Of a stretch of DNA of 64,000 bases, positions 1-64,000 are shown in pieces. Each line of letters starts with the position of its first letter. Within the stretch, counting starts at the first letter, position 1. Source of the DNA: Synechococcus sp. MIT S9220 (GTDB lineage: Bacteria > Cyanobacteriota > Cyanobacteriia > PCC-6307 > Cyanobiaceae); contig NZ_CP047958.1 in the NCBI RefSeq assembly GCF_014304815.1, forward strand, positions 992,001-1,056,000. The letters run 5' to 3'. The position numbers and the translations under genes are program-made. The notes beneath the pieces were generated by a model. It ran no database searches, had not been told where the DNA came from, and saw nothing but the letters and a program-made list of their open reading frames with translations.

Positions 1-39
1 CGGGGGAAGCAACCCTTTCAGACGCTGGAGCTCACTCAT
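1..39 (-). CDS. N-terminal fragment of a gene running off the left edge
   Basis: Reading leftwards from an ATG at 39, thirteen codons are open and encode MSELQRLKGLLPP before the window ends. From memory the start resembles a cyanobacterial DUF3318 protein, but thirteen residues cannot establish a family. The gene would diverge from carB, with about 120 bases between the two start codons. Confidence 0.35.
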   Translation of the reverse strand, partial: MSELQRLKGLLPP

Positions 40-162
40 AACTGTCGATTGTTCTCCTGACCCCTAACGCTAGCGACTGCCGGGCACCTGCCGCTGAACA
101 GATGCATGTGGACATGGGGCTGCGTGGGAGACTCAAAAGGTTTGGCTGCAGAGAGAACGCAC

Positions 163-3100
163 ATGCCTCGGCGGAATGATCTTCGTCGCATTCTTCTGCT
201 GGGTTCAGGGCCGATCGTGATCGGCCAGGCTTGTGAGTTCGATTACTCCGGAACTCAGGCGTGCAAAGCACTTCGCGCCGAGGGATATGAGGTCGTGCTG
301 GTGAATTCCAACCCGGCTTCGATCATGACCGATCCGGATATGGCAGATCGCACCTACGTGGAACCGCTGACCCCTGAGGTGGTCGCAAGGGTGATTGAAC
401 AGGAGCGACCTGACGCTCTGCTTCCCACCATGGGAGGCCAGACCGCCCTCAATCTGGCTGTCAACCTGGCTGAGGACGGAACCCTGGAGCGATTCGGGGT
501 CGAGCTGATTGGTGCCGATCTGCAGGCGATCCGAAAAGCTGAGGATCGACTGCTGTTCAAGCAGGCGATGGAGCGGATCGGAGTGAAGGTCTGTCCTTCG
601 GGAATCGCATCATCGATCGAAGAGGCGGAGGCTGTCGGAGCCGCTATCGGCACTTATCCCAGAATCATCCGCCCCGCCTTCACTCTGGGCGGCAGTGGAG
701 GTGGCATTGCCTACAACCCTGAGGAATATGCCTCAATCTGCAAAACCGGACTTGATGCCAGTCCCGTCTCGCAGATTCTGATCGAACAGTCGCTGCTGGG
801 TTGGAAGGAATTTGAACTGGAGGTGATGCGCGATCTCGCCGACAACGTGGTGATTGTTTGCAGCATCGAAAACCTCGATCCCATGGGTGTTCACACCGGT
901 GATTCGATCACCGTGGCCCCAGCCCAGACCCTCACGGACCGCGAGTACCAACGACTGAGGGATCAATCCATCGCCATTATTCGCGAGATCGGGGTGGCCA
1001 CTGGAGGCAGCAACATCCAATTCGCGATCAACCCCGCCGATGGCGAGGTGGTGGTCATCGAGATGAATCCCCGCGTCAGCCGATCGTCGGCTCTGGCCAG
1101 CAAGGCCACTGGATTCCCCATTGCCAAAATTGCTGCGCGTCTCGCTGTTGGCTACACCCTCGACGAGATTCTCAACGACATCACCGGCAAAACACCCGCC
1201 TGCTTTGAACCGACGATTGATTACGTCGTCACCAAGGTTCCACGCTTCGCCTTTGAAAAATTTAGGGGCTCGCCTGCAGTGCTCACCACGGCCATGAAAT
1301 CGGTGGGTGAAGCCATGGCCATCGGACGCTGTTTCGAGGAGTCGTTCCAGAAAGCTTTGCGATCCTTGGAGACCGGCCTGGCCGGCTGGGGTGGTGATCG
1401 CGCTGAGCCGGAGCTCACCGCTACAGAACTTGACCGCTCCCTGCGTACGCCCTCGCCGGAACGAATCCTTACGGTGCGAACCGCCATGCTGGCGGGACGC
1501 TCGGATGAACAGATTCATCAGCTCAGTCGCATCGACCCCTGGTTCCTGGCCAAGTTGCGCGTTCTGATCAACACCGAATCCGAACTGCTCAACGACCGGC
1601 AGCTGTCGGCCCTCAGCGCTGCGGATTTTCTCCGGCTGAAGCAGCTCGGCTATTCCGATCGTCAGATCGCTTGGTTCACCGGCTCAGATCAGCTGGATGT
1701 GCGCGAAGCGCGACTGAAGCTTGGCGTGCGTCCCGTGTTCAAGACCGTGGACACCTGTGCGGCCGAATTCGCTTCGACCACTCCCTATCACTACTCAACC
1801 TATGAACGTCCTTGGTCTCGCCTGGATGCAACGGGGACACTGACGGTTCAGCCCCCGGCGACAGAAGTGTCAGAGGACAACAGGCGCAAACTGATGATCT
1901 TGGGCGGCGGTCCCAATCGCATTGGTCAAGGCATCGAATTCGATTACTGCTGTTGCCATGCATCGTTTTCAGCCCAGGACCGTGGCTTCGCCACGGTGAT
2001 GCTCAATAGCAATCCCGAAACGGTCTCCACCGACTACGACAGCAGCGATCGTCTGTATTTCGAGCCACTCACGTTTGAGGATGTTCTCAATGTGATCGAG
2101 GCGGAACGACCCGAAGGCGTGATTGTGCAATTCGGCGGCCAAACGCCGCTCAAGCTGGCGATGCCCCTGCTGCGTTGGTTGAACTCACCGGCAGGTCAGG
2201 CCACGGGCACCCGGATCTGGGGAACATCCCCGGAATCGATTGACCGTGCTGAGGATCGTGAGCAGTTCGAAGCGATTCTGCGTGAACTTGATATCCGCCA
2301 ACCACGCAACGGACTTGCCCGCAGCGAACACGAGGCACGCGCGGTGGCAGAGACCGTGGGGTATCCGGTCGTCGTGCGCCCCTCTTACGTGCTGGGTGGT
2401 CGGGCAATGGAGGTCGTTCACGACGAGTTGGAGCTCAATCGCTACATGACCGAAGCGGTGCAGGTGGAACCAGATCATCCGGTGCTCATCGACCAATACC
2501 TCCAGAACGCCGTTGAGGTGGATGTGGATGCGCTTTGTGACCGGGATGGTGTGGTGGTGATCGGTGGGCTGATGGAGCACATTGAACCCGCTGGGATTCA
2601 TTCAGGTGATTCCGCCTGTTGTCTGCCATCGGTCTCTCTCGGAGATGAGGCCCTTGCCACCATTCGCTCCTGGACCAAGGCCCTTGCCCTACGTCTTCAA
2701 GTTCAGGGTCTGATCAATCTTCAGTTCGCTGTTCAACGCACTGCCTCAGGGGAGGAGAGGGTGTTCATCATCGAAGCCAATCCGCGCGCTTCAAGAACAG
2801 TGCCTTTCGTGGCCAAGGCCACCGGTGTCCCATTGGCACGAGTCGCCACTCGCCTGATGGCTGGCGAGATTCTCGCTGATATCGGTCTCAGTCAGGAGCC
2901 TTCTCCGCCGCTTCAAGCGGTGAAAGAAGCTGTGCTCCCCTTCCGGCGCTTCCCTGGTGCCGATTCCCTGCTGGGACCGGAAATGCGCTCCACCGGCGAG
3001 GTGATGGGGTGGGCTCCGCACTTTGGGATGGCTTACGCCAAGGCAGAGCTGGCCGCCGGGGAGGCCCTGCCCACCAAGGGCAACGTTTTTCTGTCGACCC

Positions 3101-3471
3101 ATGATCGGGACAAGCTGGCGCTCGTTCCTGTGGCCAAGCGTTTGCTTGATCTGGGTTTCTCGCTCACCGCAACCGCTGGCACAGCGGCCACGTTGAGTGA
3201 GGCTGGTCTTCAGGTGCAGTCAGTGTTGAAGGTCCATGAAGGGCGTCCGAATATCGAGGATCTGATTCGCTCTGGTGCTGTCCAACTTGTGATCAACACG
3301 CCAATTGGACGTCAAGCGGCCCATGACGATCGCTACTTGCGGCGTGCTGCGCTCGATTACTCAGTACCGACCCTCACCACGCTTGCCGGAGCTCGGTCTG
3401 CTGTTCAGGGAATTGAGGCGCTGCAATCGCAGACGTTTGATATCCATGCCCTTCAGGATGTTCATCGATAG
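163..3471 (+). CDS. carB: Carbamoyl-phosphate synthase large subunit
   Basis: Makes carbamoyl phosphate from bicarbonate, ATP and ammonia passed from the CarA small subunit, feeding arginine and pyrimidine synthesis. The 1102-residue product has the family's duplicated ATP-grasp architecture: GSGPIVIGQ near residue 14 opens the first half and [15 protein letters not shown] near residue 580 opens the second. An MGS-like regulatory domain follows from about residue 970. An upstream ATG at 106 is in frame, but family alignment favours the ATG at 163 ([10 protein letters not shown]). carA is not in the window, as is common in cyanobacteria. Length and motifs are normal. Confidence 0.97.
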
Positions 3472-3512
3472 GCTCAGCCCCGGTAAGGTCGCCAAAGCGT
3501 CAATGTCTCCAA

Positions 3513-4181
3513 GTGACTGTCACCAGCATTCCCAACGTTGCCCCCGGCAGTGACTGCCGGGATGCTTTTCAAGCTGCTTATCAGAATCGCTACACCTGGG
3601 AACCGGGCTTTGGCGGATATCAAGGACGGTGCGTCTGGGAACAGGGCGACCGTCGTGTTGAAGGTCGTTTCCAGATCGGTGCGGATCTGAAGGCCAAGGT
3701 CGAGGGCATCGATGATGCTGAGGTGGAGAAGGCGATCGCATCCCAACTCTGGGAAGTCGCCATTCATCGTGTTCGCAGACCTTTTGAGCAGGTGCATGGT
3801 GCCAACACCTTCACGGCTGGTGACAGCACCGATGAAGGCTTGGAGGTTTTGATCGGAGGGAAAGGTGAGGGTGATCGCTATCGCATCAAAGCTGATGTGG
3901 TGACGATGGTTCACCGCCATATCCACGGAACGGTGGTCACGATTCACACCGGAAGCACGACGGACACTGGATCGGGTTATCTCAGTCGCAACTACACCAG
4001 CCAGTATTCGGATCCGACCAGCGGCGAAGCCAGGGGTGCCTCCAGCACGTTTGAAGATACGTTCGTGCCTGTTGGTGAGCAGGGTTGTTGGGTCCTTGAG
4101 CGTCGAGCGATCGGCTCCAAAGATGCCGACGGCAAGGACACGCTTCAGGTGTTCGAGTTCAACGATTTGGTTGCGCTCTGA
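3513..4181 (+). CDS. DUF3386 family protein
   Basis: A 222-residue soluble protein with no signal peptide or membrane segment. The opening DCRDAFQAAYQNRYTW and the motif GFGGYQG are typical, as I recall, of the cyanobacterial and plant DUF3386 family, whose function is unknown. Start is the ATG at 3513, about 40 bases after carB. Its stop codon overlaps the start of the symporter gene by one base (TGATG), so the two are probably co-transcribed and translationally coupled. Nothing in the sequence indicates an enzymatic role. Confidence 0.85.
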   Translation: MTVTSIPNVAPGSDCRDAFQAAYQNRYTWEPGFGGYQGRCVWEQGDRRVEGRFQIGADLKAKVEGIDDAEVEKAIASQLWEVAIHRVRRPFEQVHGANTFTAGDSTDEGLEVLIGGKGEGDRYRIKADVVTMVHRHIHGTVVTIHTGSTTDTGSGYLSRNYTSQYSDPTSGEARGASSTFEDTFVPVGEQGCWVLERRAIGSKDADGKDTLQVFEFNDLVAL

Positions 4182-5389
4182 TGTCAGTTCCTTCAAGCGC
4201 TGCCGATAACTTCGACAGAGTCGTTACCGCGATCAATGGTCCGGTCAGTTCCTTCGCCTGGGGATGGCCGACTGTGGGTCTGATTTCGATCACCGGCGTG
4301 TTGCTGATGGTCGGTCTGCGCTTCATGCCGATCCTGCGGCTTCCCTATGGAGTGCGCATGATGTTGGCCCCTTCAGACCAGCAGGCTGAGGGTGATATCA
4401 GTTCCTTTCAGGCTCTGATGACTTCGCTGGCGGCCACCGTCGGCACGGGAAATATCGCGGGTGTGGCAGGAGCGATCGCCATCGGTGGGCCAGGTGCGGT
4501 CTTTTGGATGTGGTTGATCGCCTTCTTTGGCATTGCAACCAAATACGCCGAAGCCGTTCTGGCGGTTCACTATCGCGAGGTGGATGACCTGGGTCATCAC
4601 GTCGGTGGGCCGATGTACTACATCAGCAAAGGTCTTGGACCTCGATGGGTCTGGCTGGGAGGGGTGTTCGCTCTGTTCGGCATGCTGGCCGGTTTTGGCA
4701 TCGGCAACGGTGTTCAGTGCTTTGAAGTCTCCAGTGCATTGCTCGGGCTCGGGGTTCCTCGGGAAGTCACAGCCGTCGTCCTTGGGGTGTTGGTCTTTGC
4801 CGTGATCATCGGCGGTGTGCGCCGGATCTCCAAGGCCGCCTCCGCGATTGTGCCGTTCATGGCGATTGCCTATGTGCTCGCCTGCCTGATCATTCTCTTG
4901 GCCAACATCGGCAGTGTCGGTGACGCCTTCGCAAGCATTTTCAGCAATGCATTCACCGGTCAGGCAGCTGCAACGGGCACGCTCACTGCCCTCGTGATCT
5001 TGGTCAGTGGGATCGCTGGCGGTGGATTGTCGGGGTCTGAACTGTCAATCGCAGCCTTCAATGAGGCGCTGGCCGGTTCGGGGTGGATCGTCACCTTCGG
5101 CTTGCTCGTTTTCGCGTTCACCACTGTTCTCGGTTGGAGTTTCTATGGCGAACGCTGCACCGAATATCTGTTCGGTGTGAAGGCGATTCTGCCTTTTAGG
5201 GGCGTCTGGGTGGCTGTGGTGGTGATCGGTTCGTTGGTCGGTGACCGTGGTGTGGTGTGGGGTGTCGCGGATACTCTCAATGGCCTGATGGCCATTCCCA
5301 ACCTGATCGCGCTGTTGCTGTTGTCAGGAACCGTTGTTGAACTCACGCGTCGTTATCGCTTCCCTGATGCGTCGGAATCATCCAACTGA
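4181..5389 (+). CDS. Alanine or glycine:cation (AGCS family) symporter
   Basis: A 402-residue polytopic inner-membrane protein of the sodium:alanine symporter family, importing alanine or glycine with Na+. Family marks are TSLAATVGTGNIAGVAGAI near residues 84-102, GGPGAVFWMW directly after, the GGPMYYISKGLG stretch, and C-terminal GWSFYGERCTEYLFG. It is a little shorter than many members (about 440-500 residues) because both ends are short; the core looks complete. It overlaps the DUF3386 gene by one base and is followed by a strong terminator, so it closes this transcription unit. Confidence 0.9.
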   Translation: MSVPSSAADNFDRVVTAINGPVSSFAWGWPTVGLISITGVLLMVGLRFMPILRLPYGVRMMLAPSDQQAEGDISSFQALMTSLAATVGTGNIAGVAGAIAIGGPGAVFWMWLIAFFGIATKYAEAVLAVHYREVDDLGHHVGGPMYYISKGLGPRWVWLGGVFALFGMLAGFGIGNGVQCFEVSSALLGLGVPREVTAVVLGVLVFAVIIGGVRRISKAASAIVPFMAIAYVLACLIILLANIGSVGDAFASIFSNAFTGQAAATGTLTALVILVSGIAGGGLSGSELSIAAFNEALAGSGWIVTFGLLVFAFTTVLGWSFYGERCTEYLFGVKAILPFRGVWVAVVVIGSLVGDRGVVWGVADTLNGLMAIPNLIALLLLSGTVVELTRRYRFPDASESSN

Positions 5390-5410
5390 TTGCATCGGCT
5401 GATCCGCTGT

Positions 5411-5444
5411 AAAAAAGCCTCCGGCCACGGCTGGAGGCTTTTTT
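5411..5444. terminator. Bidirectional intrinsic terminator
   Basis: AAAAAAGCCTCC pairs perfectly with GGAGGCTTTTTT around a short inner stem. The A-run and T-run make it work for both the symporter gene on the plus strand and the DUF6447 gene on the minus strand. Confidence 0.9.
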
Positions 5445-5482
5445 GATGGTGAGGCTTGTGCGATTCTCTTGATCGCTCAGCC

Positions 5483-5707
5483 TTAATCGGGCATGGGGGT
5501 GACGTTCTTCAGGCGCTCATTCAGCTGCATGGCCATGGACTGACGTCCCACTGCCAGAACTTTCAGGGTGTCTTCGTGCATCCGCAATTGCGCATCGGCG
5601 ACCTGCATACCGCGCACCAGTTCCTTCAGATCTTCAGGAAGTTCATTGAGGTTGTAGCGCTTGCCTTCGAAGGTGAGAACTGGGTTTTCTGCTGGTGTTG
5701 CGGTCAT
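5483..5707 (-). CDS. DUF6447 family small protein
   Basis: A 74-residue protein read from the ATG at 5707. An upstream in-frame ATG at 5752 would overlap the end of the ABC transporter gene and is less likely. The core, LTFEGKRYNLNELPEDLKEL, matches my recollection of DUF6447, a small family seen in cyanobacteria and their phages; its function is unknown. The rest is predicted helical and polar, with no membrane segment. It lies downstream of the ABC exporter on the same strand and ends at the bidirectional terminator. Confidence 0.7.
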   Translation of the reverse strand: MTATPAENPVLTFEGKRYNLNELPEDLKELVRGMQVADAQLRMHEDTLKVLAVGRQSMAMQLNERLKNVTPMPD

Positions 5708-5742
5708 CGGATCGACTGAATCACTGTTGAATCCAAGGAAAC

Positions 5743-7485
5743 TTAGCCGCACCGATCGCGAATCATTTGGCGTTCACACAGATCTCGATAACGACCGTTG
5801 TTCGCCATCAACTGATCATGGCTGCCTTGTTCACTGATTTGGCCATGTTCAAGCACAACGATCTGGTCAGCTTCCTGCACCGTGGCCAGGCGGTGAGCGA
5901 TCACCAGCACGGTGCGGCCATGCATCGCCTGGCGCAGTCCCAGCTGAACAGCCGCCTCAGCCTCAGCGTCTAGGGCGCTGGTGGCTTCATCAAGCAACAG
6001 CACAGCGGGATTTCCCAGCACGGCTCTGGCAATAGCAATGCGCTGCAGCTGGCCTCCAGAAACATTGGTACCGCGTTCCTCCAGCTTCGTCTCGTAGCCA
6101 TCTGGCAAGGCCATGATGAAGTCGTGGGCATTGGCCAGACGGGCTGCTTCCAGCAGCTGATCATGGCTCGCTGGTCTGCCGAAACGAATCGCCTCGGCAA
6201 TGCTGCCGGAGAACACCGTTGTGCGCTGTGGCACGAGGGCGATCTGCTGCCTGAGTTCGCGGGCTTTCACTTGCGCCAGGTTGTTCCCATCAAGCTCGAT
6301 CTCTCCTGACTGGGCACTGTTGAAGCGCAGAAGTAGGGAGAACAATGTGCTTTTGCCGGCACCGGATGGGCCCACCAGCGCCACCACCTGACCGGCTTGG
6401 ATGGTCAGATTGATATCACGAAGCACCGGTTCGCCATTGCCGTAAGCGAAGTGAACGTGATGCAGATTCAGGTGTCCTGCGGGTCGACCAATCGGCAAGG
6501 CCGGATCTGGATCAGCAGTTTCCTGAGGCTCCTGTTCGATCTGGCGCAGTCGTCGCAGCGAAGCCTGGCCCTGCTGAAATTCATTGAAGTTGTTGGTGAC
6601 GTGAGCAATGGGGTCGATCAGCACCACAAGGCCAGTGAGGTAGCTGCTTAAGCCAGCAATGGTCAGGCCATCGTTCTGAATCCTCCAGGCGGCCAGTCCC
6701 AGCACGGAGAAAAGACCCACCACTTCGATCATTCCCACCACCGGATGCTGCAGTGCAACAAGGCTGTAGGTGCGGTGCCTGGCCTGACGATGCTGATCAA
6801 TCTCGTCTTCAAATCGACCTTGAAGCCAGGGCTCTGCGGCAAACGCCCGCACAAGCGGCAGGCCCTCGATGGCCTCGCCGAGCAAACCGGCCAGTTCGCT
6901 CACTTTTTTCTGACTGCGTTCGGTGGCCGCCATCACCTTGGCGCCAAACAGGCTGATCAGCCAGATAATCAATGGCGCCAGCAGCAGGATGGAGGCCGTG
7001 AGTTTCCAGTCCAGCCAGAGCATGTACCCCAGCACCGCCAGCAGTTGGAGCGCACTTGGCAGTGTGTCGTGAATCGATTTGTACAGCACTTCGCTGACAC
7101 GATCCGCGTCTTCAGTCAGTCGGTACGTGAGATCACCTGCTGAGAGTTTCTCCAGTGCCCCCAGTTCAACGGTCTGCAGGCGACGAAACAGATTGCTGCG
7201 CAGGGTCTTGCTCACCTGAAGGGCTGGTCCGGCTAAGAGGGAGTCCTGGCCGAACTGAGCCAGTTTCTGGATTGCGAAAATCAGCACTCCCTGCCCGATC
7301 AACCCGAGCACCCGCCCAAGATCTCTCGATCCCAGTGCGGGGAAGAGGGATCCAGCGAGGTTGAGCAGCAACAGAAAGCTGCTCACATAGATGAGCATGC
7401 AGACCAGCCCGAGGCTCAGTTGCGGCAGATGCGGACGCAGCAATGGCAGCAGCCTGCGGAATCCTGCCTCGGAGGTTTTCAGCAT
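5743..7485 (-). CDS. ABC exporter half-transporter (fused permease and ATPase)
   Basis: 580 residues: an N-terminal six-helix ABC_membrane domain (about residues 15-305) and a C-terminal nucleotide-binding domain. Walker A is GPSGAGKST, the Q-loop lies in LRQQIALVPQ, the signature is NVSGGQLQR, Walker B is AVLLLDEATSALD and the switch His is in VIAHRLAT. It should homodimerise in the membrane and export a hydrophobic substrate, as MsbA-like or multidrug exporters do; the substrate cannot be told from sequence. It is monocistronic or co-transcribed with the DUF6447 gene downstream. Confidence 0.9.
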   Translation of the reverse strand: MLKTSEAGFRRLLPLLRPHLPQLSLGLVCMLIYVSSFLLLLNLAGSLFPALGSRDLGRVLGLIGQGVLIFAIQKLAQFGQDSLLAGPALQVSKTLRSNLFRRLQTVELGALEKLSAGDLTYRLTEDADRVSEVLYKSIHDTLPSALQLLAVLGYMLWLDWKLTASILLLAPLIIWLISLFGAKVMAATERSQKKVSELAGLLGEAIEGLPLVRAFAAEPWLQGRFEDEIDQHRQARHRTYSLVALQHPVVGMIEVVGLFSVLGLAAWRIQNDGLTIAGLSSYLTGLVVLIDPIAHVTNNFNEFQQGQASLRRLRQIEQEPQETADPDPALPIGRPAGHLNLHHVHFAYGNGEPVLRDINLTIQAGQVVALVGPSGAGKSTLFSLLLRFNSAQSGEIELDGNNLAQVKARELRQQIALVPQRTTVFSGSIAEAIRFGRPASHDQLLEAARLANAHDFIMALPDGYETKLEERGTNVSGGQLQRIAIARAVLGNPAVLLLDEATSALDAEAEAAVQLGLRQAMHGRTVLVIAHRLATVQEADQIVVLEHGQISEQGSHDQLMANNGRYRDLCERQMIRDRCG

Positions 7486-7526
7486 CGCGTCACACTATCA
7501 ATGCTCTTTCTTGATCTCTTGGGTTG

Positions 7527-7709
7527 ATGCGACTCGATCAGTTCCTGAAATGGCAAGGATGGGTTGGCACCGGTGGTGAGGCCAAGATGTTGATCCAGGC
7601 TGGGCAAGTACGTGTGAATGACAGCGTTGTGACTCAGCGAGGTCGACAGCTCAAGCTCGGGGATTGCGTGATTGTGGGTGGCGATCAGGCGGTCGTCACG
7701 AAGATCTGA
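7527..7709 (+). CDS. S4-domain RNA-binding protein
   Basis: A 60-residue protein made of little more than one S4 fold: MRLDQFLKWQGWVGTGGEAK, then a short loop ending QRGRQLKLGDCV. It resembles YbcJ/YaaA-type single-domain S4 proteins, which bind structured RNA and are linked to ribosome biology. The start is taken as the ATG at 7527; a TTG directly before it is in frame. It diverges from the ABC exporter gene across about 40 bases and precedes tpiA by 60 bases. Confidence 0.85.
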   Translation: MRLDQFLKWQGWVGTGGEAKMLIQAGQVRVNDSVVTQRGRQLKLGDCVIVGGDQAVVTKI

Positions 7710-7769
7710 GACGACTTTGCTCGCGTAGGAACGTAAGTTGGCTGCTGCTGAGCCGCAGAGGACGCAAGC

Positions 7770-8501
7770 GTGGGCAAACCGGTGATTGCTGGAAACTGGA
7801 AGATGCACATGACGTGCGCCCAGGCCCGGGACTGGTTGGCCACGTTTTTGCCACTGATCGCCGACACGCCTGACGACCGTGAGTTGGTGGTTGCGCCTCC
7901 GTTTACGGCGATCAGCACCACTGCTGAGATCACTTCAGGATCACGGCTGGAGATTTCAAGTCAGAACGTGCACTGGGAAGCCAATGGCGCGTTCACGGGT
8001 GAGATCGCTCCATCGATGCTGGAAGAGCATGGAGTGCGTTACGCGATCGTTGGTCACAGCGAGCCTCGTAAGTATTTCAGTGAGAGTGATGAGCAGATCA
8101 ACCATCGGGCGCGTTCAGCTCAAGCCCATGGCCTAATTCCGATCGTCTGCGTTGGAGAAAGTGATGAACAGCGCAGCCGTGGTGAAGCTGAGCGCGTGAT
8201 CCGCCGTCAGGTCGAGCAGGGCCTCGAAGGACTGGATCCAAATCGTCTTGTCGTTGCCTATGAACCCATCTGGGCCATCGGCACCGGCAAGACCTGTGAA
8301 TCGTCGGAGGCCAACCGCATTTGTGGTCTGATTCGTAGTTGGGTGGGTGCCCCTGATCTGATCATTCAGTACGGAGGATCCGTCAAACCCGGAAATATCG
8401 ATGAGCTCATGGGCATGAGTGATATCGATGGTGTGCTTGTCGGTGGTGCATCACTGGATGCTGAAAGCTTCGCTCGCATCGCCAACTATCAGGTCGCCTG
8501 A
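7770..8501 (+). CDS. tpiA: Triose-phosphate isomerase
   Basis: Interconverts glyceraldehyde 3-phosphate and dihydroxyacetone phosphate in glycolysis, gluconeogenesis and the Calvin cycle. The 243 residues form the expected single TIM barrel: substrate-binding Asn9 and Lys11 in AGNWKMH, the electrophilic His in VGHSEPR (about residue 95), the catalytic Glu in [12 protein letters not shown] (about 166) and phosphate-binding YGGSVKP and GVLVGGASL near the end. It begins with GTG, which family alignment requires. folP follows after six bases, so they are probably one operon. Confidence 0.97.
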
Positions 8502-8507
8502 TTCCTC

Positions 8508-9362
8508 ATGCGTCATCCCGACTGCTGGGGCCATCGCCCGGCTGTGATGGGGGTGATCAACCTCACCCCGGATTCCTTCAGTGATGGAGGACGATTCAAC
8601 CGGGCGGATCTGGCTTTGAACGAGGCGTCACGTCAGTTGCGCGATGGAGCGGAGGTGCTTGATCTCGGTGCCCAGAGCACCCGGCCTGGTGCTTTTGATG
8701 TGGGTGCGGAAGAAGAGCTGTCGCGTCTTCTCCCCTGCCTTCAAAGCATTCGTGCAGCCCATCCGCAGGTGATTCTTTCTGTCGACACCTTTCGGGCATC
8801 CGTTGCCCGAGCTGCGTTGGAGGCAGGCGCTGATTGGATCAACGATGTCAGTGGAGGCAGACGCGACCCGGTCATGCTCTCGTTGGTCGCCGATGCTGGT
8901 TGCCCCTATGTGCTGATGCACAGTCGTGGTGACAGTCAAACCATGGACGACTGCACCGATTACGGCGAACAGGGCGTTGTTGCCGGAGTGTTGCATGAAC
9001 TCAGGCTCAGCACTGACCGAGCTCTCCAAGCAGGTCTGAGCAGGGAACAGCTGATTTGGGATCCAGGTCTTGGCTTCGCGAAGACCACAGACCAAAATCT
9101 TCAGCTGATCAGACAGTTGGACGAGCTTCAGCAGGACGGCATTCCGCTGTTGCTGGGACCTTCTCGAAAGCGTTTTATCGGGGCTGTTCTTGACCAGCCC
9201 CGATCCAAGGCAAGGATCTGGGGGACGGCTGCAGTCTGCGCCAGGGCTGTGGAGGCAGGGGTCCACGTGGTGCGAGTCCACGATGTAGGGCCGATCCATC
9301 AGGTGGTGACCATGGCCGCGGCGGTGGCTCGGCAAGATTCGCCCGCCAACGTTCATGACTGA
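8508..9362 (+). CDS. folP: Dihydropteroate synthase
   Basis: Condenses p-aminobenzoate with dihydropterin pyrophosphate to give dihydropteroate, a step of folate synthesis and the sulfonamide target. In 284 residues the family motifs appear in order: GVINLTPDSFSDGG near residue 16, LDLGAQSTRPGA near 52, SVDTF near 92, DWINDVSGG near 110, DPGLGFAKT and the C-terminal GPSRKRFIG, plus a final RVHDV. Length is normal. It follows tpiA by six bases and precedes the DCC gene by about 30 bases on the same strand. Confidence 0.96.
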   Translation: MRHPDCWGHRPAVMGVINLTPDSFSDGGRFNRADLALNEASRQLRDGAEVLDLGAQSTRPGAFDVGAEEELSRLLPCLQSIRAAHPQVILSVDTFRASVARAALEAGADWINDVSGGRRDPVMLSLVADAGCPYVLMHSRGDSQTMDDCTDYGEQGVVAGVLHELRLSTDRALQAGLSREQLIWDPGLGFAKTTDQNLQLIRQLDELQQDGIPLLLGPSRKRFIGAVLDQPRSKARIWGTAAVCARAVEAGVHVVRVHDVGPIHQVVTMAAAVARQDSPANVHD

Positions 9363-9395
9363 TCTGGCTAGAACAGACCCTTCTGTGAGGCATTC

Positions 9396-9800
9396 ATGAG
9401 CACGAGCCCTGAGCTCACCCTGCTTTACGACGGGGGATGTCCACTCTGCGTCCGTGAGGTGACGTTTCTGCGTCGCAAGGATCGCGATCAGTCCATCCGC
9501 TTCGTTGACGTTGATGCACAGGAGTACTCCCCCGAGGATTGGTCTGGCATTAGCTATCGCCAGGCAATGGCAAGGATTCATGCCATTCAGGCCGATGGAA
9601 CAGTGCTCACTGATGTCGCGGTCTTTCGCGAGGCTTACCGCTTGATCGGTCTCGGCTGGCTGTATGCGCCAACCCGCTGGCCAGTGGTCGGGCCAGTGGT
9701 TGATGGTCTTTATGGCGTCTGGGCTCGCTATCGCCTGAAAATCACCAACCGTGCATCGCTCGATCAACTGTGTCAGGAGCGTTGTTCGCTGCCGCAGTGA
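9396..9800 (+). CDS. DCC-family (DUF393) thiol-disulfide oxidoreductase-like protein
   Basis: A 134-residue cytoplasmic protein with the defining motif YDGGCPLCVRE near residues 11-21, a CxxC pair on a thioredoxin-like strand. The family, once DUF393, is named for its conserved DxxCxxC; a thiol-disulfide exchange role is inferred rather than shown for most members. The C-terminal half (LIGLGWLYAPTRWPVVGPV) is typical too. It is the last gene of the tpiA-folP run and converges on chlH. Confidence 0.9.
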   Translation: MSTSPELTLLYDGGCPLCVREVTFLRRKDRDQSIRFVDVDAQEYSPEDWSGISYRQAMARIHAIQADGTVLTDVAVFREAYRLIGLGWLYAPTRWPVVGPVVDGLYGVWARYRLKITNRASLDQLCQERCSLPQ

Positions 9801-9824
9801 ACTGAGTGGTCCACCCATGACAAA

Positions 9825-9846
9825 AGCCGGTGTCAGAGCACCGGCT
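9825..9846. terminator. Hairpin terminator, stronger for chlH
   Basis: AGCCGGTG and CACCGGCT form a perfect 8-bp stem around TCAGAG. Read on the minus strand it is followed by TTTTG, so it suits the end of chlH better than the end of the converging DCC gene. Confidence 0.7.
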
Positions 9847-9853
9847 GAATGGT

Positions 9854-9877
9854 TGAACTCTCAGAGCTGAGAGTTCA
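9854..9877. terminator. Second hairpin between the convergent genes
   Basis: TGAACTCTCAG and CTGAGAGTTCA form a perfect 11-bp inverted repeat with a two-base centre. No T-run follows, so it may block read-through or protect 3' ends rather than terminate by itself. Confidence 0.5.
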
Positions 9878-9895
9878 GTGCTGTGAGGTCTGTGT

Positions 9896-12800
9896 TCAGG
9901 ATTCGGCGGTTGTGACGCCCTCAATCCGATCCTCAACTTCCTGGTAGAGCTCCTGGAGCTGTTCGATGTTTTCGTCGGAGGTCTCCCAGTAACCACGACC
10001 GTGCACCTCAAGCAACGTCCCCACAATGCGGCGGAAACTGTTGGGATTCAGATCCAGAAGTCGCTTGCGCATTTCTGGATCGTTGATGAACGTCTCGTTG
10101 GCTTCTTCGTAAACGAAGTTGTCAACTGAGCCACTGGTTGCACTCCAGCCAAGAGTGAAATTAAGCCGCTTTGCAACTTCTCGAACACCCTCATAACCCG
10201 AGTCGAGCATGCCCTCATACCACTTCGGATTGAGAAGCTTGGTGCGCGAGTCGAGACGAATCGTCTCGTTCAGAGAACGCACCTGAGCGTTGGCTGTGGT
10301 GGTATCGGCGATGTAGCTGGTGGGTGCCTTGCCGTCATCACGCAGACCAGCGATCAGTTTGGTGGGATCAGAGTCGAAATAGTGACTCACATCGGTGAGG
10401 GAGATCTCCGCGGAATCCAGATTCTGGAAGGTGACGTCAGCGGTTTTCATGACATTTTCGAAGACATCACGCTTTTGGTTCATCTCACCAGGATTGTCAG
10501 CATTGAAAGCAAAGGTTTTCCTGGAGAGATACATCTCCTGCAGCTCGCCCTCCTCTTCCCAGGTGCTGTTTTCCACGGCCAGATTCACATTGGAGCTGTA
10601 GCTGCCACTGGCATTTGAGAACACCCGACAAGCCGCGTCTCGCAAGCTGCTTCCCTCTTTTTCAGCCTGCTCAAGGGCATGTTTGCGAACAAAATTCTGC
10701 TCGAGTGGCTCATCCGCTTCTGCTGCCATCTTCACGGCCTGGTCGATCAGTGCCATCTGGTTGATGAACAGATCGCGGAAGACTCCAGAGCAGTTCACCA
10801 CCACATCAACGCGGGGGCGTCCAAGCTCCTCAAGAGGAATGAGCTCAAGCTTGTTGACGCGACCGACGGAGTCAGGCATGGGCTTCACACCTACAAACCA
10901 GAGGATCTGGGCCAGAGATTCTCCGTAGGTTTTGATGTTGTCCGTGCCCCAGAGGACGCAGGCAATGGTTTCGGGCCAAGCTCCCTGCTCCTCGCGTTGG
11001 CGCTCGATCAACTTGTCCACCACCCCTTTGGCCGCGGCAACAGCAGCCCGGGTTGGAATTGCCTGAGGGTCGAGAGCGTGGATGTTTTTGCCACTGGGGA
11101 GAACTCCGGGATTACGGATCGGATCACCGCCAGGTCCGGGGAGGATGTATTCGCCATCGAGTGCTTTCAGAAGACTCTCCATCTCCATATCGGCGCAGAT
11201 CTGCTCAAGGCAGAAACGCAGATAGCCGAACAGCCTGTCGAGCTCCGTTGGATCGATCTCACTGAACCCGCTGTTTTTGCAGGCCTTGAGCCATGGTGAA
11301 GGCAGCTTGAAGCCGAAGCGGGTCAGCAGGTCGCTGAACCACGACCAGTTGTTGCGCAGGTTGACTCGTCCGTCACTGCCGGTGACAGACCGGACCATGG
11401 CGGAGATCGCTATACGCGATGTCTCGGTAATGGTGCGGTTGAGCTCCACATCAGCGAGAACACCGTTGTCATTTCCCTTGTAGACCTCTTCGATCGTTCG
11501 ATTGATCGATTCAGCCAACAGGCCTGGAAGGGAACGGAGTCCATCTTCATCTCGTTCCAGAGCTGCGATGTTCACGAGGGTGGCAATGGCTTCCTCGGCG
11601 GTGGGAGGCTTGCCGATGGTGTGGAGTCCGCAGGGAAGCAGACGGCTCTCGATCTCCATCAGCTGCCGGTAAACGGCACCAACGAGGGCGTCGCGTCCTT
11701 CCAGATCTAGGGATGCGGCATCGTCATCGGGCAGATCAACATCCTTGTCGAGGTTGCATAGGCGAGCCGTCTCCACAATCGTGTTGACGATTTGCACGCC
11801 GCGACCACCCTCACGCAATTGTTGGTAGGAGCCAACCAATTCGCCAAGTTCTTTGAGCCCCTTGTAAAGCCCGGCATTTTCCGCAGGTGGAGTGAGGTAG
11901 CTGATCGTTGACGCATAACCACGACGCTTGGCGATCGTTGCTTCAGATGGGTTGTTGGCTGCGTAGTAGTAGAGGTTCGGTAGCGATCCAATCAGGGAGT
12001 CTGGATAACAGGTTTCGCTCATCCCCATCTGCTTGCCGGGCATGAACTCCAACGACCCATGGGTGCCGAAGTGGAGCACTGCATCGGCCTTCCAGATTTT
12101 TTCCAGATAGGTGTAGTAGGCCGCAAATCCGTGATGAGGGCTGGCGCTGCGCGAATAGAGAAGACGCATGGGGTCACCCTCGTAGCCGAAGGTGGGTTGT
12201 ACGCCGACAAAGACGTTGCCGAAGTGTCTGCCGAACACCAGCAGGTTCTGCCCATCACTGTTCAGATTGCCGGGTGGTTTTCCCCAGTTCTCCTCAAGCC
12301 GTTCTGAGTAGGGAGTGAGTCGTTCGTATTCCTCGACACTCATTCGGTGCGCGACGGAAAGCTCTGGAGAGCCCTGCATGGCATTGGCGTCGTTGATCAC
12401 GGCTTCCAGCAAGGCTCGGGGCGTGGCAGGCAGATCCTTGATGTTGTATCCCTTCTCTTTCATCTCCTCCATGACGCGATGAATGGAGCCGAAAACATCG
12501 AGATAGGCCGCGGTGCCAACGTTGCCCTTGTCGGGTGGGAAGCTGAACACCGTGATCGCCAGCTTCTTGTCGACACGGGGTTTGATGCGCAGAGATGACC
12601 ACCTGATTGCCCGTTCAGCGATGGCGTCAACTCGATCCTGAAGTGTGTGAGCTTTTCCGGTGGCGTCGTCTCTGCCGGAGAGAACAATTGGTTCGATCGC
12701 ACCATCCAGCTCGGGAATAGCGATTTGGAGTGCGACTTGAACCGGATGCAGACCGAGATCACTGCCTTCCCATTCCTGGGTCGTCTGAAACACCAGCGGC

Positions 12801-13912
12801 AGAGCCACCATGTAGGGACGATTGAGCTTTTTCAGTGACTCGACTGCCTTGGGGTGGTCTTGACGGGCAGGGCCTCCCACCAGGGCAAAACCTGTGAGGG
12901 AGACAATGCCGTCAACAAGAGGTTGGTCTGGATTCAGAGGGTCGTAGAAGAAGGCATTGACGGGCTTGGAGAAGTCGAGCCCTCCGCAGAAGATGGGAAT
13001 CACCCGGGCACCACGGAACTCCAATTCCTGGATCGTCGCCACGTAGTGAGCATCGTCTCCAGTCACAATGTGACTGCGCTGCAGCACAAGACCGATCACT
13101 GGTCCTTTCAGGGCCTGATCGGAGAGATCGGTGCGGCTTGAGGTCCAGTTGAGATATTCCCTGAGGTCCTCGAACATCGACGGAGCCAGTGGATGCCAGA
13201 TCCCGAGATCAGGAAAGACTTCGGGGGCTGCAACGTCCATCACAGGACGCTCCTCACCTTCTTCTGCAGGGAAGACATATTTGTCCGCCAGCATCAGCAA
13301 GAAATTGCGCAGATTGTCTGGTGTTCCACCCAGCCAATACTGGAAGCTGAGCATGAAGCTGCGCGCGTCTTGCGCCTTTTCAACAGGCAGATATTTGAGA
13401 ACAGTGGGTAGCGTGTTCAGGAGCTTGAGCATGGCGTCCTGGAAACCGGCGCCGCCAGCTTCCTTTCGCTTTTTCATGAAGCCAGCAATCGCGCTCTTGC
13501 TCTGTCCGAGCTGAGCCATCGAGAAGCTGCCGAGCTTGTTAAGGCGCATCACCTCCGGCATAGAGGGAAAGACAACCGCGGCTTTGAGACGATCGCGATG
13601 GGGGGTGACGGCGTCGACAACCTTCTGAGCCAGATCTTCGATGAAAATCAAAGAGGCGATGAACACATCGGCCTGGGCCACATCGTCTTTGAAGTCTTCG
13701 TAGTTGGTGTCGTCGCGAAGTTCTTCGATCAGGTAGCCGCTGAGTTCGATACCCAGGTCGCCTCCGCTGGCGTTCAGAGCGGTGGCCGCCTGCGTGAGTG
13801 CGTTCTGGTACTGGGGCTCCAGCACCACATACACCGCCTTCATGACGGACTTATGGTTCTGACCCTCCACAGGAGCCACGCGGCGATTGGCGGAGCGGAC
13901 CTGTGTGAACAT
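9896..13912 (-). CDS. chlH: Magnesium chelatase subunit H
   Basis: The porphyrin-binding catalytic subunit that, with ChlI and ChlD, inserts Mg2+ into protoporphyrin IX, committing it to chlorophyll. At 1338 residues from the ATG at 13912 it has the usual length and carries the CobN/BchH domain (for example ALLPTMPE-like [19 protein letters not shown] near residue 110, and [17 protein letters not shown]). A longer frame to 14002 is open, but the N-terminus [18 protein letters not shown] fits the cyanobacterial family. chlI and chlD are not in the window. It is transcribed divergently from dapB. Confidence 0.97.
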
Positions 13913-13930
13913 CGGCGCACATTGAGCTGT

Positions 13931-13944
13931 GTAACGAACTTTAC
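13931..13944. promoter_or_regulatory. NtcA-like motif upstream of chlH
   Basis: GTAACGAACTTTAC fits the GTA-N8-TAC core recognised by the cyanobacterial nitrogen regulator NtcA. It lies 19 bases before the chlH start codon in the 116-bp chlH-dapB divergent region. A match to six fixed bases in a region this size is not rare, so this is a candidate only. Confidence 0.25.
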
Positions 13945-14028
13945 GGCGAGGAGCAGTTCTACGCCCAGGTTTTCTCGCGGTGTTACAACTCGATCGGTGC
14001 ATAGGCTCTGACGAGAGACATCCCTGGC

Positions 14029-14880
14029 ATGAGCGCTGCTGAGAATCAGTCGATCCCTGTGTTGGTCACCGGAGCTCTGGGACGCATGGGCGCAGAGGTG
14101 ATCCGTGCTGTTCACGCTTCACCCGACTGCCACCTGGTGGGGGCTGTTGACAACACACCGGGCAAGGAAGGAGCCGATATCGGCGAACTGATTGGCCTTG
14201 GAGCCCTGGAGGTGGCCGTCACGGCCGATCTGGAGGGCTGCCTTTGCGCCACCAGCCAGGCGGTTCGTGATTCGGGCCCCGGGAAGGGAGCGGTGATGGT
14301 GGATTTCACCCATCCATCGGTGGTGTATGCAAACACCCGAGCGGCCATCGCTTACGGCGTCCATCCTGTGATCGGAACCACAGGACTGTCCCCTGAGCAA
14401 CTCAAGGATCTGCAGAGTTTTTCAGAGAAGGCCTCCGTGGGCGGTGCTGTGATCCCCAACTTTTCCGTGGGCATGGTGCTGCTCCAGCAGGCTGCAGCTG
14501 CCGCAGCTCGGTTTTATGACCATGCAGAGCTCACGGAGCTTCACCACAACCGCAAGGCAGATGCCCCCAGTGGAACCTGCATCAAAACGGCGGAGTTGAT
14601 GGAGGAGTTGGGCAAAACATTTAATGCCGCCGAGGTTGATGAGCACGAGTCGCTCGAGGGCAGCCGTGGTGGTGAACGTGCTAGCGGGCTGCGTCTGCAT
14701 TCCCTGCGCCTTCCAGGGCTGGTGGCTCATCAGGAAGTGATGTTCGGTGCTCCGGGTGAGACCTATACGCTTCGTCATGACACCATTGATCGCGCTGCTT
14801 ACATGCCTGGCGTTTTGTTGTGTGTTCGCAAAGTGAGACAGCTGCCAGGACTCGTTTACGGCCTGGAGAGGCTGATCTGA
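14029..14880 (+). CDS. dapB: 4-Hydroxy-tetrahydrodipicolinate reductase
   Basis: NAD(P)H-dependent second step of the diaminopimelate/lysine branch, which supplies both lysine and the peptidoglycan cross-link. The 283-residue protein has the Rossmann opening [13 protein letters not shown] near residue 10, the DFTHPS segment, GTTGLS, and the catalytic [14 protein letters not shown] near residues 170-183, where the second His and the Lys act in catalysis. Length is slightly above the bacterial norm of about 270. It diverges from chlH and is followed at six bases by a membrane protein gene. Confidence 0.97.
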
Positions 14881-14886
14881 GTTTTC

Positions 14887-15540
14887 ATGCTGATTCCACT
14901 TCGTCCCGGCGAACTGCAGACGCTGATACCAGCTGTGGCGACGGGTACTCAGTTCAGGTTTGCACTTGGTGATCCACGCAAGATCCTGCAGCGTTTGTTG
15001 ATCTCAGGAATTGGAGGAGTGATCACCCTGTTGATCAGTCAGAGCCTTTCATTCAACCGCTGGGGCTCTGTCTGGCTGATCGCTGGAGTCGTTTTGCTGC
15101 TTTATATCCTTTGGGGTCCGATTCTTGAGGCGGGTCGTCGCAATGCGTCCTTGCGGCGATATCCATCAGCCGCCCTGTTCGAGGGCGAGGTGGTGGAGGC
15201 TTATACCAAGGAGCGTGTTGAGAATCAGCGCGAACAGGCGGATGCGAGCGGACGACTCGAGCTGGTTGAAAACCGCAGAACCTGGATGATCCTGGAGCTC
15301 GCCGATGAGGACGGCTACCTGGGGAGGATCAGTTTCCCCATGGCCAAGACCCATTCAGCGATCCGTGAGGGCCTGCTAGTTCGCTGCATTGTTCTCAGTG
15401 ACCGCAAAGATTTTTCCAGTGTTGGCGCTCTCACCGATGCGTGGTTGCCGCAACTCAAGCTCTGGGTGGGTGAGTATCCCTTTTTGCTCAGACCGGCCTT
15501 TGAGGATCTCTGCAGAATGCGCTTGCGTAAAAGTTCTTAA
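14887..15540 (+). CDS. Conserved cyanobacterial membrane protein of unknown function
   Basis: A 217-residue protein with two membrane segments near residues 38-55 and 60-80, followed by a soluble domain that starts with a basic stretch (EAGRRNASLRRYPSAALFEG). From memory, homologues occur across marine Synechococcus and Prochlorococcus, sometimes labelled 'phosphate ABC transporter permease', but I see no permease signature and would not use that name. It follows dapB by six bases and is probably co-transcribed. Function unknown. Confidence 0.8.
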   Translation: MLIPLRPGELQTLIPAVATGTQFRFALGDPRKILQRLLISGIGGVITLLISQSLSFNRWGSVWLIAGVVLLLYILWGPILEAGRRNASLRRYPSAALFEGEVVEAYTKERVENQREQADASGRLELVENRRTWMILELADEDGYLGRISFPMAKTHSAIREGLLVRCIVLSDRKDFSSVGALTDAWLPQLKLWVGEYPFLLRPAFEDLCRMRLRKSS

Positions 15541-15547
15541 TAGTGCG

Positions 15548-15560
15548 TTACACTGTGTAA
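15548..15560. promoter_or_regulatory. Perfect palindrome before the high-light-inducible gene
   Basis: TTACACTGTGTAA is a perfect inverted repeat ending 10 bases before the hli start codon and starting 7 bases after the upstream stop. With the preceding G it contains GTTACA, the half-site of the HLR1 element bound by RpaB at high-light promoters. HLR1 is normally a direct repeat, so the match is partial. Confidence 0.35.
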
Positions 15561-15570
15561 AGAAGTCAGG

Positions 15571-15828
15571 ATGATCATGTCTCAGGTTCCCTCCAACTCA
15601 CCCGCGATTCGCGGCGCCACTGTGACAACAGAAGATGGTGGTCGTCTCAATGCTTTTGCGACCGAGCCCCGCATGGAAGTGGTGGACACCGAGAGCGGCT
15701 GGGGCTTCCATGAGCGTGCAGAAATGCTGAATGGCCGCATGGCCATGCTTGGTTTCATTGCATTGTTGGCCACGGAATTCGCTCTGGGTGGCGAAGCTTT
15801 TACTCGTGGTCTTCTCGGCATTGGCTGA
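15571..15828 (+). CDS. hli: High-light-inducible protein (single-helix chlorophyll-binding)
   Basis: An 85-residue thylakoid protein of the HLIP/SCP family, which binds chlorophyll and carotenoid and protects photosystem assembly under excess light. The diagnostic chlorophyll-binding helix begins ERAEMLNGRMAMLGFIALL near residues 47-65, carrying the ExxNGRxAMxGF motif. A roughly 45-residue soluble N-terminus precedes it, and GEAFTRGLLGIG closes it, a common long-HLIP layout. Start is ATG 15571, or the in-frame ATG at 15577. A palindromic element lies just upstream. Confidence 0.93.
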   Translation: MIMSQVPSNSPAIRGATVTTEDGGRLNAFATEPRMEVVDTESGWGFHERAEMLNGRMAMLGFIALLATEFALGGEAFTRGLLGIG

Positions 15829-15837
15829 TTGTTTGAT

Positions 15838-17049
15838 GTGGTGACAGCTGATCCTCAAGCCAGAGATTTCGCTGTCAAAGCTGTCAATCACCAGTTCTGC
15901 ATTGTTGGAGCTGGTCCGACAGGGGCCCTGTTAGCGCTTGGATTAGCGCAACAGGGCTTTTCTGTTGTTCTTCACGATCGCTTGAGCGCTGAGTTGCTGT
16001 TAAGCCGCAGCCGCGCTTACGCCATCACGCACTCGTCTCGGCGTCTTTTGCAGGATCTCGGCCTTTGGGCTGCCTTGCTGGATCAGATGGAGCCCTTTCG
16101 CTCTCTGCGTCTTGATGACTGCTCAGCCCACTGCACAGCCTGGTTCCACATTCGCGATCTGCGACCAGCCAATCGCCCCGCGGAGGCGATTGGCTGGATT
16201 CTTGACCATCGACCCTTGATGAGCCTTTTGCTCGAGCGGCTTGAGGCCTCAGATCATGTTGCGCTGCAATTGGATGACGCCACACCAGCCGAGAAGGTTC
16301 TCGCCAACTCGGGATCTCGCCAGTGGATCGTTGCTGCGGATGGCCCTCGTTCCATGTTGCGTCGCTCGGCTGAGGTGCCTTTTTGGTCCCATCCCTACCA
16401 ACAGGGTTGCCTGACCGTGAAGCTTCGCTTGACGGGAGCAGGTCAACACTGCGCTTATGAATTGTTCCGGCCGGAAGGTCCTATGGCCGTTCTGCCCCTT
16501 GGGCAGGACCGTTACCAGGTGGTTTGGAGTGCACCATTGCAGCGATGTCGAGATCGGGCTGCCTCTTCTGCATCCGAGCTGGTGTCAGCGTTGGAGGCCA
16601 TTCTTCCCGAGGGGGTGAACGTTGTTCAACTGCTCGACGAACCCGGAGCTTTCCCACTGGAGTTAAGTCTGGCGCCACGTCTTCACCGTGGATCCTTGCT
16701 TCTGGTTGGAGAGGCTGGTCATCGCTGCCATCCAGTTGGTGGACAGGGCTTGAATCTTTGTTGGCGCGATGTCAGTGACCTTTTGAATCTGACTGCGGCA
16801 GTGCGGCGTGGAGAGATGGCGTCCCCATCGTTGGCTCGACGCTATTCCCGTTGTCGACGCAGCGATCTGGTCGGAGTTTTGTTGTCGACGGATCTGTTGA
16901 TTCGTTTCTTCTCGAATCACAATCCTCTGCTGATGCCTTTCAGGCGTCTTGCACTCTTCATGTTGAAGCGCATCAGCTGGATTCGACGCTTCAGTCTGTC
17001 CGCGATGACCGACGGCCCAGGCACCTTGCTGAAACCGCTGCCAAAGTAA
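15838..17049 (+). CDS. UbiH/VisC-type FAD-dependent aromatic hydroxylase
   Basis: About 400 residues of the UbiH/COQ6 flavin monooxygenase family. Marks are the dinucleotide-binding IVGAGPTGALLALGLAQQG near residue 23, a mid-protein VAADGPRSMLR (the DG motif) and GEAGHRCHPVGGQGLNLCWR near residue 300, which carries the FAD-binding 'GD' motif with E in place of D. In cyanobacteria, which lack ubiquinone, such enzymes are proposed to hydroxylate a plastoquinone or related prenylquinone precursor; that is inference here. No ATG lies near the N-terminus; GTG at 15838 or 15841 or TTG at 15829 are possible starts. The GTG choice begins about 10 bases after hli. Confidence 0.85.
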   Translation: MVTADPQARDFAVKAVNHQFCIVGAGPTGALLALGLAQQGFSVVLHDRLSAELLLSRSRAYAITHSSRRLLQDLGLWAALLDQMEPFRSLRLDDCSAHCTAWFHIRDLRPANRPAEAIGWILDHRPLMSLLLERLEASDHVALQLDDATPAEKVLANSGSRQWIVAADGPRSMLRRSAEVPFWSHPYQQGCLTVKLRLTGAGQHCAYELFRPEGPMAVLPLGQDRYQVVWSAPLQRCRDRAASSASELVSALEAILPEGVNVVQLLDEPGAFPLELSLAPRLHRGSLLLVGEAGHRCHPVGGQGLNLCWRDVSDLLNLTAAVRRGEMASPSLARRYSRCRRSDLVGVLLSTDLLIRFFSNHNPLLMPFRRLALFMLKRISWIRRFSLSAMTDGPGTLLKPLPK

Positions 17050-17068
17050 GCGTCTCGCTCTGAAGTTG

Positions 17069-17281
17069 ATGGTCATCAGCAGTGATCCACAACCAGTGGC
17101 TTCCCGAGCGTTGATTGCGTTTCTGCAGCAGCGGCTGGGATTGAGCGAGAACGCCATCAATCTCGGCATTCGTCAGGCCCATCTGGAGCAGGCTCCTCTT
17201 CCTGTTGTTCTCTGGAGCTTTGGATTGCTGAACCTGGCTCAGTATCAAGAGGTTCTCGATTGGCAACAGCAGCAGGATTGA
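17069..17281 (+). CDS. DUF2949 family protein
   Basis: A 70-residue, largely helical protein: FLQQRLGLSENAINLGIRQA followed by PLPVVLWSFGLLNLAQYQE and a Gln-rich tail. This layout matches the small cyanobacterial DUF2949 family as I recall it; no function is known. The start is the ATG at 17069, with a TTG one codon earlier. It follows the hydroxylase gene by about 20 bases on the same strand and converges on apt. Confidence 0.75.
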   Translation: MVISSDPQPVASRALIAFLQQRLGLSENAINLGIRQAHLEQAPLPVVLWSFGLLNLAQYQEVLDWQQQQD

Positions 17282-17318
17282 CCGAGCCAGCTGCTCACTC
17301 TCACGGTTTGCGCACCAA

Positions 17319-17346
17319 TCAGTCGTAACGGATCAGTCGTAACGGA
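17319..17346. repeat. 14-bp tandem duplication across the apt stop codon
   Basis: TCAGTCGTAACGGA occurs twice head-to-tail, followed by a further TCAGT. The right-hand copy encodes the last codons and stop of apt on the minus strand, so the left-hand copy repeats the RYD-stop segment just beyond the gene. This looks like a small recent slippage or duplication event. Confidence 0.9.
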
Positions 17347-17884
17347 TCAGTGATTCGATTGGAAGTCCCTCTGGCAATCGACGGCGTCCGGCCAGATCTG
17401 CCAGTTCAATGACAAACCCGCAGCCCACGAGCTTGCCTCCAGCTTTTTGAATCAGCTCAACACTGGCGGCAGCAGTTCCGCCGGTTGCCAGCAGATCGTC
17501 GACCAGCAAGACACGGGATCCATCCGCAAGAGCATCGGTCTGGATTTCAAGACGATCGCTGCCGTATTCAAGGGTGTAATCAACACCGGTCACTTCGCCG
17601 GGAAGTTTTCCGGGTTTTCTGACCGGCACAAAGCCAATCTTTTGCTGTGTTGCCAGAGGAGTGCCCACGATGAAGCCCCTGGACTCAATTCCCACGATCA
17701 GGTCTGGTTGGAGTCGCTCGCAGACGTCGCCAAGTTGCTGCATCACTTCGCTCCATCCACGGGGATCGCGCAGCAGCGGTGAGATGTCGCGGAACAAAAT
17801 TCCGGGTTTTGGGAAGTCCGGCACATCGCGAATGAACTGACGAAGATCCACAGGGTGGTGACGCAAAGGCCTCAACCCTGGCAT
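17333..17884 (-). CDS. apt: Adenine phosphoribosyltransferase
   Basis: Salvages adenine to AMP using PRPP. The protein has the APT opening [19 protein letters not shown], the FRDISPLL segment, ESRGFIVG and the PRPP-binding loop [16 protein letters not shown] near residue 135. From the ATG at 17884 it is 183 residues, about ten longer than most; ATGs at 17887 and 17896 are alternatives. The divergent DUF3038 gene begins only ten bases from this start, so the promoters must reach into each other's coding sequence. The 3' end carries a 14-bp tandem duplication. Confidence 0.95.
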
Positions 17885-17894
17885 CATCGCAGCC

Positions 17895-18452
17895 ATGACC
17901 GATGTCACTGCTGAGGCGGCTTCAGATCCGTCGATTCCTGAAGCGGTTCTTGGCCGCCGTGCTCTCGAGCGCCTTGATCTGCTTCTGCTCACTGTTGAGT
18001 CTCTTGACCTAAACGGCGGGGAGGCCATGCTCTGGGCCACCCGTCAGCTTGGTTTTGAAACGATCTTTCCCAATCGCGTTGAGCTTTGGAAACGTCGCTG
18101 CCACAACCCGCTCAGGCGTTCCACACGACGTGGTCAACTCAGTGCCGTGGAAACAGAGGCCTTAATCAGGATCCTCTGCGTGATGGCAGACAGGCTCTAT
18201 CCCATGCTTCACCAGTTGCTGTCCAGCAAAGAGCCCCAGGACCTCACTCACCAGCGCTGGCAGCTGGTCCACCAGCGCCTACGCGATCTGATTGAAGAAC
18301 GCATGAATCTTCGGCGTGGTGCCATTCAGCGTTTTCTTGGCAGTGAGCCCGAAGGCCCGCTGCAGCGACAGCTGGTGTTGACACTGGCACTCGCTGCTGG
18401 ACCCGGTGGGGTTGATCGTCTCCGCGCCAGTCTTCTTGATCCGACCCCCTGA
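17895..18452 (+). CDS. DUF3038 family protein
   Basis: A 185-residue, mostly helical soluble protein ([20 protein letters not shown], then [10 protein letters not shown]) typical, as I recall, of the cyanobacterial DUF3038 family. It is paired with a DUF4335 gene that starts on the very next base after its stop codon, an arrangement I associate with this family in other cyanobacteria. Function unknown; the tight pairing suggests the two proteins act together. Start is the ATG at 17895. Confidence 0.85.
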
Positions 18453-19094
18453 ATGGTGATGCTCAAACAGTCCTACCGCTACGACCAAACCACCGCTCGC
18501 CTGGAGGTTGAAGGCTTGCCTGACTTTTCTGCTGGTCATGCAGAGCAGGCCATCGGAATTCTTTCCAGCTGGCGTTTACAAATCGTCGGCGCCTCCGAGC
18601 TGGAGGGCAAACGTGAGCATCTGGAAGCATTGATGCAGGTGGTGATTCCCTATGTGCGACTGCGTCTTTCAGGGGTGGTTCGTTCCCTGGGTGAGCTGAA
18701 CGATCCAGTTCGGCTGGTTCCCGATGGGCCTCAGCACCGTCTTGACCTCACCAGTGGCAAGCCAGGTATTCCGCCTCTTTCAATCCAGCTTGATGATGCT
18801 CAGTTGGCCGATCTGGTTCGTTGTCTTGATGCCTTGCGAAGCGACGGCCGTGTCTGTCTCGCCTGGCCAACGATCCAGCATGAACCACTTCCTCGTCGGG
18901 ATCTTGTTGAGCGGATCCCGTTGACGCAGAGGCTGACGGCTCCGCTGCTTGGAGGTGCCACGGTTGTTGTCTTGGGCGTCTTGGGGCTTCTGTTGCCATT
19001 GCCTGAGGTTCAATCTCCCACCCCTGCGCAGGCTCCCGAGGTCAAGACAGAAACTCCGATCAGCGATCCTGCACAACCTGATCAAGAGCGTTGA
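18453..19094 (+). CDS. DUF4335 family protein with C-terminal membrane anchor
   Basis: 213 residues. The N-terminal part (LKQSYRYDQTTARLEVEGLP) and the following alpha/beta region fit the cyanobacterial DUF4335 family. Near residues 165-185 a hydrophobic stretch (LLGGATVVVLGVLGLLLPLP) forms a single membrane anchor, followed by a Pro-rich acidic tail. It starts with ATG immediately after the DUF3038 stop codon and is surely co-transcribed. I would expect a membrane-attached complex of the two proteins; its job is unknown. Confidence 0.85.
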   Translation: MVMLKQSYRYDQTTARLEVEGLPDFSAGHAEQAIGILSSWRLQIVGASELEGKREHLEALMQVVIPYVRLRLSGVVRSLGELNDPVRLVPDGPQHRLDLTSGKPGIPPLSIQLDDAQLADLVRCLDALRSDGRVCLAWPTIQHEPLPRRDLVERIPLTQRLTAPLLGGATVVVLGVLGLLLPLPEVQSPTPAQAPEVKTETPISDPAQPDQER

Positions 19095-19284
19095 CCTCTG
19101 AGCCAGGCGGCTCAGAATGTCTCAATCGCCTCACGATTCGAATGGCAGGGAGTCCGGCCAACTTCAAGAGTTCTGTTGTTCGGATTGCTGAGTTCTTGCC
19201 GGCAGCATCTTTCTGCTTTTTGATCAGCTTGCAGCGCCGCTGTCCGATCACTGGCTTTGCTCAGGAGTTCGTTCAGGAGGCGGT

Positions 19285-19698
19285 GTGATCAATTCCCCCA
19301 ATCTGAGACCTCTTAGTGCTGTGCCCAAGACTCGGAGAGTATTCAGTAAGCAGCACCGGTCCAGGGCTGTTTCCGTTGGGCGTCAGATGCTTGAGGGGCT
19401 TCTGTTGTTGGCCCTTGGCTCAGGGTTGCTCGCATTCCTGAGCTGGTTGCCTCAGAAGGTCGACGCCATGGTGGTGGTGAGTGAGGCCATTGCTGATCTG
19501 ATTCGAGGCCTTGGACAGCTCCTGGAAGCATTGCTCGGTCTGGCCGCGGTCATTCTGATCGCAATGCTCCTTCTGGCAGGCCTTCTGGCCCTGGTGTCAG
19601 GAGTGTTCCGCCTGGTTAAATCCTTCACACGCTTGATCAGCTCTGAGCGGGTCAAGCCGAGTCAGAGGATTCATCGTCGACCCAGGCCTCGACGTTGA
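19285..19698 (+). CDS. Small conserved membrane protein, function unknown
   Basis: 137 residues with a basic N-terminal segment, a membrane helix near 35-53 (MLEGLLLLALGSGLLAFLSW), a second long hydrophobic stretch near 75-112, and a very basic C-terminus rich in Arg. It starts with GTG at 19285, preceded by a good AGGAGG ribosome binding site two bases before the start; no nearer ATG competes. I do not recognise a domain. The converging EF-hand gene ends three bases after its stop. Confidence 0.65.
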   Translation: MINSPNLRPLSAVPKTRRVFSKQHRSRAVSVGRQMLEGLLLLALGSGLLAFLSWLPQKVDAMVVVSEAIADLIRGLGQLLEALLGLAAVILIAMLLLAGLLALVSGVFRLVKSFTRLISSERVKPSQRIHRRPRPRR

Positions 19699-19700
19699 CG

Positions 19701-20165
19701 TCAGTGCCGAGGCGCAAGCGAACGCTGCACCGTCCACAGTTCTTCAAGCGTCAGTCCTCCATCGGCGTCAAGATCGAAGCTCACAAAATTCCGGCTCAAC
19801 CAGGGCAGTGATTGGCATTCACGACGGTCGATCCGACCATCACCATTGCGATCGGCTTGATTGAATCGTTTCTGCAGCCGTTGACCGCTCGGGTGAGGGC
19901 TTAAGGGTCTGAGATCCTTCAGTAGCAGATAGCCACGCGAGTCGGGTCGTTGCAGACGCCGTTCGAAATAAGGCCGACCCCTGACTTCTCCTGATTCCAG
20001 ACGACCATCACCGTTGACATCCATCCGGATGAACAATGCCTCCATGCGTCGGCCATAGATCTGCACGTGATGTGGACTTGCCAGAACAGGGGCCAAGGGG
20101 ACAAGACTTTGCATCCCAAGCAGCACGAAGGCCATCAACACCGGTTGTGTCAAGCGCATCGCCAT
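19701..20165 (-). CDS. Exported EF-hand calcium-binding protein
   Basis: A 154-residue protein with an N-terminal signal peptide (hydrophobic LMAFVLLGMQSLVPLAPVLA) and three EF-hand loops: DVNGDGRLESGE, DRNGDGRIDRRE and DLDADGGLTLEE. The first two keep the Asp/Asn and Gly positions and final Glu needed for Ca2+; the third has Gly at position 7 in place of a more usual residue but keeps its final Glu. It probably acts in the periplasm or at the cell surface. ATG at 20165 or 20159 can start it. It diverges from the two-component pair, so a linked role in sensing is possible but unproven. Confidence 0.85.
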   Translation of the reverse strand: MAMRLTQPVLMAFVLLGMQSLVPLAPVLASPHHVQIYGRRMEALFIRMDVNGDGRLESGEVRGRPYFERRLQRPDSRGYLLLKDLRPLSPHPSGQRLQKRFNQADRNGDGRIDRRECQSLPWLSRNFVSFDLDADGGLTLEELWTVQRSLAPRH

Positions 20166-20308
20166 GCCTTGAGCATATGGAGATTGGGCGACATGGACAT
20201 GTCTGAGTCGTGACAGATCATCGATCAGCTGTGACAAGGTCCGTTTCAGCGCGACAGGACGCAACGGCATCCATACGATCAGTGCAACTTGAAGCAGCGA
20301 CAGAACCC

Positions 20309-21034
20309 ATGCCCCGCACTTCGATGATCTGGGTAGTCGATGATGATCCGGATTTGCGTCAGATGGTCGGAACCTATTTGCTGGATCAGGGGTATGACGT
20401 ACGCAGTCTCAGCGATGTGAAGCAGCTTGAGGCTCGTCTCGAATTTCAGCGACCTGATCTGATCGTGCTTGACCTGATGATGCCCGGTGATGATGGCCTG
20501 ACGGCACTCCGTCGTCTCAGGGATGCAGGCGATGACCTCCCGGTGGTGATGTTGACGGCCCGTGGAGAAGGTGTGGATCGCATCATCGGTCTAGAGCAGG
20601 GGGCTGATGATTACCTGGCCAAGCCTTTTCTGCCCCGTGAGCTTTCAGCTCGGATTGAAGCGGTGTTGAGACGGCGCAGTGCATTGCCTGCAGGCACACC
20701 TCTGGCTGAAGGTGGTGATGTGGTCTTTGGCGACAATGTGCTGGATCTGGCTGCTCGCACGCTCACCCGTGAAGGCAAGCCTGTTGTGATCACCAGTGGT
20801 GAGTTCAGCCTGTTGGCGTCATTCGTTCAGCACCCTCATCGCCCTTTGTCGCGTGAGCGGTTGATTGAGCTAGCCCGCGGGCCTGGCTGTGACACCGACA
20901 GCCGCAGCATGGATGTTCAGGTGTCCAGGGTGCGCAAACTGGTGGAGCCGGATCCCACCCGCCCGCGTTACCTGCAGACCGTCTGGGGTTATGGCTATGT
21001 ATTTGTCCCAGACGGCGAACCAAGATCCCGCTGA
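20309..21034 (+). CDS. OmpR-family response regulator
   Basis: 241 residues: an N-terminal receiver with the acidic pair in VVDDDPD near residue 9, the phospho-acceptor Asp in LIVLDLMMPGDDG near 53, the conserved Thr in VVMLTARGE and Lys in LAKPFLPREL, then a winged-helix DNA-binding domain ending in RYLQTVWGYGYVFVPDGE. The frame is open to 20210, but family length supports the ATG at 20309. A histidine kinase follows 23 bases later, so it is the cognate regulator. The target genes and signal cannot be inferred. Confidence 0.94.
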   Translation: MPRTSMIWVVDDDPDLRQMVGTYLLDQGYDVRSLSDVKQLEARLEFQRPDLIVLDLMMPGDDGLTALRRLRDAGDDLPVVMLTARGEGVDRIIGLEQGADDYLAKPFLPRELSARIEAVLRRRSALPAGTPLAEGGDVVFGDNVLDLAARTLTREGKPVVITSGEFSLLASFVQHPHRPLSRERLIELARGPGCDTDSRSMDVQVSRVRKLVEPDPTRPRYLQTVWGYGYVFVPDGEPRSR

Positions 21035-21057
21035 TCACTCCCTCACGACTGTTGTCG

Positions 21058-22401
21058 ATGCCTTCCCGCCCTTGGCAAAAGCGTCTCACTGCTTTGCTGG
21101 GCTGGGGAGGTCTGGCCCTCGGGAGCTCAGCGTTTTGCCTGGTGGTTTTCCAGGCTCTCTTCGGTCGCCAACTGGAGCAGTTGCAGACCATTCAGCTTGG
21201 GAGAGATCTAGCCCTCAACGTCAGGCTCACTGAGCTAGCACTTGAGCGTTATCCCCCTCATCTGGTTGCGGAGCTGAGCGGTCTTGATCTTGAGGTCACG
21301 GTCCGTCCCAAACCCGCTCCGCTGCAACCGTCAGCAGCTTTTAAACGTCAGGCGGAGGCGTTGCAGCTGCAGCTTTGTCAACGTCTCTCCCACTGTCCAA
21401 TGGTGTTGCCCGACCGGGCTGCCCGCGGTGAACGCAGTGTGTGGATCGAATTGATTTCACCTTTGGAGCCCATCTGGTTGCGTGTGGATGTGCCCTCGAT
21501 GATGCGATGGCCTCCAGAGCCCACGCTGCTTGGGCTTGCCTTGGTGGGCGCTGGCATCATCTGCGGTGGACTGTTCCTGCTGGTGGAGGTCGAGGCTCCT
21601 CTGCGCGGTCTGGAAAAAGCCCTCTCCCGCGTGGGTGATGGTGAAGATCCCGATGCCGTCAATGCCCGTGGAGCTCCTGAGGTCCAGCGCCTCACCCAGC
21701 GTTTCAATGCCATGGTGCAGAGGCTGGCTGCCAATCGTCGAGAACGCGCAACGATGCTTGCTGGCATTGCCCATGATCTGAGAGCACCGATCACCCGTCT
21801 TCAGTTTCGTCTGTCCATGCCGCAGCTTTCAGCGGATGAGCGGGAGCGTTGTGCTGGTGATCTTCAGTCTCTTGAGAGAATCACGGGGCAGTTTTTGCTG
21901 TTTGCCGGCGGTGGTGACAGTGAAACGTCGGTGCAAGTCCCCTTGGATCAATTGCTGGCGGAGGTGGCCAGCAGTCATCCGGCGGATCAATTACGTCTCG
22001 ACCTGGCTCCTCTCTCTGTTTCGGTCAAACCTGTTGCCCTTGGTCGCGCAATTGCCAACCTCATCGACAATGCCTTCTCCTATGGAGTTGCTCCCGTCAT
22101 TCTTCGATTGCATGTCGACAAGTCCCGCTGCTGCATCGAGGTCTGGGATCAAGGCACAGGAATGCCTGCTCAGCAATGGGAAGAGGCTCTGCAACCCTTT
22201 CATCGTCTTGATTCATCCCGCGGTCAGCAGGGCCACTGTGGTTTAGGGCTGGCCATCGTGTCTCACGTCGCGCGTCTCCATGGCGGCCGACTGGAGTGCA
22301 TCCATCGAGATGAGATCGATTTAGGGACTGATCCAGGCAGGTTTGCGATCCGCTTCAGCTTGCCGTTGTTGGATGGCCAGACCAGGTCTCTAACGAGCTG
22401 A
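21058..22401 (+). CDS. EnvZ-like sensor histidine kinase
   Basis: 447 residues, membrane-bound: a first helix near residues 15-37, a roughly 110-residue periplasmic region, a second helix near 155-178 (LLGLALVGAGIICGGLFLLV), a HAMP linker, the H-box GIAHDLRAPITRLQFRL with the autophosphorylated His near 239, the N-box in IANLIDNAFSYG, G1 as DQGTGMP and G2 as GLGLAI. It phosphorylates the OmpR-family regulator encoded just upstream. Start is ATG 21058. The periplasmic sensor region has no domain I recognise. Confidence 0.94.
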   Translation: MPSRPWQKRLTALLGWGGLALGSSAFCLVVFQALFGRQLEQLQTIQLGRDLALNVRLTELALERYPPHLVAELSGLDLEVTVRPKPAPLQPSAAFKRQAEALQLQLCQRLSHCPMVLPDRAARGERSVWIELISPLEPIWLRVDVPSMMRWPPEPTLLGLALVGAGIICGGLFLLVEVEAPLRGLEKALSRVGDGEDPDAVNARGAPEVQRLTQRFNAMVQRLAANRRERATMLAGIAHDLRAPITRLQFRLSMPQLSADERERCAGDLQSLERITGQFLLFAGGGDSETSVQVPLDQLLAEVASSHPADQLRLDLAPLSVSVKPVALGRAIANLIDNAFSYGVAPVILRLHVDKSRCCIEVWDQGTGMPAQQWEEALQPFHRLDSSRGQQGHCGLGLAIVSHVARLHGGRLECIHRDEIDLGTDPGRFAIRFSLPLLDGQTRSLTS

Positions 22402-22467
22402 AATCTGAGAAAAACTGGAGCAGATGTTGAGCTGGGCACATCCGATGCCTCCAATAGGAGTGGATCT

Positions 22468-23424
22468 GTGCCGCATATGGGCAACAAGGGCAAGGCAAAA
22501 AAACACGATCAAGCCAACGACAAGGCTCGTTCAGGCCGCGTCTCTGACGTGGCATCGGAAAGCCTTGGGGCCAGTGCTCAGGACGTTGGCACTCCATCTG
22601 AGCGCTTCGGGGGTCTCATTGATGATCATCAGCCCAAGATTGTGAGGCTGAATAAAAAGCTTTATGAGGCTGAATTGATCCGCCTCCAGACTGATCTGGT
22701 CAGGATGCAGTACTGGATTCGTGAAACCGGCTATCGGATGATCGTTCTGTTTGAAGGGCGTGATGCTGCAGGAAAAGGGGGCACGATCAAACGATTAACC
22801 GAACCCTTGAATCCAAGAGGTTGCAGGGTTGTGGCACTGGGAACGCCAACAGAGCGCCAAAAAAGCCAGTGGTATTTCCAGCGCTATGTCGAACATTTCC
22901 CGGCTGCTGGCGAGATTGTTGTGTTCGATCGAAGCTGGTACAACCGAGCCGGAGTTGAGCGGGTCATGGGGTTCTGCAGCCCTGAACAAGTTGAACATTT
23001 TCTTGATGATGCTCCTCAATTTGAACGGATGCTTGTGCGCAGTGGAGTTCTTGTTCTCAAGTATTGGTTTTCAGTCAGCGACACTGAGCAGGAGGCACGA
23101 TTTCAGTCGCGTATCGATGACCCCACGCGCCGGTGGAAGTTGAGTTTGATGGATCTTGAGGCACGCAATCGTTGGGTTGATTTTTCTAGGGCCAAGGATG
23201 AAATGTTCACGAGAACCAATATTCCAGAGGCTCCCTGGTTCACTGTTGAAGCCGATGATAAGCGGAGAGCACGACTGAATTGTCTTCGCCACATACTCAG
23301 CAAGGTACCTTGGGAAGATATGACACCTCCAGGGATCAAGCTTCCTCCCAGGCCAAAAAAGGGTGATTATGCGCGCCCTCCTATCAACGAACAGTTCTTT
23401 GTTCCCAATGGTTATCCCTATTGA
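22468..23424 (+). CDS. ppk2: Polyphosphate kinase 2
   Basis: Transfers phosphate between polyphosphate and nucleotides, usually favouring GDP or ADP phosphorylation. The 318 residues hold one PPK2 domain: Walker A in FEGRDAAGKGGTIKRL near residues 94-109, the lid DRSWYNRAGVERVMGFC near 154-170, and the conserved KLSLMDLEAR. A charged, low-complexity N-terminus of about 50 residues precedes it. GTG at 22468 or ATG at 22477 may start it. It marks the right edge of the G+C-rich left half: A+T content visibly rises toward its 3' end. Confidence 0.95.
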   Translation: MPHMGNKGKAKKHDQANDKARSGRVSDVASESLGASAQDVGTPSERFGGLIDDHQPKIVRLNKKLYEAELIRLQTDLVRMQYWIRETGYRMIVLFEGRDAAGKGGTIKRLTEPLNPRGCRVVALGTPTERQKSQWYFQRYVEHFPAAGEIVVFDRSWYNRAGVERVMGFCSPEQVEHFLDDAPQFERMLVRSGVLVLKYWFSVSDTEQEARFQSRIDDPTRRWKLSLMDLEARNRWVDFSRAKDEMFTRTNIPEAPWFTVEADDKRRARLNCLRHILSKVPWEDMTPPGIKLPPRPKKGDYARPPINEQFFVPNGYPY

Positions 23425-23806
23425 TCAGAATCAGGTCATATCAAGACTATGACCTCGAAAAGTTTTGAGGCAAAATCAACCTGAATTTGTCTTCTGAAAA
23501 AGTAAGTATTGCTATTGATTGTCTGTCAGTGGTCATCCTGGTTTAATCCGGTGCGCCAGAGCTTGCAGCTAGGTCAGTATTTCGGTGAAGAAGTGATTGG
23601 CAATCATGGTCCTCTCTGAGATGATTGTAATTGTTGAGTTTGAATGACGCTTGCCCTTGAGAATAGGGCCTTGATTTGATTGAAAGATGTACTTGGTTGA
23701 GTTGGCAATCAATTGTTCAGAGTGCTTTAAGAGGGCTGTCTGTGTATCTGGTTGTTCGCAGAGTCAGAATCAAAACCACTAGCGTGATTCAAAATTTTTC
23801 CAACTG
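23425..23806. other. Long A+T-rich spacer, no convincing gene
   Basis: About 380 bases. At 23433-23455 AGGTCATA and TATGACCT form an 8-bp hairpin just after ppk2, with a second weak stem (CTCGAAAA/GTTTTGAG) behind it but no T-run. No coding frame beyond about 30 codons looks protein-like. It probably contains the promoter of the next gene. Confidence 0.5.
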
Positions 23807-24148
23807 ATGCCTGATACGACAGTGAGCTACTTCACCATACGATGTATCGAACTCAAGAGTTCGATCGTGGAGGGCTATGAGAAAGACAGCCTGGAACGAT
23901 TCCTTAATCAATATGTCAGTCGAGGCGTTCAAGGTCCTGTTCGCTATTTTTGCGAATCAGAGCTTCAAGTCTATTCAAAAATTAGAGTGGTTATGGAATT
24001 TATGCAACAGGATTTGACTTCAGTGAATGAAATTTTTGAAATGATTCAATCCATCGAGCTTGATCAGTGGTCTTTGGGGACGAATGTGAAAATGAGTGAG
24101 CCAAGGCTTGTGCGTCAAATTAGGTCTGCTGAACACCAACTTGTTTAG
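23807..24148 (+). CDS. Unrecognised 113-residue protein
   Basis: An ATG-initiated, soluble, mixed-charge protein without signal peptide or membrane helix. The sequence is protein-like: alternating amphipathic helices such as EGYEKDSLERFLNQYVSRG and EFMQQDLTSVNEIFEMIQS, with three Cys. I do not recognise any family. Codon use is A+T-rich like the rest of this island. Neighbours are an opposite-strand 46-residue candidate and the ParA-type ATPase; no functional link is shown. Confidence 0.6.
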   Translation: MPDTTVSYFTIRCIELKSSIVEGYEKDSLERFLNQYVSRGVQGPVRYFCESELQVYSKIRVVMEFMQQDLTSVNEIFEMIQSIELDQWSLGTNVKMSEPRLVRQIRSAEHQLV

Positions 24149-24349
24149 GATTTGATCAACATCAATGGTTCTCTTTAACGATTAATCCGCTTCTTTCTTA
24201 GTAGTGGCATTGCAATTTACGGTTTTTAGTTGTTTTTGCTAGAGATATGGCGAATCGATTATGCGAATCATGACATTTGAAGTGCCAAATCGTATATCAT
24301 ATCAACTTTATGATTTCAGTCTCGAATCTCTGCAGAACGATTCAAGAGT

Positions 24350-24490
24350 TCAGATGACATCTTCAAATAGTTCGTCTTCTCCGTAAAACAACCATGGCTG
24401 ATCACTGTCAAGACGGTTGCGCTTGAGCCAGGCGGTAAAGCTTTCGTCCTCGTCTTGTTGAGGACGAGTTTCGTTTGAATTTTCGTTCAT
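24350..24490 (-). CDS. Small acidic protein candidate (46 residues)
   Basis: From ATG 24490 the frame reads MNENSNETRPQQDEDESFTA, then WLKRNRLDSDQPWLFYGED and an acidic end. The Trp-rich, charged composition is unlike random translation and the C-terminal half looks like a conserved motif, but I cannot name a family. A frame on the plus strand starts at 24489 within the same CATG; I prefer this strand. No clear ribosome binding site was identified. Confidence 0.45.
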   Translation of the reverse strand: MNENSNETRPQQDEDESFTAWLKRNRLDSDQPWLFYGEDELFEDVI

Positions 24491-24776
24491 GGAGAACAAT
24501 CTGCTTAGAAGCAGTAATCATCACGTGCGATTTCATTCATTCAGCGGTGATTGTTTAACCATCCTCAGGTTCCTTCCACTGGATTTGGACGCCGAAGTGG
24601 TTCGAGCGCTTGGCAAAGACTCAGCGCAAAGGGCTTGTCATTGCTGTTTCACGACCTTGGATGGCATGCTTTTCATACCTGAATGCTTTTGATTCACTCA
24701 GTGCAGCCACAGTGCTTCCTTCTCATTCGGGATAATGAGTTTGTCTGGTGTCCTTGCCCCAGGCACTGTTTCTGAT

Positions 24777-24807
24777 GGGGCGATAGGGATACCGCCCCGT
24801 TTTTTTT
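24777..24807 (+). terminator. Intrinsic terminator with no obvious gene
   Basis: GGGGCG, a ten-base loop and CGCCCC, followed by G and eight T. The nearest plus-strand gene ends 630 bases upstream, so the terminator may end a small RNA. A possible -10 (GATAAT, 24731-24736) would give a transcript of about 65 bases. Confidence 0.65.
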
Positions 24808-24948
24808 GACTTTCACTGATTGACCTGCTGATCAGGTTTGGGTCACTCTTGCACTTGTTGTCTTTGTAGATGCTGGCTTCTCCAGTTATCCGGCAGCTGC
24901 GGTCGATTCGTGGCCAAAGAGCTGTTATGACATGGAGTTTAAAAGCCC

Positions 24949-24977
24949 TTGACAACTTGCTTGTTGACGTAATGATT
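24949..24977 (+). promoter_or_regulatory. Candidate promoter of the ParA-like gene
   Basis: TTGACA at 24949-24954 is a perfect -35 hexamer; 17 bases later is ATGATT, a weak -10 within TAATGATT. A start site near 24984 would leave a leader of about 14 bases. Confidence 0.35.
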
Positions 24978-24997
24978 CTAAAAATCTGTTCAAAACA

Positions 24998-25690
24998 ATG
25001 TTTATTACTGTTTTCGGTCAGAAAGGGGGTGTTGCAAAAACATGTACGAGTGTTCATCTAGCTGCCATCTGGGCCCATCAACACAAAAAAGTTGCCTTGA
25101 TTGATGCGGATAGGAATCGTTCGGCAACCGCTTATGGAGCACGAGAATTGCTCCCTTATCCAGTCATTCCGATTGAAGCAGCAGCCAAAGTCGCAAGAGG
25201 TGCTGATATTGTTGTGACCGATGGTCAGGCAAGCAGCAACGAAGAAGAACTCAAAAATCTTGTTGAAGGATCGGATATTATTGTGCTTCCGACAACACCT
25301 CAAAGTCGCTCATTAGAGTTGACGATTGAAATGTCGACCTTGTTGAATAATTACCGGATTCCATACGCCGCTTTGTTAGTCAAGGTTGATTCACGCAAAC
25401 GCTCCTCAGCAGAATCAGCCGTTGAAATCCTTGAAGGTTTTGATATTCATGTTTTGCAGTCTCAAATTCCCCTTTTAAGTGCTTTTGAGAGTGCCGAAAC
25501 CAACGGTGTCACCGTTGATCAGTCTGTTGATAAAAGAGGTCGGGCGCATTCAAGGCGCATGGCGGGTTGGTCTGCGTACGACAAAGCTTGCATTGAGATC
25601 GAAGAGCTTTACAAGGTTCATCGGGAAACAACAAGGTCGTTAACTCCTATCGGCTGGGATTTCACCCCAATGGAACAGAGAGCAGCATGA
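24998..25690 (+). CDS. ParA/Soj-type ATPase, orphan
   Basis: A 230-residue P-loop ATPase with the deviant Walker A motif KGGVAKT at residues 9-15 (signature Lys at 9), switch I-like DADRNRSAT near 39, and a Walker B-like strand ending IVVTDG. ParA proteins bind DNA as ATP dimers and position plasmids, chromosomes, carboxysomes or other cargo. It lacks the N-terminal helix-turn-helix of type Ia plasmid ParA. No parB, cso gene or plasmid replication gene is adjacent, so its partner is unknown. A 23-codon frame overlaps its stop (ATGA). A+T-rich codon use suggests acquired DNA. Confidence 0.88.
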   Translation: MFITVFGQKGGVAKTCTSVHLAAIWAHQHKKVALIDADRNRSATAYGARELLPYPVIPIEAAAKVARGADIVVTDGQASSNEEELKNLVEGSDIIVLPTTPQSRSLELTIEMSTLLNNYRIPYAALLVKVDSRKRSSAESAVEILEGFDIHVLQSQIPLLSAFESAETNGVTVDQSVDKRGRAHSRRMAGWSAYDKACIEIEELYKVHRETTRSLTPIGWDFTPMEQRAA

Positions 25691-25758
25691 TTCAAAACGA
25701 TATGTTGATTGCTAATGAGTCGTCAAACACTTGGACCTTTCCTGTCAACTTTCTTTGA
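25687..25758 (+). CDS. Tiny ORF overlapping the ParA stop codon
   Basis: ATG at 25687 overlaps the ParA TGA (ATGA), the classic geometry of translational coupling, and opens 23 codons (MIQNDMLIANESSNTWTFPV, then NFL). It could be a micro-partner, the residue of a longer ParB-like gene, or chance. No motif is recognisable. The 200 bases after it hold nothing I can support. Confidence 0.2.
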   Translation: MIQNDMLIANESSNTWTFPVNFL

Positions 25759-25953
25759 TCGTTTTTTTGATGCAACGATCAACTTGATTGCATTTCAGAA
25801 CGATTCCTGATCTTTCCTTTGACGCTAGATATCGCTGCACTTGTTGAGTGATCACTCCCTTTGGGTGTTCAACTTGCTTTTAATCGTTAAAAATAGATTA
25901 AGTTTGATCGGAAATTATATGCGTTAGACCATGTATTGTCTTTTTTGCTGATC

Positions 25954-27798
25954 TTAGGAAGTGAAAATTAGATTATATCCTTGATAGAAACCAAAGGCCA
26001 CAACCCAAGCTACGATCATTGATACAGCCACAGAAAAGAGTGTAAATCTCGCTGACTTAGTTTCACCCCAGATGGTGGCAACCGTTGTGAGACATGGAAC
26101 GTAGAGGAGACTGAACAGGCAATAGCTGAAACCTTGTTGGAAGTTGATGACTCCTCCAAGTGTTGCTTTGAGTGCGTCGCTTCCTTCCGTCATTCCATAC
26201 ATTGTTGCAACCGCAGCCAACTGAACCTCTTTCGCAACGAAGCCAATGATGAGTGAAACTGTCAATAATGGATTGATGCCCAAAGGAGCCATCAATGGTT
26301 GGAAGAAGGTTCCGATCTGTCCTGCATAGGTGTTCAACCCCTCAGAGCCACCAGGATAATTCGTAAGGAACCAAGTGATTGTTGTTCCGATGATCATGAA
26401 GACCGATAGTTTTTGCACGAACGTCTTCATTTCACTCCATACATTCAGCGCAACTTGTTTAAACGTAGGAGTTCGGTATGGGGGTAGTTCAATGACAAAG
26501 GGATCTTTTGATTTGAATTGTCCGCTGGCATTGAAGATCATTGCCATGACAAAAGCAACGACAAAGCTAATGATATAAAGAAGCCATAGGGCCACAGCAC
26601 CCATGTTGCTTGGAAGGATAATTCCTAGAAAGAAAACAAATACTTGCAGTCTTGCTGAACACAACGCGAATGGGATGACAAGGATCGAAAGCAATCGCTG
26701 ACTGCGGGAACGAATTGTTCTTGTTCCCATAATTGCGGGAACATTGCATCCGAATCCAAACAGCTGCATGACAAAGCCACGCCCGTCAAGTCCAGCCTTG
26801 CGCATGATGTTGTCCATCAGATACGCAGCTCTAGATAGATAACCACTGTCTTCGAGAGCAGTCATCACCACAAAGAAGAAGGCAACAAGTGGTACAAAAC
26901 CCAGCAGTGAAGCGAAACCTGTGTAAGGACCACTGATGACGAAATCTTTGACGACATCTGGGAGAAAGCTCAACCCTGGCTCTAAGACTGTGGCTTGTAA
27001 CCAATCAGTGAAATCGCCGACGGGATCCTGCGCTGGCATTCCGATATTCCATATCAATAGGAATAGGACCAACATGGTGAGGAAAAAGATCGGCAAACCA
27101 AATATTGGATGCAAGAGCACGGCATCCATTCGATTCGTGAATGTCACCAGATTCTCTGGTGGCATTTCTATTCCTTGATCTAAAGAGTCTTGAATTTCTT
27201 CATCGGTGATTTTATTTTCACGGCAAAACTCAACAAGTTCTTTCACTTTATATGAATCTGTAATGTCGTTAACCGTGTTCCAGATTCCGTCAATTGCCAA
27301 GCTGCAGCCAGCACCATATTTTGCACTAATTGTAAAAACCGGCATCCCAAGAAACTGAGACAACTGCTGTGTATTGATCTTCACGCCAAAACGTTTTACT
27401 TCATCGGCCATATTCAAGGCAACTAAGCTTGGTACACCCAATTTCTTGAGTTGTAGAGGTAGAAGTATTTGTCGATCAATTTGAGAAGCATTGATCACAC
27501 AAACGATTAGATCAAAGCTGTATTGTTCTAGGAAATCTTGAACGACTTTTTCGTCTTCTGTGAATCCATCTAGGTCGTAGATTCCTGGCAGATCAACAAA
27601 CTCGACTGTTTTGCCATCACGCTCAACCTTTGCCTGCATGAAATCAACTGTTAGGCCAGGCCAATTGGCGACACCAGCAGTGGCATTCGTAACACGATTG
27701 AAGAATGTTGATTTGCCCGTATTGGGTTGACCCACGAAGACGATCCTGGGCAACTCGTTTTTTGATTCCGTTGTCTTGCCGGTTTCTGCAGTGATCAT
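25954..27798 (-). CDS. feoB: Ferrous iron transport protein B
   Basis: Imports Fe2+ across the inner membrane. 614 residues: an N-terminal G domain with G1 GQPNTGKS near residue 22, G3 DLPG near 72, G4 NMAD near 130 and G5 SAK near 158; a helical GDI-like linker; then a polytopic core with two Gate domains, including GFGCNVPAIMGTRTI, whose Cys is conserved. It is shorter than the 770-residue E. coli protein, mainly at the C-terminus, which is common in cyanobacteria. feoA lies 37 bases upstream. Its A+T-rich codon use differs from the flanking genome. Confidence 0.96.
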   Translation of the reverse strand: MITAETGKTTESKNELPRIVFVGQPNTGKSTFFNRVTNATAGVANWPGLTVDFMQAKVERDGKTVEFVDLPGIYDLDGFTEDEKVVQDFLEQYSFDLIVCVINASQIDRQILLPLQLKKLGVPSLVALNMADEVKRFGVKINTQQLSQFLGMPVFTISAKYGAGCSLAIDGIWNTVNDITDSYKVKELVEFCRENKITDEEIQDSLDQGIEMPPENLVTFTNRMDAVLLHPIFGLPIFFLTMLVLFLLIWNIGMPAQDPVGDFTDWLQATVLEPGLSFLPDVVKDFVISGPYTGFASLLGFVPLVAFFFVVMTALEDSGYLSRAAYLMDNIMRKAGLDGRGFVMQLFGFGCNVPAIMGTRTIRSRSQRLLSILVIPFALCSARLQVFVFFLGIILPSNMGAVALWLLYIISFVVAFVMAMIFNASGQFKSKDPFVIELPPYRTPTFKQVALNVWSEMKTFVQKLSVFMIIGTTITWFLTNYPGGSEGLNTYAGQIGTFFQPLMAPLGINPLLTVSLIIGFVAKEVQLAAVATMYGMTEGSDALKATLGGVINFQQGFSYCLFSLLYVPCLTTVATIWGETKSARFTLFSVAVSMIVAWVVAFGFYQGYNLIFTS

Positions 27799-27835
27799 GA
27801 TGGGGTTTTAAGGCTGTTTGAAATGGAATAAACAG

Positions 27836-28102
27836 TTATCGTCCTGACTTTTTGAGATCAATCACATCAGTGATTTCTACCAAAGATGCTTCTGACTTGC
27901 GTATGGCAATCTCGGTGGTGCTGCCAACCCTCACCTCATAGGGATCTCCACCAGGAGCTTTGCGCATCACCTGAACGGTCCGACCTTTCCTTATTCCCAT
28001 TGCCTCTAACCGATCCTTGAAGGAATTACTCAGATCGCTACCATCACTGCTCACACCAACGACAGTTGCTGAATGATGAACTGCTAGTTCACTTAAATCC
28101 AT
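27836..28102 (-). CDS. feoA: Ferrous iron transport protein A
   Basis: An 88-residue SH3-like protein that assists FeoB at the cytoplasmic face of the membrane. The FeoA core is clear: DRLEAMGIRKGRTVQVMRKA near residues 30-49, then PGGDPYEVRVGSTTEIAIRK, ending in a beta strand. It lies directly upstream of feoB with a 37-base gap, so the pair form an operon. The 250-base upstream region is A+T-rich and may carry a Fur site, but I could not pick one out with confidence. Confidence 0.93.
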   Translation of the reverse strand: MDLSELAVHHSATVVGVSSDGSDLSNSFKDRLEAMGIRKGRTVQVMRKAPGGDPYEVRVGSTTEIAIRKSEASLVEITDVIDLKKSGR

Positions 28103-28353
28103 TGCGTAGCTGTGCGGTTGCGTCTCTAATGAAAAGGCTAGAGCTCGTCGAATCTGCTGGCAATTAAAGAAGACCTAATACCGTAATCACCGTAGAATTT
28201 GTTACGAGCAATTCCCTATTGAGATTGAAATAATGAATAAAAACAGGAATTCGTATTCATGGGATTAGCGTTCGTTGCATATGTTACTTGGTAAATGTTG
28301 TTGCTTGCCGGTCTATGAAACGCTGCTAGTTTTAAATCAGATTATTCGTAATC

Positions 28354-28842
28354 ATGCTGATTATTGAAATTGAATTGCTCATTGCGTTAGTACTTGTTTT
28401 AATAGCTATTACACGTCGTACGGCGATTACCCAGTGGCTTGCTAATAGAAGATACCAAATTGGTCTCAAGAGAGCGCGAACATTATTTCAGTTTTTGGAT
28501 CAAAAAGATGGTCAACAAGCGGTTATTAATCATCTGCTTGAAGAAGGGCATTTTTTGCGTTCAAAGCGTAGGGTTGGAGATTTTTATTGCATTCCGGCTG
28601 AGAATATTGATGGTGAACTACAAAACATTATGCTTAGGATGTCGCATAAGAATGAGCCCAGGTGGATTGCCCTGCGAAGGCTGTATTTAAGTGCAATTCA
28701 GGATGGTTATTTCCAGAAATCTGTTATTGATATTCCGCCCTTGTGGGATCGAGAGTTTGACGTTGTTTATGAGCATTGGAAAGACAACTTGTCAGGTGCT
28801 ATTCAAAAGTATGGCCGAGAAGGCGCTTGGATTGTTGCTTAA
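28354..28842 (+). CDS. Unrecognised protein with N-terminal membrane anchor
   Basis: 162 residues. An N-terminal hydrophobic segment (MLIIEIELLIALVLVLIAI) is followed by a basic stretch (TRRTAITQWLANRRYQ) and a soluble domain of about 120 residues rich in aromatic and charged residues. The charge pattern suggests the domain faces the cytoplasm. I do not recognise the family. It diverges from feoAB across 250 bases and shares the island's A+T-rich codon use, so co-acquisition with the iron genes is possible. Confidence 0.65.
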   Translation: MLIIEIELLIALVLVLIAITRRTAITQWLANRRYQIGLKRARTLFQFLDQKDGQQAVINHLLEEGHFLRSKRRVGDFYCIPAENIDGELQNIMLRMSHKNEPRWIALRRLYLSAIQDGYFQKSVIDIPPLWDREFDVVYEHWKDNLSGAIQKYGREGAWIVA

Positions 28843-29345
28843 GAATTGGCTAATCACTGTAATGTTGATTTCGCATATTGAGTGACCTTCAATGTAATCA
28901 TTCAATGAATGATTGGCTAGCGTTTATGCTTTGCTATTGACTTTATCCATGTATTAATGGATTTAAAAAGACTCTGAAGTAGTCGTCCAATCGCTTTGAA
29001 CAAGCTTTTGAGACCTAGCGGTGGCAATTTCCCGCATTTGCTGCAGTGTGGCATCGGATTGATTGTCTTGCATCTTGTCAACTTTAATCACCGCTCCTTG
29101 TTGCGATCTGATTCTTTCTTTTTCCTTTCTGTCCCGTTAGGCACAACTGCTGCAGAAGTGATCGACTGATCCGCCAATATGTAACGTCGGTAAAGCATGA
29201 TCCCAATTCTGGCAGGCTTTTAGGACGGTTTTGTCTCCTGAATTCTCGTGTTTTATCAGTTTTGTTGTGTTTGCTATTCTCTAATCGCTTGATCCCGCCT
29301 TCCGTTGTTGTTAGTCTGCCCTTAGCTCCACCCTAGCCGCTGCTG
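28843..29345. other. 500-base spacer with one weak small ORF
   Basis: A+T-rich spacer between the membrane-anchored protein and the TM2 gene. Apart from the 42-codon minus-strand candidate at 28963-29091, I see no convincing frame, RNA gene or terminator. Several short inverted repeats (for example TCATTCAATGAATGA near 28898) are present. Confidence 0.5.
28963..29091 (-). CDS. Possible 42-residue protein
   Basis: GTG at 29091 opens a frame reading VIKVDKMQDNQSDATLQQM, then REIATARSQKLVQSDWT and a Ser/Thr tail. AAGGAG lies just upstream but only two bases from the GTG, closer than ideal; an ATG at 29073 is the alternative. The helix followed by SDWT recalls the short motif of phage tail-assembly chaperones, which is suggestive only. 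It may be chance. Confidence 0.3.
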   Translation of the reverse strand: MIKVDKMQDNQSDATLQQMREIATARSQKLVQSDWTTTSESF

Positions 29346-29663
29346 ATGAGAAAAGAGTATCAACATCTAGCTAAGAAGATGTCTCATGGTCAGCAAATGG
29401 TTTTTGAGAATGAGTTTGAGCTTCGTTGTAGACAACCTTCGTTAGGTGTTGTTTACGCTCTTCTTTTGGGTTGGTTTGGTTACCATCGATTTTGGCTGAA
29501 CGATCGTAAAAGCGGCTTGGTTTTTCTTGTCTTTTTCTGGACGTTGTTGCCAGGTTTGTTTTCTATCTTTGATGCTCTATGTATGCGTGAGTTGTGCACT
29601 GGTTATAACAACAAGCTTGCCAAGGAATTGTATGACGATATTAAGGAGATCAGTCCCTACTGA
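29346..29663 (+). CDS. TM2-domain membrane protein
   Basis: A 105-residue protein with a soluble N-terminus of about 30 residues and a TM2 domain: a first helix VVYALLLGWFGYHRFWL around residues 35-51, the conserved G-x-H-x-F turn seen here as GYHRFWLND, then a second helix GLVFLVFFWTLLPGLFSIFD. TM2 proteins are widespread small membrane proteins of unsettled function. It lies between a membrane-anchored protein and the porin, with long A+T-rich spacers either side, so it is probably transcribed alone. Start is the ATG at 29346. Confidence 0.85.
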   Translation: MRKEYQHLAKKMSHGQQMVFENEFELRCRQPSLGVVYALLLGWFGYHRFWLNDRKSGLVFLVFFWTLLPGLFSIFDALCMRELCTGYNNKLAKELYDDIKEISPY

Positions 29664-29689
29664 ATGTTTAATTTAATTCTTGCTAGGTG

Positions 29690-29714
29690 TTGCTCTAAGG
29701 TATTGCTCTAAGGT
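29690..29714. repeat. Short tandem repeat in the TM2-porin spacer
   Basis: TTGCTCTAAGGT occurs twice with one base between copies, and a partial third copy (TTG) follows. It looks like local slippage in A+T-rich spacer upstream of the porin. Confidence 0.8.
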
Positions 29715-29838
29715 GTTGTGTTATTGCGTTGTTTTTGACGCATTGTTGAATCATTTGTATGTAAGGTTTTCGTAATCACTTGCCTTTCGTTTCTTTCTTC
29801 TTAGTATTCGCATTCCTCTTTTTGGTGTGAGGAATCTC

Positions 29839-31455
29839 ATGAAATTGTTCAAGCAACTGCTTGTTGCTCCTGCTGCCCTGGGCTTTCTGGCTCCCATGGC
29901 TGCTGGCGCGACTGAAGTCAATGTTGCTGGTGTTTCTGACTACGCCTCTGTGTCTTCTGACGCGGTTGCTTCTGAGCAGGTCACCAGCATCAACCAGTTC
30001 AACGATGTCTTTCCGACTGACTGGGCTTATCAGGCTCTTAGCAACCTGATCGAGCGCTACGGCTGCGTCGCTGGCTACCCCAACGGCACCTACCGCGGCA
30101 ACCGTGCAATGACCCGCTTTGAAGCGGCTGCACTGCTGAACGCCTGCCTCGACCGCGTCACCGAAGTGACCGACGAGCTCAAGCGTCTGATGAAGGAGTT
30201 CGAAAAAGAACTCGCCATCGTGAAGGGCCGTGTTGACGGACTGGAAGCTCGTGTTGGCGAACTGGAAGCAACCCAGTTCTCCACCACCACCAAGCTTGAA
30301 GGTCAGACGAGCTTTGTGATCGGCGCCAACAGTTTTGGTGGTGATGTTGATGGTCTATCAGTAATTGGTAGTGAGCAGGACTACTCAAATCGTAATTATG
30401 GTGCAACAACTTTCAATTACGACCTTCAGCTCTATCTCAACACCAGTTTCACTGGTAAGGATTTGCTGACTACCACACTTAGATCCGGTAATTTTGGCGA
30501 TACACCGTTCGCTTCCGGAAATCCTACTAATCTATCGACTCTCGAGGTTGCATCGGATTCGGGAGACAAACTCTATATCGATAAAATCTTTTACTCATTT
30601 CCCGTTGGCTCTTCCCTTACATTTGTCGGTGGCGCCAATGTTGGGCAGGATGACATGATGCCGATGTGGCCATCAATCTACCCTTCGGGTGATGGCAATA
30701 CTGTTCTTGACGTTCTTACTCTTAATGGCGCTCCTGGCGCTTACAACAAGACTCAGGGCCCTGGCGCTGCACTGAACTATGAAAATGACGGTTTTGTCGT
30801 AGGCGTCCAGTATGTTGCCGCCAATGGATCTACAAGTAATCCAAGGGAGGGTGGAATCGCTACCGACGGCTCTGCTGGTGTTGGAACCGTGCAGATCGGT
30901 TACCAGGAAGAACAGTGGGGCATCGCCGGTGTGTATTCCTACCTTCAAGATGCCAGTCTTGTCCCCTACACGACGTTCTTTACGCAGGAGAAATACCTCC
31001 TCAGCGATGCAGCCAGCAGCAGTTCTTTGAACGCCTTTGCTCTTTCCGGTTATTGGCAGCCTGAAGATACTAGTTGGGTTCCTGCGATCAGTGCTGGTTG
31101 GGGCCTTAACACCACCTCCAACACAGATGGTTCTCCTGACGGAATAGTCACAACCTCTCAGTCATGGCAAGTTTCTCTTCACTGGGATGATGCATTCTTG
31201 CAAGGTAATGCTCTTGGTTTGGCGATTGGCCAACCAACTTTCGCTACATCATTGAAGGGCGGCGACACTCCTTTTGATGGGAACTATGTCATGGAAGCGT
31301 ATTATGGCTTCCAGGTTACGGATAACGTTACTGTCACCCCAGCTGTTTTTTACCTGAGCCGTCCACTGGGTCAAACAACTTACAGTGGGACTCAAGGAAA
31401 AGACGGTACGTTTAATCAGTTTGGAGGACTCCTTCGGACCACGTTCAAGTTCTGA
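29839..31455 (+). CDS. SLH-domain outer-membrane porin (Som/OprB type)
   Basis: A 538-residue cyanobacterial porin. A signal peptide (KLFKQLLVAPAALGFLAPMA) precedes an SLH domain near residues 50-105 (FPTDWAYQALSNLIERYGC, GYPNGTYRGNRAMTRFEAA) that binds peptidoglycan. A coiled-coil follows (about 110-155) and then an OprB-like beta barrel ending FGGLLRTTFKF, with the terminal Phe expected of outer-membrane proteins. It passes small solutes; its position beside feoAB suggests, without proof, iron-related use. The start is ATG 29839. The SLH and coiled-coil portion is G+C-rich with highly biased codons, whereas the barrel portion is A+T-rich, so the gene looks mosaic. Confidence 0.93.
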   Translation: MKLFKQLLVAPAALGFLAPMAAGATEVNVAGVSDYASVSSDAVASEQVTSINQFNDVFPTDWAYQALSNLIERYGCVAGYPNGTYRGNRAMTRFEAAALLNACLDRVTEVTDELKRLMKEFEKELAIVKGRVDGLEARVGELEATQFSTTTKLEGQTSFVIGANSFGGDVDGLSVIGSEQDYSNRNYGATTFNYDLQLYLNTSFTGKDLLTTTLRSGNFGDTPFASGNPTNLSTLEVASDSGDKLYIDKIFYSFPVGSSLTFVGGANVGQDDMMPMWPSIYPSGDGNTVLDVLTLNGAPGAYNKTQGPGAALNYENDGFVVGVQYVAANGSTSNPREGGIATDGSAGVGTVQIGYQEEQWGIAGVYSYLQDASLVPYTTFFTQEKYLLSDAASSSSLNAFALSGYWQPEDTSWVPAISAGWGLNTTSNTDGSPDGIVTTSQSWQVSLHWDDAFLQGNALGLAIGQPTFATSLKGGDTPFDGNYVMEAYYGFQVTDNVTVTPAVFYLSRPLGQTTYSGTQGKDGTFNQFGGLLRTTFKF

Positions 31456-31515
31456 TTTAGTCCATCTGTTCAAGTTGATGTCTTAATTCCTGCAACATCG
31501 ATCTGGTATGAAGTC

Positions 31516-31545
31516 AAGCCGGCCTGTTCTGCATGCCGGCTTTTT
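31516..31545 (+). terminator. Intrinsic terminator of the porin gene
   Basis: AAGCCGGC and GCCGGCTT form an 8-bp stem around an 11-base loop, followed by T residues, 60 bases past the porin stop codon. Confidence 0.85.
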
Positions 31546-31606
31546 GTTGATTAAGGCGGCACTAATCCTTTTAATGACACTCTGTTGTGCAGTCAGTTAA
31601 TTCCCG

Positions 31607-31921
31607 ATGAGTGAACAGACCGGTCAAACGCATCCCCTCTATGCAACTGATCGCGACCAAGTGGATGCCTTACTTGGCCATCAGGGTGATCCCGGCCCGG
31701 AGCAGCTCACTGTTGCGGCGAGACTTGTGATGCGATACGGCGATTTCCCAGGTGCTGATGACATCAAACAGGACATTCAGAAGGTTGTGACTGGCTGGGG
31801 CCTTGACTCCCACAGTCTCAATGCCCGTTGTCGTGAGATCTGGGCCAGTGGCTGGAAGCCTGGTCAGCAACTCGATAGCGATCTTGGTTCCGGTGCTGAT
31901 GTTGCCGACCAGGAGGGATAA
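31607..31921 (+). CDS. DUF3288 family protein
   Basis: A 104-residue soluble protein. QTHPLYATDRDQVDALLG near residue 7 and the stretch ARLVMRYGDFPGADDIKQDI are typical, as I recall, of the cyanobacterial DUF3288 family, which has no known function. Base composition returns here to the G+C-rich background, marking the right edge of the island. It converges on rpe, whose stop lies about 65 bases downstream. Confidence 0.88.
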   Translation: MSEQTGQTHPLYATDRDQVDALLGHQGDPGPEQLTVAARLVMRYGDFPGADDIKQDIQKVVTGWGLDSHSLNARCREIWASGWKPGQQLDSDLGSGADVADQEG

Positions 31922-31986
31922 GTGCAGAGGAATGGGCGATCCCCAGTGATTGTCGAGGCAGCCCATTCATCAGAGCAATCCAGCGT

Positions 31987-32721
31987 TTATGCAGGAGTCG
32001 GAAGCACTTTCCCTGCCCTGGCTTCCTCTGCAACGCGGCGTAGGTCGTCGCATCCTTCCTTCAATGTTGGATAGGCAAACATCCCGCTCCCAGCAATGAA
32101 GCAGTTAGCGCCTGCAGCGCAACATTGGGAGATGGTCCAGTTCGCTTTGATGCCGCCGTCGACTTCGATGTCAACGCTCAGTCCACGTTCATCGATTGTT
32201 TTTCTCAGTTTTGAAATCTTGTCCAACATTGTGGGGATATAGGCCTGTCCACCAAATCCAGGATTCACAGTCATCACCAAAACGTGGTCGACCATATCGA
32301 GCACGTTTTCAACCATCTCCATGGGTGTATGGGGATTCATCGCAACAGAAGGACTGCCCCCGAGTTGCCGGATCCTGCCGAGTACTCGATGCAGGTGTGT
32401 GTTGGACTCAACGTGGGCAATCACCACTCCAGGCTCTCCGTTTGGGCCCTTGGTTGCATTCACATAGTCCTCAAGCATCGTTTCTGCGTTGTATTGGCTC
32501 ACCATCAGTTGGGTCTCAAACTTCACATCGCAGTATTTGCGGCACGCCTTAATCAGTTCAGGGCCGAATGTGAGGTTCGGCACGAAGTTGCCGTCCATCA
32601 CGTCAAACTGAATCCTGTCGACACCAGCGGCTTCGAGATCCTTCACGCATTGGCCCATCGCGGCCCAATCAGCGGGCAGCACCGATGGAATGATCTGAAT
32701 CGGGCGTTCTGATGCGGTCAT
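31987..32721 (-). CDS. rpe: Ribulose-phosphate 3-epimerase
   Basis: Interconverts ribulose 5-phosphate and xylulose 5-phosphate in the Calvin and pentose phosphate cycles. 244 residues from the ATG at 32721 (the frame stays open to 33009 but overlaps glpX). TIM-barrel motifs: IIPSVLPADWAAMG near the start, FDVMDGNFVPNLTFGP with metal-binding His/Asp sites, VMTVNPGFGGQAYIP and VDGGIKANW. It diverges from glpX across about 155 bases, which should hold both promoters; co-location of two Calvin-cycle genes fits joint regulation. Confidence 0.96.
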   Translation of the reverse strand: MTASERPIQIIPSVLPADWAAMGQCVKDLEAAGVDRIQFDVMDGNFVPNLTFGPELIKACRKYCDVKFETQLMVSQYNAETMLEDYVNATKGPNGEPGVVIAHVESNTHLHRVLGRIRQLGGSPSVAMNPHTPMEMVENVLDMVDHVLVMTVNPGFGGQAYIPTMLDKISKLRKTIDERGLSVDIEVDGGIKANWTISQCCAAGANCFIAGSGMFAYPTLKEGCDDLRRVAEEARAGKVLPTPA

Positions 32722-32878
32722 GGAGGGCCTTAAAACTCGGGGGACTTTAGAGAAGAACCCCTGATCTGAGGTTTGTTTGAATTGACTGATACAGTAAGCC
32801 GCGCTTTTGAGCGAAAAGCCCAGTGGCGCCAAGCCCTGAGAGCTGATCCTCTCCGCATTAGTTCCCCGCCGCACAACA

Positions 32879-33883
32879 GTGGATCGCACTCTCATCCAGG
32901 AAATTCTTGAGGTCGTTGAGCAGGCGGCCATTGCCTCTGCCGAGCTCACAGGCCTCGGCCAAAAAGACGAAGCTGATGCCGCAGCGGTGGAAGCCATGCG
33001 CAAACGCATGGGTCAGATCGAAATGCAGGGCCGAATCGTGATTGGAGAAGGCGAGCGTGACGAAGCTCCCATGCTCTATATCGGTGAAGAAGTCGGTTCA
33101 GGCAAGGGCCCTGGCGTTGACTTTGCTGTTGATCCCTGCGAAGGCACCAACCTTTGCGCGAACAACCAGCGCGGATCAATGGCTGTGCTCGCAGCTTCCG
33201 ATCGTGGCGGGCTGTTCAATGCTCCTGACTTCTACATGAAGAAGTTGGCAGCTCCCCCGGCTGCTAAGGGCAAGGTTGACATTCGCAAATCGGCGACGGA
33301 GAACATCAAAATTCTCAGCGAGTGTCTCGGAATAGCTGTAAGTGATCTCACGATTGTGGTGATGGATCGAGCTCGTCACAAGAGCTTGATTGCTGAAATC
33401 CGTGCGACTGGAGCCAGGGTTCAGCCCATCTCCGATGGTGATGTGCAAGCTGCCATTGCCTGTGGTTTTGCTGGCACTGGCACCCATTGCCTCATGGGTA
33501 TCGGTGCAGCTCCCGAAGGTGTGATCTCAGCAGCGGCTATGCGTGCTCTGGGCGGCCACTTCCAAGGTCAGTTGGTCTATGACCCTGCCATCGCCCAGAC
33601 CTCTGAGTGGGCTGACATGACCAAGGAAGGCAACCTGGCGCGACTTTCCGAAATGGGAATCACCGATCCCGACAAGATCTATGAAGCTGATGAGTTGGCT
33701 TCTGGTGAGCATGTGATTTTTGCTGGAAGTGGCATCACGGATGGCCTGTTGTTCCACGGCGTTAAGTTTGAGAATGACTGCACTCGCACAAGCAGCCTGA
33801 TCATCAGCAACCTTGACAACACCTGCCGTTTCACCAACACGGTTCATATCAAGGACGGTGCACAGAGCATTGCTCTGAGCTGA
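32879..33883 (+). CDS. glpX: Fructose-1,6-/sedoheptulose-1,7-bisphosphatase, class II
   Basis: The dual-function F/SBPase of cyanobacteria, a Calvin-cycle enzyme releasing phosphate from both bisphosphates. 334 residues in the GlpX family: the N-terminal helix [20 protein letters not shown], the metal-binding [21 protein letters not shown] near residues 52-72 and [15 protein letters not shown] near 79-93, and [19 protein letters not shown]. It begins with GTG at 32879. hemA follows after about 30 bases. Cyanobacteria usually rely on this protein for SBPase activity. Confidence 0.96.
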
Positions 33884-33914
33884 CCTCCTTCTTTCAGCAG
33901 CGAGGGTTTTCTCC

Positions 33915-35228
33915 ATGCACATCGCCGTTGTCGGCCTCAGTCATCGAACGGCACCGGTCGAAGTGCGCGAAAAGCTCAGTATTCCTGAGCAAACCATGGA
34001 GGAATCCCTGCAGAATCTGCGGGGTCATGACCAGGTGCTTGAGGCTTCGATTCTCAGCACCTGTAATCGTCTTGAGATTTATACCCTGGTCCGCAACCCG
34101 GAATTGGGAATTTCGGCTGTCAGGGAGTTTTTGAGCGGACATTCCGGACTGGATACCGGCGATCTGAAACCCCACCTGTTCACCTTCCACCACGAGGATG
34201 CCGTTGGTCATCTGATGAGGGTTGCCGCCGGTCTTGACAGCCTGGTGCTTGGGGAGGGGCAGATCCTGTCCCAGGTCAAGAAAATGATGCGTCTGGGGCA
34301 GGAGCACAAATCGCTCGGCCCGATCCTCAATCGATTGCTCACGCAAGCTGTGAGCACAGGCAAAAGGGTTCGTAGTGAAACCAATCTGGGCACCGGTGCC
34401 GTTTCCATCAGCTCCGCGGCTGTTGAGCTTGCCCAGTTGAAGCTGGGTCAGAGCCGTGGTGTGGATGATCTGGTCACCCTTGAGGATGAACAGGTGGCCG
34501 TTGTTGGTGCGGGGCGAATGAGTCGTCTTCTGCTTCAACATCTGAAAGCGAAGGGTGCTTCAGGTGTTGTTGTTTTGAACCGCACTGTGAGCCGTGCACA
34601 GGCTCTCGCTGCCGACTTCCCGGATCTGCCCGTGCAGTGCCGCCCACTCGAGGATCTTGATCACTGCCTGAGCACCTGTTCGCTGGTCTTCACCAGTACG
34701 GCAGCGGATGATCCAATTATTGATGCCAGTCGACTTCAGCAGTTGAATCGTCGCAGTTCGCTGCGCCTGGTCGACATCGGCGTTCCCCGCAACATTGACG
34801 CTGATGTGGATGGAATCTCCGGTGTTGAGGCTTACGACGTCGATGATCTGAAGGAAGTTGTCGAACGCAATCAGGAAGCTCGACAGCAGGTGGCTCGTGA
34901 GGCTCAGGGCCTGCTTGATGAAGAAGCGAGGCTTTTCCTGGAATGGTGGGACAGTCTGGAGGCAGTTCCGACCATCAACCGACTTCGTTCTTCTCTGGAG
35001 TCGATTCGCTCCGAAGAATTGCAAAAGGCGCTGAGCCGCATGGGACCTGATTTCTCGGCGCGTGAGCGCAAGGTGGTGGAAGCTCTTAGCAAGGGCATCA
35101 TCAACAAGATCTTGCACACCCCGGTGACATCACTGCGTGCACCACAGCAGCGCAGCGAACGACAAAATGCTCTGCTTGTGGTCGAGCGTTTGTTTGATCT
35201 GGTGCAGGATGACGAGCAGGAACGCTGA
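33915..35228 (+). CDS. hemA: Glutamyl-tRNA reductase
   Basis: Reduces glutamyl-tRNA to glutamate 1-semialdehyde with NADPH, the first committed step of heme and chlorophyll synthesis. 437 residues: VVGLSHRTAPVEVREKL near residue 5, the catalytic Cys in LSTCNRLEIY near 48-50, the His region in LFTFHHEDAVGHLMRVAAGL, the Rossmann VAVVGAGRMSRLLLQHL near 195, and a C-terminal dimerisation helix. It follows glpX closely. As the entry point to tetrapyrroles it is functionally linked with chlH elsewhere in the window. Confidence 0.97.
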   Translation: MHIAVVGLSHRTAPVEVREKLSIPEQTMEESLQNLRGHDQVLEASILSTCNRLEIYTLVRNPELGISAVREFLSGHSGLDTGDLKPHLFTFHHEDAVGHLMRVAAGLDSLVLGEGQILSQVKKMMRLGQEHKSLGPILNRLLTQAVSTGKRVRSETNLGTGAVSISSAAVELAQLKLGQSRGVDDLVTLEDEQVAVVGAGRMSRLLLQHLKAKGASGVVVLNRTVSRAQALAADFPDLPVQCRPLEDLDHCLSTCSLVFTSTAADDPIIDASRLQQLNRRSSLRLVDIGVPRNIDADVDGISGVEAYDVDDLKEVVERNQEARQQVAREAQGLLDEEARLFLEWWDSLEAVPTINRLRSSLESIRSEELQKALSRMGPDFSARERKVVEALSKGIINKILHTPVTSLRAPQQRSERQNALLVVERLFDLVQDDEQER

Positions 35229-35359
35229 GTGATTTCCGACTCGCAAGTTCCCTGTCTAAAACTGATTCCCAGCATTCTCGTCGGATCTGGCCCATGCATC
35301 GGTTTGGAGCACCAAAAGTCCGGTAGGTTTGCCCGGCAAAGCCGATCTGCGGGGGCGGC

Positions 35360-36655
35360 ATGAAGCGTGTTCTGGCCATCATTCTCGGGGGAGGAGCGGG
35401 AACGCGTCTATATCCCCTCACCAAGATGCGGGCCAAGCCCGCGGTTCCTCTCGCGGGTAAGTACCGACTGATCGATATTCCGATCAGCAACTGCATCAAC
35501 TCCGACATCAACAAGATGTACGTGATGACGCAGTTCAACAGTGCGTCGCTGAACCGTCACCTGAGCCAGACGTTCAACCTCAGCAATTCCTTTGGCGGAG
35601 GCTTCGTCGAGGTTCTTGCTGCTCAGCAGACTCCAGACAGCCCTTCCTGGTTCGAAGGCACTGCTGATGCTGTTCGCAAATATCAGTGGCTATTCCAGGA
35701 ATGGGATGTCGATGAATATCTGATCCTGTCCGGTGATCAGCTGTATCGCATGGACTACAGCCGTTTTATCGAGCATCACCGCCGCACCGGAGCCGATCTG
35801 ACGGTGGCGGCTCTCCCTGTTGATGCCAAACAGGCTGAATCCTTCGGTCTGATGAGAACAGATGATGATGGCAACATTCAGGAATTCCGTGAGAAGCCAA
35901 AGGGTGACTCCCTACTTGAGATGGCCGTCGACACCGCACGCTTCGGGTTGAGTCCCGAATCTGCGAAGGAGCGCCCTTATCTGGCTTCGATGGGCATTTA
36001 TGTGTTCAGCCGTCAGACACTGTTCGATCTCCTTGATGGCAACACCAACCACAAGGATTTTGGCAAGGAAGTCATCCCTGAGTCACTTGCTCAAGGGGAC
36101 AAACTCCAGAGCTATGTCTTTGATGACTACTGGGAAGATATCGGCACGATCGGTGCGTTCTATGAGGCCAACCTCGCACTGACACAACAACCACAACCAC
36201 CGTTCAGCTTCTACGACGAGAAATTCCCGATCTACACAAGGCCGCGTTATCTGCCTCCGAGCAAGCTTGTTGATGCTCAGATCACCAATTCAATTGTCGG
36301 CGAAGGGTCGATTTTGAAGTCCTGCAGCGTTCATCACTGCGTTCTGGGCGTCCGTAGCAGGCTTGAGTCGGATGTGGTCATTCAAGACACCCTCGTGATG
36401 GGTGCTGATTTCTTCGAGTCGAGCGAAGAGCGAGCCGTGCTTAAAGAGCGCGGTGGCATCCCTCTCGGAGTGGGTCAGGGCACCACGGTCAAGAGAGCCA
36501 TTCTCGACAAAAATGCTCGTATTGGTTCCAATGTCAGCATCGTGAATAAGGACCATGTTGAAGAAGCTGATCGCCCGGAGTTCGGCTTCTACATCCGTAA
36601 TGGAATCGTGGTCGTTGTCAAAAATGCTTCGATTCCTGATGGAAGTGTGATCTGA
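35360..36655 (+). CDS. glgC: Glucose-1-phosphate adenylyltransferase
   Basis: Makes ADP-glucose for glycogen, and is the controlled step of carbon storage. 431 residues: the nucleotidyltransferase opening [20 protein letters not shown] near residue 9, the glucose-1-phosphate region in FWFEGTADA-like [15 protein letters not shown], the catalytic [11 protein letters not shown], and a C-terminal left-handed beta helix. In cyanobacteria it is activated by 3-phosphoglycerate and inhibited by phosphate. It lies 130 bases after hemA and before gnd, all on one strand. Confidence 0.97.
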
Positions 36656-36676
36656 TCATTCATTCCTGACAGAGAT

Positions 36677-36712
36677 TGACCACGTTGCAGCCGACTGCGG
36701 TTGTCGTGGTCA
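36677..36712 (+). terminator. Hairpin between glgC and gnd
   Basis: TGACCACG and CGTGGTCA form an 8-bp stem enclosing a smaller GCAG/CTGC stem. No T-run follows, so it is a weak or factor-assisted terminator, or a processing site. Confidence 0.4.
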
Positions 36713-36742
36713 CACTGTTGTCAGTGAATCGTCCAAACGAGC

Positions 36743-38161
36743 ATGTCCAAGGCCCACTTCGGTCTGATTGGCCTAGGCGTGATGGGGGAAAACCTTGTCC
36801 TCAACGCTGAGCGCAATGGTTTCTCTAGCGTCGTTTACAACCGCACTTACGCAAAGACCGAAGAGTTTCTTGCCGGTCTGGGTGCTGGTAAGAACATTCA
36901 GGGTGCCACGGACCTTCAGGATTTTGTCAACAAACTGGAGCAGCCACGACGCATCTTGATGATGGTCAAGGCTGGTGGACCTGTGGATGCTGTGATTGAA
37001 CAGATTTCCCCCTATTTGGATGAGGGAGATCTGCTAATTGATGGTGGTAACTCCGAGTATCACGACACCGAACGCCGCGTTGCTGAGCTGGAAAGTAAGA
37101 GTTTTGGTTTTATTGGGATGGGCGTCTCGGGTGGAGCCAAAGGTGCCCTGGAGGGGCCGAGCATGATGCCCGGGGGGACCAAGGCCTCCTACGACGCGAT
37201 TGAAAGTCTGGTTTGCAAGATGGCAGCCCAGGTCGAGGATGGTCCTTGTGTCACCTACATCGGACCAGGGGGGTCAGGTCACTTCGTGAAGACCGTTCAT
37301 AACGGCATCGAGTACGGCATTGAGCAGATCTTGGCGGAGGGATACGACCTGATGAAACGGGTCGGTGGCATGAGCAGCCTCGAGATGGCCGATGTGTTCG
37401 CTCACTGGAACAGCACAGAAGAGCTCTCCTCTTATCTCGTCGAAATCACCGAGGTGTGTTTGCGCACGATGGATCCTGATGATGGGACCTCACTTGTTGA
37501 GAAGATCCAGGACAAGGCCGGTCAGAAAGGGACGGGTCTCTGGACAGTTGTCAGTGCTCTGCAGATGGGGGCCTCGGTGCCCACGATCTATGCCGCCCTC
37601 AATGGACGGGTGATGAGCTCCATGAAAGACCAGCGCATCAAGGCTGAGCCGATTTTGAAGGGGCCGGCGCTTCAGTCCTTCGATATGGGCTCATCCGCCG
37701 ATGGCATGGCTCCTCTCATGGATGCCATGGTTCTGGCCTGTATGGCGAGCTACGCCCAGGGCATGGAGCTGCTGCGGATTGCATCCGCCGAGCACAACTA
37801 CAACCTGGATATGCCTTCGATCGCACAGATCTGGAAAGGTGGTTGCATCATTCGCGCCCGCTTGCTGAAGCGCATTCAAGATGCTTTCAACGCCAACCCC
37901 CAGCTGGAAAACCTGTTGATCGATCCCTGGTTTGCCGATCAGGTGAACAGGCGTCTGCCCGGTTTGGCCAAAGTGGTTGCTGGTGCTGCTGCTGCTGGCG
38001 TGCCGGTGCCGTGTCTTAGCAGCACTCTCGACTACATCAACAGCTACCGCACAGCACGACTTCCTCAGAACCTTGTACAGGCGATGCGCGACTGCTTCGG
38101 TTCCCACACCTACGAGCGCGTCGATAAAGACGGCACCTTCCACACCGAGTGGCTCAACTGA
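36743..38161 (+). CDS. gnd: 6-Phosphogluconate dehydrogenase
   Basis: Decarboxylates 6-phosphogluconate to ribulose 5-phosphate with NADPH production in the oxidative pentose phosphate pathway, which cyanobacteria use at night. 472 residues: the NADP-binding GLIGLGVMGENLVLNAERNG near residue 7, the substrate motif GMGVSGGAKGALEGPSMMPG, the catalytic Lys region GGSGHFVKTVHNGIEYG near 180-195, and the all-helical C-terminal domain with RLPQNLVQAMRDCFGSH. pgl follows after 10 bases, so two consecutive pathway steps share an operon. Confidence 0.97.
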   Translation: MSKAHFGLIGLGVMGENLVLNAERNGFSSVVYNRTYAKTEEFLAGLGAGKNIQGATDLQDFVNKLEQPRRILMMVKAGGPVDAVIEQISPYLDEGDLLIDGGNSEYHDTERRVAELESKSFGFIGMGVSGGAKGALEGPSMMPGGTKASYDAIESLVCKMAAQVEDGPCVTYIGPGGSGHFVKTVHNGIEYGIEQILAEGYDLMKRVGGMSSLEMADVFAHWNSTEELSSYLVEITEVCLRTMDPDDGTSLVEKIQDKAGQKGTGLWTVVSALQMGASVPTIYAALNGRVMSSMKDQRIKAEPILKGPALQSFDMGSSADGMAPLMDAMVLACMASYAQGMELLRIASAEHNYNLDMPSIAQIWKGGCIIRARLLKRIQDAFNANPQLENLLIDPWFADQVNRRLPGLAKVVAGAAAAGVPVPCLSSTLDYINSYRTARLPQNLVQAMRDCFGSHTYERVDKDGTFHTEWLN

Positions 38162-38171
38162 GGACCGCGCG

Positions 38172-38888
38172 ATGAGCTCCTATCGCATCGAGCAGGTTGG
38201 TACGGCCCAAGGTCTTGCTCGCCGAGCCGCCGAGCACATCGGATCGGCGATTGACCTGGCGCTTGATCAGCGGGATCGGGCGCAGATTGCCTTGTCTGGT
38301 GGCAGCACCCCTGCTTTGGCCTATGCATTGCTAGGTCAGGAGCATCTGCCCTGGGACAGGGTTGATGTGTTTCTGGGCGACGAACGTTGGGTTGCCGCTG
38401 AAGATGAATCAAGCAACGCACGCATGTTGCGTAACACCCTGCTCAAGCAGGGTCAGCCTGGAGCTCGCGCTTGTTTTCATCCCGTTCCGACGGTGGAACT
38501 GGCGTCTCCGGAAGCCAGCGCCGAGGCTTTTGCGGAGTTAGTGGCCAAGGTCTGTCAGGGCCAGCCACCCGTGTTCGATTTCATGCTGCTCGGGCTTGGT
38601 GATGACGGTCATACGGCGTCACTCTTCCCTGGCACTGAGGCTCCTGGAGTCCGTGATCGCTGGACCACCATTGGACGGGGCAAAGGGCTTGAGCGGATCA
38701 CTCTCACGGCACCTGTGCTCAGTGCTGCACGCCAGGTGGTGTTTCTCGTGAGCGGAGATGCCAAACGCCAGGCTCTGTCACGACTCGTCGATGCAGATGA
38801 ATCCCCGGTGCGCACACCTGCCAAGCTGGTTCAACCGGGTTCCGAGATTCTCGTGCTCGCCGATCAGGCTGCTGCTGAAGGTCTTTGA
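38172..38888 (+). CDS. pgl: 6-Phosphogluconolactonase
   Basis: Hydrolyses 6-phosphogluconolactone to 6-phosphogluconate, the reaction just before Gnd. 238 residues of the DevB/SOL family: ALSGGSTPALAYALLG near residue 37, VDVFLGDERWV near 62 and the catalytic region LLGLGDDGHTASLFPGT near 138. The frame is open from 37977 inside gnd, but the ATG at 38172, ten bases after gnd, gives the usual length. Its stop overlaps the start of the CIA30-like gene by four bases. Confidence 0.95.
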   Translation: MSSYRIEQVGTAQGLARRAAEHIGSAIDLALDQRDRAQIALSGGSTPALAYALLGQEHLPWDRVDVFLGDERWVAAEDESSNARMLRNTLLKQGQPGARACFHPVPTVELASPEASAEAFAELVAKVCQGQPPVFDFMLLGLGDDGHTASLFPGTEAPGVRDRWTTIGRGKGLERITLTAPVLSAARQVVFLVSGDAKRQALSRLVDADESPVRTPAKLVQPGSEILVLADQAAAEGL

Positions 38889-39457
38889 CAACACCTCCAC
38901 ACCACCAGCCACCTGAAATTCGAGTGATCGCTGCCGGTGACTCCTTTCGCGAATGGGCCAGCCTCAATGACACGATCATGGGCGGATCCAGCAGTGCCGG
39001 CTGCAGATTCAGTGATCAGGGCCTTGTTCTCGAAGGCGAAGTGGTGAGTGAAGGGGGCGGTTTTGTGAGCTGCCGTTCGCCCGTCTATCGACCCCCCTTG
39101 GATCTCGCTTCCTACTCAGGGTTGCGTCTGAGACTGGATGGGGAAGGCCGCAGTTTCAAGTTTGCGGTGGCTTGCAGGGATGGAGTGTTTGGACTCACTG
39201 AGCTGATTCCAGGTGGATTGCGTTGGGTCACGACGGTTGCCACTGAATTAACCGACACCACGGTTGTTGAACTTCCCTTTGACCGTCTCAAGCCTGTCGT
39301 CCGTGCCAAACCTGTCAGCCTTCCGGTTCGCTTTGATCCGTCGTGCATCACTCGTCTCCAGTTACTGCATTCACGATTCGGTGACGATGGTGAGCCAAAT
39401 CCCGGCTATCGAGCCGGTGCAATCAAGCTCTTGATCCGCTCGATCGAAGCGTTTTGA
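38885..39457 (+). CDS. CIA30-family (complex I intermediate-associated) protein
   Basis: A 190-residue protein of the NADH:ubiquinone oxidoreductase intermediate-associated protein 30 family, a jelly-roll beta domain. WASLNDTIMGGSSSAG near residue 25 is the family's most recognisable motif, and YSGLRLRLDGEGRSFKF is a typical strand. Bacterial members occur well beyond complex I, and the real role here is unknown. It has no ATG: TTG at 38885 overlaps the pgl stop (TTGA), while GTG near 38924 is possible. It belongs to the gnd-pgl operon by spacing. Confidence 0.8.
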   Translation: MTTPPHHQPPEIRVIAAGDSFREWASLNDTIMGGSSSAGCRFSDQGLVLEGEVVSEGGGFVSCRSPVYRPPLDLASYSGLRLRLDGEGRSFKFAVACRDGVFGLTELIPGGLRWVTTVATELTDTTVVELPFDRLKPVVRAKPVSLPVRFDPSCITRLQLLHSRFGDDGEPNPGYRAGAIKLLIRSIEAF

Positions 39458-39458
39458 G

Positions 39459-39821
39459 ATGAGTGCTTGCTCTGCGCTTGAGACGTTGATCGCCTCCGCA
39501 GCAGACCTGTGCCGCAAGCCTGTGCTTCATGCCGTCCTGTCTGCCGAGGATGCAACGCTCGATGACTACCGAGGACGGATCGAATGTCGTGATGGAGACG
39601 GGAATCGTCTCGAAGAGCTCGATCTCGAGCTTGAGCTGTATCGCAGTGGCGAGGATCTCAATCTCACCCTTGCCTGGGTTGATCAACCTGCAAGGCCGAT
39701 GCTTTGGCACGGTCAGCACCCTGTTTGGATGGATGCTGAAACGGGCAAGCGTTGCTCTGCTCCACCCGATGGAGCACCGCTTGAAGCCCTTGCTCGACGT
39801 CTCAGAGCCCTGCTGGTCTGA
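39459..39821 (+). CDS. Conserved hypothetical protein
   Basis: A 120-residue acidic soluble protein, starting with ATG one base after the CIA30-like stop codon. It shows a beta-rich middle (YRGRIECRDGDGNRLEELDL, then LELELYRSGEDLNLTLAW) and a short WHGQHPVWMDAETGKRC segment. I do not recognise the family; homologues in other picocyanobacteria are likely from the operon position. Its TGA stop abuts the ilvD stop on the other strand directly, forming the palindrome TGATCA with no spacer. Confidence 0.65.
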   Translation: MSACSALETLIASAADLCRKPVLHAVLSAEDATLDDYRGRIECRDGDGNRLEELDLELELYRSGEDLNLTLAWVDQPARPMLWHGQHPVWMDAETGKRCSAPPDGAPLEALARRLRALLV

Positions 39822-41492
39822 TCAGGGTTGATCTGTGACCGCTCCCCTGCTGCTGGAGCTGACAAGACGTGCATATTTACCAAGAATGCCGGTTCGATAG
39901 CGGGGCGGCGGACTGCTCCAGGCAGCGCGTCTGCGCTCCAGTTCGGCTTCATCCACATTGAGTTGAAGCACAAGTTGATTGGCGTCAACGGTGATGCTGT
40001 CGCCCTCTTCAACCAGTCCGATGTTGCCTCCGACGGCGGCTTCGGGGGCTACATGCCCAACCACCAGTCCGTAGGAACCACCACTGAAGCGACCGTCAGT
40101 GATCAAGGCCACTTTTTCTCCCAGCCCCTGACCAACGATGGCTGCAGTGGGTGACAGCATCTCGCGCATACCAGGTCCACCCACTGGCCCCTCATAGCGC
40201 ACGACGACAACGTCTCCTGCCTTGATCTTGCGTTCAAGAATGGCCTCCAGGCAGGTCTCTTCACTTTCAAAAACCCTCGCTGGGCCCGTCAGTACAGGTG
40301 ATTTGACACCGCTGATCTTGGCGACGCTGCCCTCAAGTGCAAGGTTGCCTTTGAGAATGGCCAGGTGTCCCTTCTGATAGATGGGTTGGCTGATCGGGCG
40401 GATCACATCCTGATCAGCGGGGGGGGCTGAAGGCACATCTTTGAGCAGCTGCTTCAGCGTCTTTCCTTCGATCGTTCGGCAATCTCCATGCAGGAGGCCG
40501 GCATTCAGGAGCAGTTTCATCACCTGTGGGATGCCGCCTGCTCTGTGGAGATCAACGGTGACGTATCGACCGCTCGGCTTCAGATCGCAGAAGACCGGAA
40601 CCCGCTGGCGGATCTGTTCAAAGTCATCGATGGTCAATTCGACTCCGGCCGTTCTCGCGATGGCGAGCAGATGCAGAACCGAGTTGGTTGAGCCGCCAAC
40701 GGCCATGATCACGCTGATGGCATTTTCAAAGGCCTCTCTGGTCAGAAGATCCAAAGGCCTGATATTCGCTTTCACCGCTTCAACAAGGACCTCCGCTGAC
40801 CGAGCAGCGCTGTCGGCTTTTTCAGCATCTTCAGCCGCCATCGTTGAGCTGCACGGGAGACTGAGCCCCATGGTTTCGATCGCTGCACTCATCGTGTTGG
40901 CAGTGAACATGCCGCCGCAGCTTCCAGCTCCAGGGCAGGCATTTTTTTCGACGGCGATGAGTTCGTCCATGTCGATCTTGCCATTCGTGAGCTGACCCAC
41001 GGCCTCAAAGGCACTCACCACGGTGAGATCGCATCCACCCAGTTTTCCCGGCTTGATTGTGCCGCCGTAGACAAAGATCGCCGGGATGTTCATCCGGGCC
41101 ATCGCCAACATGGCGCCGGGCATGTTCTTATCGCACCCGCCAACGGCAAGCACGCCATCCATGCTCTGGCCGTTGCAGGCCGTCTCGATCGCATCGGCAA
41201 TCACTTCACGGCTAACGAGGGAGTACTTCATCCCCTCGGTGCCCATGGAGATCCCATCGCTGACGGTGATCGTCCCGAACATCTGAGGCATGCCTCCGGC
41301 CTGGCGTGCTGCCGCTTCTGCACGCTTCGACAAATCGTTCAGGCCCACATTGCAAGGCGTGATCGTGCTGTAGCCGTTGGCGATCCCGATGATCGGTTTG
41401 CCGAAATCCTGGTCACCAAAGCCCACGGCTCGCAACATCGCCCTGTTAGGGGAACGCTGGATCCCCTTGGTGACGGCATCGGAGCGGAGCAT
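39822..41492 (-). CDS. ilvD: Dihydroxy-acid dehydratase
   Basis: Dehydrates 2,3-dihydroxy-3-isovalerate and its homologue in valine, leucine and isoleucine synthesis, using an Fe-S cluster and Mg2+. 556 residues from the ATG at 41492 (the frame is open to 41591). Cluster Cys lie in [18 protein letters not shown] near residue 90 and [20 protein letters not shown] near 160; the C-terminal [20 protein letters not shown] is diagnostic. leuB elsewhere in the window serves the same amino-acid branch. It converges with the hypothetical gene without a spacer. Confidence 0.97.
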
Positions 41493-41544
41493 GGACGATC
41501 TCGCGTTGCGGCGATTCACTTCGGTCAACCTACCGGCCGCTCTG

Positions 41545-41841
41545 TCACTGTCTGGAGCCGAGATCTTCAAGCTGACGGCGCACATCTGCAATCGCGGAAT
41601 TCAGCTGTTCGACGCGAGCTTCAAGGTGGCTGTCGGTGTCGGGTTCTGGACGATCCCCGGCGCTGAAGGCCTCACTACCGTCCTGCATGCGCGGTGCGTA
41701 GAGCATCGAGCGCTGGTTGCGAAGTCGACGACGGCGGTCAGCCTCGGAGAGCAGCCACCAACCGAAGCCTGCCGCTCCCAGAACGGCACCACTCACAAGG
41801 GTGGCCAGAGTTCCTGATCCAGAGTCCTGCTGCCGCGCCAT
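41545..41841 (-). CDS. Small membrane-anchored coiled-coil protein
   Basis: 98 residues. A hydrophobic N-terminal segment ([20 protein letters not shown], residues 11-30) is followed by an Arg-rich cytoplasmic flank and, near residues 70-96, a heptad-like helix ([20 protein letters not shown]). The layout suggests a single-pass membrane protein with a self-associating tail. I do not recognise the family; function unknown. It lies between upp and ilvD on the same strand, with short gaps on both sides, so the three may be co-transcribed. Confidence 0.7.
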
Positions 41842-41865
41842 GGGCTTCCTTTGAATATGTCCAGC

Positions 41866-42483
41866 CTAGTGCGGCTGAGCTGTTCTGATTCCCAGTCTTT
41901 GCAGGGGATCACCGATTCCTGGAAGGATCCGGCCTTGCTCGTCGAGGTCGGCATCGATACAGGCTGTATGGATTGTGATCTCCGGGTAGGTCTCACCGAT
42001 TTGCTTCAGTCCTGGGCTGGCGGTGAGCGCTGTGATCACCCTCAGCCGCGGTGCTTCTACGCCCAGTTGCTCCAGACGCCGCAGCAGTTCGATCAGTTCG
42101 TCGCCTTGACGGATCTGATCCAGAAGCAGCACCACACCGGCCTGGGCTTCAATCGCTTCAGGCAGACCTCCCAGGCAAAGTTCGGCGCTGGGCAGCACTT
42201 GGCGTGCACCTTCCCAGAGCTGTAGCCCTCCCGGGAATATCGGGGCGACCAGCAGTGGAACCGCTGTTTCAATCACCGTTCCTTCCGTGCTGGCCAGAGG
42301 AGTTTTGATCTCATCTCTGCGATGAGGCAACCAGTCGCGGATCGCTTCATAGCTGAGCCAGCGTCCGAGCTCCTCCATGGCCGTTCGGAACAAAGCCGGT
42401 GGTGTCCCCTCATGCCTCAGCACGGTCAGCCAGTGTGCGATCAGGGGATGGGGCGGTACCACCACCCGGAGAGTCTTGGCCAT
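41866..42483 (-). CDS. upp: Uracil phosphoribosyltransferase
   Basis: Salvages uracil to UMP with PRPP. The 205-residue protein opens with VVVPPHPLIAHWLTVLRHE, the Upp N-terminus, followed by ARTAM-like FRTAMEELGRWLSYEA, and ends with PGIGDPLQRLGI, equivalent to the uracil-binding PGxGDxxxR region. The PRPP loop is diverged (VVLLLDQIRQGDELIELL in place of the usual DPMLATGGS type), so activity should not be assumed; it may be a divergent cyanobacterial subgroup. ATG start at 42483. Confidence 0.85.
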   Translation of the reverse strand: MAKTLRVVVPPHPLIAHWLTVLRHEGTPPALFRTAMEELGRWLSYEAIRDWLPHRRDEIKTPLASTEGTVIETAVPLLVAPIFPGGLQLWEGARQVLPSAELCLGGLPEAIEAQAGVVLLLDQIRQGDELIELLRRLEQLGVEAPRLRVITALTASPGLKQIGETYPEITIHTACIDADLDEQGRILPGIGDPLQRLGIRTAQPH

Positions 42484-42570
42484 GGCACGTGGCTGGGCAG
42501 TCGTCTGCCATATCGTGACCGCTCAAGTTACGGCAGTTGTCCCTAAAGACCTGTCGAGCGTTCACCAACC

Positions 42571-43101
42571 ATGGTCTTGTCTGCTTTTTTTCAATCTGTT
42601 TCCCGCCGCTTCATCGCTTCGTTGCTGTGTGGCCTGCTCGTCGTCATCGGACTGGTGGTCGGTGGTGATACTGCTGATGCGATCACGGCTCCTGAGCTGC
42701 GCGGGCAACGGGCTGTTCAAGACATCACTGCCGATATGCATGGGCGCGATCTCAAAGAGAAGGAATTCCTCAAGGCTGACCTGCGCGAGGTGAATCTCAG
42801 CGAGACCGATTTGCGTGGTGCTGTGATCAATACCTCGCAGCTCCAGGGTGCTGATCTTCGGGGAGCGGACCTTGAGGATGTCGTGGCCTTCTCTAGTCGC
42901 TTCGACGGAGCCGATCTGCGCGATGCCAACTTCACCAACGCGATGTTGATGCAAAGTCGCTTCAACGATGCTGAAATCGAAGGAACGGATTTCACCAATG
43001 CTGTGATCGACCTTCCCCAGCTCAAGGCGTTGTGCGGCCGGGCCACAGGTGTGAACAGCCGCAGTGGTCTTAGCACCCGTGAATCCCTGGGGTGTCGCTG
43101 A
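42571..43101 (+). CDS. Exported pentapeptide-repeat protein
   Basis: 176 residues: an N-terminal signal-like segment (ASLLCGLLVVIGLVVGGDTA, about residues 20-39), then a run of about 15-16 pentapeptide repeats of the A(D/N)Lxx form, such as ADLREVNLSETDLRG and GADLRGADLEDV, folding as a right-handed quadrilateral beta helix. A C-terminal region with two Cys ends it. Such lumenal pentapeptide proteins are common in cyanobacteria and chloroplasts (TL15/TL17 type), with unclear roles. The TGA overlaps the next ATG by one base. Confidence 0.88.
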   Translation: MVLSAFFQSVSRRFIASLLCGLLVVIGLVVGGDTADAITAPELRGQRAVQDITADMHGRDLKEKEFLKADLREVNLSETDLRGAVINTSQLQGADLRGADLEDVVAFSSRFDGADLRDANFTNAMLMQSRFNDAEIEGTDFTNAVIDLPQLKALCGRATGVNSRSGLSTRESLGCR

Positions 43102-44186
43102 TGCCTTCACGGCTTCCAGTCACCGTGATCACGGGCTTTCTCGGGGCCGGTAAAACAACGCTTCTCCGACATCTTCTGGTGAACAGCGGCCAGCGCTTGG
43201 CAGTGATGGTCAATGAATTCGGATCGGTCGGTTTGGATGGCGATCTCATCCGCAGCTGTGGCTTCTGCCCTGAAGACGAGGTTGACGGTCGGTTGGTGGA
43301 GCTCAACAACGGTTGTTTGTGCTGCACGGTTCAGGACGACTTCCTGCCGACGATGGAGACCTTGCTCCAGCGTTCGGATCAGCTCGATGGAATCGTCGTG
43401 GAGACCAGTGGCCTTGCACTGCCCAGACCGCTTCTACAGGCTCTTGAGTGGCCAGCCATCCGTAAGCGGGTTCATGTGAATGGGGTGGTCACCGTTGTGG
43501 ACGGGGAAGCTCTCAGTGCAGGAAGCCCCGTTGGTGATCCCGCTGCCCTTGAACGTCAGCGTCAGGAGGATCCCAATCTGGATCACCTCACTGCCATCGA
43601 TGACTTGTTTAAGGATCAGCTTGAGGCGGCAGACCTCGTGCTGATCAGTCGATCGGATCGACTCGATGCCTCCCAATTGGAGTCAGTTCAACAGCAGCTT
43701 GCAGAACGGCTGAGGTCAGGAGCTGGCACCCTGGCGATCAGTCGAGGCATTGTCGATCCAGCGCTTGTGCTGGGGATGGATCTCGCCCACCAGTCGATGC
43801 CCATTGACGATGACTCCCCACACGATGGCCATGACCACGGGCATGGCCATCATCATCACGATCACACCCATGTGGAGGCGGTCAGCGGTCAGATTCAACT
43901 GGAGGGATGCTTCGAGCGTGGACAGCTCGAACAGTTGCTCAGCAGCTTTGTGATCGACCACGACGTGATCCGGCTGAAGGGACGGCTCTGGATTCAGGGA
44001 AAAACCCTTCCTCTTCAGATCCAGATGGTGGGTCCTCGTTTGGAGAGCTGGTTTGAGTCGGCTCCGGTTGAGGCCTGGAAGCCTGCTGGTAGCCAAGGTC
44101 TGGAGTTGGTGGTGATCGGTTTGCAAAGTGATTCCACCCAGCGACTCGAACATCGCTTGCAGAACACTTGTCTGCAGGGAGTTTGA
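43101..44186 (+). CDS. COG0523 (CobW/ZNG1-type) metal-chaperone GTPase
   Basis: 361 residues of the G3E GTPase family. Walker A is GFLGAGKTTLLRHLL near residue 11; the family-defining metal site CxCC appears in NNGCLCCTVQDD near 72; Walker B is in the VVETSGLALPRP stretch. A His/Asp-rich loop (about residues 235-260; HDHGHGHHHHDHTH) precedes the C-terminal CobW_C domain, pointing to Zn2+ or another transition metal. It is translationally coupled to the pentapeptide gene (TGATG). An upstream in-frame GTG at 43092 is less likely. Substrate protein unknown. Confidence 0.93.
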   Translation: MPSRLPVTVITGFLGAGKTTLLRHLLVNSGQRLAVMVNEFGSVGLDGDLIRSCGFCPEDEVDGRLVELNNGCLCCTVQDDFLPTMETLLQRSDQLDGIVVETSGLALPRPLLQALEWPAIRKRVHVNGVVTVVDGEALSAGSPVGDPAALERQRQEDPNLDHLTAIDDLFKDQLEAADLVLISRSDRLDASQLESVQQQLAERLRSGAGTLAISRGIVDPALVLGMDLAHQSMPIDDDSPHDGHDHGHGHHHHDHTHVEAVSGQIQLEGCFERGQLEQLLSSFVIDHDVIRLKGRLWIQGKTLPLQIQMVGPRLESWFESAPVEAWKPAGSQGLELVVIGLQSDSTQRLEHRLQNTCLQGV

Positions 44187-44548
44187 TTAGCTTGAGGTGG
44201 TTCGCTATAGCAGCTCTTTTCGGAGGGCTCTGGAATTCGTTCATCGCCGTCAAGGCCGAAGAACCACGGCTTCAACAGGGGGCGAGTGTGAGCTACCGCT
44301 GCAGCGGTGGCGAGCGGCTTGAGGCGACCTATTACGAGCTACGCGATCGTTCTCTGGCGTTTGTTCGTCTGCGACTGCCGGATGGACGTCAGCTGACATT
44401 GCCGCAGATCGCTTCGGCATCGGGAGCTCGATTCAGTGCTGACCGCGAGCTCACCTGGTGGATCAAAGGCAACAGTGGTTTCCTTCAACAGCGCGACTCT
44501 GAGGGTGAGTGGCGCGTCACGTTGAAGGACTGTGATTCGGTGGTCTAG
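44183..44548 (+). CDS. MliC-like lysozyme-inhibitor-domain protein
   Basis: About 121 residues: a signal-like N-terminus (RWFAIAALFGGLWNSFIAVK) and a C-terminal MliC/PliC-type beta barrel with YRCSGGERLEATYYE, a central ASGARFSADRELTWW and a conserved final Cys; a disulfide between the two Cys is expected. MliC proteins inhibit C-type lysozyme in the periplasm; in a cyanobacterium a role against other wall hydrolases is more plausible. No ATG is available. TTG at 44183 overlaps the GTPase stop by four bases (TTGA); TTG at 44195 is another choice. Confidence 0.75.
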   Translation: MISLRWFAIAALFGGLWNSFIAVKAEEPRLQQGASVSYRCSGGERLEATYYELRDRSLAFVRLRLPDGRQLTLPQIASASGARFSADRELTWWIKGNSGFLQQRDSEGEWRVTLKDCDSVV

Positions 44549-44559
44549 AGAGCGGCCCT

Positions 44560-45168
44560 TTAATTACGGACTTCCAGCCGATCCGTGCCGCTGCGTTCGA
44601 TCAGTTGAGCCAGTTCGAGCATGTCGGACCTGTTGACCAGGCCGATGCAACCCAGAGTTCCGCTATTGGCGTTCTGAAGCCCCGCGCTGGGATCCAGGTG
44701 GATCCCCAGCACTCTGCGACCGGTGGTGAAGGTGGGCTCGATGCTGATCCATACAGGACCAAGCTCGGGGTAATGACCGTCGGTCAAGGGTTCAACGACA
44801 CCCACGCTGTAATTCCCGATCGGCAGGGGCGCACGGCTACCGAGCTGGTCACGATTGGCGTTCTGACGATTGGCTCGGCCACTGACAGCGTCAAAACGAC
44901 GCAGGGGTTCACCAGGAATCTCGATTTTGAGGTTCCAGATGGGATCTCCGGTTGTTGCCAGCCGACGATCGGTGCGCTCGAGAACAAGGGTGGGAGCAGG
45001 ATCGGGCTTCGGCGCTTCAGGCTCAAGCAACGCCATCAAGGATTGCCGTTTGAACGGTTTGGCTTCAGCTCTCGCTGCAGACGTCAAACCTGTCCCTGCC
45101 AGAACCATGGCCAGGGTCAGACCTGAGAGCAGGCTGCTGAACAGAGGACGAGTTCTGACGATTTGCAT
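44560..45168 (-). CDS. L,D-transpeptidase-like (YkuD-fold) exported protein with variant active site
   Basis: 202 residues with a signal peptide (LSGLTLAMVLAGTGLTSAAR) and a YkuD-like domain. The catalytic region reads GIHLDPSAG, then NANSGTLGCIGLVNRSDM. The canonical motif is H-x14-17-[S/T]HGC: the first His and the nucleophilic Cys (about 17 residues later) are kept, but the His before Gly-Cys is Leu and the following Arg is Gly. It may still process peptidoglycan, or be a specialised or inactive relative. ATG start at 45168. It converges on the MliC-like gene. Confidence 0.8.
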   Translation of the reverse strand: MQIVRTRPLFSSLLSGLTLAMVLAGTGLTSAARAEAKPFKRQSLMALLEPEAPKPDPAPTLVLERTDRRLATTGDPIWNLKIEIPGEPLRRFDAVSGRANRQNANRDQLGSRAPLPIGNYSVGVVEPLTDGHYPELGPVWISIEPTFTTGRRVLGIHLDPSAGLQNANSGTLGCIGLVNRSDMLELAQLIERSGTDRLEVRN

Positions 45169-45237
45169 CCCGTTGGCAGAAAAACGTGCCTGTCCTAAGG
45201 GGGATGATTATCGCTTGATGAATGAATAAACGGTTGT

Positions 45238-45828
45238 TCAGCTGGCCTCGAGTTGTCGCCAGTCCAGGCCAGGACAATGGGCGACGATGGCCGCCGTCGT
45301 CCTCATGTAGTTCGCATAGGAGGGAAGCTCACGTAGCAGTGCGCGTTCCTCGCGCCGCGCTTTGCCGGTGAGAACTTTGATCAGAAGCAGAAACAGCAAC
45401 AGATGCAGCATGCTTCCCAACGCGATCACCACTCCCAGAGAACAGACCAGAACCGCTCGGTAGAGAGGATGGCGGCAGCGTGCATAGACGCCTGTGGTGA
45501 CCAGATCAGCTCCCGGTTTCGGATCCGGTAGCGGAGAAAGGCTGGGCCCCAGTGTCAGAAATCCTTGGACGGCCAGGCCCAGGCCGATTGTCAGGGTGAT
45601 CAGGCCCATGATTTGAGCTGCAGCAGGCCAGGCAATCCCGAATAACCCCGGATTTGGCCATGCAGGGATCAGATGACAGCTGATCAGGGCCAGCTGTGCC
45701 ATCAACCACCACTCACCACGTCGGTTGTTGAACCAGCCGTCCCAGCTCAACCCCCAGCCTGTGAATGCTTGTTTCCAGCCGCTTATGGCGGGGCTGTCTC
45801 CATCACGACTGCTCCTGAGTGGGACCAT
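45238..45828 (-). CDS. Isoprenylcysteine methyltransferase-like membrane protein
   Basis: About 196 residues with four or more membrane segments and the C-terminal ICMT/PEMT-type signature: GVYARCRHPLYRAVLV near residue 125 (RHP being the AdoMet-binding heart) and EERALLRELPSYANYM near 170. Members methylate small lipids or isoprenoid-linked groups; bacterial substrates are generally unknown. ATGs at 45849 and 45828 are possible; GGAGGT sits 12 bases before the latter, so I chose it. It diverges from the SDR gene with almost no spacer. Confidence 0.85.
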   Translation of the reverse strand: MVPLRSSRDGDSPAISGWKQAFTGWGLSWDGWFNNRRGEWWLMAQLALISCHLIPAWPNPGLFGIAWPAAAQIMGLITLTIGLGLAVQGFLTLGPSLSPLPDPKPGADLVTTGVYARCRHPLYRAVLVCSLGVVIALGSMLHLLLFLLLIKVLTGKARREERALLRELPSYANYMRTTAAIVAHCPGLDWRQLEAS

Positions 45829-45854
45829 GCTCCAATTCTGACCTCCCATCAATC

Positions 45855-46559
45855 ATGAGAACCGTCGTGATCACTGGTTCCAACAGGGGAATCGGGGCCG
45901 CGGTGGCGCGCACGTTGATCAAGCAAGGGCAGCGACTCTGCCTGGCAGTGCGCGATCCCAAGGCCTTGTCGGGAACCGATCTGGACCCCGATCTATTGCC
46001 CGATCGCCTGATGTCATGCCCCTATGACGCTCGTGTTCCAGAAGATGCTCAACGGGTTGTCGACACGGCTCTGAGCCGGTTTGGATCCCTGGATACGCTC
46101 ATTCACTGCGCTGGAATCCTGCGTCGGACTCCCCTGTTGTTCAGTGAAGAGCAACGCGCTGAACCGGATGAACTCTGGAGCGTGAATGTGATGGGTCCTT
46201 GGTGGTTGACTCGGGCTGCCTGGCCTGCCCTCATTGATTCTGGACGGGGTCGGATTCAGGTGCTGGTTTCGATGAGCGGCAAGCGCTGCAAAGGTTCGCT
46301 TGCTGGATATACCGCGAGCAAATTCGCATTGATGGGTCTCTGCCAAACCATGCGCAACGAGGGTTGGGATCAGAACATTCGTGTGACCGCTGTCTGCCCT
46401 GGTTGGGTCAATACCCAAATGGCCGCGGGGGTGAAAACAATGCCTCCCGAGCAAATGACACAGCCTGAGGATCTGGCCAGTCTCTGCGCGCATCTGCTCA
46501 CGCTTCCGTCGGCGGCGGTGCCTTTTGAATGTGCCGTTAATGCAGCGCTCGAGCGTTGA
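45855..46559 (+). CDS. Short-chain dehydrogenase/reductase
   Basis: 234 residues of the classical SDR family: the cofactor motif TGSNRGIGAAVA near residue 7, HCAGIL (the NNAG equivalent), the catalytic Ser in VLVSMSGKRC and the Tyr/Lys of the YxxxK motif in GYTASKFALMG, then PGWVNTQMA. Substrate specificity cannot be read from sequence. The frame is open from 45819 but the ATG at 45855 (MRTVVITGS) is the family-consistent start. Its stop abuts that of the converging secreted-protein gene. Confidence 0.92.
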   Translation: MRTVVITGSNRGIGAAVARTLIKQGQRLCLAVRDPKALSGTDLDPDLLPDRLMSCPYDARVPEDAQRVVDTALSRFGSLDTLIHCAGILRRTPLLFSEEQRAEPDELWSVNVMGPWWLTRAAWPALIDSGRGRIQVLVSMSGKRCKGSLAGYTASKFALMGLCQTMRNEGWDQNIRVTAVCPGWVNTQMAAGVKTMPPEQMTQPEDLASLCAHLLTLPSAAVPFECAVNAALER

Positions 46560-46910
46560 TCAATCCAGAGGGATCTCTCCTCGGGCGCAAATGTCGTTCC
46601 AGCAGAGTGTCCGTTCCGCGACCCAACGGGCCTGCACTCCCGTCCAGTTGCTGTTGCCATTCCGCTGCATCTTCATGCGCCCGCTGCCGTCATGGTGGAA
46701 GCGCACGGTTGTGTTCTCAAACGCCAGTTGCCAGCTGCTGCCAGGTTGATCGCTCTCATAGCGACAGTCTTGCCACGCTTGATGCTGTTGCCGACATTCC
46801 ACGGGCACGCTGACTGCGGGTTGGGCTGGCGCAGCCAGGCCGAGGCCAGCCGCAAGCAGCACGCTGGCCTGGCTGATGGAGCGGATGAGAGGTGCCAGTG
46901 GATAGCGCAC
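46560..46910 (-). CDS. Small secreted protein, function unknown
   Basis: About 116 residues read from GTG 46910: a signal peptide (SISQASVLLAAGLGLAAPAQ) and a mature region with four Cys, two in VECRQQHQAWQDCRYESD and two in LCWNDICARG, probably disulfide-bonded. The frame extends to an ATG at 46994, but that would place a Cys-rich, non-signal-like stretch before the signal peptide. I do not recognise the family. It diverges from purS by 100 bases. Confidence 0.65.
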   Translation of the reverse strand: MRYPLAPLIRSISQASVLLAAGLGLAAPAQPAVSVPVECRQQHQAWQDCRYESDQPGSSWQLAFENTTVRFHHDGSGRMKMQRNGNSNWTGVQARWVAERTLCWNDICARGEIPLD

Positions 46911-47010
46911 GGACTGGACTTTGCAGCAAGGGGCTTTTTTCAACGTGCATTTCGTCGAACGAAAGCGGTCCCCTGGCCTGTCAATATTTAACAATTGCCG
47001 CTCGGAGCTC

Positions 47011-47265
47011 GTGCCGCGTTACCAAGCCCGCGTTCTGGTGCACCTGCGCCCATCGGTACTGGATCCAGCTGGTGAGGCTGCCAGGGCAGCCGCGTCCCGT
47101 CTCGGTGTGGAGGGTGTGGAGCGACTGCGCATCGGCAAAGCTGTGGAACTGGAAGTCGAGGCCTCTGATGAGGCGGAAGCACGCCGAAATCTGGAGCTGC
47201 TCAGTGATCGGCTGCTTGCCAATCCTGTGATCGAGAACTGGACTCTTGAGTTGACCCAGTCATGA
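47011..47265 (+). CDS. purS: Phosphoribosylformylglycinamidine synthase subunit PurS
   Basis: 84 residues. PurS forms the FGAM synthase complex with PurL and PurQ and helps ammonia transfer in purine synthesis. The sequence [20 protein letters not shown] near residue 8 and the closing [11 protein letters not shown] are typical. It begins with GTG at 47011 (MPRYQARV); the frame extends upstream but homologues begin here. Its TGA overlaps purQ by four bases, so the two are co-translated. purL is not in the window. Confidence 0.92.
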
Positions 47266-47915
47266 CCATCGGCGTTGTCGTTTTTCCGGGATCGAACTGC
47301 GACCGTGATGTTCGTTGGGCGACCGAGGGCTGCTTGGGGATGCCAACGCGTTACCTCTGGCACGAGGAACGTGATCTGAGTGGTCTTGATGCGGTCGTCC
47401 TTCCCGGGGGATTCAGCTATGGGGATTACTTGCGCTGTGGTGCAATCGCCAGATTTGCTCCAGTCCTTGAATCACTGCTCAGTTTCGCTTCATCCGGTGG
47501 ACGGGTCCTAGGCATCTGCAATGGTTTCCAGGTGCTGACAGAGCTGGGACTTCTACCTGGCGCGCTCACCCGCAACCGTGATCTTCATTTCATCTGTGAA
47601 GACACTGCGCTTTCTGTGGCGAGTGATCGCTCGCCATGGCTGTCTTCCCGTGGCCGGGGAAGCCAGTTTTCCCTGCCGATTGCCCATGGAGAGGGGCGCT
47701 ACCAATGCAGTGATGACACGCTGAAGCAACTTCAGGACGATGACGCCATCGCCTTGCAGTATTGCGTGAACCCCAATGGTTCCGTCTCGGATATCGCCGG
47801 CATCACCAATGCCTCGGGTTCGGTGCTCGGACTAATGCCTCATCCTGAGCGTGCTTGTGATCAGCAGACGGGAGGAACGGCAGGTCGAGCCATCCTGGAA
47901 GCGCTGCTCTCCTGA
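47262..47915 (+). CDS. purQ: Phosphoribosylformylglycinamidine synthase, glutaminase subunit
   Basis: Class I glutamine amidotransferase that supplies ammonia for FGAM formation. 217 residues: [15 protein letters not shown] near residue 6, [18 protein letters not shown], the nucleophilic Cys in [19 protein letters not shown] near residue 86, and the His-x-Glu pair in [11 protein letters not shown] near the C-terminus. It overlaps purS by four bases (ATGA). The S66 peptidase gene starts three bases after its stop, so all three form one operon. Confidence 0.96.
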
Positions 47916-47918
47916 CCC

Positions 47919-48893
47919 ATGCGTCGTCGTTCTCTTCTGGCGCTGGCTCTTTCCGCCGGCTCAGGAGTTGCTGTGTCCTTGGCTGGAGGTCATGGCAAAG
48001 CCGCGTCCAGGTCGCGTCAACCTCGGCCAGTGCCTCCCCTTCGCCGAGGCTCACGGCTGAGAGCCATCAATCCAGGCACGTGGATGGATCCTGAAACGGA
48101 TTTCACGCCATTGCTGCAGCGATTCGCCGCCCAAGGTTGGCATCTTGAAATTCCAGAGAGCGTCAGAGGTCAGTGGCAATGGTTCTCGGCCACCGATGAT
48201 CAGCGGCGTGCCTCAATCGAAGACGCCTGGAACGACCCCACTCTCGATGGCGTGGTGTACGTGGGAGGTGGCTGGGGTGCAGCGCGTGTGCTGGAGTCTG
48301 GCCTGCGGTTTCCTGATCGCCCCTTTTGGTCTCTGGGTTTCTCTGACAGCAGTGCTCTGCTACTCGCCCAGTGGCAGGCCGGTCTGCTGGGAGCCATTCA
48401 TGGCTCTGCCTGGGGAGTCGAGGAGCAGTGGCAACGCACGGTTGACCTGCTGAGCGGACGACCGACGCAACCATTGCAAGGACGAGGACGTCGCGGTCGT
48501 CAGGCACGGGGACGACTGGTGGTTACGAACCTCACGGTTGCCACCCATCTGATTGGGACCCGTTGGTTCCCCTCGCTCAAAGGGGCGATTCTGGTGCTCG
48601 AGGATGTGGGCGAGGCGCCCTATCGAGTGGATCGCATGCTCACTCAGTGGCGCAGCGTTGGTCTGTTCAAGGGTTTGGCCGGAGTGGCCTGTGGTCGCTT
48701 CAGCTGGAAAGAAGACGATGTTCTCCCTGGCGATTTCTCCATGCCGGAAATCCTTGACGAACGTCTCAGTGATCTCGGCGTACCTCTTGTCATGGATCTT
48801 CCCCTTGGTCATGGTCTGCCGAATTGGGCACTGCCTCTTGGACGCGAAGCATTGCTCGATGCATCATCAGGCCAACTCACACTGCAGGCCTAA
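47919..48893 (+). CDS. S66-family serine peptidase (LD-carboxypeptidase type)
   Basis: 324 residues: a twin-arginine-like or simple signal region (MRRRSLLALALSAGSGVAVS), then an S66 domain. The nucleophilic Ser lies in LGFSDSSALLLAQW near residue 141, the catalytic Glu in LVLEDVGEAPYRVDRML near 228 and the His in DLPLGHGLPNWALP near 300. S66 enzymes remove terminal D-alanine from murein tetrapeptides for wall recycling, although some act on microcin-like substrates. It follows purQ by three bases; the functional link with purines is not evident. Confidence 0.9.
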   Translation: MRRRSLLALALSAGSGVAVSLAGGHGKAASRSRQPRPVPPLRRGSRLRAINPGTWMDPETDFTPLLQRFAAQGWHLEIPESVRGQWQWFSATDDQRRASIEDAWNDPTLDGVVYVGGGWGAARVLESGLRFPDRPFWSLGFSDSSALLLAQWQAGLLGAIHGSAWGVEEQWQRTVDLLSGRPTQPLQGRGRRGRQARGRLVVTNLTVATHLIGTRWFPSLKGAILVLEDVGEAPYRVDRMLTQWRSVGLFKGLAGVACGRFSWKEDDVLPGDFSMPEILDERLSDLGVPLVMDLPLGHGLPNWALPLGREALLDASSGQLTLQA

Positions 48894-48903
48894 AGGGTCT
48901 CGT

Positions 48904-49584
48904 TCAGCGTCTGTTGCGTGCCTCATTTCTTCGGGTTTTGCCTCTTTTCTTTTTTCTCAACAGCAAGTCCATTGGAATCATTCCAAGAGTCAGATAGGGC
49001 ACGAATTGAGGCGAAAATTCTGCGGCCAGGCCAATCAACAGAAAGGCGGCAACGAAGCTTGCCCCTCGATATTTTTTGAGTCCTGAACCCTCACGACCTT
49101 TGATGAGGGCTGACTGCTCAAGCAGCTCGGGCTTCTGCCAGGCATGGATTGCGATAAGCCATCCAATGCCGCTAATCAATGCAAGAGTCCACCAGTAGAG
49201 AAGGCCGACTCCCTTGCTTGCAATCATCTGCCCATCATTCAATGAACCATAGAGTGCTGTGGGCCAGGGAAGGAAAACAATTAATGCCATCCATAATGAA
49301 TTCAGCCAAAAAATTATTCCATCAAAAGTTCTCATCGAATTGAAGACCTGATTGTGCTTAAGCCACAACACAGAAAGGATTAAAAAGCTCAGCCAAAATG
49401 CAAAAATCTGAGATGAGTTGTCGCTAATCACTTGCCATATCGATTCACCACTTGTCGATTTGATGTCAACCAGCGGAAGCAGTTGAAGAGTGATGGCAAT
49501 CGCAACAACAGCATCAGTGAAGTTGATCAGTCGGTCGAATGATCGCCGCTGAACGGGCGAGATTGAATTCTGTTCGCCGTCCAT
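48904..49584 (-). CDS. TMEM175/DUF1211-family channel-like membrane protein
   Basis: 226 residues with about six membrane helices. The DUF1211 signature R-x3-F-S/T-D-A-V-x-A-I is visible as RLINFTDAVVAIAITLQLLP near residue 18. Eukaryotic TMEM175 is a lysosomal K+ channel, and bacterial relatives conduct K+; here Ser of the usual FSD is Thr. The tail is very basic (RKKKRGKTRRNEARNRR). Base composition is more A+T-rich than the adjacent genes. It converges on the S66 peptidase gene. Confidence 0.85.
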   Translation of the reverse strand: MDGEQNSISPVQRRSFDRLINFTDAVVAIAITLQLLPLVDIKSTSGESIWQVISDNSSQIFAFWLSFLILSVLWLKHNQVFNSMRTFDGIIFWLNSLWMALIVFLPWPTALYGSLNDGQMIASKGVGLLYWWTLALISGIGWLIAIHAWQKPELLEQSALIKGREGSGLKKYRGASFVAAFLLIGLAAEFSPQFVPYLTLGMIPMDLLLRKKKRGKTRRNEARNRR

Positions 49585-49820
49585 TCGAGATTGATCAAAG
49601 GATTCTCATGGTAGATCTCACCTCTCTATTGGCTCACCTCCTCTTTTCTGATTCGATCAGTGTGATCACTGAATCAAGTGTTGCAAGTCTCTTTGTTCGT
49701 CATCTGCTCCCTGAGATTGGTTTGTTCAATCAGGTTGCTTCGGGCTGATCATGATTGACGCAGGTTTGATTCGCTATTGAGCGAGACGCCGCTGAATCTT
49801 TGAAGGCCTCAAACAGCCGT

Positions 49821-49849
49821 AAAAAAACAGGGGCCTGATGGCCCCTGTT
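49821..49849 (-). terminator. Intrinsic terminator of the class II aldolase gene
   Basis: On the minus strand, ACAGGGGCC, a four-base loop and GGCCCCTGT are followed by seven T. It lies about 25 bases beyond the fbaA stop codon. Confidence 0.92.
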
Positions 49850-49875
49850 CGATGCAAGTTGCGTGGTCAAGTTGA

Positions 49876-50949
49876 TCAGACAGCAACAGCAGCTTTGGGA
49901 TCCAGTGCGCCTTTGGCATAGAGGCCGGCGTAGTAGGTGATGCTCTGCTGTTGAATCTTGCTGGCGTTGCCTGCGGCCCAGAACTGCTGATAGCGGTCGA
50001 GACAGACCTGCTTCATGTATTTGCGAGCTGGCTTGTTGAAATGGCGGGGATCAAAATTGGCTGGATCGGCGATCGCCGCCTCACGCACTGCCGCAGTAAA
50101 GGCAAGGCGATTGTCGGTGTCGATGTTCACTTTGCGAACACCGTTGCGAATTCCTTCCTGGATTTCCTCCACAGGAACCCCATAGGTTTCAGGAATTGAA
50201 CCACCATGCTTGTTGATCATCTCCAACCACTCCTGGGGCACGGAAGAGGAGCCATGCATCACGAGGTGCGTGTTGGGGATCGCTTTGTGAATCTCAGCGA
50301 TTCGGCTGATTGCCAGCACTTCACCGGTGGGTTTGCGGGTGAATTTGTAAGCACCATGGCTGGTCCCGATCGCGATGGCCAGTGCGTCGCACTTGGTTTT
50401 GGCCACGAAATCCGCAGCTTCTGCTGGATCTGTCAGCAGCATGTCCTTGGAGAGCTCACCTTCGAAGCCGTGGCCGTCTTCAGCCTCACCTTTTCCGGTT
50501 TCCAGTGAGCCCAGGCATCCCAGCTCACCTTCGACACTCACGCCAACGGAGTGAGCGAAATCAACAACCTGCTTGGTGACAGCAACGTTGTAGTCGTAGC
50601 TGGCGGGTGTTTTGGCGTCAGCTTCGAGGGATCCATCCATCATCACGGAGGTGAATCCATTGATTGCTGCCGAATAGCAGGTGTCAGGAGCATTGCCATG
50701 GTCCTGATGCATCACCACGGGAATGTGGGGATAGGTTTCAGTGGCAGCCAGGATCAGGTGGCGCAGAAAGATCTCACCTGCGTAGCTGCGTGCGCCACGG
50801 GAAGCCTGCAGGATGACCGGACTATCGGTCTCGTCGGCCGCTTCCATGATTGCCTGCACCTGTTCAAGGTTGTTGACGTTGAATGCAGGAATGCCGTAGC
50901 CGTTTTCGGCAGCATGGTCGAGCAGAAGCCGAAGCGGAACGAGCGCCAT
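49876..50949 (-). CDS. fbaA: Fructose-bisphosphate aldolase, class II
   Basis: Zn-dependent aldolase of the Calvin-cycle subtype, forming fructose and sedoheptulose bisphosphates. 357 residues: the opening [20 protein letters not shown], metal-binding His in [17 protein letters not shown] near residue 84, the [11 protein letters not shown] region, [13 protein letters not shown] near 190-205, [12 protein letters not shown] near 232 and [19 protein letters not shown]. Its ATG lies 11 bases past a hairpin and T-run, an unusual leader described separately. A class I aldolase gene lies directly upstream on the same strand. Confidence 0.97.
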
Positions 50950-50960
50950 AGAGAAAGTCC

Positions 50961-50997
50961 AAAAAAAAGCCCTATCGGACTAAAAGGTCCGTAGGGC
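50961..50997 (-). terminator. Hairpin and T-run immediately before fbaA start codon
   Basis: On the minus strand GCCCTACGGAC and GTCCGATAGGGC form a stem of about 11 pairs around CTTTTA, followed directly by eight T. The T-run ends 11 bases before the fbaA ATG. It may terminate the upstream class I gene, or act as a leader or attenuator for fbaA. Confidence 0.8.
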
Positions 50998-51001
50998 CGA
51001 G

Positions 51002-51031
51002 ACTTTACCTGAGTGGTGTTCAATTTGTCAC
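51002..51031 (-). promoter_or_regulatory. Candidate fbaA promoter
   Basis: On the minus strand GTGACA (51031-51026) and TAAAGT (51007-51002) are separated by 18 bases. A start site about 7 bases on would put the hairpin at the very 5' end of the fbaA mRNA. Confidence 0.35.
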
Positions 51032-51076
51032 GCGTGCCTGTCTCGCAAGCGATGTCAGGGTGTGCGTGATGCTGGA

Positions 51077-52144
51077 TCAGTAGGTGTAGCCCGCTACGAA
51101 CAGCTGCTCATCGGAGGAGGGCTGTGATCCGGGTACATAGCGACCGAGTGAGGCCTCAGAGTTGGCCTGGGCGCGTGCCAGCAGTGCTTTCTGGCCGGCT
51201 TCCAGGTTCGTGCCAGCCCATCCCTTCAGGCAGGAGTGCTGCAGTGCTCTTCCGTAAGAGAAGCCAAGATTCCATTTCGCTTTGCGCTCGATGGTGTTCA
51301 TGTGGTTCAGGTAAACCGAAGCAGCTTCTTCGCTCAGACCACCGGACAGGAACACGATGCCGGGAACGCTTGCTGGGACGCTGCGCTCCAGAGTGCGCAC
51401 GGTCATGGCCGCCACTTTGGCTGGGTCTGCTTTCTCGGAACAATCGGCTCCCTGCACGGTCATTGAGGGCTTCAACAGGGTTCCTTCAAGCAGAACACCG
51501 TTGGCCTGGCAAGCGTGATACACCTCTTGGATCACGTGCTCCTGAATTCGGGCTGTGGTTTCGATCGTGTGATCACCATCCATCAGGATCTCTGGTTCCA
51601 CAATCGGCACAAGACCTGATTCCTGGACTGAGCGTGCATAACGAGCCAGCCCCCAGGCGTTCTCCCGAACAGACAGAGGTGAGGGGCAGCCGTCAGAGGT
51701 GATTTGCAGAACAGCGCGCCATTTTGCGAAGCGTGCTCCTTGTGCGTAGTAGTCGGCTGCACGCTCGACCAGTCCGTCCAGACCAGTGCAAAGGGTTTCA
51801 ACCGAGCCTGCGCCGACGAGCGGACGGAGGCCCATGTCAACCTTGATGCCGGGAATGATGCCCAACTTGCCAAGTTTGTTGACCATGGACTCGCCGTCGG
51901 CATGGTTTTGGAAGAGGGTCTCTTCGTAAAGAATGGCTCCGCTGATGAAGTCTCCGAGACCGGCTGCGGTGAAGAGCATTCCGCGATAGGCCTGGCGATT
52001 GGCTTCGGTGTTCTCAACTCCGATGGAGCCCAAGCGCTTGCCGATGGTCTTGGTGGATTCATCCACAGCAAGAATCCCTTTGCCAGGTGAGGCGAGAGAT
52101 TGTGCGGTTGCAATCAGTTCGGAGGAATAATCAGACAGTGCCAT
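51077..52144 (-). CDS. fda: Fructose-bisphosphate aldolase, class I
   Basis: 355 residues of the Schiff-base (class I) aldolase family, close to the eukaryotic type: GILAVDESTKTIGKRLGSIG near residue 23, RGMLFTAAGLGDFISGAILY, KVDMGLRPLVGAGSVET, FAKWRAVLQI, and the Schiff-base Lys in VLLEGTLLKPSMTVQG near residue 228. The terminal Tyr (GYTY) is like that of animal and plastid enzymes. It is evolutionarily unrelated to the class II aldolase encoded 130 bases downstream. Start is ATG 52144. Confidence 0.96.
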   Translation of the reverse strand: MALSDYSSELIATAQSLASPGKGILAVDESTKTIGKRLGSIGVENTEANRQAYRGMLFTAAGLGDFISGAILYEETLFQNHADGESMVNKLGKLGIIPGIKVDMGLRPLVGAGSVETLCTGLDGLVERAADYYAQGARFAKWRAVLQITSDGCPSPLSVRENAWGLARYARSVQESGLVPIVEPEILMDGDHTIETTARIQEHVIQEVYHACQANGVLLEGTLLKPSMTVQGADCSEKADPAKVAAMTVRTLERSVPASVPGIVFLSGGLSEEAASVYLNHMNTIERKAKWNLGFSYGRALQHSCLKGWAGTNLEAGQKALLARAQANSEASLGRYVPGSQPSSDEQLFVAGYTY

Positions 52145-52456
52145 TTGATTCTTCGGAATTGAGAGAGTCTCGGGGTCCAGAAGGACACCTAAGCCTCTCT
52201 GTTTACACCCTTAAGTGAGATTTGCTACGTAGTAGCTGAAACATTTGATTGTTGCTGTCCTGATTGGTTGCAGCGCGCTGGTAACTGGGCTAAGCGATTT
52301 CAGGCTGATGTCACTTGTCCTTACAGCCGACAAGCTGGTGTCAATTCCTTCTCCTCAATCCAGCTCGCTTTGTTCTGGACTGTGTTGCATAAAAAAGCCG
52401 GCTCCTCAAGGAGCCAGCTTTTTGGTCTTTGAAGTCTCAATCAGGAGTAGGCCGAA
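52145..52456. other. Spacer upstream of the class I aldolase gene
   Basis: About 310 bases. It should contain the fda promoter on the minus strand and carries the terminator at 52391-52424. A 79-codon plus-strand frame starting at 52245 does not look protein-like. Confidence 0.5.
52391..52424. terminator. Bidirectional intrinsic terminator
   Basis: AAAAAGC-C-GGCTCC and GGAGCC-A-GCTTTTT form a long stem with one mismatch around TCAA, with A- and T-runs at its base. On the minus strand it ends the histidine-phosphatase lipoprotein gene. Confidence 0.85.
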
Positions 52457-53206
52457 TCAAAGCTCAGAGAGGGCCTGCCACTGATTGGGAAGGATTTTGG
52501 CAACCAGCTCGAAATTGCCATCACCGAGGGGCTTTGCAACGTAGGCAACACCCATGGGTGCGGGATAAATTCCATTGGTTGGAACAACCGGCATCGTCAC
52601 ACCCTGGAAGGGGTCATCGTGTCCAACGAGGAATGTGTTTTTGCCGCCTTCAGGTTTCGCGGACATCAAGGGAGCAACGCGCTTGGCGTAGTTCTCGTAA
52701 TCCTCCGGAGTGCACTCAACACAGGGCAGGAAATTCAGATTTGAGTTCTTGGTGTAGGTGCCGAAAGCCAAATCAGCTGTGTTGTACGCACGGCAGTAGT
52801 CGCTTGAGATGACATCTCCAACAGGAATGCCTGCGGCCTTGATGCCTTCACCGATCGTTTTGGCATCAGCCTTGCCTTCATCACTCAGGCGACGCTGAGT
52901 GCTGCAATCAGCGAGATCCAGTTCTGGGCTGACCTGGTCGCCCCAGTCCTTCGTGGTTTTGGCATGACGGATGTAGATGACATGACCGCCATCCCTCAGC
53001 GCGCTAACGAGAGCCTTGTCGTCGACTGTGTTGACGAAATCTTTGTTGTTCTGTTCGCCAGAAAGGGTGGTCTCGTTTTGTTCATAGGCCTCAACCTCGC
53101 TGTTGCTGGAAGCTGATTGGTCCTTGGCTGAATCCTTGCTGACCGTTCCAGATGAACACGCCGCCATCAAGAGGAGGGCTGCAAAACAGGTTGCTTTTTT
53201 GATCAT
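52457..53206 (-). CDS. Lipoprotein of the histidine phosphatase superfamily
   Basis: 249 residues. The N-terminus has a lipoprotein signal (ATCFAALLLMAACSSG, lipobox Cys near residue 17) and a low-complexity acidic linker to about 60. A histidine-phosphatase domain follows: HVIYIRHAKTTKD near residue 75 carries the phospho-accepting RHA motif, with a second His in FLVGHDDPFQG near 198. It is thus anchored in a membrane facing the periplasm. Substrate unknown; such proteins often act on small phosphoesters. Start is the ATG at 53206. Confidence 0.88.
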   Translation of the reverse strand: MIKKATCFAALLLMAACSSGTVSKDSAKDQSASSNSEVEAYEQNETTLSGEQNNKDFVNTVDDKALVSALRDGGHVIYIRHAKTTKDWGDQVSPELDLADCSTQRRLSDEGKADAKTIGEGIKAAGIPVGDVISSDYCRAYNTADLAFGTYTKNSNLNFLPCVECTPEDYENYAKRVAPLMSAKPEGGKNTFLVGHDDPFQGVTMPVVPTNGIYPAPMGVAYVAKPLGDGNFELVAKILPNQWQALSEL

Positions 53207-53322
53207 TGATCAAAGAAAATTCATATTGATTAAAGCGATTTCATATTTATGTGGCATTTTCAAAGTCACGCAAAGCCGTCACTGTTGATACGAAGTTGAA
53301 GGTGTGTAGTTCGTTGTCTGAA

Positions 53323-54402
53323 TCAACGTGATGTCAACGTCCTGTCACAGGCCTGCTGGCTCGCGAGACCTTCAGCAAGGCCAGGCACCATCGGATGGCC
53401 CTTTTGAATGCTCTGCGCCCACCAGCTCTGAAGACGCGCGACCGGTGCGACGCGTCCATCACTCCACGTCGTCGCGAAGCGCAGATCCTCATCCGGTTGG
53501 ACGTTGCGAGGCGCATCTCCGCCTTGTTGCAAGGTGAGCGAAAAGCCATGCACATAATCCTTCTGGTTCTCACTCCCCAGAACCAGACTGCCCTCGGATC
53601 CGTAGATCTCAATCCAGCAACCACGACCATTGCGGGCAACCGAGGACAGGGCGAGTTGTGCGGCGACGGTCCCACCTTGATGGGTCGCTAAGTCCACATT
53701 GATCAGGGCGATGTCGTCAGCATCAACCGGCCGCATGTTGCCTTCGCAATCGGGTCGCTGTGCAATGGAGGTGCGTGTCATGGCCTGTGGTTCTCCAACA
53801 GAGCCGATCAACCACGCCAAGGTGTCAAAAGCATGGGTGCCAAGCGCTCCGATGACGCCTCCACCTTGATTGGCCTGTGAGTACCAGTTCCAGGCTCGTT
53901 GCGGGTTGGCTCTGCTGCTCATCAACCAATCCAGTTTCACCAGCCAGGGGGTCCCCACAGCTCCCTGCTCGAGAAGGCGTGCTGCCTGTTGAAACAGGGG
54001 AACTGCCCTGTATTCGAAATCCACAGCAACGCTGAGACCTCTGCCGATGGCTTCGCGCTGCAGATCCGCCACGTCCTGCGCATTCAGGGCGACGGGCTTC
54101 TCAAGCAGCAGATGTTTCCCCGCCTTCAGCGCTCGCATCGCCAGATCAAAACGAGGTGCCGGGGGTGTGGCAATGATCACTGCATCGACACGGGAATCCT
54201 CAAGGAGTGAGTCCCAGCAGTGGTAACCCTTCAGGCCGGAGTTGCTGCAGGCCTCATCCAGTCGATCCTGCCTTCGGTGCCAGAGAGCGACAGGTTCCAG
54301 CTCGGGAACGTTCTGCAGAGCGGGCAGATGAACCGATTCGCCGAAGCCGAGGCCGGCGATGGCAACACCAATCGGGCGTTGAGAGATCGGACTGGGAGCC
54401 AT
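53323..54402 (-). CDS. Gfo/Idh/MocA-family oxidoreductase
   Basis: 359 residues: an N-terminal Rossmann domain with VAIAGLGFGESVHLPALQNV near residue 12, VIIATPPAPRFDLA near 75, the family EKP motif in HLLLEKPVALN near 96, then an alpha/beta domain including WNWYSQANQGGGVIGALGTHAFD where the second catalytic His lies near residue 180. Members act on sugars or inositols with NAD(P); which one cannot be told. ATG 54402 is favoured over 54441, which would overlap the upstream gene. Confidence 0.92.
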   Translation of the reverse strand: MAPSPISQRPIGVAIAGLGFGESVHLPALQNVPELEPVALWHRRQDRLDEACSNSGLKGYHCWDSLLEDSRVDAVIIATPPAPRFDLAMRALKAGKHLLLEKPVALNAQDVADLQREAIGRGLSVAVDFEYRAVPLFQQAARLLEQGAVGTPWLVKLDWLMSSRANPQRAWNWYSQANQGGGVIGALGTHAFDTLAWLIGSVGEPQAMTRTSIAQRPDCEGNMRPVDADDIALINVDLATHQGGTVAAQLALSSVARNGRGCWIEIYGSEGSLVLGSENQKDYVHGFSLTLQQGGDAPRNVQPDEDLRFATTWSDGRVAPVARLQSWWAQSIQKGHPMVPGLAEGLASQQACDRTLTSR

Positions 54403-54433
54403 TGAAAAGCGGGCGGCGGATACAGGGATGCAG

Positions 54434-54844
54434 TTAGACAAGTTCTGAACTGCAAACGGCGTTGATGACTTCGGTGATCAGATCATCCTTGGCCGGCGCT
54501 TCCCAGTCAGCCCTGAAGCGGGGTAGTCCGTTCTTCTGTGTATCTCGATAGAGCGACTGATCACAATCGATTTCCATCACCACAAGAGTCCCCAGGGCAG
54601 GCGATTCATCCTCGGTTTTCAGGCTGTATCGACTGAGAACCGAAACATTGCCCTCTCTTGTTCTGCGGACGCTTCCTGCGTCCCACCACTGCTGCCCTTC
54701 GCTGGTTGATGGCACTTCACGCCAATCAACAGGACCGGCGAAAATCGGCTGAGCGAAAGCCATCTGCATTAAAACCACAACCAGTGAAGCCAACAGTGCT
54801 GATGTCAGCCACTGATGGACTCGTGTCCTCAGATTGGTGTTCAT
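54434..54844 (-). CDS. Exported protein of unknown function
   Basis: 136 residues. The N-terminal segment ([20 protein letters not shown], residues 14-33) is a signal peptide or anchor; the mature region ([20 protein letters not shown] and onwards) is beta-rich with two Cys that could form a disulfide. I do not recognise the family. Its ATG overlaps the accD stop codon (ATGA), so the two are translationally coupled, and the oxidoreductase gene follows about 30 bases later. No function can be inferred from acetyl-CoA carboxylase alone. Confidence 0.75.
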
Positions 54845-55722
54845 GCCTCGACGGCGATCTCGGGTCGACAGCCATGCAGGCTTAAAAGAGTTGCCAAGGT
54901 GTTCTTCAGCTGTGTTCTCGGCACGATTGTGTCAACGAACCCATGCTCTTGGAGGTATTCGGCCGTCTGGAAGTTATCGGGAAGCTTCTCCCGCAGGGTT
55001 TGTTCAATCACTCTCCGGCCGGCAAAACCGATCAGAGCCTTGGGCTCGGCGAGGATTAAATCGCCGAGCATGGCGAAGCTCGCCGTGACGCCTCCTGTGG
55101 TGGGGTGCGTCAGCAGCGGCATGTAAAGCACACCCGCTTCGCGATGGCGTTCCAGCGCTCCGGAAATCTTGGCCATCTGCATGAGGCTCAGCATGCCTTC
55201 CTGCATGCGTGCGCCTCCGGAGGCACAGACGATGAGTAAGGGAAGCTGTTTGGCTGTGGCCACCTCGATTAGCCGGGTGATTTTTTCTCCCACCACCGAG
55301 CCCATGGATCCGCCCATGAAACGGAAATCCATCACCGCAAGGGCCATGGGGATCTCGTCCACTCGGCACAATCCCGTAATCACCCCATCGCGAAGCCCTG
55401 TGCTGGCTTGGGTTTCCCGCAGACGATCGGCATAGGCCCGTCGATCCTTGAACCCAAGCGGGTCAGTAGGAGTCAGGTCTTCGTCAAGCGGTTCAAAGCT
55501 TCCTTCGTCGGCAATGATCGCGATTCGCTCAGCACTGAAGATGCGGTGGTGATAACTGCAGTTGCCGCAAACACTTGCGTTGGCCAGAAGGTCTTTGCGA
55601 TAGACCACCTGGGAGCACTCAGGACATTTGCTCCAGAGACCATCCCCCTCCTCGGGTTCTTGCGCGACCTTGACCACGGACTGACCCTTGCGGCGATCAG
55701 CGAACCAGTCGAAAAGAGACAC
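54841..55722 (-). CDS. accD: Acetyl-CoA carboxylase carboxyltransferase subunit beta
   Basis: With AccA forms the carboxyltransferase that makes malonyl-CoA, the committed step of fatty acid synthesis. 293 residues: an N-terminal four-Cys zinc ribbon ([15 protein letters not shown], then [12 protein letters not shown]), then the crotonase-fold CoA site with [19 protein letters not shown] near residue 170 and [20 protein letters not shown] near 210, ending [16 protein letters not shown]. Length is normal. It leads an operon with the coupled exported-protein gene. Confidence 0.97.
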
Positions 55723-55996
55723 GGGGACAATCCAGACCAGCCCATTAAAAGACGGACCGGTCCAAGAATTATGCCATCGGGGCTTCTCTTCTTTTCCAGG
55801 AGCCTTTTCAAGACGATGTTGATGGAATTTTTTGTCTTAATTCCGCTCACAGTCACACCATCAATCGAGCACCGAAGTAGGCGGTACTGGCGCGTAACAT
55901 TTGTCACTCAAGAGGTGTGATTCCGGCCGTTTTTAATCTTTGCTCTAGGGCTTACATGCGGTTGTTTGTCTATAAAAAATTATTGGCATTCTTTTG

Positions 55997-56545
55997 ATGG
56001 CATCGCATACTTCGGCAATCAATGAACATCTTGCGCTTGAGTTTCAGGCTAGTCATACCTACCTGGCGATGTCGATTTGGTTGCGTGAGAGAGATTTAAT
56101 TGGTTTCTCTAGCTACATGCTCAACAAAAGCACTGAGGAACGAGGCCATGCCTCTAAATTCATTGCCTATCTAGTTGATAGCGAATGTAATGTTCAGCTG
56201 CCTACGATTGAGTCGCCTGAGAGGGAGTGGCAGTCTGTTAAAACGCTTTTTGACAAGGTGTATGAGATGGAAAAAACTGTCACCAAGTCGATCAATAATA
56301 TCTATACGCTTTCGGAAAATGAAGGGGATAGGACTGCCACAGCCATGCTCGATTGGTTTGTGGGTGAGCAGCTGCAGGAAGAATCCGAAGCTCGATTTGT
56401 TCTGAAACGACTGCGCTTGGCCGATTCCAGTCCAGCGGCATTGATCTTGCTTGATCAGCAATTTCTCGATGGAACTTTGCTGGCCAACGTCAAAGCAGGA
56501 GGAGCTTTTGATATTGCAGGCGCTGGTGGTGGTGCGGCTGTCTGA
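55997..56545 (+). CDS. Ferritin
   Basis: A 182-residue four-helix ferritin that stores iron and detoxifies Fe2+. Ferroxidase ligands appear in LALEFQASHTYLAMSIW near residue 15 (Glu), STEERGHASKF near 49 (Glu, His), EMEKTVTKSINNIY near 93 and GEQLQEESEARF near 125. A Gly/Ala-rich C-terminal tail is present. Marine Synechococcus ferritin of this type has been studied structurally, as I recall. ATG at 55997, with a TTG one codon earlier. The upstream 270 bases are A+T-rich. It is not linked to feoAB but serves the same metal. Confidence 0.93.
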   Translation: MASHTSAINEHLALEFQASHTYLAMSIWLRERDLIGFSSYMLNKSTEERGHASKFIAYLVDSECNVQLPTIESPEREWQSVKTLFDKVYEMEKTVTKSINNIYTLSENEGDRTATAMLDWFVGEQLQEESEARFVLKRLRLADSSPAALILLDQQFLDGTLLANVKAGGAFDIAGAGGGAAV

Positions 56546-56551
56546 TTTTGT

Positions 56552-57388
56552 TCACGACCCGATCAGTGCCACCCACTGACTCCACCACCATTGAGGGCCC
56601 ATCAACCAGACCAACCAAATCCCCAGGGCAATGAAGGGGCCGAACGGGAAAGGTTGTCTGGGTTGCAGGCGTCCGATGATCCTGCCAATCACCCCGAACA
56701 TCGCTCCTGAGATCACCGCGATCCCCATCGCCATTCCCAGTCCAGCCAGTCCCAGCCAGGCTCCTGCCATGGCTGCCAGTTTGGCGTCACCCAATCCCAG
56801 TGCAGGCTGTCCCACCAAGCGTTCCGCCAGAGCACTGAGACCTTCCAGCACCAGTAACCCCGCGGCTGACGCCAGCAGATGATTGAACAGAAGGCTCTTG
56901 CCGATCTCCGGATGTCCAAAGGCAGCAACCAGCGCGCTCGCCAGCAGTCCTGTGATCACTCCTGCGCGGCAGATCGGTTCCGGTAACCAAAGGTGATCGA
57001 TGTCGATCAGCACCAGCGGCATTAACAGGCTGATCAGCACGACTCCGCCCACCAGCGTGACGAGAGTCGTCACGGGGTCTGATGACAACGTGTCAACGCT
57101 GAAGCCCATGGCCCACACCGCACTCAGCCATAACCCTGCGGTGAGAGCCTCCACGAGGGGGTAGCGAGCAGAGATGGGTTGATCGCAGTTGCGGCAGCGT
57201 CCTCTTAATGCCAGCCAGCCGATCACGGGAATGTTGTCGTGCCATCGCACGGAATGACCGCAGCGAGGACAGTGACTGCCTGGCCAAACAACGGACTCCT
57301 CTCTCGGAAGTCGCCAGGTGACGACGTTAATGAAGCTGCCAACACACGCTCCTGTGAGCAGCACGATCGAAACCAGGAGTGGGTTCAA
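56552..57388 (-). CDS. pilD: Type IV prepilin peptidase (A24)
   Basis: Cleaves and N-methylates type IV prepilins at the inner membrane. 278 residues, about eight membrane helices. GSFINVVTWRLPRE lies near residue 17; the cytoplasmic loop has paired CxxC sites (HCPRCGHSVRW and GRCRNCDQPIS), the zinc-binding form; the catalytic Asp pair lies in VLIDIDHLWLPEP near residue 127 and GLGDAKLAAMAGAWLG near 197. The start overlaps the upstream gene's stop by four bases. It suggests type IV pili or competence elsewhere in the genome. Confidence 0.94.
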   Translation of the reverse strand: MNPLLVSIVLLTGACVGSFINVVTWRLPREESVVWPGSHCPRCGHSVRWHDNIPVIGWLALRGRCRNCDQPISARYPLVEALTAGLWLSAVWAMGFSVDTLSSDPVTTLVTLVGGVVLISLLMPLVLIDIDHLWLPEPICRAGVITGLLASALVAAFGHPEIGKSLLFNHLLASAAGLLVLEGLSALAERLVGQPALGLGDAKLAAMAGAWLGLAGLGMAMGIAVISGAMFGVIGRIIGRLQPRQPFPFGPFIALGIWLVWLMGPQWWWSQWVALIGS

Positions 57389-57624
57389 GACCCTTGCCCC
57401 TTGACCCGTTCTTTGGGATTGCGTGGTCGCCTTAGCCTTCGACTGATCAGTTCTGCACTGATGAATTGTTCATCAGGCAACAGCGTTGGAGCCTCGAGAA
57501 CCACACGCCCCTCGGTGAGATTGATCTTCACGACAACTCCGCAGGGGTCGAGCGAATGGGTTGATTCGCTCAGATGTTGGAAATAAATTTTTCGGGCCAA
57601 AGCGATCAGGCGTCTGCTGTCCAC
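57385..57624 (-). CDS. Small conserved protein upstream of pilD
   Basis: About 79 residues from GTG 57624 (MDSRRLIALARKIYFQHLSE in first-residue form), then a beta-rich VVVKINLTEGRVVLEAPTLL and a basic C-terminus. The frame is open to an ATG at 57729, but that start lies inside the hairpin following prk, so I prefer the shorter form; this is uncertain. It overlaps pilD by four bases (ATGA), so the two are coupled. I do not recognise the family. Confidence 0.6.
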   Translation of the reverse strand: MDSRRLIALARKIYFQHLSESTHSLDPCGVVVKINLTEGRVVLEAPTLLPDEQFISAELISRRLRRPRNPKERVKGQGS

Positions 57625-57700
57625 TCGGTCCCAGCGTGGAGTGAGGCTGGCGTTTCTGCCGGCTCCCGCGATCAGGAAGGAGGGAGGTGAAACAGAAATA

Positions 57701-57726
57701 GGCTCACCTGAACAATCAGATGAGCC
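57701..57726 (-). terminator. Hairpin following prk
   Basis: GGCTCA-C-CTGA and TCAG-A-TGAGCC form a stem of ten pairs and one mismatch around ACAA, about 38 bases past the prk stop. The T-run behind it on the minus strand is interrupted (TATTTCTGTTTC), so it is a moderate terminator. Confidence 0.55.
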
Positions 57727-57763
57727 CACGATAGGACTGATTGGGGCTATTGATGAACAGAAA

Positions 57764-58666
57764 TCAGTTCATCTTTTTCTTCTCTTCAATCATGCGGTGG
57801 ATGATTGGAGTGAGAATCAGTTCCATGGCAAAACCCATTTTGCCGCCGTTCACCACGATGCTGGTGGGGCTGGACATGAATGAGTCGTGGATCATGTTCA
57901 GAAGATCGTTGAAGTCAATCCCCCACTTCTCTCGAGCACCCTTGCGGAAGTGAATGATCACAAAGCTCTCATCCGGGCTGGGAATGTTCCTGCAGATGAA
58001 TGGGTTGGAGGTATCGACCGTTGGGACCCTCTGGAAATTGATATCGGTGCGGCTGAACTGAGGACAGATGTGATTGATGTAGTCAGGCATCCTGCGCAGG
58101 ATGGTGTCCACAATCGCCTCGGCGGAATAGCCGCGCTCGGCATTGTCGCGGTGGATCTTCTGGATCCATTCGAGGTTGGTAATCGGCACCACACCCACCA
58201 GAAGATCGGCAAGTGATGCCACGTCGTAGGCATCACCTTTCACGCCACCGTGAAGCCCTTCGTAGAACAACAGGTCTGTGCCAGTTGGGATGTCTTCCCA
58301 GGGGGTGAACTGGCCTGGATTGAGATCGACTCCCAAGCGGGAATTGTGCTCAGCGGCTTCCTCTGGACTGTGCAGGTAATAGCGCTTCTGCCCACCGCCT
58401 GTCTCTCCATAGACGCGGAACAGTTCCTCAAGCTTGTCAAAGAGGTTGGCTTCAGGGCCGAAGTGGGAGAAGTTCTCGCCCTTTGCCAAAGCATCAGCCA
58501 TGGCATCTTTCATGGCCATCCGCTCAAAGCGGTGGTAGCTGTCGCCTTCAACGACAGCCGGTGTGATGCTTTCACGCGCGAAGATGTGCTCGAAGGCACG
58601 CTTCACGGTGCTGGTGCCGGCACCTGAGGAACCGGTGACAGCCACGACGGGGTGACGCTTCGACAT
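57764..58666 (-). CDS. prk: Phosphoribulokinase, proteobacterial-like class I form
   Basis: Phosphorylates ribulose 5-phosphate to the Rubisco substrate. 300 residues: P-loop GSSGAGTSTVKRAF near residue 12, EGDSYHRFERMAMKDAM near 39, FGPEANLFDKLEELF near 69, LLFYEGLHGGVKGD near 133 and the closing GGKMGFAMELILTPI. The sequence is of the shorter proteobacterial class I type, resembling E. coli PrkB, not the larger class II enzyme of Synechocystis and plants. The redox Cys pair near the P-loop of class II is absent: the only Cys are in ICPQF and ICRN. ATG at 58666. Confidence 0.95.
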   Translation of the reverse strand: MSKRHPVVAVTGSSGAGTSTVKRAFEHIFARESITPAVVEGDSYHRFERMAMKDAMADALAKGENFSHFGPEANLFDKLEELFRVYGETGGGQKRYYLHSPEEAAEHNSRLGVDLNPGQFTPWEDIPTGTDLLFYEGLHGGVKGDAYDVASLADLLVGVVPITNLEWIQKIHRDNAERGYSAEAIVDTILRRMPDYINHICPQFSRTDINFQRVPTVDTSNPFICRNIPSPDESFVIIHFRKGAREKWGIDFNDLLNMIHDSFMSSPTSIVVNGGKMGFAMELILTPIIHRMIEEKKKMN

Positions 58667-58741
58667 CGACGGAGGCAGATCTGGCCCGAAGAGTTTGGCA
58701 GGTCAACGGACCGATTTCGAAATTTGCTTGATCAAATCTGA

Positions 58742-59815
58742 TCAGAGTGCCTTGAGCAGCTCTTCACCCATGGCCCTGCAACCCAGTGGTGTGCAACCTT
58801 CCGCCATCAGATCGCCGGTACGAAAGCCCTTCGCCAGCACCTGGTCAACAGCCTGTTCCAGAGCGTCTGCTGCGCTGGGTTGCTTCAAGCCTGTTCTCAG
58901 CATCATCGCTGCGGAGAGAACCATGGCCATGGGGTTGGCCTTGTCTTGGCCGGCAATGTCCGGAGCTGATCCATGCACCGGCTCAAAGAGCCCCGGCCCT
59001 TCACTTCCGAGCGACGCTGAAGGAAGCATGCCGATGGATCCCGTGAGCATCGCTGCTTCATCGCTGAGGATGTCACCGAAAAGATTGCCTGTGAGTAAGA
59101 CATCGAACTGACGTGGGGCTCGAACGAGCTGCATCGCAGCGTTGTCCACGTACATGTGACTCACCTCCACGTTGCTGTAGCTGCTCGACAAGGCATCCAC
59201 CCGGTCTCTCCACAGCTGGCTGACATCAAGCACGTTGGCCTTGTCCACCGAGCACAGTCGGCCTGTACGTTCACTCGCCAGCTCGAAAGCCACTCTGGCG
59301 ATTCGATCCACCTCTGAATCCGAGTAGGTCATGGTGTTGAAGCCCCGTTCTTCCCCGTCTGCTTCGATTCGCCCTTTCGGTTGGCCGAAGTAAATGCCAC
59401 CCGTGAGTTCACGGACGACCATCAGATCGACTCCTTTAATCACTTCTGGCCGGAGACTGCTGGCATCGATTAAGGCAGGCACGATCTTGACCGGTCGGAG
59501 ATTGGCGAACAGCTCCATCCCAGAACGCAAAGCCAGCAGTCCGCTTTCCGGTCGCTTGGCTCTCGGCAATGCGTCGAAACGGGGACTGCCGATGGCTGCA
59601 AGCAACACCGCATCGGCTGAACGGCAGGTCTCCAGAGTGCTTGCCGGTAATGGTTCTCCAGTGGCGTCGATGGCGGCTCCACCGATCAGCTGTTCATCGA
59701 ACGTCAGACTGAAGTCAAAACGTGCGGCGACGGCTTCGAGAAGCTGACGGGCTACGGCGGTGATTTCCGGGCCGATGCCATCGCCGGGCAGAAGAACGAC
59801 ACGATGCTGATCCAT
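58742..59815 (-). CDS. leuB: 3-Isopropylmalate dehydrogenase
   Basis: Third step of leucine synthesis: oxidative decarboxylation of 3-isopropylmalate with NAD. 357 residues from ATG 59815 (the frame extends to 59893 into lpxD): [13 protein letters not shown] near residue 6, the NAD-site region [20 protein letters not shown] near 71, the catalytic Tyr in [16 protein letters not shown] near 138, [13 protein letters not shown] near 189, and [14 protein letters not shown] with [13 protein letters not shown] near 265-285. Length is normal. It follows lpxD on the same strand. Confidence 0.97.
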
Positions 59816-59846
59816 GTTGCCGAGCCCGGACAGTGCTGGTGGGAGA

Positions 59847-60926
59847 TTACTGAGCGGTCTCTGATCCTTCAGAACCAGAGACCGCTGGTTCAACCTGACG
59901 CTGAAGTTGACGCAGCTGTTTGGTCATCTCAGGCAATTTGCTGAAGGCCGCAGAACAGCGCAGCCAGAGCCTGTTCGGAATGGCTGGATATCCGCTCACC
60001 ACTTCCCCTGAAGCGATTTCGCCATGGATGCCGCTTTTGGAGCTGGCGATCGCGCTGTCGCCGATCACCGCACGGTTGGCGACACCCACCTGTCCGGCGA
60101 GGATCACCCCATCGCCCAGACGTGCTCCACCTGCGATCCCCACCTGTGAGGCCAAGGCGCAGCCCCGTCCTGTCACGACGCCATGACCGATCTGCACGAG
60201 ATTGTCGACTTTGCTGCCGGCACCAATCCGGGTTTCGCCGACGGAAGGACGATCAATCGTGCTGCCACATCCGATCTCGACACCGTCTTCGAGAACAACC
60301 AAACCGGTCTGGGGCATCTTGCGCCAACCCTTGGCCGTTGGCACAAAGCCAAACCCTTCTGATCCGACGACTGCATTGGAATGCACGACACAACCCCTGC
60401 CGATACGGCATCCGGGGTGCAAAACGGCATTGGCGTGCAATTCACAGCCTTCCCCGATGTCCACGTTGCCGTAGATCACCACTCCTGGGTGAATCACGGT
60501 TTGCGCTCCGATCCGGGTGTCATCCCCAATCGTCACGTTGGCGGACACGCTCACACCAGCTCCAATCTGCACGCGATCGGAGATCACGGCGCTGGGATGG
60601 ATGCCCGCGTTCGGTACAGGACGGGGATGCAGTTGTTCGAGCGCTTCAGCGAAAGCCAATCGCGGATCGCGACAGGCGGCCCAAGACAGTTTTCGGTGTT
60701 CAGCGAGCACCTTCAACTCCTCTTGATCAGGGATCAAGACAGCACCTACGCCACTGGTTTCAAGGCTTGCGACAAGCGCATTGCCTTGCTCAAGGAAGCT
60801 GAGTTGATCAGCTTGTGCGCATTCGAGAGAGGCGGCTCCTCGGAGTTCGGGATCCTGGCCTGCGGAAACCTTCAGAACGCCTGACTCGCCCTGCTCAAGA
60901 ATGGCGATCAACTCGCTGAAGCGCAT
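59847..60926 (-). CDS. lpxD: UDP-3-O-acylglucosamine N-acyltransferase
   Basis: Adds the second acyl chain in lipid A synthesis, implying a lipopolysaccharide outer membrane. 359 residues: an N-terminal uridine-binding domain ([20 protein letters not shown]), then the left-handed beta helix of hexapeptide repeats from about residue 105 ([20 protein letters not shown] and onwards), with the catalytic His in [19 protein letters not shown] near residue 185. A short C-terminal helix ends it. It is followed by leuB about 30 bases downstream; the pairing is positional, not functional. Confidence 0.95.
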
Positions 60927-61722
60927 GGGGACCTACCGGTTTGACTGAACATCGTGTTCACAGCTGACATTCTCCAACTGGTTTGCAACGCATTCGTTAC
61001 TAACAGCCTTTGAAAAACCAGTGAGAAGTTGCGGTCAAGTTAGCCGGCTAAGAGGTTGATGATGCATGCCGGACTGTTCCGAAATCACGACTGATCGAGA
61101 GTGTGAACAGTCAACGCTGGCAGATTTTGTTTGCGCAACGCGGTGAGTTCTCAATATTTTGGTAGAGATTTTCGGCTTCTTGTGAGTCTGATTGCCACTC
61201 CTGGTCGTGAAAACATTGTTATTTCCTGAATCCTGATTTTCAACGACTGTCAAGGGTTACCTCTTTGATCTTGTTGGTATGAATGGTTGTTGCTGGCATT
61301 CAGCGTTTGAACGCATCTCAGTGTGTCGTCTTTCCCGGCCTGGAGCTGTTGTTTACTTGATGATGTTTGGGTCGGCAAGAGCTTGAGCTGCCTCTTGGCT
61401 ATGCTGTGTCAAATTATTCATGAATGATGTCGAAGTGGTTTTTGATTCTGGGAGGGCTGTATTCAGGTCTTCTCCTTTATATTTATGTGATCTTGCCTGC
61501 GCTGAAGTAGGCCCTCGCTTTTTGTTCGATTCGATCGTCTTATCTGCTTTTAGGAGCCATCCTTGCTCAGTCTTCTGGAATGATTTTTGACTTGATTGGA
61601 TGATTCGCGGCTGATTGAGAGTTTGCTGTTTGATGATTGACCTGTGATGTTCGCCGCTGTAGATGCTGATACAGCTGTAAGAAAAGTTTTTCGCTACTCT
61701 GATTTTCGTGCTTAACGATGTT
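60927..61722. other. Long sparse spacer with a possible microprotein
   Basis: About 800 bases between the lpxD start and a small plus-strand gene. It is A+T-rich and has no supported gene apart from the 28-codon membrane candidate at 61424-61510. A 131-codon minus-strand frame (61353-61748) is low-complexity and lacks protein character. No tRNA or terminator was found. Confidence 0.5.
61424..61510 (+). CDS. Candidate 28-residue single-helix membrane protein
   Basis: Two consecutive ATGs (61424, 61427) directly after an in-frame TGA open a frame reading MMSKWFLILGGLYSGLLLYL followed by YVILPALK and TAG. It has a short cytoplasm-like start, one membrane helix and a Pro near the exit, the layout of tiny photosystem, cytochrome b6f or NDH subunits. 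I could not match a known subunit and found no clear ribosome binding site. Confidence 0.3.
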   Translation: MMSKWFLILGGLYSGLLLYIYVILPALK

Positions 61723-61899
61723 ATGTCGGCGAAACAGGATCCGATCATCAGTTTGTTTGCTGCTGCCTCTGTCGGCGCTTTTCTGCTGACGTCTTGGCTG
61801 GCTCACGATTACTCAAATATCATCATTCCTTTTCTCTTCCTTAGCATGATTTGTGCCAACGGATTTGGATATTATCTTGGGCTTTCTGCAAGCAAATAG
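61723..61899 (+). CDS. Small two-helix membrane protein
   Basis: 58 residues from ATG 61723 (GTG at 61708 is an alternative). After MSAKQDPIISLF there are two hydrophobic segments: AAASVGAFLLTSWLA, then a short HDYSN loop and IIIPFLFLSMICANGFGYYL. The Lys-terminated end is polar. The clean alternation of loops and helices makes it likely to be real. I do not recognise it. It converges on proB, whose stop lies about 95 bases beyond. Confidence 0.5.
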   Translation: MSAKQDPIISLFAAASVGAFLLTSWLAHDYSNIIIPFLFLSMICANGFGYYLGLSASK

Positions 61900-61995
61900 T
61901 CTTCGATTTGATCTGTGAATTGCGTCTGAACTGATTCAGCAGGCGGTCTGAAAAGCATCAGATCGATCTGTTTCGCATTAACAAACTTGCATCGA

Positions 61996-63117
61996 TCATG
62001 AATTCGCTGCTTGTTGTGTCGTTGGCATCATCAGCACCATGGCGTCGCGATGCACCACGACTGGTGAGCCCCCATCGGCTGTGGCATTCGATGACTGCTG
62101 GGTCAGCAGATGATTCAACTTCTCGCTGCTCATCGTTGTGAGGCCGCGAGCCACCTCCTGGCCATCCTCATTGAGCAGAAGCACAGCCTGGTTGGCCTCG
62201 AACTGTCCGTTCAGCTCTGTGACGCCAACCAGCAGGAGCGAAGCTCCCTTGTTTAGCAGTGCTCGACAGGCTCCGGGGTCCAGGCGCAGCGAGCCTGTTG
62301 GTTGCAGTGCATGGGCTAGCCAACTCTTGCGATTGCCCAGCGGTTGAGGGTGGGGATGGAACACAGTGCCGCCTCGACCGCCTCGCAGGATGTTCTGCAA
62401 TGACTCTGCTTTCCGGCCATCGCCCAGATGCACTGTGATTCCGCTTGCGGTGGCGATACGAGCTGCTGCAAGTTTCGTGGCCATGCCCCCGGTACCCCAT
62501 CGGCCACCGCTACCTGCTCCTTCCTCGAGCTCTCCGATGTGCTCGGGATCATGCACATCCTTGATTGGTGTGGCATTGAGATCACTACGAGGATCTGCTG
62601 AATAGAGACTGTCAACATCAGTCAGCAGGATCAATTCATCGGCTTTGACCGCTGCAGCAACGAGTGCTGAGAGGGTGTCGTTGTCACCGAATTTCAGCTC
62701 ATCTGAAGACACCGTGTCGTTTCCATTCACCACGGGGAGGACTCCCCAATCAAGCAGCTGATTCAATGTGGCAGACGCGTTGTGGTAGCTCAGGCGGTCT
62801 GCCAAGTCGGCGCGCGTGAGAAGCACCTGTGCGACTGGAATGGAATGGCGGGAGAATTCTTTTTCATACAGGCTCATCAGATATCCCTGGCCCACGGATG
62901 CGGCAGCTTGCAGGCCTGGAAGGCTGAGGGGCCGTTGAGTCATGCCGAGTCGTTGACAGCCCAGGCCAACGGCTCCAGATGACACGAGCACCGTGCGATC
63001 GCCGCGGCCCATGCTGTCCGCCAGGTTGTTGGACAACTGTGCAATTGCTTCGGCCGTAGACGTCTCTTGGCGTTGTCTCAGCAGGCTTGTCCCCACTTTT
63101 ACAACCCTGAGGGTCAT
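61996..63117 (-). CDS. proB: Glutamate 5-kinase
   Basis: First step of proline synthesis, phosphorylating the gamma-carboxyl of glutamate. 373 residues: an amino-acid kinase domain with VVKVGTSLLRQ near residue 5, VSSGAVGLG near 44, PVVNGNDTVSSDELKFGDND near 130 and GTGGMATKLAAARIA near 208, then a C-terminal PUA domain from about 275. It is normally inhibited by proline. Its start overlaps yqeG's stop by four bases, so it is the last gene of an operon with yqeG and the DUF3727 gene. Confidence 0.96.
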   Translation of the reverse strand: MTLRVVKVGTSLLRQRQETSTAEAIAQLSNNLADSMGRGDRTVLVSSGAVGLGCQRLGMTQRPLSLPGLQAAASVGQGYLMSLYEKEFSRHSIPVAQVLLTRADLADRLSYHNASATLNQLLDWGVLPVVNGNDTVSSDELKFGDNDTLSALVAAAVKADELILLTDVDSLYSADPRSDLNATPIKDVHDPEHIGELEEGAGSGGRWGTGGMATKLAAARIATASGITVHLGDGRKAESLQNILRGGRGGTVFHPHPQPLGNRKSWLAHALQPTGSLRLDPGACRALLNKGASLLLVGVTELNGQFEANQAVLLLNEDGQEVARGLTTMSSEKLNHLLTQQSSNATADGGSPVVVHRDAMVLMMPTTQQAANS

Positions 63118-63626
63118 TGCCCCACTGCTCCGAAAAATCTGGCGAGATGCCGTTCCAGCCTTTGCACGCGATCGTGACTGCAGGCTGTGCCGTCGGGGCG
63201 TGGCGGTTTCACCAGCACGGTGTAAAGCCCCAGTCTGTTGCCGGCAAGAACATCGGTGAACACACGATCTCCCACCATGGCGATCTCGGTCGTCGCATTG
63301 GGAAGCGTGCTGATCACGCGACGAATCGCTCCACGGCGAGGTTTTGATGCTGAGCAGGTGTAAGTCACATTCATCTGATCCGCCACTGCCTGGATTCTCT
63401 GGCGCGAAGGGTTATTGCTGATCAGATGAATGTGCAACAAACGCGATGCATCCTTGGCCCAGCGACGCATTGGAGCAGGCAGTTCCACGCCACGCCCTGG
63501 GAGCAGGGTACGGTCCACATCCAGCAACAGAACCTTGATACCCCTCCCAATCAGGGGTTCCAGGGGTAAGTGGGCCAGGGTCAGGCCCGGATCCCAATCC
63601 GGTATCAGCCAGTGACGCGGCATCAC
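63114..63626 (-). CDS. YqeG-family HAD-IIIA phosphatase
   Basis: 170 residues of the YqeG branch of the haloacid dehalogenase superfamily. The nucleophile motif is KVLLLDVDRTLLPGR near residue 31 (first Asp of DVDRT), with IHLISNNPSRQR near 67 as motif II and EIAMVGDRVFTDVLAGNRLG near 114 carrying the final Asp residues. Such proteins dephosphorylate phosphatidylglycerol phosphate in plants and some cyanobacteria; that role here is inference. ATG 63626 or 63623; both ends overlap neighbours by four bases, indicating a coupled operon. Confidence 0.9.
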   Translation of the reverse strand: MMPRHWLIPDWDPGLTLAHLPLEPLIGRGIKVLLLDVDRTLLPGRGVELPAPMRRWAKDASRLLHIHLISNNPSRQRIQAVADQMNVTYTCSASKPRRGAIRRVISTLPNATTEIAMVGDRVFTDVLAGNRLGLYTVLVKPPRPDGTACSHDRVQRLERHLARFFGAVGQ

Positions 63627-64000
63627 TCAGGAAGCCCCTGCTCATCCAGCTCGGCTTCAATCCGTGGTTGAACGCGGTCGAACTCCTCACCCTCAACAAG
63701 CAAGGCTGCACCGTCGTCCATTCTTGCCACCACGAAAAAGGGATCCAGAGGGATGTACAAGCCATATTCCTGTTCCTCCACGAGAAAGCTCACCAACAGC
63801 TCATAGGTTTCGGATTCATCGTCAACGTCCTCCTCGTCGAGATCGTCAGGATCGGGTTCATCAAGCTCACCGTTCACGGTCAGAGTCACTGCTGAGCGGA
63901 CCAGGGTGAGATCGTGTTCCTGAAGCACCACATCAGCGACCGAAAGGATCGGCTCGCTGCTGGCGATGCTTTCGATCAGTTCGGGATCATCCCCGTCGCG
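63623..64000 (-). CDS. DUF3727-type protein, truncated by the right edge
   Basis: The frame stays open to the edge of the window, so the start is missing; the GTG at 63931 is an internal Val codon. The visible 125 residues include VADVVLQEHDLTLVRSAVTL, a strongly acidic linker (PDPDDLDEEDVDDESETYEL) and LLVSFLVEEQEYGLYIPLDP, which fits a DUF1292/DUF3727-like beta fold known from cyanobacteria. The function is unknown. By synteny memory, ruvX may lie further upstream. It is coupled to yqeG by a four-base overlap. Confidence 0.8.
   Translation of the reverse strand, partial: RDGDDPELIESIASSEPILSVADVVLQEHDLTLVRSAVTLTVNGELDEPDPDDLDEEDVDDESETYELLVSFLVEEQEYGLYIPLDPFFVVARMDDGAALLVEGEEFDRVQPRIEAELDEQGLPE

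What the first reader, a model, noticed from the sequence alone, without database searches (positions are those of the whole stretch)
50950..51076. Terminator-like hairpin between two unrelated aldolases, 11 bases before the class II start codon
The class I (fda) and class II (fbaA) aldolase genes are in tandem on the minus strand. Between them is a stem of about 11 pairs followed by eight T, and the T-run ends only 11 bases before the fbaA ATG. A candidate promoter (GTGACA-N18-TAAAGT) would start transcription at or just before the stem. Either fbaA has its promoter so close that the fda terminator sits in its 5' end, or the hairpin is a leader that controls fbaA by attenuation or mRNA stability. 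That would be a simple switch between two enzymes for the same reaction.
Basis: partly seen in the sequence, partly recalled or inferred. Interest (0 to 1): 0.6.

Follow-up and report, generated by a model that had tools for sequence, protein, structure and literature searches.

The report
Start-site hairpin of a Calvin-cycle aldolase
In ocean cyanobacteria that carry two unrelated enzymes for the same sugar reaction side by side, the hairpin between the two genes looks like the start of the second gene's own message rather than the end of the first, so the two enzymes can probably be controlled separately.

Summary
Relatives suggest what they are. The promoter GTGACA-N18-TAAAGT (or a close form) stands before fbaA in 92 of 92 distinct upstreams with fda directly upstream and in 24 of 77 without. 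None of 6 loci from genomes with fda but no fbaA hit has it. In two genomes fda has decayed to 56-64% identity while promoter and leader stay at 82-95%. So promoter and hairpin serve fbaA, though the promoter type is associated with fda. The hairpin would lie at or near the predicted fbaA RNA start. Its arms fit each other better than arms swapped between genomes, and in the window's clade it varies far less than third codon positions. The poly-T tail is local: at least 7 of 8 T in 5 of 29 Synechococcus-type leaders, at least 6 of 8 pyrimidines in 28 of 29. Another hairpin, just after the fda stop, is a candidate fda 3' end in Synechococcus. I favour a leader for mRNA stability and translation over attenuation; in this clade terminator or attenuator roles are not excluded. 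No RNA data were available.

The parts
51077..52144 (-). fda, class I fructose-bisphosphate aldolase (red-algal plastid type according to PMC1919352)
   Evidence: NF033379; tandem and origin described in PMC1919352
51028..51069 (-). Hairpin 1, behind the fda stop; its 3' arm overlaps the first four bases of the -35 box; candidate fda RNA 3' end
   Evidence: Fold; window z -2.37; 15 Synechococcus-type representatives mean z -2.49 (4 of 15 above -0.5), 13 Prochlorococcus-type representatives mean +0.29
51026..51031 (-). fbaA promoter -35 box GTGACA
   Evidence: 92 of 92 distinct upstreams with fda; conservation profile
51002..51007 (-). fbaA promoter -10 box TAAAGT; start predicted at about 50998-50992
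   Evidence: start position inferred, not measured
50969..50997 (-). Leader stem-loop of fbaA, 11 pairs, 6-base loop, one bulged A (the reported hairpin)
   Evidence: pair counts; arm-swap test; low variability in 7 clade genomes
50961..50968 (-). T8 run; a mixed pyrimidine-rich tract in other Synechococcus-type leaders
   Evidence: T at least 7 of 8 in 5 of 29, pyrimidine at least 6 of 8 in 28 of 29
50950..50960 (-). GGACTTTCTCT, leader next to the start codon, no GGAG/GAGG/AGGA motif; complementary to AAAGTC of the -10 box in read-through RNA
49876..50949 (-). fbaA, class II fructose-bisphosphate aldolase
   Evidence: TIGR01521
49825..49850 (-). Terminator-like hairpin with T run behind fbaA
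   Evidence: -20.6 kcal/mol

Best explanation
The hairpin is the stem-loop near the 5' end of the fbaA mRNA, not primarily the end of the fda mRNA. SHOWN BY COMPARISON: a conserved promoter (51031-51002) lies between the two genes; promoter and leader stem-loop stay with fbaA beside an intact, a decayed or a missing fda, and the promoter was not found where fda has no fbaA; the two arms of the stem fit each other better than arms of relatives. INFERRED: RNA starts within a few bases of the stem, so the 5' end is largely in a helix. That helix slows decay that depends on a single-stranded 5' end (triphosphate removal, RNase E entry; known from E. coli) and leaves the pyrimidine-rich stretch before the ATG free for ribosome loading without a Shine-Dalgarno motif. 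fda RNA would end at or near its own hairpin (51069-51028), so the two aldolases form separate transcription units and can follow different programmes.
For: Promoter in 92 of 92 distinct upstreams with fda directly upstream and 24 of 77 without; in 0 of 6 fda-bearing loci from genomes without an fbaA hit. Beside decayed fda in two sister genomes: last 100 bases of fda 56-64% identical to 7 relatives with fda, hairpin-1 region 64-86%, promoter 85-95%, leader 82-92%, fbaA 85-95%. In 7 genomes of the window's clade variable columns: fda third positions 132 of 200, hairpin-1 region 22 of 45, promoter 7 of 30, stem-loop 4 of 29, T-run region 1 of 8, last bases before ATG 1 of 10, fbaA third positions 48 of 100 and 146 of 256. 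Native arms fold better than swapped arms: 29 Synechococcus-type leaders -12.12 against -10.67 kcal/mol, 24 of the second group -12.21 against -10.35, 0 of 1000 permutations each; third group (32) -4.61 against -4.30, p 0.002-0.009. Covariation score 0.162 against 0.097, 0 of 500 shuffles. 29 representative leaders mean z -1.26, 10 of them at p 0.05 or below. Pyrimidine tract kept in 28 of 29. Hairpin 1 as alternative fda end. Structured 5' ends hinder RppH and RNase E (PMC3997798, passages); S1-mediated initiation at pyrimidine-rich tracts proposed for Prochlorococcus (PMC5607370, passages); fbaA of MED4 is plotted with Calvin-cycle genes, which peak at dawn (PMC2663038, passages and legends).
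Against: No RNA end or half-life was measured; start site and function are inferred. Promoter type and fda are associated (92 of 92 with fda, 24 of 77 without), so promoter and leader may have arisen with the fda insertion. In this clade the hairpin is a textbook terminator by shape. Leaders of the other promoter type are not clearly structured: 18 representatives, mean z -0.64; leaving out L024, L039 and L045, whose leaders are of the GTGACA type, 15 with mean -0.69 (my arithmetic); 10 further loci had no recognisable -10 box. Some counts are weak: pairs changed on both sides 5 against 3.7 (58 of 500 shuffles as high), further pair types 301 of 500. In the third group most swapped leaders are as stable as the native one (median 0.87-0.90) and control splits gave p 0.058-0.084. 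Two of 29 representatives have positive z. 7 of 29 leaders carry AGGA or GAGG. In Synechococcus PCC 7002 the passages shown link long half-life to 3' terminators with a U tract, not to 5' hairpins (PMC7406221). Presence of RppH or RNase E in this genome was not checked.
Confidence: 0.6

Rival explanations
1. In the window's clade the hairpin plus T8 is the intrinsic terminator of fda, and the fbaA promoter simply overlaps it; fbaA RNA survives because termination so close to the start is inefficient.
For: -19.3 kcal/mol stem followed directly by T8, about as strong as the hairpin behind fbaA. Hairpin 1 has no T run, and in S. elongatus defined ends without a U tract are structured in only 46% (PMC13289151, passages). 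There, more consecutive U means less read-through.
Against: The stem is kept where fda is missing or decayed; T of 7 or more is missing in 24 of 29 Synechococcus-type leaders, 21 of these with fda upstream. In the 6 fda-only loci fda is followed by other hairpins with T runs (read by eye). Only 22% of S. elongatus units end in hairpin plus U tract, so fda need not have one (PMC13289151).
Confidence: 0.2
2. Attenuator: most RNA started at the fbaA promoter ends in the T run as a short RNA of about 35 nt, and a signal lets RNA polymerase pass.
For: Promoter directly before a complete terminator shape and the gene directly behind it; stem and T run strongly conserved in 7 clade genomes. In a group of Prochlorococcus-type leaders two mutually exclusive hairpins can be drawn.
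Against: No terminator tail in 24 of 29 Synechococcus-type leaders. I saw no antiterminator arm or leader peptide in the 46-nt leader (by eye). No Rfam family at gathering score, only hits with E 0.49-0.89 far below it.
Confidence: 0.12
3. Start-site gate: RNA reading through from fda contains the transcribed -10 sequence, which pairs with the leader and hides the fbaA start (Synechococcus type) or completes a terminator-like stem (a Prochlorococcus-type group); RNA started at the fbaA promoter lacks that arm and stays open.
For: AAAGUC pairs with GGACUUU in the fold of the window spacer. Predicted openness of the start region 0.59 in own RNA, 0.39 in read-through RNA, 0.50 with shuffled prefixes (mean of 9 Synechococcus-type representatives); 6 of 9 have at most 12% of 40 shuffles as closed. 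A hairpin starting in the -10 box, -8 kcal/mol or better, in 8 of 11 long leaders with fda and 8 of 15 without.
Against: 3 of 9 Synechococcus-type and 5 of 9 long-leader representatives, and 3 of 3 of the third group, do not stand out from shuffles. The -10 side is nearly invariant for promoter reasons, so the pairing has no independent covariation. The fda link is weak, and only 3 of 11 and 2 of 15 also have 5 or more T behind the stem.
Confidence: 0.12
4. Chance or neutral structure in a short GC-rich leader.
For: Consensus scans near chance; leader z -1.35; weak parts.
Against: (covariation score).
Confidence: 0.06

Closest known systems
Tandem class I / class II aldolase locus of marine Synechococcus and Prochlorococcus (Rogers, Patron and Keeling 2007, PMC1919352; parts 1-2 of 4 and passages seen)
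   Same: Same gene order and patchy distribution of fda; the paper raises the question whether the two genes form an operon.
   Different: The parts and passages seen describe no promoter, leader or hairpin in the spacer.
Stabilising 5' stem-loops of bacterial mRNAs (PMC3997798, passages)
   Same: Stem-loop at or near the predicted RNA 5' end, start codon outside the stem.
   Different: Start site and stabilising effect not measured; leader only about 46 nt; the evidence cited is from E. coli.
Intrinsic terminators and leader attenuators
   Same: GC-rich stem followed by T8 in the window's clade.
   Different: T tail lacking in 24 of 29 Synechococcus-type leaders; no antiterminator or sensing element seen.
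S1-dependent, Shine-Dalgarno-free translation leaders of cyanobacteria (Mutsuda and Sugiura 2006, only as cited in PMC5607370)
   Same: Unpaired pyrimidine-rich stretch directly before the ATG.
   Different: Not tested; 7 of 29 related leaders carry AGGA or GAGG.

Membership tests
Intrinsic (Rho-independent) terminator | GC-rich stem directly followed by a U tract | tested here: met
   Window: 11 pairs, T8, -19.3 kcal/mol
Intrinsic (Rho-independent) terminator | Stem and U tract conserved together among relatives | tested here: not met
   T at least 7 of 8 in 5 of 29 Synechococcus-type leaders, all five in the window's clade
Intrinsic (Rho-independent) terminator | RNA 3' end in the U tract | not testable with these tools
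   No RNA data
Terminator of fda | Element lost when fda is lost, kept when fbaA is lost | tested here: not met
   24 of 77 upstreams without fda keep the promoter; 0 of 6 fda-only loci, from two genera, have it; kept beside decayed fda. But 92 of 92 with fda have it, so the two are associated
Transcription attenuator | Alternative antiterminator pairing or sensing element | tested here: inconclusive
   None seen in the window leader; mutually exclusive hairpins in another group; no Rfam family at gathering score
Stabilising 5' stem-loop of an mRNA | Transcription start at or within a few bases of the stem | tested here: inconclusive
   Conserved promoter puts the start at about 50998-50992; not measured
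Stabilising 5' stem-loop of an mRNA | Paired structure maintained by selection | tested here: met
   Arm-swap test, covariation score, low variability; other measures are at chance level
Stabilising 5' stem-loop of an mRNA | Loss of the stem shortens mRNA half-life | not testable with these tools
   Needs a decay assay
S1-dependent leader without Shine-Dalgarno | Pyrimidine tract and no SD motif before the ATG | tested here: met
   Window: 15 of the last 18 bases are pyrimidines, no GGAG/GAGG/AGGA; binding of S1 not tested

The most novel reading that the evidence does not exclude
A start-site-gated leader: the fbaA -10 box doubles, in RNA, as a pairing arm. Read-through RNA from the acquired eukaryotic-type fda carries that arm and folds into a closed (or terminating) form, while RNA started at the fbaA promoter lacks it and stays open. 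The native gene would thus be insulated from the acquired gene upstream by its own promoter sequence, without any regulator.
Probability: 0.12. Interest if true: 0.7.

Novelty: new member of a known kind. Interest (0 to 1): 0.4.

Why it matters
The 2007 paper on this gene transfer (PMC1919352) left open whether the acquired aldolase and the native one are co-expressed as an operon, which bears on whether they can take separate roles. A conserved promoter and leader between them point to separate units, in abundant marine phototrophs, and make the question testable with transcript-end mapping. Genomes where fda has decayed or is missing are natural deletion experiments.

Tried and rejected
Considered and put lower: (1) fda terminator as the general role, because the element stays with fbaA. 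(2) A known RNA family: no Rfam match at gathering score in 45000-56000; a permissive search of 50900-51100 gave NsiR1, suhB and FMR1-AS1_1 at E 0.49-0.89, far below their gathering scores. (3) A repeated element: the promoter pattern (exact, N17-19) and the spacer each occur once in the own genome. (4) A leader hairpin universal in the family: not supported for the other promoter type. (5) An NtcA-like box: GT-N10-AC is present in 25 of 33 promoter representatives but overlaps the -35 box; the NtcA consensus and its usual position are recalled. (6) Published start sites for this gene: the words looked up in PMC5069720 and PMC5607370 gave no mention of it; PMC7393227 mentions fbaA only in expression lists (passages); a 2014 ISME Journal paper tried by recalled DOI is not held. 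No report of this leader was noticed in the listings of nine searches; these cover open-licence PMC papers only, and I saw titles and abstract starts, not the papers, except those named here.

Many loci are the same genome twice; therefore counts 169 distinct upstreams of 215 loci. 'Without fda' there means no fda homologue within 400 bases upstream in the locus, not absence from the genome; absence was checked in the genome for G216, G205 and G075. Of 29 genomes without an fbaA hit, 14 were searched for fda; the 6 positives belong to two genera, and most of the 8 negatives are incomplete. L176 was dropped because the script did not recognise its start. One leader with N was dropped (93 of 94 used). 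G212 was left out (partial fbaA). L039 ends at a contig edge and counts as 'without promoter'. The strict pattern (157 of 215 loci) missed some leaders; the relaxed pattern gives the final counts. The 92 upstreams with fda include copies with internal stops (G242, G238). Alignment A1 holds 29 of 36 Synechococcus-type leaders: L007, L041, L114, L121, L125 and L144 were left out as near-duplicates (L114 has a T9 run) and L028 as a different type. profiles 33 representatives of 131 loci with 18-base spacing; 25 loci with 17 are set aside. The groups 'Synechococcus-type', long-leader ('LL' in the scripts) and 'HL' were assigned by leader sequence or length; the ecotype names behind those labels are recalled, not taken from a call. 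The identity level of unrelated sequence under the alignment was not measured.

Full report
WHAT IS THERE. On the minus strand fda (class I aldolase, 51077-52144) is followed after 127 nt by fbaA (class II aldolase, 49876-50949). The spacer holds, in order: a hairpin right behind the fda stop (51069-51028), GTGACA (51031-51026), 18 bases, TAAAGT (51007-51002), the reported stem (50997-50969), T8 (50968-50961), GGACTTTCTCT and the ATG. The spacer with the ATG folds far better than shuffles (z -3.97). The exact promoter pattern and the spacer occur once in the 2.42-Mb genome. The best-matching named record fetched is Synechococcus sp. AG-673-A03, fbaA protein 100% identical.

WHOSE ELEMENT IS IT. 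I compared 215 loci upstream of fbaA, 169 with distinct sequence. All 92 distinct upstreams with an fda homologue have GTGAC-N17..20-TANANT at the right distance from the ATG; 24 of 77 without fda within 400 bases have it as well; 53 of 77 do not, one of them cut by a contig edge. So promoter type and fda are associated, and the promoter may have arisen with the insertion. Still, it does not depend on fda. Of 14 searched genomes without an fbaA hit, 6 (two genera) have fda, and none of those 6 loci contains the promoter. Genomes G205 and G075 have no fda hit, but decayed fda sequence lies upstream of fbaA (L211, L212): its last 100 bases are 56-64% identical to 7 relatives with fda, the hairpin-1 region 64-86%, the promoter 85-95%, the leader 82-92%, fbaA 85-95%. 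In G216, also without an fda hit, promoter and hairpin remain (L207). I therefore assign promoter and hairpin to fbaA.

IS THE STEM MAINTAINED. In 7 genomes of the window's clade 4 of 29 stem-loop columns vary, against 132 of 200 fda third positions, 22 of 45 columns of the hairpin-1 region and 146 of 256 fbaA third positions beyond the first 300 bases. Across 29 distinct Synechococcus-type leaders 78.5% of cells pair; sliding the partners by 1-3 columns drops this to 18-49%. The covariation score exceeds all 500 shuffles, while pairs changed on both sides (58 of 500 as high) and further pair types (301 of 500) do not stand out. Swapping 5' and 3' halves between genomes shows that native halves fold better in the Synechococcus-type and long-leader groups (0 of 1000 permutations each) and weakly in the third group (p 0.002-0.009); splits outside the hairpin show nothing in the first two groups and p 0.058-0.084 in the third. 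The third group's hairpin has a different sequence at the same place. Over 29 representatives of 93 leaders the mean z is -1.26; 10 reach p 0.05 and 2 have positive z. Sequences are related, so this is not a strict probability. For loci without the strict promoter pattern the mean z over 18 representatives is -0.64, and -0.69 over the 15 that are truly of another type, with several almost unstructured leaders.

TERMINATOR OR NOT. By shape the window hairpin is a strong terminator (-19.3 kcal/mol; the hairpin behind fbaA has -20.6). But the T run is local: T at least 7 of 8 in 5 of 29 leaders, while pyrimidines make up at least 6 of 8 in 28 of 29. That suits a pyrimidine tract better than a U tract as the conserved property. 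A separate hairpin directly behind fda is supported in the Synechococcus type (15 representatives, mean z -2.49, though 4 of 15 lie above -0.5, AG-673-A03 among them) and not in the Prochlorococcus type (13 representatives, +0.29). It lacks a T run. A 2026 study of S. elongatus finds hairpin plus U tract at only 22% of transcription units, and finds only 46% of defined ends without a U tract to be structured (PMC13289151, passages); so a missing canonical fda terminator would be unremarkable, but hairpin 1 as the fda end is not assured. A terminator role in the window's clade remains possible.

HOW IT PROBABLY WORKS. Inferred: RNA starts at or just inside the stem (about 50998-50992). Structured 5' ends hinder RppH and RNase E in E. 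coli (PMC3997798, passages), and pyrimidine-rich tracts are proposed to load ribosomes through S1 in Prochlorococcus (PMC5607370, passages). In MED4 fbaA is plotted with Calvin-cycle genes, which peak at dawn (PMC2663038, passages and legends); according to PMC1919352 MED4 has only the class II gene. Against the stability reading, the passages seen of a decay study in Synechococcus PCC 7002 link long half-life to 3' terminators with a U tract (PMC7406221). None of these functions was tested for this leader.

A BOLDER READING. In read-through RNA the -10 sequence AAAGUC is complementary to GGACUUU before the ATG. Predicted openness of the start region falls from 0.59 (own RNA) to 0.39 (read-through) over 9 Synechococcus-type representatives, against 0.50 with shuffled prefixes; 6 of 9 stand out, 3 do not. 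In the long-leader group 4 of 9 stand out, in the third group 0 of 3. In the long-leader group a hairpin whose 5' arm begins in the -10 box reaches -8 kcal/mol or better in 8 of 11 leaders with fda and 8 of 15 without. Because the -10 box is fixed for other reasons, this stays a hypothesis.

WHAT IS KNOWN. The tandem and the red-algal origin of fda are published (PMC1919352, parts 1-2 of 4 and passages), with the open question whether the genes form an operon. I noticed no description of the leader in the listings of nine searches of open-licence papers; primary-transcriptome papers outside that library may hold the start site.

VERDICT. Observation confirmed, interpretation partly supported. 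It is best read as a conserved fbaA promoter with a leader stem-loop: a new member of a known kind, of moderate interest because it suggests, by comparison, that two redundant enzymes are transcribed separately.

Noticed in passing
window 51069-51028 (-): A second hairpin directly behind the fda stop, its 3' arm running into the -35 box of fbaA; sequence differs between Synechococcus-type clades while a stem is kept in 11 of 15 representatives; not seen as a group feature in the Prochlorococcus type.
   Followed up: partly
window 51031-51018 (-): GT-N10-AC overlapping the -35 box, in 25 of 33 promoter representatives with the main spacing; may mark a regulator site.
   Followed up: partly
L211 and L212, upstream of hairpin 1: Decayed fda remnants in two sister genomes (G205, G075) beside a well-kept fbaA promoter and leader.
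   Followed up: yes
L146/L148/L150/L151 (genome G242) and L145/L147 (genome G238): fda copies with internal stops: G242 at 43% identity with many stops, G238 with one. A promoter and leader before fbaA are still recognisable.
   Followed up: partly
L149 (G004:C11:189540-189665): A second short fda fragment (residues 3-44) about 1.2 kb upstream of an intact fda.
   Followed up: no
L021, L038, L105, L110 and other long leaders: Two mutually exclusive hairpins can be drawn in the fbaA leader, the first starting inside the -10 box.
   Followed up: partly
fbaA tree of 41 loci: Promoter type and fda presence look patchy on the fbaA nucleotide tree; loss versus exchange of the upstream region was not resolved.
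   Followed up: no
window 52394-52421: A symmetric terminator-like hairpin with T runs on both strands, behind the minus-strand gene 52457-53206.
   Followed up: no
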